A DNA stretch of 37,978 nucleotides from Candidatus Aminicenantota bacterium. Lineage in GTDB: Archaea; Nanobdellota; Nanobdellia; Woesearchaeales; JAFCCF01. Below are positions 1 to 37,978 of this stretch, in pieces (within the stretch, counting starts at the first letter, position 1; every line of letters starts with the position of its first letter). The stretch covers positions 1 to 37,978 of the forward strand of contig JAFCCF010000004.1 of the NCBI GenBank assembly GCA_017610325.1, read 5' to 3'. The notes under the pieces were generated by a model, which saw only the letters and a program-made list of their open reading frames with translations, did no database searches and had not been told where the DNA came from. The position numbers and the translations under genes were made by a program.

Positions 1-1484
1 TTGTTCATGTATTTTAATTCTGGCCCGCTCTTGCCATTGCACAGCTTTATTGTGTTGCCATCCAGTTTAAAGAGGTTAAGGCACTCTGAACATGTCTGTG
101 GAATATTGAATCTTTCAAAGAATTCCTTATGGTTTGCTCCAAAAACACATGGCGGAAGCGGCTTCACAATCCTTGCTTTAATTCCTTTTTTCTTCAGCTC
201 TTCAAGATAAGTTGTAATCTTCCTGCCTGTCTCATCATTCAGGTCATTCTCCGTGACTCTGAAATAAATATGGTCGCCGTCTTTTACCTCAGCCATATCA
301 GCTAGGTCAATTTCTTTCTTTTCCCTGCCAAGCTCGTCAAGATCAACAGGCTTAAGGTCCATCCTAACATTTGTTGCATAGATTGTGCTGTATGTAACCT
401 TGTCCTCGTCCCTGTCCTTACATTCGAACAAGGGAAGTTTATCCCCTAAATGCCAGCACTGCGGGTCAGGGGCATATGGTGTGCCAAACCAGCCATTTGC
501 AGCGCATTTTCCAGAACCCTTGCACGAGCTCATAAATTTGCAGGATTTGCAGCTGGGGTGCATGTTCTCAAGGTTCTTGAGCTGCTGGTACACCTTGCTT
601 GAATAATATACTTCAAGGAATGTCTGTTTTAGGATATTGCCTGCCACAATCGGTAGCCTCCTGCATGGAACAACATCCCCGTTTGGCAGTACAGTAAATA
701 CATCATAGGGTGTTGAACAACCATGTGTCTGGAACCTTGGGTTTATTGTTGTATATAATGAATCTGAGCAGTGAAGCCCAACTCTGAGCCGGATATTCTC
801 ATTGGCAAGCCTCATGTTAATACCCTCAAGCTGCCGATAGAGTTGCAGCACCTGTACCGGGCTCAGCATTAAGTCCTGCATTTGCTTGCCCCTTCCCTCT
901 GGAATAAGCCTACCAATGCCCATGCCACCAACACCAATTCTTGCAGCCAGCCTTGCAAGCGGTTCAATATCATGCACATTTTGTTGTGTCAAAGTCATTG
1001 AAAAGCTCAATGGCATTTTGTGCGCAATAGTAACCTCAGCACCCTTGAGCGCCTTCTGGAAAGAGCCCTCACCCCTTATTTCATCATTGCACTTCTCAGT
1101 TCCTTCAACACTAATCTGGATAGAATCAACACCAAGCTCTTTATACTTCTGGAGCACATCGTCAGTAAGTGTTGAGCCGTTTGACATAACACAAACATTA
1201 TTGATAATGCCCTGGTTTTTGTAATCCTGCACTTTTTCAAGCAGCGGGAAGAAATCTTGTTTAAGGATGGGTTCTCCACCTGTTATTGAGATTTTTGCAT
1301 AGTCTATACCAGTCTTCTTGATAAAGTCTACCCAGTTGTCAAGCACATAGAACAGCTGCTCTGAATTGAGCTCATTCTTGATGTAAAACTCATTCATGTA
1401 GCAGTGCTTACACTTGAAATTACACCTTTCAGTAATATGCCACTGTAAGTGGCATGTCATAGGTCTATGAAGATATTTTATCAT
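1..1484 (-). CDS. Radical SAM/SPASM protein, 3' end truncated by window edge (not in ORF track because no stop in window)
   Basis: Own translation of minus strand: MIKYLHRPMTCHLQWHITERCNFKCKHCYMNE...ISITGGEPILKQDFFPLL...; CxxxCxxC, GGEP and a later Cys-rich SPASM-like region CKSCKFMSSCKG; start overlaps upstream stop (TGATG). Confidence 0.88.
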   Translation of the reverse strand, partial: MIKYLHRPMTCHLQWHITERCNFKCKHCYMNEFYIKNELNSEQLFYVLDNWVDFIKKTGIDYAKISITGGEPILKQDFFPLLEKVQDYKNQGIINNVCVMSNGSTLTDDVLQKYKELGVDSIQISVEGTEKCNDEIRGEGSFQKALKGAEVTIAHKMPLSFSMTLTQQNVHDIEPLARLAARIGVGGMGIGRLIPEGRGKQMQDLMLSPVQVLQLYRQLEGINMRLANENIRLRVGLHCSDSLYTTINPRFQTHGCSTPYDVFTVLPNGDVVPCRRLPIVAGNILKQTFLEVYYSSKVYQQLKNLENMHPSCKSCKFMSSCKGSGKCAANGWFGTPYAPDPQCWHLGDKLPLFECKDRDEDKVTYSTIYATNVRMDLKPVDLDELGREKKEIDLADMAEVKDGDHIYFRVTENDLNDETGRKITTYLEELKKKGIKARIVKPLPPCVFGANHKEFFERFNIPQTCSECLNLFKLDGNTIKLCNGKSGPELKYMN

Positions 1485-2536
1485 CAGCCCACCCCCCAAA
1501 ATAGACTTAGATATGCTTGGCATGGTGTCCAACAGTTAGGGCACTTGTCTTGCTTTATTAGTTTTTTGGCCTCGCTTGCTCTTTCTGATTTCCATATTTT
1601 TATTAGGTCATAGTCATGTTCCTTTAGGTTGCCCAGCTTGTGGCCCCACATAAAACATGGTATCACATTTCCCTGGCAATCAATAGACACCGAGTTCTTG
1701 AGTGCAACACAGCTCATGACCTTCTGCTTTGGGTTTTTTACAAAAGAGGGTAGTCTGCTCAGATACATTTTTGCAACAAGCTCATCAATCTTGTACCATC
1801 TCTGATTGCTCTTAACAAGTTTAATAATCTCCTCTAACTCTCTTAGGTTATCTGGTGCCATGCTGCTGAACTCTTGATTATGGTAAAGAAATGCATTGTG
1901 CGCAATGGTCATCACAAGTTTGTCCCCCCTACTAATTCTCTGCTTTGCAAAATCCCTGATTTTGCCAACATTGAACTTTGAGATTGTTGTCTCAATCCCA
2001 ACCTCAAAGCTGTTGTTATGCTTTAGCATCTTCTTTACTTTTATATAATTAGCATATGTTTTCTGAAACGCTCCCTTGATTCCCCTGATTCTGTCATGCA
2101 CTTCCTCTGGTCCGTCCAAGCTGAATGTTAGGAAGATGTTTGGAAACCGTTTGCCAGCTGCATCCTTGAGCTTTGATACAGTACCCATTATATTCTCTGT
2201 TTCAAACCCATTAGTTGGGATGCTAATTAGTTTTAATGTGGGCACAAGCTCAACAGAAGATAAGATTATATCAGCAAGGTCCTTCCTTATGAATGGCTCA
2301 CCGCCGCTGAAGCTTATCCATGAAACTGTGTTGGGCAGGTTCCTGAAAATCTTCCTGAAATCTTCAAGCTTTAGCTCTTTCTCTTCCAGGTTTTGATCAT
2401 TCACTGAATTGCGCCAGCAAAAACAGGTCAGGCAGCGCGAGTTGCACCTATTTGTAACAATAAAGTTTACCTTGAATGGCCTTCTAATGATTCTTGTGAG
2501 CAATATGTTCTTTGCAATACTTACCTTATGTTTCAT
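1484..2536 (-). CDS. Radical SAM/SPASM protein
   Basis: IVTNRCNSRCLTCFCW (CxxxCxxC), SFSGGEPFIRKDL, C-terminal CVALKNSVSIDCQGNVIPCFMWG...CPNCWTPC. Confidence 0.88.
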   Translation of the reverse strand: MKHKVSIAKNILLTRIIRRPFKVNFIVTNRCNSRCLTCFCWRNSVNDQNLEEKELKLEDFRKIFRNLPNTVSWISFSGGEPFIRKDLADIILSSVELVPTLKLISIPTNGFETENIMGTVSKLKDAAGKRFPNIFLTFSLDGPEEVHDRIRGIKGAFQKTYANYIKVKKMLKHNNSFEVGIETTISKFNVGKIRDFAKQRISRGDKLVMTIAHNAFLYHNQEFSSMAPDNLRELEEIIKLVKSNQRWYKIDELVAKMYLSRLPSFVKNPKQKVMSCVALKNSVSIDCQGNVIPCFMWGHKLGNLKEHDYDLIKIWKSERASEAKKLIKQDKCPNCWTPCQAYLSLFWGVG

Positions 2537-2551
2537 ACACTTCCTCCCTTT

Positions 2552-3259
2552 TTAATCACTCTTGTCTTGTACTGGATGGATGCGTTTTCTCACTAAAAAT
2601 ACATGGTGCAGGTTCATGACAGAGCGGCCCCCAATAATATCAAAACGCTGTCTCAGCAGCATTTCAGCCTTTTTCCTGCAAAAGTCATGGTGCATGTGCC
2701 AGTCACTAAGTTCAAGCAGTTGCCTGCTGAACAGGGGTCTGAGCACAACAGTGTTTTTGATAACCTTCTTAATGCGCGAATAAAATTTTTCATTGGGTAT
2801 GGACACAACTGCCCTTCCCCCAGGTTTCAATGTATTGTAAATGTTTTCAATAATTTGTTCTGGCTTCTCAACATGTTCCAGGATTTCCCCTGCAATCACA
2901 ACATCAAACCTGCTTTTCTTGAAAGGTAGGTTGCCTGTTGCGTCAGTTAGCACAAAGCTTGCGTTAGCCCTGCTTTTTTTAGCATCCCTGAGCGCAGTGT
3001 CTGATATGTCAAATGATACAAGCGTTTTGCAGCTTGGTATCATTGAACTGAACTTACCATCTTCGCATCCAAACTCAAGCACAGCATCTCCTTTTTTTAT
3101 GTTTGCAAGCTTTAGCATTAATTGCCTTCTCGCATCCTGTACTCTGCCAATTATGCCACTCTGTGTATTGGGCTTATACCTAATATACATCTCATTGTTC
3201 CACTTCCTAAGCTCATTGCTGGTCTTCATCGTACTTGTAAGGATGCTCTCCTGAATCAT
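2552..3259 (-). CDS. Class I SAM-dependent methyltransferase (start probably ATG at 3229)
   Basis: GDAVLEFGCEDGKFS motif I-like, FDVVIAGEILEHVEKPEQIIENIYNTLKPGGRAVVSIPNE. Confidence 0.85.
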   Translation of the reverse strand: MIQESILTSTMKTSNELRKWNNEMYIRYKPNTQSGIIGRVQDARRQLMLKLANIKKGDAVLEFGCEDGKFSSMIPSCKTLVSFDISDTALRDAKKSRANASFVLTDATGNLPFKKSRFDVVIAGEILEHVEKPEQIIENIYNTLKPGGRAVVSIPNEKFYSRIKKVIKNTVVLRPLFSRQLLELSDWHMHHDFCRKKAEMLLRQRFDIIGGRSVMNLHHVFLVRKRIHPVQDKSD

Positions 3260-4238
3260 ATGTTGGCTTTATGTGCTTTTCAATAAATTCCCTGTCCTCT
3301 CCTGCAAGGCACAACTCTGTGTTGTTGCTGAACATGCCAGAATTAAGCATCCGCTTCCATATTTTTCCAAGCGGTTCCTTTAAGAAGTTGCCGAATGAAA
3401 TGTGGATGAACGGGCATGGTAGCACATCACCATATGCTGTTATGAATATCCTTTCAACTGCTGCAGGGCATTTTGTTGATAGGTAATTTGAGAAACGGTC
3501 AGTCCTCACACCATCTTCCTTGAGCAGCTCTCTGAAATATTTTTGGTCATCCTTGCTCAGCAGTTTCTCATCTTTTCCAGCCCACTTACCAACTGCGCAC
3601 GGGACATTGAGCTGTATAAGCACCCCAAGCTCTTTTGCAAGCTTAATTTGCTTCTTAATATCACCATCTGATATGTTATCAGGTGTTATTACAGCATCAA
3701 TCATCACTTCCATCTTGTGCGCCTTTGCATAGCTTATCCCTTTAATCACCCTGTTGAAAGAGTCTTTGCCCCTGTTATCATCATGACTTTCAGCATCAGC
3801 GCTGTCAATGCTCACTATGAGCATGTCAATTCCTGACTTCTTGAGCTTTCTGACATTATCATCTGTTAGCATAAACCCGTTTGAGAGGATGCTTGTGAAC
3901 ATCTGCTGCGAGTGCGCGAACTTAATCATATCATAAACATCCTGTTTGAGCAACGGCTCTCCTCCTGTAAAATTAATGTTTGTAACACCTAGCTTTTTGA
4001 GCTGCCAGATAACCTTATTAACCTGTTCCAAGCTAAGCACCTGCTTTTCTTTTTTGAGCATTGAGATAGAACAGTGCTTGCACCCAAGTTGGCAGTCAAA
4101 TGTAATTGCAATGTCAGCCTGCCTCAGCACTAGCTTCTTCTGCATCAGTTTGATATAATTGACCATAATCCTTGCCAGCACCTTTTTTCTCCTTAGCGCA
4201 AGCCTGATGTTTGTTCTTGTCCTATGCTTCATATGCAT
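3213..4238 (-). CDS. Radical SAM/SPASM protein
   Basis: ITFDCQLGCKHCSI (CxxxCxxC), NFTGGEPLLKQDVY, C-terminal GDVLPCPFIHISFGNFLKEPLGKIW. Confidence 0.87.
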   Translation of the reverse strand: MHMKHRTRTNIRLALRRKKVLARIMVNYIKLMQKKLVLRQADIAITFDCQLGCKHCSISMLKKEKQVLSLEQVNKVIWQLKKLGVTNINFTGGEPLLKQDVYDMIKFAHSQQMFTSILSNGFMLTDDNVRKLKKSGIDMLIVSIDSADAESHDDNRGKDSFNRVIKGISYAKAHKMEVMIDAVITPDNISDGDIKKQIKLAKELGVLIQLNVPCAVGKWAGKDEKLLSKDDQKYFRELLKEDGVRTDRFSNYLSTKCPAAVERIFITAYGDVLPCPFIHISFGNFLKEPLGKIWKRMLNSGMFSNNTELCLAGEDREFIEKHIKPTYDSGEHPYKYDEDQQ

Positions 4239-5674
4239 TCATACCTCTTAGAGATATCCCTGTTGCAAAAAAATGTGAAAAATTGCTGTATGTTTATCAA
4301 GAATTCTTTTGGCGAGCGTATCTTTGTCAGCCTGTTGATTATATAAGATGGTCTCATGTAAAAGCTCAAGAATGCCTCGTTATACTGCTTCTGAATTTCC
4401 TTGTTGCTTATCTGGGGAAAGTCAGTTACACAGTTCTTCTGCCAGAATTCTGACCAGTCTTTTGTTATGATATGGTTACTTACTGATTCAGTAAACCTTG
4501 TCTTAGGCCAGGGTGTTGCCATTGTGAATGTCACATAGTCAGGGTTAAGCTTTTTTGCAAAGCTTATTGTGTTCTTTAACTGTTTGTTTGTCTCATTTGG
4601 CAAGCCAAGTATGAAATATCCAAGTATTTCAATGCCAGCTTCTTTTGTAAGCTTAAATGCGCTCTTAACCTGTTCAATAGTAAATGCCTTTTGCAGCAGG
4701 TTAAGTGATTCCTGCTGGGCAGATTCTACACCATAACTTATAATTCTGCAGTTTGCCTGTTTTAGTTTTTTGAGCATCTTTTTATTTACATAATCAACCC
4801 TTGCCTTGATTCTCCACTCAAACCTAAGCTGTTTCTCAATTATCAGGTCACATATTTGCTCAACCCTTTCCATATTGTAATTGAATGTCGAGTCAGAAAA
4901 GACAATATGCTTTATTCCACATCTCTTGACCAGGGTTTCAATCTCCTCAACAACATTTTCAGGCGAGCGTGCCCTGAACTTATGTCCATATAATAATGGT
5001 TCTGAACAAAATGTGCAAGCATATGGGCAGCCCCTGCTAGCCATCATCATAAATGTCTTCTTTTTGAATGAAAGTGAGTCACCATACCTGGTCATGTCAA
5101 CAAGCTCAAATGCAGGAAATGGCAGTTTGTCAAGGTTCTCAATGAGAGGGGTTTTCTTTGAGATAAATGTTCCATTCTCCCTTAAGAAACCAATGCCGGG
5201 AATCTTCTTAATTTCATCAATGCCCCTTGCCTCAGCAAGGCACTGCACCAGCTCCAGGAATGTGTGCTCTGCCTCACCCCTCAGGATGAAATTAAGCTCA
5301 AGCATTGTCTTAAGACTGTGCTCTGGTTCAAGAGTTACGTGTGGCCCGCCAACAACAATAACAGCTTCTGTAAGAACCATCCTTATTGTCCTGATGCATT
5401 CTATTGTGTTCTTGATTATTGGGGTTGTTGTGCTTACTCCAACAACATCTGGTTTTTCCTTAAGGAGATATTCTCTTAGTTGGTCTGTGTCATACCCAAG
5501 TGCCTCCATATCAAGTACCTTAACCTTGAAATCATTCTTAAGAAGGACACTAGCAATATACAGTATGCCAAGGGGGGGCATCTTGCTTGACCACATCTTC
5601 TTATAGTGTACTTCATGATACCTTGGCTTAACTAGAAGTATCTTCATATCCTCTTTTTTCTTTTTATTTATCAT
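4229..5674 (-). CDS. B12-binding-domain radical SAM protein (start probably ATG at 5647)
   Basis: N-terminal MKILLVKPRYHE...MPPLGILYIASVL...VVGVSTTTP...VVGGPHVTLEPE; ASRGCPYACTFCSEP; GILGYFILGLPNET. Confidence 0.9.
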   Translation of the reverse strand: MINKKKKEDMKILLVKPRYHEVHYKKMWSSKMPPLGILYIASVLLKNDFKVKVLDMEALGYDTDQLREYLLKEKPDVVGVSTTTPIIKNTIECIRTIRMVLTEAVIVVGGPHVTLEPEHSLKTMLELNFILRGEAEHTFLELVQCLAEARGIDEIKKIPGIGFLRENGTFISKKTPLIENLDKLPFPAFELVDMTRYGDSLSFKKKTFMMMASRGCPYACTFCSEPLLYGHKFRARSPENVVEEIETLVKRCGIKHIVFSDSTFNYNMERVEQICDLIIEKQLRFEWRIKARVDYVNKKMLKKLKQANCRIISYGVESAQQESLNLLQKAFTIEQVKSAFKLTKEAGIEILGYFILGLPNETNKQLKNTISFAKKLNPDYVTFTMATPWPKTRFTESVSNHIITKDWSEFWQKNCVTDFPQISNKEIQKQYNEAFLSFYMRPSYIINRLTKIRSPKEFLINIQQFFTFFCNRDISKRYECI

Positions 5675-5809
5675 TATAACTAAATCTACCTTTTTTACTT
5701 ACTTCACCCCTCTTAATATAGTCAAAAATTACCTGTATATATTTAAATGTTTTGTAGAAAGGTATATATATTATCCTTTAATATGCTTAGGTGGGGGTAA
5801 GTTATTATA

Positions 5810-7240
5810 ATGAAGATTGCTTTGGTAAACCCATATTTTAGCAGGAACATGCGCTTTGTGATACCTAAGATTATCCAGAAGGTTAGGGGCAAGTATCCTC
5901 CACTTGGGCTTGCCAGCGTCACAGCTTCACTTGAGCAGAAAGGTCATAAAGTTATTATTGTTGACGCAGAAGCTGGGGAGCTTTCAGCAGGCAATATTGC
6001 TGAGCAGGCTGCAGATTTCTCTGCTGAGCTTGTTGGAATTACTATAACAACCTGGACAGTGAACCATGCAAGGAAGATTGCCAGGGCTGTGAGGAAGAAG
6101 ATACCTGATATAAGGATTGCAGTCGGAGGACCTCAGGTGAAGGCGTTTCCAAGGCTCACACTAAAATTTTCTGAGTTTGATTATGGGGTTATAGGGGAAG
6201 GGGACATGACGTTTCCTGAGCTTGTAGACTCGCTTGAGAATAACAAGCCATTGTCCAAGGTCAAGGGGGTTGTTTTCAGGAAATCCAGTAAAATTATTCA
6301 GACACCCGCAAGAGAATATTGCCCTGACCTGGACAAGCTGCCCTCTCCTAGCTGGCACCTACTTCCAATTAAGAAATATCATGACATGCTCACAAGGAGA
6401 AAGCAGTTCATGGTTATGATTACCAGCAGAGGTTGCCCGTTCAACTGCACGTTCTGTGACCCAAGGAACACACTTGGCAAGCAGTTTCGTGCCTGGGGCG
6501 CTGACAGGCTCTTTTATGAAGTTAAGGTGCTATATGATAAGTATGGAATTAGGGAGATAATGTTCTTTGATGATTTGTTTACCTTTGACAGGAAACGTGT
6601 GATTGATTTTTGCAGGAAAATGATTAAAAGCAGCATGAACCTTATCTGGGACTGCAGGACAAGGGTCAATTGCATTGATGAGGAACTGATAAAATGGATG
6701 AAAAAAGCTGGCTGCTACAGGGTACGCTTCGGAGTTGAGTCAGGAAACCAGAAAATCCTGAACAGACTCAATAAAGGAATAACACTTGAGCAGGTTAGAA
6801 GGGCATTTGCACTTGCAAGGAAGTACAGGATAGAGTCCATGGCTTACTACATGCTGGGTTCACCTGGTGAGACTAAAGAGACACTCAGGCAGACAATTGA
6901 CTTTGCAGTGAAGCTTGACTCTGACTATGCACTATTTGCAGTAACAAGCCTCATGCCGCCAGGAAGCAGTTTGTTTGCCTGGGCTGCTGATGAAGGGTAC
7001 ATTGCAAGGGATTACTGGGAGAGATTTGTCTCAGGGGAGAAGCTTGACCCCTACCCAACCCTGAGCACACCGCAGCTTCCTGAAAAAACACTAAGGAGAT
7101 ACCACCAGCTTGCGCACCGCTGTTTTTATCTCAGGCCAATTATCTTTTTCAGAACCCTTAGAAGGCTAAGGTCCTGGATAGCTTTTAAGAACTCACTCCA
7201 AATCTTCATAAGCCTTGTGTTAAGGAGGTTTGATGCCTGA
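5810..7240 (+). CDS. B12-binding-domain radical SAM protein
   Basis: MKIALVNPYF...YPPLGLASVTASLEQKGH...AVGGPQVKAFP...TSRGCPFNCTFCDPR...YYMLGSPGET. Confidence 0.9.
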   Translation: MKIALVNPYFSRNMRFVIPKIIQKVRGKYPPLGLASVTASLEQKGHKVIIVDAEAGELSAGNIAEQAADFSAELVGITITTWTVNHARKIARAVRKKIPDIRIAVGGPQVKAFPRLTLKFSEFDYGVIGEGDMTFPELVDSLENNKPLSKVKGVVFRKSSKIIQTPAREYCPDLDKLPSPSWHLLPIKKYHDMLTRRKQFMVMITSRGCPFNCTFCDPRNTLGKQFRAWGADRLFYEVKVLYDKYGIREIMFFDDLFTFDRKRVIDFCRKMIKSSMNLIWDCRTRVNCIDEELIKWMKKAGCYRVRFGVESGNQKILNRLNKGITLEQVRRAFALARKYRIESMAYYMLGSPGETKETLRQTIDFAVKLDSDYALFAVTSLMPPGSSLFAWAADEGYIARDYWERFVSGEKLDPYPTLSTPQLPEKTLRRYHQLAHRCFYLRPIIFFRTLRRLRSWIAFKNSLQIFISLVLRRFDA

Positions 7241-8772
7241 TGACAGATTATAACCTTGTAAGGATGTACATCATCTTCATAGCACTGGTCATATTTTTCA
7301 TACTTTCATTCAAAAGCCTGAAACAGCAGTTCAAGGGTGTGAACAAATCTGCCTGGGTGCTGCTCCTCATAATCTTCGTGCTTGCGCTTGTTCTCAGGCT
7401 TTCGGTGCCTCATTATTACAAGCTGTACATGGACGAGCCAAGGTATGTTGAGGTTGCCAAGAACATTGTGCTGCATGACCAGGCGCAGATTATGAAGTAT
7501 TACGGGGAATCAACATTCAAGTTCTTTGAGCCGTTCCATCCCATTGCCTGGCCATTCCTGATGTCAGTTGCCTTCAGGGTCTTTGGCATAAATGGCTTTG
7601 TTGCAGGTTATCTCAACACCATTATCAGCAGCCTGGCTGTGCTTATGGTATTCCTCTTTAGTTATCTACTGTTCAAGCGTGAGGATGTTGGGTTATGGGG
7701 TGGCTTGCTCCTTGCCTTAAATCCATTGCATGTGCACTGGTCCACAAGCGCAGGTGTTAATGCACCCTCGCTGTTTTTCATGCTCCTTTCACTTACAGCA
7801 TTTATCATATACTGTAGAAATAGGGATATAAAATTGCACCTGCTCGCAACATTCAGCTTTCTTTTCTCTGTGTTAATGAGGTTGGAATATGTAATGGTAT
7901 TTGTTCTGGTTGCATCAATCTACATGCTACACTGGAAGACCATAAAAAAAGAGGTAAGGAAACTAAGGTTCTGGTTGCCCTGGCTTGGCATTTTGCTGTT
8001 CTACAGGAATTATTACACAACCCTAATGCTTTTCATCAACAAGCTTAGGATAAATGGGGTAGCCCTGGTATTTGCAAGCAGTTCAGGCAGCTTTGGGCTG
8101 TCAAAGATTGTGTCTAACATTGGTTTGTTGTTTCAACACATCCTGAAAACCTACTCCCTAATGCTATTGGTGTTCATGTTAATCGGAATCTATGCAATAT
8201 TCAGAAAGAGAAAATCAGTCTTGCTGATGTTGCTTATATGGTTTGTTGTTTTCTCCGGCTTTTACATGAGCTATGTACAGTTCCAAGAAAGGCACCTATT
8301 ATTCCCAATGTTGGCGTTCCAGTTAGTTATTGCCTTTGGCATATCTTATGTGCTCAAGCTCAAGCAGGTAAAAAGATATAGGCAGCTTCTTGTAGCGGTG
8401 CTGGTAATCTTGATTGTAATCTTTATGGTGCCCAGGCTTTTGCTAATCTATAACATCACTGACTCCAATCTGCTCCAGACACAGGTTCCTGAGATTACAG
8501 AAGCAGCAGCACAGGATTGTTATATTGTGGCAAGCAGGCCAGCGCTGGTAAGCAGCTCAGCAGACCTGAAAGTTATCCCGCTTGATTATTTCCTTGCAAA
8601 TGATTTGGTGTTTTCCGGGCTGGCTGGTGAGTGTGTGCTGTTGTACAATGGCTCATACCTTTCCTCAGAAGACTTCCATGCAGTAAATGAGAAGTATGTT
8701 CTTGAAACATTCATTGACTTTAGAAGAGGAAACACTGTCTTTAGCCTTTACAATATCTCAGCTAAAGGTTGA
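7240..8772 (+). CDS. Multi-pass membrane GT-C/PMT-ArnT-like glycosyltransferase
   Basis: Many TM segments; luminal acidic motif YKLYMDEPRYVEVAKNIV typical of PMT_2-like families; ATGA overlap with upstream gene. Confidence 0.7.
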   Translation: MTDYNLVRMYIIFIALVIFFILSFKSLKQQFKGVNKSAWVLLLIIFVLALVLRLSVPHYYKLYMDEPRYVEVAKNIVLHDQAQIMKYYGESTFKFFEPFHPIAWPFLMSVAFRVFGINGFVAGYLNTIISSLAVLMVFLFSYLLFKREDVGLWGGLLLALNPLHVHWSTSAGVNAPSLFFMLLSLTAFIIYCRNRDIKLHLLATFSFLFSVLMRLEYVMVFVLVASIYMLHWKTIKKEVRKLRFWLPWLGILLFYRNYYTTLMLFINKLRINGVALVFASSSGSFGLSKIVSNIGLLFQHILKTYSLMLLVFMLIGIYAIFRKRKSVLLMLLIWFVVFSGFYMSYVQFQERHLLFPMLAFQLVIAFGISYVLKLKQVKRYRQLLVAVLVILIVIFMVPRLLLIYNITDSNLLQTQVPEITEAAAQDCYIVASRPALVSSSADLKVIPLDYFLANDLVFSGLAGECVLLYNGSYLSSEDFHAVNEKYVLETFIDFRRGNTVFSLYNISAKG

Positions 8773-9733
8773 GAACCGCTTTCTTATCTGTAATCTTTTC
8801 ACCAGGCATAGGCCTAAGCTCATCTACACCATAATGTTCTTCATAGTCATCCCACACTCCTTCGCATACAGGGTCAAACTTGCACTGCTTGCAGTTTTCA
8901 TGCTTCCTCTTCATCTCGCCCCGCCTTGTTTTCACAAAGTCAAGGTCTTGGTAGTCCACCCCCCTGAGCTGCATCCTTTCTGTTCGTATAAGCTCAGAGC
9001 TGAAGCGCTCCCTGTCCTTCATGTAGCAGTATGGCACAGACTCTATATTCATTGTCATTCCAAGCTCTATTGTCTTGTCAATCATGTCATATATGTGCTG
9101 CTCAGCCTCGCTGTACTTTGGAACAACATCATAGAAATACTTGCTCGCATTTCCCTGGCCATGCGGAAAAGCCACATTGAGATTTTTTACTCCATATTTG
9201 TGCAGAAGGATTATAGTATCAACAAGATGGGCAAGGTTAATCTTTGATATCACAATCTTTCCATTCACCCTGCAGTTGCCTGTAGCAAGCAGCCTCTTGA
9301 TGCCAGCCATGGTTTGTTTAAATGAACCCTTTACTCTCGTTATCTTGTCATGCACCTCTGCATTTGGGCCGTGTATTGCAATAGAATAGCTGATGAAAGC
9401 AATCTTTGAAACCCTTTCAGTGAATTCCTTATAATAAAACATCCTGCCATTTGTCTGCATTTGAATCTCAAAACCAAGCTGCTTTGCATATTCAATAATG
9501 TCAAACACATCGCCCCTTATAGTTATCTCGCCACCAGTAAGGACAATCACCTTTACACCATCCTGCTTTGCCTGGTTAAGGTCAATCTTTATCTCTTCGA
9601 AGGTGCGGTCAATGCGGATGCCCTGCTGCTCCATTCTTCTTCTGTTGCCTGCTATAACACAATGTATACAATCATTGTTGCATCCCCAGCCAACCTTTAT
9701 GTCAGCATACGGTATCTGGTCAAGCTCTACCAT
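8762..9733 (-). CDS. Radical SAM protein, possibly HxsC-like (paralogue of 10310..11281)
   Basis: ADIKVGWGCNNDCIHCVIA (CxxxCxxC), VLTGGEITIRGDVFDII, IQMQTNGRMFYYKEF, C-terminal CKQCKFDPVCEGVWDDY. Confidence 0.85.
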   Translation of the reverse strand: MVELDQIPYADIKVGWGCNNDCIHCVIAGNRRRMEQQGIRIDRTFEEIKIDLNQAKQDGVKVIVLTGGEITIRGDVFDIIEYAKQLGFEIQMQTNGRMFYYKEFTERVSKIAFISYSIAIHGPNAEVHDKITRVKGSFKQTMAGIKRLLATGNCRVNGKIVISKINLAHLVDTIILLHKYGVKNLNVAFPHGQGNASKYFYDVVPKYSEAEQHIYDMIDKTIELGMTMNIESVPYCYMKDRERFSSELIRTERMQLRGVDYQDLDFVKTRRGEMKRKHENCKQCKFDPVCEGVWDDYEEHYGVDELRPMPGEKITDKKAVLNL

Positions 9734-9735
9734 TT

Positions 9736-10323
9736 TTATTTTATCGCCTTTATGTATATGGTTGTTTTATCAGGAGACTTTTTGCTCACCTGCTTGAGAA
9801 CCTTGCTGAAACCTGCTGTTCTGAGCGCCCTTTCAATGCGGTTGAACCAGAATCCATTAAGGTAATTTGCACGAGAGCCATACACAGTGTCAATCACAGC
9901 TTTTGAATCTTTAATATCTCCCTTGTTAAACCTGATTATAGTGTCAATTATGTCAGGCACCATGATGTGCAGCATCCCCCCTTTCTTTAGCACCCTACAC
10001 CAGTTGCCAAGCGCCTTCTGGTACAGGTTTCTCTCTATGGTGTTAAGTGTATTGTTAGCTAGTATTGTGTCAACAGAACCTATCTTGAAAAATCCAAGTG
10101 TTTTTATATCTCCAACTATCTGCGGCGAGTCAAAGAAATCAGAACCAACCCTGATTGCTTTCTGCTTTAGCTTGTTTCCCAGCTCAATAGACTCAGAACT
10201 CACATCAATGAATATCTTATTCTTATCAATAGCAATATTCTGGAAAACACTGTTCTCTTCTTCCTTAGGTTTATCCTTCGAAAAAAAATTATTAATTACC
10301 TCTCTCATGCTAACCTCTACCAA
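9736..10323 (-). CDS. Methyltransferase-like protein with degenerate SAM-binding motif
   Basis: VDTILANNTLNTIERNLYQKALGNWCRVLKKGGMLHIMVPDI resembles the C-terminal half of class I methyltransferases; no clear GxGxG. Confidence 0.55.
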   Translation of the reverse strand: MVEVSMREVINNFFSKDKPKEEENSVFQNIAIDKNKIFIDVSSESIELGNKLKQKAIRVGSDFFDSPQIVGDIKTLGFFKIGSVDTILANNTLNTIERNLYQKALGNWCRVLKKGGMLHIMVPDIIDTIIRFNKGDIKDSKAVIDTVYGSRANYLNGFWFNRIERALRTAGFSKVLKQVSKKSPDKTTIYIKAIK

Positions 10324-11281
10324 GGTTCAGCCACTCTGGGGGAATCTGCGTGATTTTTTCCCCAGCAACAGGCGTGAACTCGTCAAAACCCCTTCTTTCA
10401 GGGTACTCAATCCAGGGACCTTCGCATATCATATCATACCTGCAGTTCGCACATTTAGGACCCTTTTTCTTGGCAATGTTCTTTCTTGTATGCTCATAGC
10501 TTAGATTAATGCCAACCATGTCTCTCAGCTGGCTTGCAACCATCCTCAGCTCTGCTGCCCTCTTCTCCTCTCCAACCAGGAAGCAGAGCGGCACAGCCTC
10601 AAAATCAACCCACATCCCGAGCCTCTTAGATGTTTCAATTGCCTTGTCAATGTTTGGCTTCAGCTCACTATATGTCGGGATAACCTCCTCAAAGTAAAGC
10701 AGGGCATTTCCCTGGCCGTGTGGGAATGCAATATTAACACTTCTAGAACCAAATTTGTGGAACAGCTCCAGAATCTCAGCCAGGTACTCTTGATTATACC
10801 TTGAGATGACTATCTTGCCGCTGACTAGCTGGTTATACTTTTTCAGGTTCTTTATTCCATTTATTGTCTGATCAAATGCTCCCTTTGCTTTTGAAACCTT
10901 ATCATGAATCTCTGGGTTAGGGCCATTCAATGCCACAGTATATGCAGCAGGGCATGCATCTACAATCTTCTTTGTGAATTCTTCATAAGAGAACATCCTA
11001 CCATTTGTCTGGATGCCAACCATCATGCCAAGCTGCCTGGCATGCCTGAGTATTTCAAATATATCCTTCCTGATAGATATCTCTCCTCCAGTCAGCACAA
11101 TCTTTGATATACCGTGGTTTTTAGCCTGCTCCATCTGCTCTAAAACTTCTTGCGTGGAGCGGTCTATATTCTTTCCCTCACTCTTTAGCTGGCGCCGCTT
11201 GTCAGCTATCACGCAATGGATACAGTTATTATTACACGAAAATCCGGTTTTTATATCTGCGTATTTATCTCCTTCAGCCAT
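10310..11281 (-). CDS. Radical SAM protein, possibly HxsC-like (paralogue of 8762..9733)
   Basis: ADIKTGFSCNNNCIHCVIADKRR, VLTGGEISIRKDIFEIL, GIQTNGRMFSYEEF, AFPHGQGNALLYFEEVIPTYSE, CANCRYDMICEGPWIEY. Confidence 0.85.
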   Translation of the reverse strand: MAEGDKYADIKTGFSCNNNCIHCVIADKRRQLKSEGKNIDRSTQEVLEQMEQAKNHGISKIVLTGGEISIRKDIFEILRHARQLGMMVGIQTNGRMFSYEEFTKKIVDACPAAYTVALNGPNPEIHDKVSKAKGAFDQTINGIKNLKKYNQLVSGKIVISRYNQEYLAEILELFHKFGSRSVNIAFPHGQGNALLYFEEVIPTYSELKPNIDKAIETSKRLGMWVDFEAVPLCFLVGEEKRAAELRMVASQLRDMVGINLSYEHTRKNIAKKKGPKCANCRYDMICEGPWIEYPERRGFDEFTPVAGEKITQIPPEWLNLGRG

Positions 11282-11294
11282 TTTAACCTGTCAT

Positions 11295-12731
11295 CTATTT
11301 CCCATTTGTCTTCCTTAATCCTGCCCAGCCAAGCAGAATATCCCTGTCTTCCTTGGAATAAAGAATCTTTTTGAATATGTACTCGATCATGCCCTTTCTT
11401 ATTTTGCATTCATGGTCAACTGCAAGTTTTGGCACGACACTGCCCTGCGCCCCGTATGTTGCAACCATACATGTTCCGCAGTACGGATGCCAGGGGCATG
11501 CATCACACATTGAGGCAAAGCCAGATGTCAGGCTGACAATGTCCTTTGCCTTAATCATGATATCTTTATAAGAATGGGTATTGACATTTCCCATCTTGAA
11601 TATATCAAATGACCTTGACTCATCACAGGTGTAGATATCACCATTATAATCATATGAAATCTGCCCAATCAGCGCTCCGCAGGGCGACCCAAAGCATGTA
11701 AATCCTCTTGTCCTATTTGTCAGGAGTCTCCAGAGTATCACCTGAATTTTGCTGTCAAGGAATTTCTTACCTTTCTTGTTAAGCTCAAGCTCATAATCAA
11801 ATACCTTTTTCCAGAATTCAAGGAACTCCTCTGAAGAGTACCCAATTTGTTCCCAGAGCTGTTTTGCAAAACCAGCAAAGTTCAGGTTCCTTGACATTAT
11901 GTTTGAGAAGCCATTCTTCAGGTATTCATCAATAATCTCCCTTGGGTAATTGAGCGATTCTTTTGTTATTGTTGGCAGTGCAGAGAAATTAAAGTCCTTC
12001 TTCAGCTCTTTGAACTTTTTTATAACCTCATCATATGAACTCTTGTGCCCAAAATATTTTCTCTGCTTGTCATGAAGCTTTTTCGGCCCGTCAAGGGATG
12101 AGCAAAACCTGATATTGTTCTTTTTCATGTAATCCTTTATCTCATCTGTGAATCCAACTGCGTTTGTGACAATTATGTACATGAGTTTCTTATTATAGCG
12201 CTTGTTAAGTTCTTGTGAGTATTCATATATGTATTTTATAACCGGGAAATTGAGGAGCGGTTCACCACCCTGGAACTCAATTGTAATATCTCTGGCAGGT
12301 GACTCAAAGAGGAACTCAACTACCTTCTTGGCATCCTCCTTACTCATGTCATACCCTTCTGCCTCTAGCGGCTTTGACTTTGCATGACAGTATACGCATG
12401 TGTGGTTGCATCTTAGGGTTACTGTGATAATGTGCAGACCTGCACCTCTAGATACATGGGCAAACTTGTTCCTGAGCTGCCGCGTGATTGACTCAATATT
12501 GTTCAGCGTTATTATAACTCCTTTTTCTTCCAAAAGCTTGTACAGCTGAGGATCTTCCCTTATCTTATTGTATCTTAGAAGGTCAAACTCTTCTTTGTTC
12601 AGGCACACCCACCCCCCGTGGTCTGTGGTGACAACTATATGTTCTTTATCAAATTTGTGGGTCAGGTACCTATTTACCTCAAACTCTTCTACTTTAACCG
12701 GTCCTTTATCTTCATAAAAACTAAAAGCCAC
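11295..12731 (-). CDS. hxsB-like: HxsB-like radical SAM/SPASM maturase (ORF track start 12791; GTG at 12731 preceded by AGAGGT looks better)
   Basis: LHIITVTLRCNHTCVYCHAKSKPLEAEGYDMSKEDAKKVVEFLFESPARDITIEFQGGEPLLNFPVIKYIYEY; C-terminal SPASM Cys set CGALIGQISYDYNGDIYTCDESR...CDACPWHPYCGTC. EFQGGEPLLNF and overall layout match remembered HxsB family. Confidence 0.75.
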   Translation of the reverse strand: MAFSFYEDKGPVKVEEFEVNRYLTHKFDKEHIVVTTDHGGWVCLNKEEFDLLRYNKIREDPQLYKLLEEKGVIITLNNIESITRQLRNKFAHVSRGAGLHIITVTLRCNHTCVYCHAKSKPLEAEGYDMSKEDAKKVVEFLFESPARDITIEFQGGEPLLNFPVIKYIYEYSQELNKRYNKKLMYIIVTNAVGFTDEIKDYMKKNNIRFCSSLDGPKKLHDKQRKYFGHKSSYDEVIKKFKELKKDFNFSALPTITKESLNYPREIIDEYLKNGFSNIMSRNLNFAGFAKQLWEQIGYSSEEFLEFWKKVFDYELELNKKGKKFLDSKIQVILWRLLTNRTRGFTCFGSPCGALIGQISYDYNGDIYTCDESRSFDIFKMGNVNTHSYKDIMIKAKDIVSLTSGFASMCDACPWHPYCGTCMVATYGAQGSVVPKLAVDHECKIRKGMIEYIFKKILYSKEDRDILLGWAGLRKTNGK

Positions 12732-12741
12732 TTTTACCTCT

Positions 12742-12975
12742 TTACTGGTTTTGGTTTTGCATAATTCCCAGGAGGCAATCAAAAAATTCATAGCCTATAT
12801 TTGACAATTTGTCTATGTTCTTTGGTATTATGACAACCTTAGTGCTGTGATCTTCAACAGCAACATCACCAAAAGCCTTGAACTCTTCTGCTGCCCTGGA
12901 AACTATCTGTGGTGGATAGATTATTGTGTTAATCTTGATAACACATCTGTTGTCTTCAACCTTGACATTTTTCAT
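12742..12975 (-). CDS. hxsD-like: HxsD-like small protein (77 aa)
   Basis: VIKINTIIYPPQIVSRAAEEFKAFGDVAVEDHSTKVVIIPK...LSNIGYEFFDCLLGIMQNQ; same layout as 13003..13575 N-terminal domain. Confidence 0.6.
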   Translation of the reverse strand: MKNVKVEDNRCVIKINTIIYPPQIVSRAAEEFKAFGDVAVEDHSTKVVIIPKNIDKLSNIGYEFFDCLLGIMQNQNQ

Positions 12976-13002
12976 GGTGCTCTACCCTTGAGGTTCACAC
13001 CC

Positions 13003-13575
13003 TCAGTCATCCCTTCTGGTGTTGTCCTTCATGATTCCCTTTGGATCTGCCACCCGGTCTTCTTCAGGAACCTGCACCTTTCTTATGCCCATTGGGTCAG
13101 GGACATTATCTGTCGGTCTTGGTCCTGGACCTCCTGGTCCCGGGCCACTTGGCTGAGGGAATCTCTGTGGCATTGGTTGTGGCGGGCCTGGCCCTCTCCT
13201 TGGCGGCTCTGGTCCTTTCCTTGGCGGCTCTGGTCCCCTTACATTGCCCCTAAGCGCGCTCTCCATGAGAGCTTCCCTAATTCTCTTGGTCCTTGTTGCC
13301 TGTATTGTATAGATTGAGTAGTTTATTAGCTCATCATTAAAGTTATAACCTATCTCTTTCAAATTCTTTTCACTAATCTCCCCATCAGCTTTTGGTCTTA
13401 GTTCAACCAGCACCTCGCTGTTTGGGTCACCATCAATAATAACATGGACCTTGTCCAGCATTGCATATGCTGCAGAGTAAATCACGCTCACTGGATAAAA
13501 TTTAGGATTCACAGATATAACTAAAAAATTTTTATGGATTTCAATATTATCCAAAATACTTTCTTTCTCACCCAT
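13003..13575 (-). CDS. hxsD-like: HxsD-like protein with Pro/Gly-rich C-terminal tail (190 aa)
   Basis: FLVISVNPKFYPVSVIYSAAYAMLDKVHVIIDGDPNSEVLVELRPK...IGYNFNDELINYSIYTIQATRTKRIREALMESAL followed by GPEPPRKGPEPPRRGPGPPQP tail. Confidence 0.7.
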   Translation of the reverse strand: MGEKESILDNIEIHKNFLVISVNPKFYPVSVIYSAAYAMLDKVHVIIDGDPNSEVLVELRPKADGEISEKNLKEIGYNFNDELINYSIYTIQATRTKRIREALMESALRGNVRGPEPPRKGPEPPRRGPGPPQPMPQRFPQPSGPGPGGPGPRPTDNVPDPMGIRKVQVPEEDRVADPKGIMKDNTRRDD

Positions 13576-13603
13576 ATTAAACCCCCCAGTATATTATGTT
13601 CGA

Positions 13604-13632
13604 TTTAGACGATAACCCCCATATTTATAAAT
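13604..13632 (-). promoter_or_regulatory. Probable promoter region of leftward hxs-like operon (TATA-like TTTATAAATA then TTATCGTCTAAA)
   Basis: Minus-strand sequence GATTTATAAATATGGGGGTTATCGTCTAAA upstream of 13575; the TCGTCTAAA core recurs at 32203 and 35231. Confidence 0.4.
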
Positions 13633-13930
13633 CTTTGGTTTTAATTCATAGTTGGCCAAACTTGCTGTTAGCACGCTACTTTTTCTTCTATATTTTCATC
13701 ACCTATCTTTAACGAAACTACCTTTAAATCAAAAACTTTAAATATGAGGTGCCTACTTATATGGTTTAGAATAAGTGATAGAGATAATTGGGCGAGTATA
13801 TTTGTCTAATTAAGGGAAGTGTGGCGCAATAAATGAGTATTAAAAAGAGGTTTGTTTTATTAAGTAGACTTATGTATTTTTCTATCTCAAATAATCATTA
13901 TCATAGTTTTTATTCCATTAACCTGTTACG

Positions 13931-14105
13931 TTCTTTGCGCCACACTTCTGTCTCTGCACATCAGCAGAGGCAGAAGTTTTTAATTTCCCGTTCTTTGCGC
14001 CACACTTCTGTCTCTGCACATCAGCAGGGGCAGAAGTTTTTTCCTTCCTATTCATTGCGCCACACTTCTGTCTCTGCACATCAGCAGGGGCAGAAGTTTT
14101 TATTT
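13931..14105. repeat. Three tandem 60-bp repeats, each with a 13-bp imperfect hairpin followed by T-run
   Basis: TTCTTTGCGCCACACTTCTGTCTCTGCACATCAGCAGRGGCAGAAGTTTT at exactly 60-bp spacing (13931, 13991, 14051 with TTCATTG in the third). Confidence 0.9.
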
Positions 14106-14162
14106 TCAGGCGCTTTAAAATATTTGTTTGAATCAAGCTGATAAAAAAGAAGGTGTTGACAG

Positions 14163-14312
14163 ATTAACAAAAAAGAGGCAGAGAGTAATAAGGCTTTTAC
14201 AGATATCAGGAGGCCTACCCTTCTCTCACACATAAAGAAAGCAATCACTTCTTTCGTTAAGGAAGAGGAAGCCTCAATTAACAAGCATGCTCTGCTTAGC
14301 GTTGGTAGTTTT
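14163..14312 (+). other. In-frame 5' extension encoding a leader-like segment (no ATG/GTG/TTG start in frame)
   Basis: Open frame from TGA at 14157: (I)NKKEAESNKAFTDIRRPTLLSHIKKAITSFVKEEEASINKHALLSVGSFMAAGVIAS; GAAGGTG 8-9 nt upstream of ATT 14163; TTTAAAATA TATA-like box at about 14114. Confidence 0.5.
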
Positions 14313-17093
14313 ATGGCTGCAGGTGTCATTGCATCACGGGTTGTTGAGGCATCTCAGGTTGTTGTCACGCACGACCATAGTGATATAGGTCATAGTAATT
14401 GCACATATCCAGACACCCATGACAACTGCCATACACAGAGCCACAGCAACTGCGCTTATCCAGAAACCCATGACAACTGTACATATCCAGACACCCATGA
14501 CAACTGCCATACTGTGAGTCATAGCAACTGCCATTCTAACTGCTCCTATCCAGATTATCACAACAACTGTTCATACCCTGAATCAACTTCACCTGACACA
14601 CACGACAACTGCCATACTGAGAGCCATAGCAACTGCCACTCTAACTGTACTTATCCTGACACGCACGACAACTGCCACTCTAACTGTACTTATCCAGAAT
14701 CCACTGCTCCAGAGACGCATGACAACTGCCATACTGTGAGCCATAGCAATTGCCACTCTAACTGTTCTTATCCAGATTCCCACAACAACTGCTCATACCC
14801 AGAATCAACTTCTCCTGACACGCATGACAACTGCCACACGCAGAGCCATAGCAACTGCCATTCTAACTGTGGTTATCCAGAATCCACTTCACCTGACACG
14901 CACGACAACTGTTCGTATCCAGAATCCACTGCTCCAGAGACGCATGACAACTGCCATACTGAGAGCCACAGCAACTGCCATTCTAACTGCTCCTATCCAG
15001 AATCGCACGACAACTGCCATTCTAACTGTACTTATCCAGAATCCACTTCACCTGACACGCACGACAACTGCCATACTGTGAGCCATAGCAACTGCCACTC
15101 TAATTGTAGTTATCCTGAGTCACACTCAAACTGCCACTCTAACTGCTCATACCCAGAATCCACTTCACCTGACACGCACGACAACTGCCACACGCAGAGC
15201 CACAGCAACTGCCACTCTAATTGTGGTTATCCAGAATCCACTTCACCTAATACGCACGACAACTGCTCATACCCAGAATCCACTTCACCTAACACGCACG
15301 ATAACTGCCACACTGTGAGCCACAACAACTGCCACTCTAATTGTGGTTATCCAGATTCCCACAACAACTGCTCATACCCTGAATCAACTGCTCCAGAGAC
15401 GCACGACAACTGCCATACTGTGAGCCACAGCAACTGCCACTCTAATTGTGGTTATCCAGATTACCACAACAACTGCAGTTATCCGCAGTCCCACGACAAC
15501 TGCCATACCTCAGGTCACAACAACTGCAGTTATCCGCAGTCCCACGACAACTGCCATACCGCAGGCCACAATAACTGTGGTTATCCAGAATCGCACAGCA
15601 ACTGCCACAGTAACTGTTCCTATCCAGAATCCACTGCCCCAGGTTACCATAACAACTGCCACTCAAACTGCTCTTATCCAAATTCCGTTAATCCAAACAC
15701 CCACAACAACTGCCACTCAAACTGCTCTTATCCAAATTCTGGTAATCCAAACACCCACAACAACTGCACCTATGTGAATGCCCACAGCAACTGCCACTCT
15801 AACTGTACTTATCCAGCATCCCAATCTCCAGCTGCTCATTCTAACTGCCACAGTAACTGTTCCTATCCAGAGTCCACTGCTCCAAACACCCACACTAACT
15901 GCCACTCTAATTGTGGTTATCCAGACTCCACTGCCCCAAATTACCACAACAACTGTAGCTATCCGCAGTCCCATGATAACTGCCATACCTCAGGCCACAA
16001 TAATTGTAGTTATCCAGAATCGCACGACAACTGCCATACCTCAAGCCACAATAACTGCTCCTATCCGCAGTCCCACGACAACTGCGCATACCCTGAATCC
16101 ACTTCCCCAAACACCCATGACAACTGCCATACTGAGAGCCATAGCAACTGCCACTCTAACTGTACTTATCCTGACACGCACGACAACTGCCACTCTAACT
16201 GTACTTATCCAGAATCCACTTCACCTGATACGCACGATAACTGCCACACTGAGAGCCACAGCAACTGCCACTCTAACTGTACTTATCCAGAATCAACTTC
16301 TCCAAATACGCACGACAACTGCTCTTATCCAGAATCCACTTCACCTGACACGCACGATAACTGCCACACTGAGAGCCACAGCAACTGCCATTCTAATTGT
16401 GGTTATCCAGAATCCACTTCACCTGACACGCACGATAACTGCTCTTATCCAGAATCCACTTCTCCAGAGACGCACGACAACTGCCATACTGAGAGCCACA
16501 GCAACTGCCACTCTAACTGCTCCTATCCAGAATCGCACGACAACTGCCATTCTAACTGTACTTACCCAGAATCCACTGCTCCAGAGACGCATGATAACTG
16601 CCATACTGAGAGCCACAGCAACTGCCATTCTAACTGCTCCTATCCAGAATCACACGACAACTGCTCATACCCGGACTCAACTTCACCTGACACGCACGAT
16701 AACTGCCACACTGAGAGCCACAGCAACTGCCATTCTAACTGTACTTACCCAGAATCCACTGCTCCAGAATCGCACGATAACTGTACATACCCTGACTCAA
16801 CTTCACCTGACACACACGACAACTGCCATACTGAGAGCCACAGCAACTGCCACTCTAACTGTTCCTATCCAGAATCACACGACAACTGCTCATACCCTGA
16901 ATCAACTGCTCCAGAGACGCACGACAACTGCCATACTGTGAGCCACAGCAACTGCTCCTATCCTGAGTCGCACTCAAACTGCGAATCTCCTGATACTCAC
17001 GATAATTGTCACACCCAGAGCCACAGCAACTGTACATATCCTCAGGAAGACCCATCGCACACATCATCCATTGATGTTACAAACACGGAGTAG
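14313..17093 (+). CDS. Giant H-x-N-C repeat protein; candidate substrate/precursor of adjacent radical SAM maturases (true start probably upstream, see findings)
   Basis: 926-aa ORF of modules HSNC, HTESHSNC, SYPESHDNC, TYPESTSPDTHDNC; every Cys seen is in H-x-N-C. Confidence 0.9.
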   Translation: MAAGVIASRVVEASQVVVTHDHSDIGHSNCTYPDTHDNCHTQSHSNCAYPETHDNCTYPDTHDNCHTVSHSNCHSNCSYPDYHNNCSYPESTSPDTHDNCHTESHSNCHSNCTYPDTHDNCHSNCTYPESTAPETHDNCHTVSHSNCHSNCSYPDSHNNCSYPESTSPDTHDNCHTQSHSNCHSNCGYPESTSPDTHDNCSYPESTAPETHDNCHTESHSNCHSNCSYPESHDNCHSNCTYPESTSPDTHDNCHTVSHSNCHSNCSYPESHSNCHSNCSYPESTSPDTHDNCHTQSHSNCHSNCGYPESTSPNTHDNCSYPESTSPNTHDNCHTVSHNNCHSNCGYPDSHNNCSYPESTAPETHDNCHTVSHSNCHSNCGYPDYHNNCSYPQSHDNCHTSGHNNCSYPQSHDNCHTAGHNNCGYPESHSNCHSNCSYPESTAPGYHNNCHSNCSYPNSVNPNTHNNCHSNCSYPNSGNPNTHNNCTYVNAHSNCHSNCTYPASQSPAAHSNCHSNCSYPESTAPNTHTNCHSNCGYPDSTAPNYHNNCSYPQSHDNCHTSGHNNCSYPESHDNCHTSSHNNCSYPQSHDNCAYPESTSPNTHDNCHTESHSNCHSNCTYPDTHDNCHSNCTYPESTSPDTHDNCHTESHSNCHSNCTYPESTSPNTHDNCSYPESTSPDTHDNCHTESHSNCHSNCGYPESTSPDTHDNCSYPESTSPETHDNCHTESHSNCHSNCSYPESHDNCHSNCTYPESTAPETHDNCHTESHSNCHSNCSYPESHDNCSYPDSTSPDTHDNCHTESHSNCHSNCTYPESTAPESHDNCTYPDSTSPDTHDNCHTESHSNCHSNCSYPESHDNCSYPESTAPETHDNCHTVSHSNCSYPESHSNCESPDTHDNCHTQSHSNCTYPQEDPSHTSSIDVTNTE

Positions 17094-17107
17094 ATTGTTC
17101 TAGCAAA

Positions 17108-18190
17108 ATGAACATAATCACTATATTATCTCTCTTAAGGCCCTACATATTGTTTGCAATAATCATTGCTCTTGGAATTATAGCTTCATACACTGATGTT
17201 AAAAAAAGGAGGATTGAGAACAGGTTTGTGATTCCTGCCTTTATAATTGGGCTGCTTATCAACCTAACTTACTGGGGCATGGATTTTCTGGGGCACTACC
17301 TCTTTGGCGTTCTCTTTGCGCTGTTTGTGACTTTTGTGTTGTGGTATGTAGGGTTCTGGAATGCAGGGGATGGCAAGCTTTTTCTTGCATTTACCAGCCT
17401 GATTCCAGCAGCGTTGTTGTATGGCGGTGTTGCGCAGCTTCACTCATACTGGATAATCTTCTACACATTTGTACCTGTGTTCTTTGTTCTTCTGGTGCTA
17501 CTGATAATTCATACCAGGTGGAAAGACATAAAATATGTATTAAAGGAGTTTATCAAGCCACAGGCAATATTCCTTGTGATGCTGGCTTTCTTTGCATTTC
17601 AGTGGATTATCCATATCTTCAACGATGCAACCGGCATTACCCTTAACTTCTTTATCAGCGTGCTAATCCTGTTCTTTTTCTTTGAGGCTATGGAAAAGAT
17701 ATTACCGTTCAGGATAATGTCAATATTTGTTATTGTTGCAATCTCCAGGTTTATCATTGACTTCCGCACCATTTTCACATTTGATTTTGTTATAGTCTTT
17801 TTTCTTCAATTCTCTGTTTTCATAATAATGGTATATTTCATACTCCATCTTGCCTATGTGAAATATGGTAAGCATGCTAAGATCCAAGACCTTAAGCCAG
17901 GCATGTTACTGTCTGAAATCATCTACAAGAAGGGAAAGGTTTACGCAACCAGGCCAAATGTGCAGATAAGCCTCTTCATGTTCCTCAGGACAAAGGTGAA
18001 AGAAAAGCCGCTTATTGAGATTACTTCCAATGGTTTGACTAGGGAAGATATTGAACTGCTAAAAAGATTGCACAGGGAAAAAAAGCTGGAGGTTGGCTCT
18101 TTGCTTGTTCAGATGAGGATACCATTTGCACCTTTCCTGTTCCTTGGCGTAGTGTTATATATACTTACAGAACTTCTTCATGTTTTTTAG
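17108..18190 (+). CDS. A24-like (prepilin/preflagellin-type) membrane aspartic peptidase
   Basis: N-terminal TM region with SYTDVKKRRIENRFVIPAF and later FWNAGDGKLFLAF (two Asp motifs of A24 peptidases); 14 bp after the repeat gene. Confidence 0.75.
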   Translation: MNIITILSLLRPYILFAIIIALGIIASYTDVKKRRIENRFVIPAFIIGLLINLTYWGMDFLGHYLFGVLFALFVTFVLWYVGFWNAGDGKLFLAFTSLIPAALLYGGVAQLHSYWIIFYTFVPVFFVLLVLLIIHTRWKDIKYVLKEFIKPQAIFLVMLAFFAFQWIIHIFNDATGITLNFFISVLILFFFFEAMEKILPFRIMSIFVIVAISRFIIDFRTIFTFDFVIVFFLQFSVFIIMVYFILHLAYVKYGKHAKIQDLKPGMLLSEIIYKKGKVYATRPNVQISLFMFLRTKVKEKPLIEITSNGLTREDIELLKRLHREKKLEVGSLLVQMRIPFAPFLFLGVVLYILTELLHVF

Positions 18191-18244
18191 AAAAGCTTTT
18201 ATACGCTCACCTCAATCGCCATAATAGAGGGGTTTTTGTTTATG

Positions 18245-18310
18245 CTCAAAAATGTCGCAAGACGTTTTTGAGTCAGGTTTAAAACTCCGCCCTTTAGGGC
18301 GACATTTTTG
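18245..18310 (+). ncRNA. Candidate structured leader RNA with mutually exclusive hairpins
   Basis: CTCAAAAATGTC-GCAA-GACGTTTTTGAG (12-bp stem, GNRA loop), CGCCC-TTTA-GGGCG, and competing CAAAAATGTCGC/GCGACATTTTTG perfect 12-bp pairing. Confidence 0.5.
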
Positions 18311-18360
18311 GCATGTTAGAAATCCTCAGTAAGAAAAGTAACTAGGGATTTCTACCAGAA

Positions 18361-19266
18361 TTGTTTAGGTTGTATAGAATGCAGGCTTCAGACTTTCCAG
18401 AAAGAATTCAGATACAGACACACTCATACTGTAATGCTCGCTGCATCATGTGTGCGTATCCCGATACTGTTGGCACCTTCAAAGGCGGGTTTATGGATGA
18501 GGACCTGTTCGTGAAGATAATAAATGAGTGCTCCAAGCACCAGCTTGAGAAAATAGAGCTTTTCCTGATGAACGAACCGTTGATGGACAAGAGAATTGCT
18601 GACCGGATAAGATACGCAAAGAAAAAGAACCCAAATACAATCATAAGTCTGTCAACCAATGCCAGCCTTCTGGATGCTGGGCTGGCAGACAAGCTCATCT
18701 ATTCCGGCCTTGATTGGATTACCCTGAGTGTTCATGGTGTAAGCAAGGAAGTATATGAAAAGATAATGGTTGGTCTGGACCATGATAAGGTGTTCACCAA
18801 CATAAACACATTCTTGTCAAAGCTTAAAAAGAGCGGTAAACAGATTATAGTTAATCTAGTCTGCAAAGAAGCCCTGTTGTCTGAGAGTGAACAGGAACTT
18901 ACAAAGAAATACTGGGGGGAGCGCGGGCAGAAGATTCATATGGGTCTAGTAAACAACAGGGCCGGCAATGTTGAAGGGTATGATGAGCTTGTACCACAAT
19001 CCTTTGACGTGTTTCCACACTGTACAAGGCCCTTTTGGTTTGCAGGAATCCTATTCAACGGCGATGTTGTGATGTGTTGTATGGATTACAAGAGAGAGGT
19101 TATATTGGGAAATGTAAAAAATAGCTTAATCCAGGATATTTGGAAAGGCGACAAGTATACAAAACTTAGAGATGCTTTTACCAAAAAAGATAAAGAAGGT
19201 CTTTTGCTATGCAAAAAGTGTGTGATGAATAAGGTCCCAGATAAAGAACATCTTTGTAAGATTTAG
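18361..19266 (+). CDS. Radical SAM/SPASM protein (start may be ATG 18379)
   Basis: IQTHSYCNARCIMCAYP (CxxxCxxC), C-terminal GDVVMCCMDYKREVILGNVKNSLIQDIW...CKKC. Confidence 0.87.
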   Translation: MFRLYRMQASDFPERIQIQTHSYCNARCIMCAYPDTVGTFKGGFMDEDLFVKIINECSKHQLEKIELFLMNEPLMDKRIADRIRYAKKKNPNTIISLSTNASLLDAGLADKLIYSGLDWITLSVHGVSKEVYEKIMVGLDHDKVFTNINTFLSKLKKSGKQIIVNLVCKEALLSESEQELTKKYWGERGQKIHMGLVNNRAGNVEGYDELVPQSFDVFPHCTRPFWFAGILFNGDVVMCCMDYKREVILGNVKNSLIQDIWKGDKYTKLRDAFTKKDKEGLLLCKKCVMNKVPDKEHLCKI

Positions 19267-19314
19267 AAAACTTTTAAATAGCTAGGCCACAATAGGAACT
19301 TTTGGGGGTTTTAT

Positions 19315-21255
19315 ATGGTTAATTTAATGCTGACCTATCATTGTAATATGAATTGCGATTTTTGTTTTGCTAAAGGTCAGAATAAACTATTCCCCCAGGA
19401 GATGAGCATTGAGAACCTTAATAAGGTTCTTAACTGGTTTGAGAAGGGTGAGGCTGGCAGGCAGCTACCACAGCAAAGGAGGAAGAAAATCTCCCTGCTT
19501 GGGGGAGAACCCACGCTTCACTCAAAATTCCTGGAGATTATTGACCTGCTCAGGCAGAGGGGCTTTAAGACCACAATATTCAGCAATGGAATTTTTCCCA
19601 GCGAGTACATAAAGCACCTTGACCATAATGTTATCAACGGCTTTGTGATTAATTATAACCCTGAGAAACACTATACCAAAGAAAATTACAAGAGAGTTCA
19701 TGAAAACCTGCGCCTTCTCTCAGAGCAGAAGTATCCAATTAAGCTGAGCTATAATATTTCCCCTACTAACTATGACCCCGGCTACATATTCAAGGCATGC
19801 AAGGAATACAACATTAATGTTTTAAGGTTTTGTATCGCAAGCCCTAATATTGACCAAAGCAACGTGTTTGCAGAATACAAAGATTATAGAAAGCTCATAA
19901 AGAAGATGATTGAGTTTGTCAAGGAAGCTAAAAAGAAGAAAATCAAACTGACTTTTGACTGTTGCATGCCCTGGTGCCTGCTTACAAAGGAAGAGCTTCT
20001 TATTATAAAAAAATATTCTCAGATTTTCAAAGGCACCTGCGACCCGCCAGCTGACATTAATCCTGACCTTTCAGTATACTACTGTCTGCCGCAGTCATGG
20101 GTCAAGGTAAAAAATGTAACTGATTTTGGCTCTGTCGATGATATGCTAAAATATTTTAAAGAGCATACAAACAAGATAAGGTGGGAATATGATACCTTTA
20201 TCGAATGTAAGGACTGTATCTACAAGAAGAGAAAGATGTGCCAGGGTGGCTGCCTGGCTATGAAAGAGAAATTTGGTTATACTGCAACAGGAAAAAGGCT
20301 GAGCAATAAAGATTTCTTTAAGGAGGACAGCTTACAGCAGCAAAAGGCAGACACCAAAGAGGAGATTACAGCCCTTAAGAAGATTGGTATCAGGATATGG
20401 GGCGGCATTGGAGACGGCATGATGTTCTCGCCAACACTACGGAAGATAAAGCAACTAAATCCCAGTATGAAAATTTACTGTGTCGGCGGCAAGAATCATA
20501 GAGAGATATTCGAAAACAGCCCTTACATTGATAAGTTTACTATATCACCTGATAATTCTGCGTTTGAAGGTGATTTTGACAAGGCATACAGCACAAACTA
20601 TAGGATTCTTGAGCCAAGCTTGAATTTCAAGAAACATGGTATAGATATAATCGCAGAGGAACTTTTTGGGATTAAGCTTGATGAGGATGAGAAAAGGATT
20701 GATGTCTTTCTTGAGAAAGAGGATGAGCAATTTGCCAAGAGGGTGATTTCAAAACATAAAAATCCTGTTATACTGGCAATATCATCCCAGACAAGCACCA
20801 ACCAAGAGTGGGATATCCAGAAATGGAAAGAGCTTGTGAGCAGGTTTGATGACTACACATTCATCCAGCTTGGTGTGCAAGGGGAGCCTCATGTAATGGG
20901 TAGTATTAATATGCTTGGCAAGACAACAGTAAGGCAGGCGGTTGCGCTTGTGAAGTACGCAAAGCTCTTTGTTGGTGTTGATAGCTTCCTGAACCATGCA
21001 ACAAATGCAACAGCAACACCAGGTGTGGTGCTGTTCGGTAACTCAACACCTGTTATATGGGGTTATAAATCAAATACTAATATATATCGAGGCTTTAGTT
21101 GTCAGCCATGCGTTGACAAGGAGGGTGGCCTTGAGCCCTGCAGCCATAAAAAGTGTTTGAATGACATCAACGTGGATGAGGTTTACTATGCGGTCAGGGC
21201 CAAATTAAGAGAACCTGTTGCTAAAATGTTAGCAGCGGGCGAGATGCAAAAATGA
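19315..21255 (+). CDS. Radical SAM/SPASM protein fused to GT9-like (heptosyltransferase-type) glycosyltransferase domain
   Basis: N-term LTYHCNMNCDFCFAKG, LLGGEPTLHSKF, CKDCIYKKRKMCQGGC; C-term IRIWGGIGDGMMFSPTLRKIKQ...FVGVDSFLNHATNATATPGVVLFGNSTPVIWGY. Confidence 0.8.
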   Translation: MVNLMLTYHCNMNCDFCFAKGQNKLFPQEMSIENLNKVLNWFEKGEAGRQLPQQRRKKISLLGGEPTLHSKFLEIIDLLRQRGFKTTIFSNGIFPSEYIKHLDHNVINGFVINYNPEKHYTKENYKRVHENLRLLSEQKYPIKLSYNISPTNYDPGYIFKACKEYNINVLRFCIASPNIDQSNVFAEYKDYRKLIKKMIEFVKEAKKKKIKLTFDCCMPWCLLTKEELLIIKKYSQIFKGTCDPPADINPDLSVYYCLPQSWVKVKNVTDFGSVDDMLKYFKEHTNKIRWEYDTFIECKDCIYKKRKMCQGGCLAMKEKFGYTATGKRLSNKDFFKEDSLQQQKADTKEEITALKKIGIRIWGGIGDGMMFSPTLRKIKQLNPSMKIYCVGGKNHREIFENSPYIDKFTISPDNSAFEGDFDKAYSTNYRILEPSLNFKKHGIDIIAEELFGIKLDEDEKRIDVFLEKEDEQFAKRVISKHKNPVILAISSQTSTNQEWDIQKWKELVSRFDDYTFIQLGVQGEPHVMGSINMLGKTTVRQAVALVKYAKLFVGVDSFLNHATNATATPGVVLFGNSTPVIWGYKSNTNIYRGFSCQPCVDKEGGLEPCSHKKCLNDINVDEVYYAVRAKLREPVAKMLAAGEMQK

Positions 21256-21935
21256 GTCTGGTTGCAGTTATTCCTGCGTACAATGAGGAATCCAAGATAG
21301 CAAGCACAGTCAGCAAGACAAAGCATTATGTTGATGAGGTAGTTGTAGTTGATGACGGCTCGTCAGACAACACTGTAGGAATTGCCAGGAACAGTGGTGC
21401 CAGGGTCATATCACACAAGGCTAACAAAGGTGCTGGGGCAGCTATAAGAACTGGCTTAAAATACGCTGTTAAGAATGGCTATTCAGTTGCTGTAGTGCTT
21501 GGCGGCGATGACCAGGATAATCCTTCTGAGATTCCGCTTCTCCTTAAGGCAATTGAAGATGGCAGTGACTTTGTCCAGGGTTCAAGATACAAAAAGGGAA
21601 TAAGGAACCAGCCCCTGTTCAGGATAATCAGCACAAAGCTTTTCTCTGCTTTCTTTAGCTTTGTTGTTGGCCATAAGGTGACTGATGCTTCAAACGGCTT
21701 CAGGGCTTTCAGGACGCATATCCTGGAAAAAATTGACCTGTCACCAAAATGGCTGGACAAGTATGAGCTTGAACCATATTTACAGATTCAGGCCCTGAAA
21801 AAAGGTTACAGGTACAAAGAAGTTCCTGTCTCAAAATACTTCAACAAGGAAAAGGGCTATACAAAGATGACACCAATAATCAGCTGGTATAGGATATGCA
21901 GGCCAATGTTCAGGGAATTATTCCAAAAACCTTAG
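21252..21935 (+). CDS. GT2 family glycosyltransferase (dolichol-phosphate-mannose synthase-like)
   Basis: VAVIPAYNEESKIASTVSKTKHYVDEVVVVDDGSSDNTVGIARNSGARVISHKANKGAGAAIRTGL, LGGDDQDNPSEIP. Confidence 0.9.
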   Translation: MSLVAVIPAYNEESKIASTVSKTKHYVDEVVVVDDGSSDNTVGIARNSGARVISHKANKGAGAAIRTGLKYAVKNGYSVAVVLGGDDQDNPSEIPLLLKAIEDGSDFVQGSRYKKGIRNQPLFRIISTKLFSAFFSFVVGHKVTDASNGFRAFRTHILEKIDLSPKWLDKYELEPYLQIQALKKGYRYKEVPVSKYFNKEKGYTKMTPIISWYRICRPMFRELFQKP

Positions 21936-21938
21936 AAA

Positions 21939-23210
21939 ATGAATGCTGAGAATTTCTCAAACATACTAGAACAGCCAGATGAGCTGGTTACTGTGAACAC
22001 TGGCAAGGTTTTGTTCTCAAACCAGATATTTGAGATTAGACTGGATTACAGGCTGAGACCGCCTTGGATGGTGCTTGACAACAGTAAAAGGTTTATTTAT
22101 ATCTCAAAATTATTCCAGCCTGTAAAAGGGGATGTGCTTGCATGGCTCTGCAAAGATGGCAGGAAATATCCTGCAGTTGTCAGGCAATCTGGTAAGATAA
22201 TATTTAATTTTGACATTGAGCAGACCATCACCAGAATCCTCCGCGAGCAGTATTTAGCCAAGAAAAGGCCCCTGATGTCAAGATTGCCCTTCCACCACCA
22301 CAGGTTTCCAGCTTCTGTCAGGGTTTGGGTCCTCAAGACCTTGAATAAATTAAAGCAGGGCAAGGTAGTTTTCCCGTCCTGGCCAGCTGACAACTCAGTT
22401 GACCTTCTGCGCTTTATGTTCATGCAGGCATTCCAGCTTGTTAGCAAAGAACAACTTAAAAAGACGAAAAAATGGCCCCTGGATGTCAAGAGCATTGTGT
22501 GCCTGAGCCATGATGTTGATACAATTGATGCGGCGAGAAACATTGAGAAGGTGGCATTTATTGAAGAGGAGTTCAATCTTAAGTCAACCTGGTTCATCAC
22601 TGGCAACAAGCTGAGCCAGAGCAAGAAAACTCTTAACTATCTGCATGACAACGGCAATGAGATTGCCCTGCATGGGCATAACCATGACTTTAAGCTTCCG
22701 TTCCTTAAAATAGAAGAGATTGAACAAAGACTGAAAATATATAGGGTGTATATGGAAGATTATAACATGACTGGGTTCAGGTCACCTGGAATGCTGAGGA
22801 CAACAGAGCTCCTGAAGGTGCTTGCTACTTATTTCAGGTATGACTCAACTTTTGTGGATACAGAGAGGTATTCATTCACAACACCTGGCGAGGGATGCTG
22901 CACAGTATTTCCGTTTAATGTTGGCCCGCTACTTGAGATTCCAGTTACACTTCCAATGGACATTTCTCTCGCAGTTGCTGGATTGTCAGAACAGCAGATG
23001 CTTGAGTTGTGGCTTAGGAAGATAAGGCTTATCAAGCAAATTGGAGGGGTTGCTGTGCTCAACACGCACACTGACTCGCACCTGAGTGCACAGCCAAGCA
23101 TGCTGAAAATATACCAGAAGCTTCTGGATACTATATCCCAAGATAAGAGTTTAAAGGTTGCCACTCTTAACAAGGTTGCAGGCTATTGGAAGAGGAGAGA
23201 TGAAGATTAG
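21939..23210 (+). CDS. Polysaccharide deacetylase-like (NodB-type) protein
   Basis: IVCLSHDVDTIDAARNI, NLKSTWFITGN, NGNEIALHGHNHDF, MTGFRSPGMLR. Confidence 0.75.
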   Translation: MNAENFSNILEQPDELVTVNTGKVLFSNQIFEIRLDYRLRPPWMVLDNSKRFIYISKLFQPVKGDVLAWLCKDGRKYPAVVRQSGKIIFNFDIEQTITRILREQYLAKKRPLMSRLPFHHHRFPASVRVWVLKTLNKLKQGKVVFPSWPADNSVDLLRFMFMQAFQLVSKEQLKKTKKWPLDVKSIVCLSHDVDTIDAARNIEKVAFIEEEFNLKSTWFITGNKLSQSKKTLNYLHDNGNEIALHGHNHDFKLPFLKIEEIEQRLKIYRVYMEDYNMTGFRSPGMLRTTELLKVLATYFRYDSTFVDTERYSFTTPGEGCCTVFPFNVGPLLEIPVTLPMDISLAVAGLSEQQMLELWLRKIRLIKQIGGVAVLNTHTDSHLSAQPSMLKIYQKLLDTISQDKSLKVATLNKVAGYWKRRDED

Positions 23211-24987
23211 GCTGAATTCATGGAAGGTTGCATTGCCTGTTTTTATATTAGTTGCTGTAATCTTTTTTTCCCCTTTCCTAAAAAACATTCAGAATCAGGG
23301 GAGTCACTATGACTGGGATCTTTATTCCTTCTATGAGGGTGCACCAAGAAAGACTATTTTGGAATACCATCAGTTCCCGCTATGGAATCCATATTATTGC
23401 GGCGGTAATGTTCTATTGGCAACACCCGAAACAAGGTTTTTATCACCTGCATTTCTGCTGGTACTGTTTTTTGGTGCTGTTGCTGGTCTTAAACTTGAGA
23501 TTGTATTGCACGTAATTATTGGAATGTTTGGCATGTGGCTGCTTGCAAGGCATTTTAAGCTTGGAAAGATATCTTCATATCTCCCCCCGTTTATCTTCAT
23601 GCTCAACTCAGCATTTATACTGCATATTAGCGCTGCGCACATAGAATGGACCTCCATTGCATTTGCACCATTTGTTTTTCTTTTTTATCTGAAGGCAATA
23701 GATTCAGACAAAAGCCCTTTTAAACTTCTAAAGGGTATTAATTTGAAATATGTTCTTGCTGCTGGCATTTTTCTTGCGCTCATGATACTTAGCGGAGCTA
23801 CATACCCTCTTCCGTTTACTGCACTTTTCTTGGGCATCTACACAATCCTTAAAACACTAAAACTAAAATCATCAAAGCCTGTAATTGTGCTGTGCTTATT
23901 GCTTATGACAGCTGTGATGCTTGGAGCAGTCAAGGTATTGCCAACTGCCGGGCTTTTGTATGAGAATCCGCGCTCTGATTCACCCAAAGTCTATTACAGG
24001 CCCAGTCTTCTGCTTGAGGGTTTGCTGAGCAAGGATCAGGCACTTGAGTCAAAACATTTTACGCAGCAGGATTTTGCAACAGCAGGGAACCTTGGCCAGG
24101 ATACCCTGCCATGGTGGGAGTATGGTATGTACATTGGTCTGGTGCCCCTGCTACTGATTGCGCTCAGCTTATTCTTTGATTTCAAGGAGAAAAAGAATCT
24201 TTTGCTGATTACACTTATTTTTATTCTTCTTGTGCTCGGAGAAAGCTTTGTGCTGTGGAAAATTCTCAGCAAGTTTCCCATCTACTCATCGCTTAGAAAC
24301 CCAGTGAGATTCTCGGTTTTTCTTATGATGCTATTTGGTTTGCTTGCAGGAGCATCATTATCAAAGCTTGAGAAAATGGGGAAATTGGCAAAGCTTGTTG
24401 TAGTTATTGTTATCGTGTATGTGCTGTTTAATCTATATGTTGTGAATCACCTGATAGCAGAAGACTTATTCGAACGCGAACCAGTACAGATAGACCCACA
24501 ACCAGAGTTCTACCATGTTATGCCGCAAGGTAGCAGGCACTTCACTGACCAGTATTCTAATATGGTGAATAACATGGGAACATTACGCTGCTATGAGGCT
24601 ATTCCTATTGCTACGATTAAAAACAGAGACCTTTGGGGTTATGTTCATACAGGAGCAGCAATTCCTAAAGGGGCTCCAGGATATATGGGTGAAGTGTTCC
24701 TTGCCAGCGCACAGGGCACAGTAGAAATTGAAAAATTTTCTCCAAACAAAGTCATTGCAGGTGTAAATGCAACAGGAGATGACTTCCTGGTGCTTAACCA
24801 AAATTATCACTATGGCTGGAAAAGTTCAGCTGGCAAGGTTGAGCAATATGAGGGTCTTGTGTCTGTTGCAGTTAGTCAAGGAACAGAAAAGGTTAAATTC
24901 TATTACCTACCCAGCTTGTTTGTTGCGGGGATGATAATTACAATACTTAGTATAATTGGGTTTGTGTATATTTGGAGGAAATCATGA
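23200..24987 (+). CDS. YfhO-like multi-pass membrane protein (ORF track start 23158; ATG 23200 preferred)
   Basis: GSHYDWDLYSFYEGAPRKTILEYHQFPLWNPYYCGGNVLLATPETRFLSP; many TM segments; GAGGAG before ATG 23200. Confidence 0.7.
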   Translation: MKIRLNSWKVALPVFILVAVIFFSPFLKNIQNQGSHYDWDLYSFYEGAPRKTILEYHQFPLWNPYYCGGNVLLATPETRFLSPAFLLVLFFGAVAGLKLEIVLHVIIGMFGMWLLARHFKLGKISSYLPPFIFMLNSAFILHISAAHIEWTSIAFAPFVFLFYLKAIDSDKSPFKLLKGINLKYVLAAGIFLALMILSGATYPLPFTALFLGIYTILKTLKLKSSKPVIVLCLLLMTAVMLGAVKVLPTAGLLYENPRSDSPKVYYRPSLLLEGLLSKDQALESKHFTQQDFATAGNLGQDTLPWWEYGMYIGLVPLLLIALSLFFDFKEKKNLLLITLIFILLVLGESFVLWKILSKFPIYSSLRNPVRFSVFLMMLFGLLAGASLSKLEKMGKLAKLVVVIVIVYVLFNLYVVNHLIAEDLFEREPVQIDPQPEFYHVMPQGSRHFTDQYSNMVNNMGTLRCYEAIPIATIKNRDLWGYVHTGAAIPKGAPGYMGEVFLASAQGTVEIEKFSPNKVIAGVNATGDDFLVLNQNYHYGWKSSAGKVEQYEGLVSVAVSQGTEKVKFYYLPSLFVAGMIITILSIIGFVYIWRKS

Positions 24988-26372
24988 ACATTGCATTAAT
25001 ATATCCGAGGCTAAAATATCCGTCAGGCGACCCTCCACTTGGTCTTGCCTCTCTTGCATCTTCTGTTCTAACTAATCTCAAAAATGTTGAAGTGAATCTG
25101 ATTGACCTTACATTTCACGCAAGCCTTGATTATCTGAAAGATATTTTCAGGAAACATAAATATGATTTGGTCTGCCTGACAGCAGCCACAATCTTTATGC
25201 CAGATGTGCTCAAGATAGCTAAGCTGTGCAAAAAGTTGCAGCCTGGCTGTAAGATTATTATTGGCGGGCCCCATCCCTCATCTGACCCAGAGGATGCAAT
25301 AGGGCATAGGGAAATTGATGGAATTGTGATAGGTGAGGCTGAAGAAACCTGTGTTGAGATTGTAAAGGCATTTCTGGACAATGGGGAACTGTCAACTGCC
25401 AGGGGATTCTGGTTCAAGAAAGGAAAAAAGATTATCAGGAGTGAAAGAAGAGAGCCAATCAAAGACCTTGACAAGGTGCCTTTTCCAGCATGGCACCTGC
25501 TAGAGATGGAGAAATACTTTAAGTATTGGTTCCAGATGGACTGTGTATCACTTAACCTGAGAGGCACATCAATGGTTGCTTCCAGGGGCTGCCCCTATAA
25601 ATGCTCATTTTGCCAGCCTACCTTGTGGAACATGTTTGGAAGAAAAATCAGGTACAGGAGCACAGGCAATGTTGTTGATGAGATTGCTGAACTGAAAAAA
25701 AGGTATAATGTGAGTGCTGTGTGGTTTGTGGATGACACATTTACAATTGATAAAAGATGGGTCAAGGAATTCTGTGAAAAGCTGATTAACCGCAGGCTTA
25801 ATATTGTGTGGGGCTGTACAATACGAGCTAATCTTGCTGATAAAGACTTGTTGAGGCTCATGAAAAAATCAGGCTGCAGACTAATTGGAATTGGAATTGA
25901 ATCTGCAAGCCAGAGAATCCTGGATGAAATATATAATAAGAATATTAAGGTAGCTCAGGTTAAGGAGGCAGTCAGGGTAACGCACTCCTTAGGCATCAAA
26001 CTCAGGGGGCAGTTCATGATAGGTGCTCCAACCGAGACCCTGGAAGAGATTAAAAGGACAATAAGGTTTGCCTATAAGCTGGACCTTGATGAGGCAACTT
26101 TCTCGATAACATCCCCATTGCCGCACACATTCCTATATGAAATGGCTAAGAAAAAGGGCTGGCTTAATGTTAAGGGCTATTCAAGCTTTGATTATTATGA
26201 TAATTATGCATTTAAGCCAACAGCTGGCCTGGACACTAAAGCCCTTATCAAGCTGAAGAGAAAGGCGTTCATTAAGTTTTATTCCAGGCCAAGAAGGTTC
26301 ATTGCCCTGGTCAAGAACTTGCTTAACCCAAGGGCATTCAGGCACAACATGCTCAAGCTTAAGAGGTTTTGA
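24984..26372 (+). CDS. B12-binding-domain radical SAM protein (ORF track start 24972)
   Basis: MNIALIYPRLKYPSGDPPLGLASLAS...IIGGPHPSSDPEDAI...ASRGCPYKCSFCQP...GQFMIGAPTET; ATGA overlap with upstream gene. Confidence 0.9.
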   Translation: MNIALIYPRLKYPSGDPPLGLASLASSVLTNLKNVEVNLIDLTFHASLDYLKDIFRKHKYDLVCLTAATIFMPDVLKIAKLCKKLQPGCKIIIGGPHPSSDPEDAIGHREIDGIVIGEAEETCVEIVKAFLDNGELSTARGFWFKKGKKIIRSERREPIKDLDKVPFPAWHLLEMEKYFKYWFQMDCVSLNLRGTSMVASRGCPYKCSFCQPTLWNMFGRKIRYRSTGNVVDEIAELKKRYNVSAVWFVDDTFTIDKRWVKEFCEKLINRRLNIVWGCTIRANLADKDLLRLMKKSGCRLIGIGIESASQRILDEIYNKNIKVAQVKEAVRVTHSLGIKLRGQFMIGAPTETLEEIKRTIRFAYKLDLDEATFSITSPLPHTFLYEMAKKKGWLNVKGYSSFDYYDNYAFKPTAGLDTKALIKLKRKAFIKFYSRPRRFIALVKNLLNPRAFRHNMLKLKRF

Positions 26373-27850
26373 TGAAGAAGGGAAAGTGGTATAAGGACTG
26401 GCACAATATCCTCCTAGTTGTTCTGATAGTTGCATATTTCATTATCTTCTCATGTTATTCAATCCAGAGATATAATGCATACGGTGCAGGGGCATATGAC
26501 ATGGGTGCGTATATGCAGGTGCTTTGGAATGCAGGACATGGGAATGGATTAGTGAGTAATATTGAGTTCACGCACCACTTTGGTGAGTATTTTGAGCCAA
26601 TCTTATTTGTATTTGTTCCCCTCTATAAATTATTTGAGGGCCCTTTCCTGCTTTTTATCCTGCAGTCTGGTTTGATTGCATTGGGTGCCATTCCCTTGTA
26701 CCTGCTGGCTGTTATGAAGCTCAAAAATAAGATTGCTGGCTTGGTGTTTGCAGCTGCATATCTATTGTATCCATCTTTGCAGTATGTAACTTTATTTGAC
26801 TTTCATCCTGTTGCACTTGCAATTCCATTTCTGTTGTTTATGGTTTATTTTCTTGAGAAAAAGAACTATAAGCTGTACTTTGTGTTCATGCTGCTCTCGC
26901 TCAGCTGCAGGGATGATGTTGCACTTGTTGTGCTGTTCTTCTCACTGTACCTTATCTTTGTTAGGAAAATGAGGACGATAGGGGTTGCGACACTTGTTAT
27001 TAGCATAATATGGTTTGTGATAGCCTTCAGTGTAATCAGGCCAGCATTTGGCGGAACAGTTGTTACACTTGATGACCGCTATGAGACTTTTGGAACAACA
27101 TTTGGAGAAATTGTATATTCTGCCATAACAAAGCCTGGCTTAACATTCTCAACTATATTTACTGCTGAGAAAATCAGGTATATGCTTAACCTGCTCAGCC
27201 CAGCCATGTTTCTGCCGCTGCTGAGCCCTGCTGTTTTGCTTGTGACAGTGCCTTCATTGATGCAGAACCTGCTCTCTTCAAAAGTTCACACATTCTCCTC
27301 GCAGTTCCACTATGACAGCCTTATTATTCCTTTCCTGTTTATTGCAGCAGTGTATGGATTGCATAACCTTATGTTATTTCTTTCCAAGAAAAAAGAGCTC
27401 AAGAAGAATATTAAGACAATCCTTGCAATTATTCTGGTTGCACTGCTGCTCAAGTCTGTTTTAGCATTCTATGTCAGTTCTCCTATTGGCCCTAATGCCT
27501 CTTTAAAGAATAAGTTCATTGTTACTGAGCATCACAGGATTGGTAATGAGATACTTGAAGATATACCTGAAGATGCTTCAATCCTCACAACAACATCTAT
27601 CATGCCGCATGTTGCCCATCGCAAAGATGCATTTATATTTAACCGCGGTGCTGAAGGCCAATATGTGCTGTTTGACATAACCAAGCCTTTCCCTTACTCT
27701 GATGAGCAACTAAAACAGAAGATTATATCATATGTAAGGCAGGATGATTATGGGGTAGTGCTTGTCAGGGATGGGTATGTGATGTTCAGGAAAGGAGTAG
27801 CTGATGATGATAATGTGTTGGATAAGCTGAATAAGGGGGGTTTTAGTTGA
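26369..27850 (+). CDS. DUF2079-like multi-pass membrane protein
   Basis: YNAYGAGAYDMGAYMQVLWNAGHGNGLVSNIE, many TM segments, paralogous to next gene. Confidence 0.75.
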   Translation: MMKKGKWYKDWHNILLVVLIVAYFIIFSCYSIQRYNAYGAGAYDMGAYMQVLWNAGHGNGLVSNIEFTHHFGEYFEPILFVFVPLYKLFEGPFLLFILQSGLIALGAIPLYLLAVMKLKNKIAGLVFAAAYLLYPSLQYVTLFDFHPVALAIPFLLFMVYFLEKKNYKLYFVFMLLSLSCRDDVALVVLFFSLYLIFVRKMRTIGVATLVISIIWFVIAFSVIRPAFGGTVVTLDDRYETFGTTFGEIVYSAITKPGLTFSTIFTAEKIRYMLNLLSPAMFLPLLSPAVLLVTVPSLMQNLLSSKVHTFSSQFHYDSLIIPFLFIAAVYGLHNLMLFLSKKKELKKNIKTILAIILVALLLKSVLAFYVSSPIGPNASLKNKFIVTEHHRIGNEILEDIPEDASILTTTSIMPHVAHRKDAFIFNRGAEGQYVLFDITKPFPYSDEQLKQKIISYVRQDDYGVVLVRDGYVMFRKGVADDDNVLDKLNKGGFS

Positions 27851-29204
27851 AGAAAAGAAAAGTATCATGGCACTTTGCTGTGCTTATTTTGCTGATACTT
27901 GCATATTTTGCTGTATTTTCATATTTCACAGTCCAGAGATACAATGCCTATGTGCCAGCAGCCTATGACCTTGGTGTATGGACACAGACCTTGTGGAATG
28001 CTGCACATGGCAATGGCTTTGTGAATTCAATAGAGTTCCTGCCGCATTTTGGCTTGCATGTTAACCTTATCCTTATTCCATTTGTACCCTTGTACTGGTT
28101 GTTTGGAACTCCAGTGTTTCTGCTCATGTTGCAATCAGCAATGCTTGCAATAGGTGCCCTTCCATTATACCTGCTGGCTGTTATGAAACTCAAGAATAAG
28201 ATTGCTGGCCTGGTGTTTGCAGCTGTTTACCTGCTCTATCCATCACTGCACAATATTAATTTATTTGATTTTCATGCAATTGCACTTGTTATACCTTTTT
28301 TATTGTTCATGTTCTATTTTTTTGAAAAAAAGAATTACAGGGCAATGTTTATGTTTGCTGTTCTTGCACTTAGCTGTAAGGAGGATGTTGCTCTGGTGGT
28401 GCTATTCTTTGGCCTGTATGTTCTGCTCATCAGGAAACTGAGAAAAATAGGTGTTGCTGTCGCTTGCCTAGCTTTGCTGTGGCTAATTATGTCATTTTTT
28501 GTTATTATTCCAAGCTATGGCTCATCTTTTGAGCTGTCCAGCGACAATCGCTATTCTAAGTTTGGCAACACCCTCACAGAGGTAGCAGTTAATGTTATTG
28601 CAAAGCCTGGCTTGACTCTCTCTACTTTATTTTCACCTGGCTTCTCATAGCATTGCCTGTTTTTATGCAGAACATGCTGTCAAACCAGCCTGCAATGTAC
28701 AGCTCTATGTACCACTATGACTGTACTATTATTCCGTTTGTGTTTATTGCTGGTATATTCGGGTTAGGTTATCTGATGTCAAAGCTGTCAGGCAAGAAAC
28801 TGAAGAGCCGTGTGCTCATGATTATCCTTGTTATTGTACTGCTAAAGTCATCTGCTGCTTTCTATTATGGCAGTGGTCTTGGGCCTAGCAAGTACACGCC
28901 AGGCATTTACGCTGTTACTGAGCATAACCAGCTTGCCAATGAGGTGATTAAGGAGATTCCTGAAGATGCGTCTGTGCTCACAACTACTTTTATCATGCCG
29001 CATATAGCAAACAGGAAAGATATATTTGTGTTTCCGCAAAAGGTTGAGGCAGATGTTGTGCTGTTTGACCTGAGCATTACACCATATAAACTTACCCCAA
29101 AAACATATAAGGAAGAACTGTATAAATACAACAAGAGCAGTGATTACGAGCTGGTGCTTGAGAAGGGAGATTTTATCATGTTCAAAAAGAGGTTATTATC
29201 ATAA
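27847..29204 (+). pseudogene. DUF2079-like paralogue disrupted by net 67-nt deletion/frameshift near 28634 (ORFs 27847..28650 and 28653..29204)
   Basis: First ORF aligns with the N-terminal ~260 aa of 26369..27850 and stops after STLFSPGFS; the following frame continues LLIALPVFMQNMLS aligning with paralogue LLVTVPSLMQNLLS. Confidence 0.7.
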
Positions 29205-29290
29205 TTATGTATGGGCTCTGCTGCTAGCTACAATTTTGTAAATTACTGCTCAATCACACTTAGGCCCCACAGTTGCCAAGCACACCCAGG

Positions 29291-29334
29291 AAATTTTTCC
29301 TTCCCCACATCAGGCGAGGGGAGAGGAAAAATTT
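29291..29334. repeat. Long imperfect palindrome in intergenic region
   Basis: AAATTTTTCCTTCCCC-ACATCAGGCGA-GGGGAGAGGAAAAATTT; further flanking complementarity CCACAG...CTGTGG. Confidence 0.75.
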
Positions 29335-29416
29335 GTTGCTTAGCGACCAGCTGTGGAGCTAGTTAAGTAACTGGGCGCTGGCTGTTGTAAGAGGGGAATA
29401 AGGAGAGGTAAATTAG

Positions 29417-29887
29417 ATGAAGGTGATACAATTGCAGGAATTAATGGAGATTGTAAATAATTTCAGAGAAGAGAACAAGAAGATTGTGTTTACAAATGGC
29501 TGCTTTGACATACTACATGAAGGTCATCTATCTTATCTGCAGCAGGCTCGAAGTATGGGTGATGCACTCATAGTTGGCCTTAACTCAGATGCTTCAGTTA
29601 GGCGGTATAAAGGCGAAGGAAGGCCTGTGAACAAGCAGGAGATTCGCGAATCCAACCTTGCTGCGCTTGAATATGTTGATTATGTTATTGTGTTTGAGGA
29701 AGACACCCCTATGAAACTTTTGGAGGCAATTAGACCAAATGTGCTTGTCAAGGGCGGAGATTATTCCCTTGATGGTGTTGTTGGCCGTGACTTTGTTGAG
29801 TCATATGGTGGTGTTGTTAGGGTAACAGATAAGGTTGAAGGGGTATCAACAACAAAGATTATTGAGTCAAGGAAAAGTGGGAAATAA
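29417..29887 (+). CDS. RfaE/HldE-type nucleotidyltransferase (cytidylyltransferase-like) domain protein
   Basis: [75 protein letters not shown]. Confidence 0.9.
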
Positions 29888-31436
29888 AAAATCAAAGAAC
29901 CTGCATTATCTTATTATTCTTCTCTTTGTTATAGGCGCATTTCTTAGGTTGTATAACCTTGGAACTGTGCCTTTGTGGCAGGATGAGGCTGAGACAGCTC
30001 TGCACTCATTCAATGTGCTTGAAACTGGCCTGCCAGTTGGATTCTATAAGGTTCCTTTTTATGAGAATGCTTATCTTATAAAAAGCTCTGATGAGATGTA
30101 TGCGTTTATGCCAACAAATTATCTTCATACAAATCTTGTCACTATGAAGGGCTGGCTTACATATTATATAGGGGCTTTTTTCATGTTATTTGGTAAAAGC
30201 AACCTTGCATTGAGGCTTCCATTTGCCCTGCTTGGAATTAGCTCTCTGTTTGTTGTTTATTTTTTTGTGAATAAGTTTTTCAATAAGCGGACAGCTGCCA
30301 TTGTGTTGTTCCTGCAGGCAGTAAGCCCCACCTTTTTGTACTACGAAAGGCAGATTAGGTATTATTCACTTGAGATTCTGCTTGTGTTTGCCTCAATCTA
30401 TATTTTTATTAAAGCCTTTGAGCAGCGAAAGCTCTGGATGTTCATTGTTGCAGAAGTGTTGCTTGCCCTACTGTTTCATACCCATATCATTGCCTGCATC
30501 TCAGTAATCATCATCTTATTTATCTATGCATTCCTGTTCCACAGGGGGCTGTTTTCCAACAAGAGTCTCTGGACAGGTGACCTGGTCTTCCTTATTTTGA
30601 CAGTTCCCTGGCTGATTTTTGCAGGTTTTAGTGTAACATCACAACCGCATATCTGGCACATGCCTGGCTGGCTTAGTTCTGGGTTGTATTATCCTATCAG
30701 CAGCGCAACCCTGTACACCTCCATATACATACTTGCTGAGCTTGGTTTTCTAGCTCTGTTGGTGAGTGTTTTCTTTGCAAAGTGGATGAAGAAGCAAAAG
30801 CTGTATTTTGGAAGTCAAAAGGCAAACCTGTTGTTGCTTGCCTCTGTGATTGTTTTCCTGATTATTCCTACACTACTTGTTCCATATTCCTCATTTAATG
30901 AGAGATTGTATCTGCCATTATTTGTTTTCTGGCTCATAATAATTGGTGTATTCTTTGACAAGCTCCTGTCTCTTGTTAAGCATAGGATAGCAAAGCTTGT
31001 GCTTATGCTGGTGTTCTTGTTTCTCACCTTTATGCATGTTAGCAGTGTGTTTGGCAGGCAGGGCATTGACTTTGGCAACCAATTGGATTTGATTACAGAT
31101 GCTGGTGATGACTGGGTAGAACAGGACATTGAGTTTCTCAGGTTGCAGGGTGCATCTGAGGATGCCCTGATTCTGACAACAGATGAGCACTTCACATTCC
31201 TCTGGTACTCAGATTATACTGTTCAGACAATCTGGCCAGTGCGCAAATTATTTATTGATAACTATGATGGCGAGTTATGGCTTATTTTAAGGGGACAGCC
31301 TGATGGTGTGTGCAACCACTTCCACATGTATCTTCAGTCAGGGGATTTCTGTGAAGATAACAAAAACTATCTGAGTAGAATAAAGGATTGTGAAATGTTT
31401 GAGCCTGGTTCTGGCTCTATTATATACAAATGTTAA
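29877..31436 (+). CDS. GT-C/PMT-like multi-pass membrane glycosyltransferase (ORF track start 29835; GTG 29877 preferred)
   Basis: [32 protein letters not shown] plus many TM segments. Confidence 0.75.
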
Positions 31437-31469
31437 AATTGGCAATGTTTCTATTATAAAATCCCCTTT

Positions 31470-31880
31470 TTACTCAAACCTTAAAAGCCTGATAATCTCA
31501 GAGGTATTAAAAACAATAACCTTTTCTTGTTTTTTGAATGCTTTATCATTAGACCAAATAGCTAAATCAAGTCTAAGTGCCAAAGCAAAGAAATCAATAT
31601 CATTTAGGTCACTTGCAATTTTCGAAGCTTTTTTGAGTTCTGTTCTGTATTCACTCTCAGGCACAAATTCAACAATAGTAATAAGTCTTTTTTTGATTTT
31701 ATTAAACTTATCTTTGTCAATATCTGCCTTAACTCTTATCTGTGAAGCATGTTTTCCTAATTCAGCTAATGCAAATTGAGGTGCAAAAAGCCCAATCTGT
31801 AACTCTTCAAATATGCTGTGCGTTGGTGATTGTTGTTTGAAATAACTAAACATTATATTTGTATCTACAATAAGCATCAT
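31470..31880 (-). CDS. PIN-domain (VapC-like) toxin
   Basis: MLIVDTNIMFSYF ... ELGKHA ... LNDIDFFALALRLDLAIWSNDKAFKKQ. Confidence 0.85.
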   Translation of the reverse strand: MMLIVDTNIMFSYFKQQSPTHSIFEELQIGLFAPQFALAELGKHASQIRVKADIDKDKFNKIKKRLITIVEFVPESEYRTELKKASKIASDLNDIDFFALALRLDLAIWSNDKAFKKQEKVIVFNTSEIIRLLRFE

Positions 31881-31881
31881 C

Positions 31882-32133
31882 TTATATGAGCCCTTCTCTC
31901 TTTAGTTCTGCAAATCTTCCTTTTCTACCTTTCTTCTGTAGTTTCACAGCCCACTTAATAAATTCTTTTTCTCCATCAAGTTTCTTTAACATCTCTTCTC
32001 TCCAAAATAGTTCTCTTGTTTTTTCTTCAATAGCTTTTCTCACAAAACCTGACCAGTTCATCTCATTAAACTTATCCATCTTTGCCTTGATTTCTTCAGA
32101 CACAGATAATGTTATACTTACCATTTGCATCAC
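31882..32133 (-). CDS. VapB-like antitoxin
   Basis: MVSITLSVSEEIKAKMDKFNEMNWSGFVRKAIEEK; directly upstream of PIN gene. Confidence 0.75.
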   Translation of the reverse strand: MMQMVSITLSVSEEIKAKMDKFNEMNWSGFVRKAIEEKTRELFWREEMLKKLDGEKEFIKWAVKLQKKGRKGRFAELKREGLI

Positions 32134-32202
32134 CCTACATAAAAAAACGTAAATACGTTTAAATATTTAAATATTTCGGTTACTTGTTACTACATATATT
32201 AG

Positions 32203-32262
32203 TCTTCTAAAATAGTTATAAAATCCCTGTTTATCGTCTAAAAAACAAAACATTTATATATC
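32203..32262 (+). promoter_or_regulatory. Promoter region with conserved element shared with 35231..35291
   Basis: TCTTCTN4TAGTTATAAAATCCCTGTTTATCGTCTAAAAAAC then TTTATATATC TATA box, ATG 32287 about 27-35 nt downstream. Confidence 0.65.
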
Positions 32263-32286
32263 ATATATGGGTAATATTATTCAATA

Positions 32287-32859
32287 ATGGATAATAAGCA
32301 TGAAATCATTAATTATCTTGGAAAGAATTTAGGTAGGGGGTATACTATGCACGAGCTTAGTATGCTGGTTCATATTCCCTATGCTAGTTTTTATAGGACA
32401 ATACAAAAGATAGAAGATGTTCTAAATATTCAGGTAATTGGTAAATCTAAAGTGTTAAAACTTAATGTAGGAAATCCAATTATAAAATCACATCTTATTG
32501 TGGCATCAGATGAGGAAAAAAAAGAGTTCCTTGCAAAACAACCAATTATTAAAAAAATTGTAAATGATTTTGACACTAAAGATATTGTTGTTCTTTTCGG
32601 AAGCTATGCAAAGGGAAAGCAAACTGAGAAAAGCGATATTGATATTATAATTATAAATAAAGACGGAAAAAAGACTTTATCTTTCTCTAAATATGAATTA
32701 TTATACAAAAAGAAAATAAATCCTGTCTTCCTAACAAAGTCGGAATTTAAGAAAATGCTTAAAGATAAAGAAGAAAATGTTGGAAAACAAGCTTTGAAGA
32801 ACCATATCATACTTAACAATCCTGAAAACTTTTGGGGGTGTGTTTTAAATGGAATTTGA
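32287..32859 (+). CDS. MNT-type nucleotidyltransferase antitoxin with N-terminal HTH
   Basis: VVLFGSYAKGKQTEKSDIDIIII (GSxAxG...SDxD); N-terminal helix-turn-helix-like region. Confidence 0.85.
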   Translation: MDNKHEIINYLGKNLGRGYTMHELSMLVHIPYASFYRTIQKIEDVLNIQVIGKSKVLKLNVGNPIIKSHLIVASDEEKKEFLAKQPIIKKIVNDFDTKDIVVLFGSYAKGKQTEKSDIDIIIINKDGKKTLSFSKYELLYKKKINPVFLTKSEFKKMLKDKEENVGKQALKNHIILNNPENFWGCVLNGI

Positions 32860-33208
32860 CAAGAAGACCTATGCAAACTTATTCAGGGATTTCCTTACTG
32901 AAAATAGAATAAAAGAATCACAAGAATCATTTAAGGTTAAGCTGTTCCTTCAAAAAGCAGAAAATAGTTTACTTATAGCAAAACATGTCAAAGATATTGT
33001 ACCTACAAAAGACCAGCCGAAGAAGCTTCATTGGAATTATTGGGCAATCACAGTATCCTACTATTCAATGCTGTATGCTGCTAAAGCTGTAATATTGTCA
33101 AAGGGATATGAGGTTAGAGACCATGATGCGGCTCAAATAGCACTAGGCCATCTTTTGGTTCCTGATGAATTAGAAAAAGAAGATTTAGAAATTCTAATTT
33201 TTTCTTAG
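32849..33208 (+). CDS. HEPN-like toxin partner, possibly C-terminally truncated
   Basis: KLFLQKAENSLLIAKHVKDI...NYWAITVSYYSMLYAAKAVILSKGYEVRDHDAAQIAL; overlaps MNT gene. Confidence 0.75.
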   Translation: MEFDKKTYANLFRDFLTENRIKESQESFKVKLFLQKAENSLLIAKHVKDIVPTKDQPKKLHWNYWAITVSYYSMLYAAKAVILSKGYEVRDHDAAQIALGHLLVPDELEKEDLEILIFS

Positions 33209-33435
33209 AAACATTCCTTATTGAAGCACTCATCACAAAGCCTAGCGTGCCAGTCTTTATTATGCGCTGATATTTTCTTATTGCATTTCCTGCAACTAAA
33301 TCTCATGTCTTCATCATGCTTTTTATGAAATGTTTTCATCTTCTCTTTAATCTCATCCGCGCCTAGGCTCCGAATAAAAGATCCCTCTTCCCAAATGCTA
33401 TCCTCTTCTAATTCTTCTGATTTTTCTTTCTCCAT
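33205..33435 (-). CDS. Small zinc-ribbon-like protein
   Basis: CRKCNKKISAHNKDWHARLCDECFNKEC (two CxxC). Confidence 0.55.
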   Translation of the reverse strand: MEKEKSEELEEDSIWEEGSFIRSLGADEIKEKMKTFHKKHDEDMRFSCRKCNKKISAHNKDWHARLCDECFNKECF

Positions 33436-34175
33436 TTTAGTTTGTCCTTATTCACATCTTTTAAATATGGTTTTGGAATGTGTTTTTCTAAATTTTCTAT
33501 GTCAATCATAAAGTCGCTTGGCCTTTGTTTCCAGTACTCCTTACATTTATTGAATATTAAATCTTTAGCTTCAATAGTAATATTCCTGTCATTTTCAACC
33601 CTGCATAACTGCTCATATACAAAGAATATCCATGTTACGCCCTCTCTTTTTTGTAGATCACACTCATTGATTATTATCTGCCAATCCACTCCTTCTCTTA
33701 CCAGGCGTTCAATATCTGGAAAATCTTTTTGCCTGTCAGAGAGGCTTTTAAGCAGTAATATATCAGTGTTTGATGCAAGATAAACAGAGAGATTATTCTT
33801 TTTCTCATTTAATTCAGCTCGCTTGACCATGCTTTCTGAAAAATCCAGCATTCCCACAATGTTCTTAATAAAAACATCAATTTTTGACGGTCCTCTCTGG
33901 AATACGATTATAGCATTCTTGTAAACTGCTTCTTTGAAAAGCTCCTGGTCTACAACTTTATATCCCCCTTGTAGAAGTGCCTTATTCAAAAGTTTAAAGT
34001 CTTCTTTTGTAAGAACAATAATATCAATATCAAATGTTGCGTCTTTTAAGTTTTTTAGGCACATTGCACCTCCACCAATCAGGAAAATACTGAGTTTATC
34101 TTCAAGTTTCTCGTTAATTTCTTCTAAGAATTTCTTGATGCCTTCTAATTCGAATATTTTCTCTTTTTCTGCCAT
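33408..34175 (-). CDS. Nucleotidyltransferase (AbiEii-like/DUF6036-like)
   Basis: IFLIGGGAMCLKNLKDATFDIDIIVLTKEDFKLLNKAL. Confidence 0.7.
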   Translation of the reverse strand: MAEKEKIFELEGIKKFLEEINEKLEDKLSIFLIGGGAMCLKNLKDATFDIDIIVLTKEDFKLLNKALLQGGYKVVDQELFKEAVYKNAIIVFQRGPSKIDVFIKNIVGMLDFSESMVKRAELNEKKNNLSVYLASNTDILLLKSLSDRQKDFPDIERLVREGVDWQIIINECDLQKREGVTWIFFVYEQLCRVENDRNITIEAKDLIFNKCKEYWKQRPSDFMIDIENLEKHIPKPYLKDVNKDKLKWRKKNQKN

Positions 34176-35080
34176 TATGCTTTCACCCCATAATCATTCA
34201 TCATATCTTTAATACCTTGCCTCGTAGTTGTTGGTAGGGTAGCAGTCTTAATCTTTTGTTCTTTTGATTTTATTACCTTAAAAAAATCATTGAATAAATC
34301 TATGCAATCATAGTTATATGCAAGCTTTATTAATTTTTTCCTATTGGGCTTATTTTTATAATAAAAAACCACTGCTAACTCAAGAAGCCTGGTTTCTCTT
34401 CTAATTTGAAATAAGCTGTGGATAAACACTTCTTCTTTGGTAAGTTTTTTTTCTGGAAGATAACAAGCATGTTTTATCACATTCAAAGGAGTGTTAAAAT
34501 TGGAATATGCCGAGAATCCAGTAAGAACGCCCTGTATATCTTCTTTTGTAACCTCAAAGACCATCTTATCTTCAAATTTCCAAAGCACATTATTAAAGTA
34601 CTTGTAGTAATTCCTATATGCACTAAGGAAATCATACAGCAGAGGCCAGCTTTTCTTATTAAATCTAAGCATTTTCTTTTCTTTGGTAAGTATCAATCTG
34701 TTTCGTAAATACTTTGATCTGTTCAGCACTGTTTTTTCTGAAATGTTTAAGGCTTCAGCTATGTTCTCAAGCGGTTTCCATGAATGAAGACAATAGCTAA
34801 ATATCCTGAAATTTAGGCCAAAGAGAAATTCTTCATATTTTGTTCCAGGCTCTAAAATAAGCATTCTTTTGAATAGATAAGAGTGTTGTGTTTTGGCAGA
34901 CCTAACCCTTATTTTCCTATTTTTCTTTTCTATTTCAATGAAATCAAGCTCCTTTAAATGTTCTAATAGTGGGGAAACTCGGTTAACAGAAACATTAAGA
35001 CTTTTAGCAATCGTTTCTCTAGTAAAAGCTCCTTTAAATATGGCTATCAGTGCTTTTACATCTGATTTTGATAGAGTCAT
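34175..35080 (-). CDS. HTH (winged-helix) transcriptional regulator, AbiEi-like partner
   Basis: MTLSKSDVKALIAIFKGAFTRETIAKSLNVSVNRVSPLLEHLKELDFIEIEKKNRKIRV; second HTH-like NIAEALNISEKTVLNRSKYLRNR; 1-nt overlap with 33408..34175. Confidence 0.7.
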   Translation of the reverse strand: MTLSKSDVKALIAIFKGAFTRETIAKSLNVSVNRVSPLLEHLKELDFIEIEKKNRKIRVRSAKTQHSYLFKRMLILEPGTKYEEFLFGLNFRIFSYCLHSWKPLENIAEALNISEKTVLNRSKYLRNRLILTKEKKMLRFNKKSWPLLYDFLSAYRNYYKYFNNVLWKFEDKMVFEVTKEDIQGVLTGFSAYSNFNTPLNVIKHACYLPEKKLTKEEVFIHSLFQIRRETRLLELAVVFYYKNKPNRKKLIKLAYNYDCIDLFNDFFKVIKSKEQKIKTATLPTTTRQGIKDMMNDYGVKA

Positions 35081-35230
35081 GTTTATCTCCCTTGTTATTA
35101 TAGGATAACTATTATATAAATCTTTTGATAATTCCCTAAATTATTTACATTATATATAAATAAATCAATAAAATAGGGGAATTACAGCTTTTTTATGGCT
35201 TTAATAAGCTATTCATTGATTATTCATTTC

Positions 35231-35291
35231 TCTTCTGGAGTAGTTATAAAATCCCTGTTTGTCGTCTAAAAAACCGAAAAGTTTATATATC
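35231..35291 (+). promoter_or_regulatory. Promoter region with conserved element shared with 32203..32262
   Basis: TCTTCTN4TAGTTATAAAATCCCTGTTTGTCGTCTAAAAAACCGAAAAGTTTATATATC; BRE/TATA-like CCGAAAAGTTTATATAT. Confidence 0.65.
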
Positions 35292-35481
35292 TTTAATAAG
35301 AATTATAATTCTTAATAAGTTAGTGGTGGTTTTGCTTAAGTTTTTTTAATAAAAATAAGGCTGTGTCAACATGAAATTGTGTGGGTTAGTGGGGTCTACA
35401 GTATTCTCAATACATCTTATAATCTTCTACTTGATATATCGCAAATCAATTTCCAAACCCTGGCGCTGGTTGCAGGCAACT

Positions 35482-35523
35482 GATTTTTTCTTTCCCCTCG
35501 CTAGATGCGGGGAGGAAAAAATC
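35482..35523. repeat. Long imperfect palindrome in intergenic region, similar in design to 29291..29334
   Basis: GATTTTTTCTTTCCCC-TCGCTAGATGC-GGGGAGGAAAAAATC. Confidence 0.75.
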
Positions 35524-35576
35524 CCCAGTTGGGCAGCGGCAAAGCATAGTGCAGTGAATTATGAGTTGGTGGTCTT

Positions 35577-35840
35577 ATGAAAAAGGTATTTCCAGTCAGC
35601 TTAGATGAGGAAATGATTGAGTGGATAAAGGAAGAGGTCGATAAAGGCCATTTCAGGAACCGTTCTCATGTTGTTGAATTTATCTTAGCAAAACACCGCG
35701 ATGAGCTTCTTAAGAAATATGACACAGCTAGACTAAGGAAGCTTGAGCAAACGATGAAGGAGGTGAAGGATGAAGAAGGCATGTCCAGCTTCAGGAACAG
35801 GGTTGAAGGCGGAACTTTAAGAAAATATATAAAAAAATAA
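35577..35840 (+). CDS. RHH/CopG-like DNA-binding protein (orphan antitoxin-like)
   Basis: KKVFPVSLDEEMIEWIKEEVDKGHFRNRSHVVEFILAKHRDE. Confidence 0.75.
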   Translation: MKKVFPVSLDEEMIEWIKEEVDKGHFRNRSHVVEFILAKHRDELLKKYDTARLRKLEQTMKEVKDEEGMSSFRNRVEGGTLRKYIKK

Positions 35841-35877
35841 CTTTAAAAAAAATATTTCAAAAAAAAGAGGCATTTAG

Positions 35878-37978
35878 TTGAAATTATTTTGGGTGAATGA
35901 AAAAGAGAGGAGTAGAGTTCTGAGTTCATTAGTTGACAAACCATCATGTTTAGCAAGTTCTGGGGAGGAGAGGGCAAAACCACCAAAACTTTTTTCTTTC
36001 TCTTCTCTAGGATTTTCTAAAAAATCACAGCTCAGATCTTTGTTTTTAATAAGCATATTTATTTTCATAGTCCTAATTGTATTATCATCATCTTCTATGG
36101 TAAATGCTGTCAGGTGTACAACAAACATTACATCGGGTAATGTGTGGATTATAAGACCCAGCGGTGCACTGACTTCTATTTCAGCTAGTGATCTAACTTT
36201 AAATGTAACCACAGCTGAGAACTGCAGCGAGGTTAATACCACCTGGTACCACACATATACCAAAGACTGCCAGGAAGAGGGAGACTACATGGTATATGTG
36301 CATTTGTTTCCAGAAGCTTCGATACTTGATGCTCCAGGCATTAGTGATAGGGGAGGATATATCGAGATTCCTGGTTTTGAAAACTGGACATCATCTTCTG
36401 ATGCAGCTCAGTGGCTGGAAAATGGCTCTGTTGTTGCTGCCCAGAATACAACAAATGTCAAGAAGGGTACCTACAGTGTGAAGCTGACTGGAGGTACTAC
36501 ACAGAATATCATACAGAACGGCGAGGGCGATGATAACTCTCATCTTGATTCTCTTCCAGTTGGAAATTATACCTTTATAATCTGGGCATATAACCCCAAT
36601 GAGCAGACAAAGTTCTCTGTTTGGTACAGCGGCGCATATCATGATGTAACTATACCCACAAATGACGGGTTTACAAAGTATAAGCATAACTTTGAACTGG
36701 AATCCATCTCAGATGTTGAAATCCACCTTTATGCAAACACCAATGGTGTCTACTATGATGAGGTTTACCTGTATGATGTTCTTAAGTGGGGCTGGTCAAC
36801 TGTAACAACATATAACATTAACTGGGATGGTGACAGCTCGGATTGTGAGTGCAAGGTTGGTGCTGGCAGGTGGAATATTGGCGGCATAGCCAATTGCTGC
36901 GGCGATGATGGTAGTGAATACAAGGAAACAAAAGCCTGCGATAATTCAGACGGCAGCATACTTCCTACACCATACTCCTGCACAACATCTTCATCAGATG
37001 ATGCATGCTGTGACGCTTCAACAGATTGCGTGCATTCAAGCACCTGTTACAACTCAGGAACACATGCAACTGATACAGATAGCAATGGAGATGATGAATA
37101 TTGCTTATCTGGAACCTGGTATGACTGCTATGATACTGGAGATTGTGACCCAGCAGGTGAGAATGCTTACACTGAGTCAAATAATCCGTGCGCTGATGGC
37201 AATGAATGCCATGAATCATGCTCATCAAATGACTGCATATATGAGAGGAATGCAGGTTATGGTGACTGCGATGCCAGCGCAGGCTGTTATAGCTCAAATT
37301 GCATCCAGGATACAAATTATGCAACACAGTTCATTGGAGCAGGCATGTGCGATGCAAGCACAGGAGCAATCTGTACAGCAGGTGCAACTGATGGTTATGA
37401 TGTGTGCGTTGCCTCTGGCACCTGCTTGGTTGACCATGACTATGACGATAACATGGCTGACTGTACAGGTGCTTTGTGTATCAAGAGCAGTGGCACCTCA
37501 TTTGACGTTGATAATGATGGTGATACAGATTACTGCAACAGCGGAGTGTGGGTTGATTGCAACTCTGACTCAAACTGCCTAGTAGGCAGCTACTGTACTT
37601 CCAACAATTGCGCTGGCTTGTCAACTCCAACACTAAGCTCAGTAACTGCACAAACAGACCAGCCATTAAACTCAGAGCTTGGCAAGATAATCGCGTCATG
37701 GACAGGCTCCCTTCCATCTGGCTATGAGTACAATCTTGAGGAAACAAGTCCAACTGCTGTAACAAGATATTATGGAACCTCAACATCTTACACAAACTCA
37801 AGCCTGCTCAACAACACAAGATACTGCTACAGGGTTAGGATACAGGACACACAATCCTCACCATCGCATTACACAGCATGGTCATCCACTGTGTGCAACA
37901 TCACAAAAGACAGGGCAGGCCCTGTATCGCCTAACTTAATCCCTGGCGCACTAGAAGGAATCGTATCATACTGGGACT
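35878..37978 (+). CDS. Large Cys-rich secreted/surface protein, 3' truncated by window edge (not in ORF track)
   Basis: Own reading from TTG 35878: MKLFWVNEKERSRV...SLFLISIFIFIVLIVLSSSSMVNAVRCTTNITSGNVW...; Cys-rich middle CHESCSSNDCIYERNAGYGDCDASAGC; FN3-like end; frame open to the edge. AAGAGG upstream of TTG. Confidence 0.75.
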   Translation, partial: MKLFWVNEKERSRVLSSLVDKPSCLASSGEERAKPPKLFSFSSLGFSKKSQLRSLFLISIFIFIVLIVLSSSSMVNAVRCTTNITSGNVWIIRPSGALTSISASDLTLNVTTAENCSEVNTTWYHTYTKDCQEEGDYMVYVHLFPEASILDAPGISDRGGYIEIPGFENWTSSSDAAQWLENGSVVAAQNTTNVKKGTYSVKLTGGTTQNIIQNGEGDDNSHLDSLPVGNYTFIIWAYNPNEQTKFSVWYSGAYHDVTIPTNDGFTKYKHNFELESISDVEIHLYANTNGVYYDEVYLYDVLKWGWSTVTTYNINWDGDSSDCECKVGAGRWNIGGIANCCGDDGSEYKETKACDNSDGSILPTPYSCTTSSSDDACCDASTDCVHSSTCYNSGTHATDTDSNGDDEYCLSGTWYDCYDTGDCDPAGENAYTESNNPCADGNECHESCSSNDCIYERNAGYGDCDASAGCYSSNCIQDTNYATQFIGAGMCDASTGAICTAGATDGYDVCVASGTCLVDHDYDDNMADCTGALCIKSSGTSFDVDNDGDTDYCNSGVWVDCNSDSNCLVGSYCTSNNCAGLSTPTLSSVTAQTDQPLNSELGKIIASWTGSLPSGYEYNLEETSPTAVTRYYGTSTSYTNSSLLNNTRYCYRVRIQDTQSSPSHYTAWSSTVCNITKDRAGPVSPNLIPGALEGIVSYWD

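What the first reader, a model, noticed from the sequence alone, without database searches (positions are those of the whole stretch)
14313..17093. About 100 cysteines, all in H-x-N-C, arranged as 4/8/9/14-residue modules
By hand count about 101 Cys, each preceded by H-[SDNT]-N. Modules are HSNC (4), HT[EVQ]SHSNC (8), [SGT]YP[ED]SH[DSN]NC (9) and [STG]YPESTSPDTHDNC-like (14). After the N-terminal hydrophobic segment there are almost no large aliphatic residues or Lys/Arg. The rigid spacing argues for a chemical or metal-ligand lattice, not a globular fold. Options: modified RiPP-like polymer, metal-binding or redox fibre, disulfide-linked surface coat.
Basis: seen in the sequence. Interest (0 to 1): 0.85.

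Follow-up and report, generated by a model that had tools for sequence, protein, structure and literature searches.

The report
Giant His-x-Asn-Cys radical-SAM substrate protein
An uncultured DPANN archaeon carries a gene for a roughly 960-residue exported protein made of 101 His-x-Asn-Cys units, which is very probably the oversized substrate of a little-understood radical-SAM peptide-modifying gene cluster (the "His-Xaa-Ser" system) and makes the chemistry of that cluster testable.

Summary
Across the 101 copies H, N and C never change although their third codon positions vary freely. The protein is longer than reported. An in-frame extension upstream of ATG 14313 matches the leader peptides of archaeal HxsA precursors (E=7e-7 with a profile that excluded the window). 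Divergently upstream lie HxsD, HxsB (above NCBIfam's cut-off) and two HxsC-like radical SAM enzymes. Immediately downstream is an A24 prepilin-type peptidase, found beside HxsB in 38 of 49 related loci. It is therefore best read as the HxsA-type substrate of an archaeal His-Xaa-Ser cassette whose repeat is HxNC instead of HxS. Partial homologues in two other genomes keep HxNC in every complete repeat but use other spacings (13/15 and 10/11/13). HxsB's nearest solved structure is CteB, a thioether-forming maturase. A thioether or His-centred modification is plausible but not shown. New variant of a known, biochemically uncharacterised kind.

The parts
14217..17093 (+). HxsA-type precursor protein (leader + H-x-N-C repeat + tail); start codon unresolved, frame open from 14160
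   Evidence: No ATG/GTG/TTG in frame before 14313; an AGGAGG ribosome-binding-like site at 14208-14213 sits just before the point where relatives' leaders begin
14232..14354 (+). Leader: IKKAITSFVKEEEASINKHALLSVGSFMAAGVIASRVVEAS (charged N-region, conserved Gly, hydrophobic segment, A-x-A-like end)
   Evidence: E=7e-7 against a profile of 19 relatives without the window; NCBIfam HxsA3 E=5.4e-4 (19.7 bits, cut-off 65)
14391..17033 (+). 101 H-x-N-C units with Cys spacings 4/8/9/14
17034..17090 (+). C-terminal tail TYPQEDPSHTSSIDVTNTE, similar to the tails of two homologues (PSHTDSITVSNTED; PPTHDDSITVTNTE)
17108..18190 (+). A24 prepilin-type (EppA-like) membrane peptidase, candidate leader peptidase of the cassette
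   Evidence: Peptidase_A24 1.4e-11; Arc_PepC 1.1e-9; beside HxsB in 38 of 49 loci
13003..13575 (-). HxsD
   Evidence: TIGR03976, 46.5 bits (cut-off 50), E=3.5e-12; found in 44 of 49 HxsB loci
11295..12791 (-). HxsB radical SAM/SPASM maturase with an N-terminal RRE-like (beta3-alpha3) domain
   Evidence: TIGR03978, 419.9 bits, cut-off 370; AF2 model; nearest PDB entry CteB 5WGG by fold (9.3e-24) and by sequence (2.4e-27)
10310..11281 (-). HxsC-like radical SAM enzyme, copy 1
   Evidence: HxsC4 137 bits, HxsC 97 bits (below cut-offs)
9736..10323 (-). Methyltransferase-like protein between the two HxsC genes
   Evidence: Methyltransf_11, 31.7 bits (cut-off 21.2)
8762..9733 (-). HxsC-like radical SAM enzyme, copy 2
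   Evidence: HxsC4 132.6 bits, HxsC 84 bits (below cut-offs)
13929..14107 (+). Three 60-bp tandem copies of a 14-bp hairpin with a T-run, in the gap between hxsD and the precursor gene
   Evidence: (z = -11); only these copies in the genome

Best explanation
The ORF encodes the precursor (substrate) protein of an archaeal His-Xaa-Ser (Hxs) radical-SAM cassette, in which the usual His-x-Ser repeat has been replaced by His-x-Asn-Cys and expanded to 101 copies. Proposed mechanism. (1) Inferred: the about 40-residue leader is bound by the RRE-like N-terminal domain of HxsB, helped by HxsD. (2) Inferred: HxsB and the two HxsC-like radical SAM enzymes move along the low-complexity core and modify each H-x-N-C unit; the likeliest chemistry is a Cys-based thioether or a His/Asn-centred bond. 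(3) Inferred: the hydrophobic segment after the leader takes the chain across the membrane and the dedicated A24 peptidase removes the leader, perhaps after the near-invariant Gly. (4) Inferred: the product is an extracellular or surface-attached modified polymer. Shown here: the repeat, its selection, the leader homology, the conserved cassette and the HxNC homologues. Every enzymatic step is inferred.
For: Radical SAM genes divergently upstream: HxsB above the curated cut-off, plus HxsD and two HxsC-like proteins. In 49 related loci HxsB sits with HxsD in 44, A24 peptidase in 38 and a leader-bearing HxsA in 35. Upstream in-frame sequence matches the HxsA leader profile built without the window, E=7e-7, best of 251 window ORFs, and NCBIfam HxsA3 independently. 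Homologues with HxNC in every complete repeat lie directly upstream of the A24 gene in two genomes of family f43, whose HxsB forms a 100/99-supported clade with the window's. pN = 0 at H, N and C over 101 copies. The motif has a source: H-x-N-x-[LIVM] occurs in 17 of 24 archaeal HxsA cores against 1.2 in shuffles, and single HSNC, HHNC, HNNC or HGNC occur in several. HxsB's closest solved structure is the thioether-forming maturase CteB by sequence and by fold. Export: hydrophobic segment in all 20 leaders; cousins fuse the same leader and HxS repeats to Hint or S74 fibre-chaperone domains.
Against: No canonical start codon exists for the leader, so a non-standard start or a base error must be assumed. 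The precursor falls below NCBIfam's HxsA cut-offs and lacks HxS repeats. In two close relatives (G042, G109) with HxsB/C/D no HxNC protein was found, although one contig begins right at hxsD. No product of any Hxs system was found in the searchable literature, so the chemistry is unknown. Standard HxS targets lack Cys, so thioether formation cannot be the ancestral reaction unless another nucleophile is used.
Confidence: 0.78

Rival explanations
1. Cys/His-rich metal-binding or metal-storage exoprotein: the HxNC units bind soft metal ions directly through thiolate and imidazole, and the radical SAM genes next door act on something else.
For: 101 Cys and 127 His with no Lys, one Arg and many acidic or polar spacers. 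H, N and C are invariant while the spacers are free, as expected for ligands on a flexible chain. Spacing is free between homologues.
Against: Leader and cassette tie it to HxsB/D and the A24 peptidase. CxxC-type motifs are absent. The strictly conserved Asn is not an obvious ligand. Relatives of the precursor with the same leader often lack Cys (HGS repeats).
Confidence: 0.12
2. Disulfide- or thioether-linked structural surface fibre or coat: the protein is an adhesin or sheath and radical-SAM modification is secondary to cross-linking between chains.
For: Exported, low-complexity, very long chain. Cousins of the precursor carry Peptidase_S74, the intramolecular chaperone of trimeric fibres, directly after HxS repeats, and Hint domains.
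Against: No S74 or Hint domain and no recognisable anchor in the window protein. Most archaeal HxsA cores are only about 40-150 aa. No structural evidence.
Confidence: 0.3
3. Covalent haem or other cofactor carrier (multihaem-like wire).
For: Cys and His alternate throughout, and C-x(n)-C-H strings occur.
Against: No CxxCH can exist because Cys spacing is never 3; no cytochrome c maturation gene was recognised among the proteins inspected.
Confidence: 0.02
4. Non-functional microsatellite-like repeat read by chance as an open frame.
For: DNA is tandemly repeated.
Against: pN = 0 at H, N and C against saturated synonymous change; homologues in two other genomes keep the motif with different DNA and a similar tail.
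Confidence: 0.01

Closest known systems
His-Xaa-Ser (Hxs) system, precursors HxsA/HxsA3/HxsA4 (NCBIfam TIGR03979, NF038309, NF038313)
   Same: HxsB above cut-off, HxsD and HxsC-like neighbours; same leader type (charged helix-like N-region, conserved KxG, hydrophobic segment); His-centred repeat in the core.
   Different: Repeat is H-x-N-C instead of H-x-S; 101 units in about 960 aa (most archaeal relatives have about 40-150 aa after the leader); Cys in every unit; two HxsC-like genes with a methyltransferase-like gene between them.
Ranthipeptides/SCIFF (CteB, PapB maturases)
   Same: HxsB is nearest to CteB among solved structures and to PapB/SCIFF maturases among other families; Cys-containing substrate.
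   Different: HxsB is far below the PapB and SCIFF cut-offs; the substrate is a long repeat protein without the six-Cys SCIFF pattern or the Cys-x3-Asp pattern.
Archaeal prepilin peptidase EppA (A24 family)
   Same: A24 domain and archaeal C-terminal domain, GDxK catalytic motif.
   Different: Only 56 bits against a cut-off of 450 for EppA; sits in an Hxs cassette, not recognised beside pilin genes.
Bufferins (MNIO-modified Cys-containing copper-chelating RiPPs, PMC12452194)
   Same: Exported Cys-containing modified peptide with a signal-like leader, as a functional analogy only.
   Different: No MNIO enzyme recognised here; radical SAM enzymes instead; unrelated leader.

Membership tests
His-Xaa-Ser system | HxsB radical SAM/SPASM maturase | tested here: met
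   TIGR03978, 419.9 bits, cut-off 370
His-Xaa-Ser system | HxsD | tested here: inconclusive
   TIGR03976, 46.5 bits against 50, E=3.5e-12; position and homology consistent
His-Xaa-Ser system | HxsC radical SAM maturase | tested here: inconclusive
   Two HxsC-like proteins; HxsC 97 and 84 bits against 267.9, HxsC4 137 and 133 against 500
HxsA-type precursor | HxsA-family leader at the N-terminus | tested here: met
   E=7e-7, profile without the window; NCBIfam HxsA3 E=5.4e-4 but 19.7 bits against cut-off 65
HxsA-type precursor | His-Xaa-Ser repeats | tested here: not met
   4 HxS against 101 HxN after the leader: hence 'HxsA-type substrate variant', not HxsA proper
HxsA-type precursor | Post-translational modification of the repeat by HxsB/HxsC | not testable with these tools
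   No biochemical data; no Hxs product found in the searchable literature
Ranthipeptide/SCIFF | PapB or SCIFF maturase score over cut-off | tested here: not met
   PapB 161/340 bits, SCIFF 132/425 bits
c-type cytochrome (multihaem) | CxxCH motifs | tested here: not met
   Cys spacing is never 3
Metallothionein or zinc-ribbon-like protein | CxC/CxxC clusters | tested here: not met
   Smallest Cys spacing is 4; no Pfam or NCBIfam family for the 926-aa ORF
RiPP with RRE-guided maturation | RRE in the maturase or as a partner | tested here: inconclusive
   HxsB model residues 42-109 show beta3-alpha3 before the SAM barrel and the alignment to CteB spans 467 columns; HxsD itself is not winged-helix and has no significant PDB match

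The most novel reading that the evidence does not exclude
About 100 identical radical-SAM modifications (for example Cys thioethers or His-centred cross-links, one per H-x-N-C) are laid down along one exported chain, giving a covalently stapled archaeal protein polymer, possibly metal-binding or fibre-forming: a RiPP-like giant instead of a small peptide, released by a dedicated prepilin-type peptidase.
Probability: 0.35. Interest if true: 0.87.

Novelty: new variant of a known kind. Interest (0 to 1): 0.64.

Why it matters
The His-Xaa-Ser system is defined only by bioinformatics; no product was found in the literature searched. A substrate with 101 equivalent units, strict selection on exactly three residues (H, N, C) and free spacers says which residues matter, and gives a strongly amplified readout for mass spectrometry. 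It also ties an A24 prepilin-type peptidase to the archaeal Hxs cassette, suggesting how these precursors are processed and exported, and suggests that DPANN archaea (small, often host-dependent cells) invest in giant modified exported proteins.

Tried and rejected
Search of 85,488 species with HxsB alone found no relative; with the HxsD clade alignment it found only five loci, at least four of them the same family-f43 contigs. The 82-aa window repeat found nothing in 295 genomes of the order because homologues changed the spacers. HxsD as the RRE: rejected by its predicted fold (beta strands, one short helix and a 41-residue helix; best PDB match E=0.014). Link between HxsC presence and Cys in HxsA: p=0.10, not pursued. 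The leader E-values may be inflated because the window could have entered those profiles; one search is the clean test. Cytochrome-like reading rejected (no CxxCH). Rigid-spacing lattice rejected (spacing not conserved). No Rfam match in the upstream hairpin region. No PDB sequence match to the repeat protein. Low-complexity DNA artefact rejected by the codon test.

Full report
1. The observation. The ORF at 14313-17093(+) is real and the hand count was right: 926 aa, 101 Cys, all in H-x-N-C (HSNC 51, HDNC 36, HNNC 13, HTNC 1), with Cys spacings 4 (27), 14 (27), 9 (23) and 8 (23) and no other. At DNA level it is a set of tandem repeats with periods near 105-120 bp. A codon test separates protein-level selection from DNA copying: across 101 copies the H, N and C codons show only synonymous differences (CAC 75/CAT 26; AAC 91/AAT 10; TGC 72/TGT 29; pN = 0), whereas the x position varies (pN 0.54). 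The 8-residue module is a tetrad lacking Cys (HT[EVQSA][SG], 23 copies) followed by HSNC.

2. The true N-terminus. The frame is open back to 14160 without an ATG, GTG or TTG before 14313. The upstream residues ...HIKKAITSFVKEEEASINKHALLSVGSFMAAGVIASRVVEAS... match leader peptides found next to HxsB in related genomes. A profile built only from 19 relatives picks this ORF out of 251 window ORFs with E=7e-7. NCBIfam's HxsA3 model hits the same region with E=5.4e-4, below its curated cut-off. An AGGAGG motif lies at 14208-14213, just before the point where relatives start (sequence), but the in-frame codons there are not standard starts. A non-canonical start or a base error in the assembly is possible; this is unresolved.

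3. The neighbourhood. On the minus strand upstream lie HxsD (13003-13575), HxsB (11295-12791; 419.9 bits, cut-off 370), an HxsC-like radical SAM (10310-11281), a methyltransferase-like protein (9736-10323) and a second HxsC-like radical SAM (8762-9733). Directly downstream is an A24 prepilin-type peptidase with the archaeal C-terminal domain (17108-18190). The window is a whole 38-kb contig of a 1.12-Mb draft genome. Named relatives are DPANN archaea (Nanoarchaeota/Woesearchaeota).

4. Relatives. HxsB occurs in 39 of 382 genomes sampled from the phylum and HxsA-type leaders in 59 of 362 genomes of the order. In 49 HxsB loci, HxsD is near in 44, the A24 peptidase in 38, a leader-bearing precursor in 35 and an HxsC-like gene in 20 (lower bounds, since many contigs are cut). 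The A24 peptidase is thus a regular part of the archaeal cassette; that association is seen here, and I know of no earlier description (own knowledge). Most precursors are short: leader, hydrophobic stretch, then cores such as ...GTHGHHASHSSHGSHGSHGSHGSHGSW (L050). Their cores share H-x-N-x-[LIVM] in 17 of 24 proteins against 1.2 in shuffled sequences, a likely ancestor of the H-x-N in H-x-N-C. Single HxNC tetrads already occur in some (L063, L080, L144, L148, L150).

5. Homologues of the repeat protein. In genome G147, directly upstream of the A24 gene and cut by the contig end, lies ...THNSETGTAHTNCTHNSETGTAASHTNC...PSHTDSITVSNTED. In G190 lies ...SHSNNLHTNCSHSNNLHTNC...PPTHDDSITVTNTE. Every complete repeat there is H-x-N-C, but Cys spacing is 13/15 and 10/11/13. 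Their HxsB proteins group with the window's at 100/99 support. A pattern written for this second spacing style matched only these two genomes and one lone site among 362, and the window's own repeat was found nowhere else in 295. The HxNC type therefore looks rare. In two further members of the clade (G042, G109) no HxNC gene was found; the G109 contig begins 120 bp before hxsD.

6. What it probably does. HxsB's AF2 model (mean pLDDT 85.7) has an RRE-like beta3-alpha3 domain, a radical SAM barrel and a SPASM region. Its best PDB match is CteB, the thioether-forming SCIFF maturase (fold E=9.3e-24; sequence E=2.4e-27), followed by anSME and TigE. HxsD has a confident fold but no significant PDB match and is not a winged helix. 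The best-supported model is leader recognition by HxsB, modification of each H-x-N-C by HxsB/HxsC, membrane passage through the hydrophobic segment, leader removal by the A24 peptidase, and display or release outside. The association with the cassette is shown. Modification, its chemistry, processing and location are inferred. The near-invariant Gly before the hydrophobic stretch is a candidate cleavage site by analogy with prepilins (own knowledge). Fusions of the same leader to Peptidase_S74 (L141, L149, with HxS repeats) and to Hint domains (L135, L136, L137, L139) in other members fit surface fibres or self-processing exoproteins, but the window protein has neither.

7. Constant spacing is a property of this one gene's repeat history, not of the family, so it cannot be a functional requirement at the level claimed. 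The conserved thing is the tetrad.

8. Known or new. The cassette belongs to the His-Xaa-Ser system by HxsB. The precursor is not HxsA proper, because the defining HxS repeats are absent and the curated scores are not reached; it is an HxsA-type substrate variant. Searches of the held literature found no characterised Hxs product (PMC9062424 calls HxsB/HxsC maturation putative). The finding is a new variant of a known but uncharacterised kind, interesting chiefly because it makes the question of what Hxs enzymes do experimentally accessible.

Noticed in passing
window 13929-14107: Three 60-bp tandem copies, each a perfect 14-bp hairpin followed by a T-run (terminator-like, z = -11), between hxsD and the precursor gene; no Rfam match and no other copies in the genome.
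   Followed up: partly
L141 7973-8575(-), L149 1005-1580(-): HxsA-type leader and HxS repeats fused to a Peptidase_S74 intramolecular chaperone domain, suggesting trimeric fibres.
   Followed up: partly
L135, L136, L137, L139: HxsA-type leaders (some with HxS repeats) fused to Hint/intein-like domains, suggesting self-cleaving precursors.
   Followed up: partly
L145 7674-8000(+): Precursor with the HxsA leader whose core is CGCGCSCGC..., Cys/Gly instead of His/Ser, beside A24, HxsD and an HxsB-like gene.
   Followed up: no
L140 6379-7466(-): Two adjacent leader-bearing precursors with 43 and 31 His in H-x-T/H-x-S repeats, from the clade sister to the HxNC clade: long repeat expansion has happened more than once.
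   Followed up: no
24 archaeal HxsA cores (L049-L081): Conserved H-x-N-x-[LIVM] motif (17 of 24, expected 1.2), often followed by a THxH-like motif; not in the curated HxS definition.
   Followed up: partly
L065 4452-4919(+), L066 7571-8020(+), L072 5048-5518(-): Conserved about 150-aa ORF ending in [NK]PFKFV[IV]RT-like ...W, beside a radical SAM gene that the window also has at its left edge (3-1532); possibly a second substrate.
   Followed up: no
window 13180-13236: Pro-rich repeated tail in HxsD (GPEPPRRGPGPPQP...), a 21-bp tandem repeat.
   Followed up: no
window 26369-29204: Tandem similar membrane proteins; the second copy appears split into two ORFs (27847-28650 and 28653-29204).
   Followed up: no
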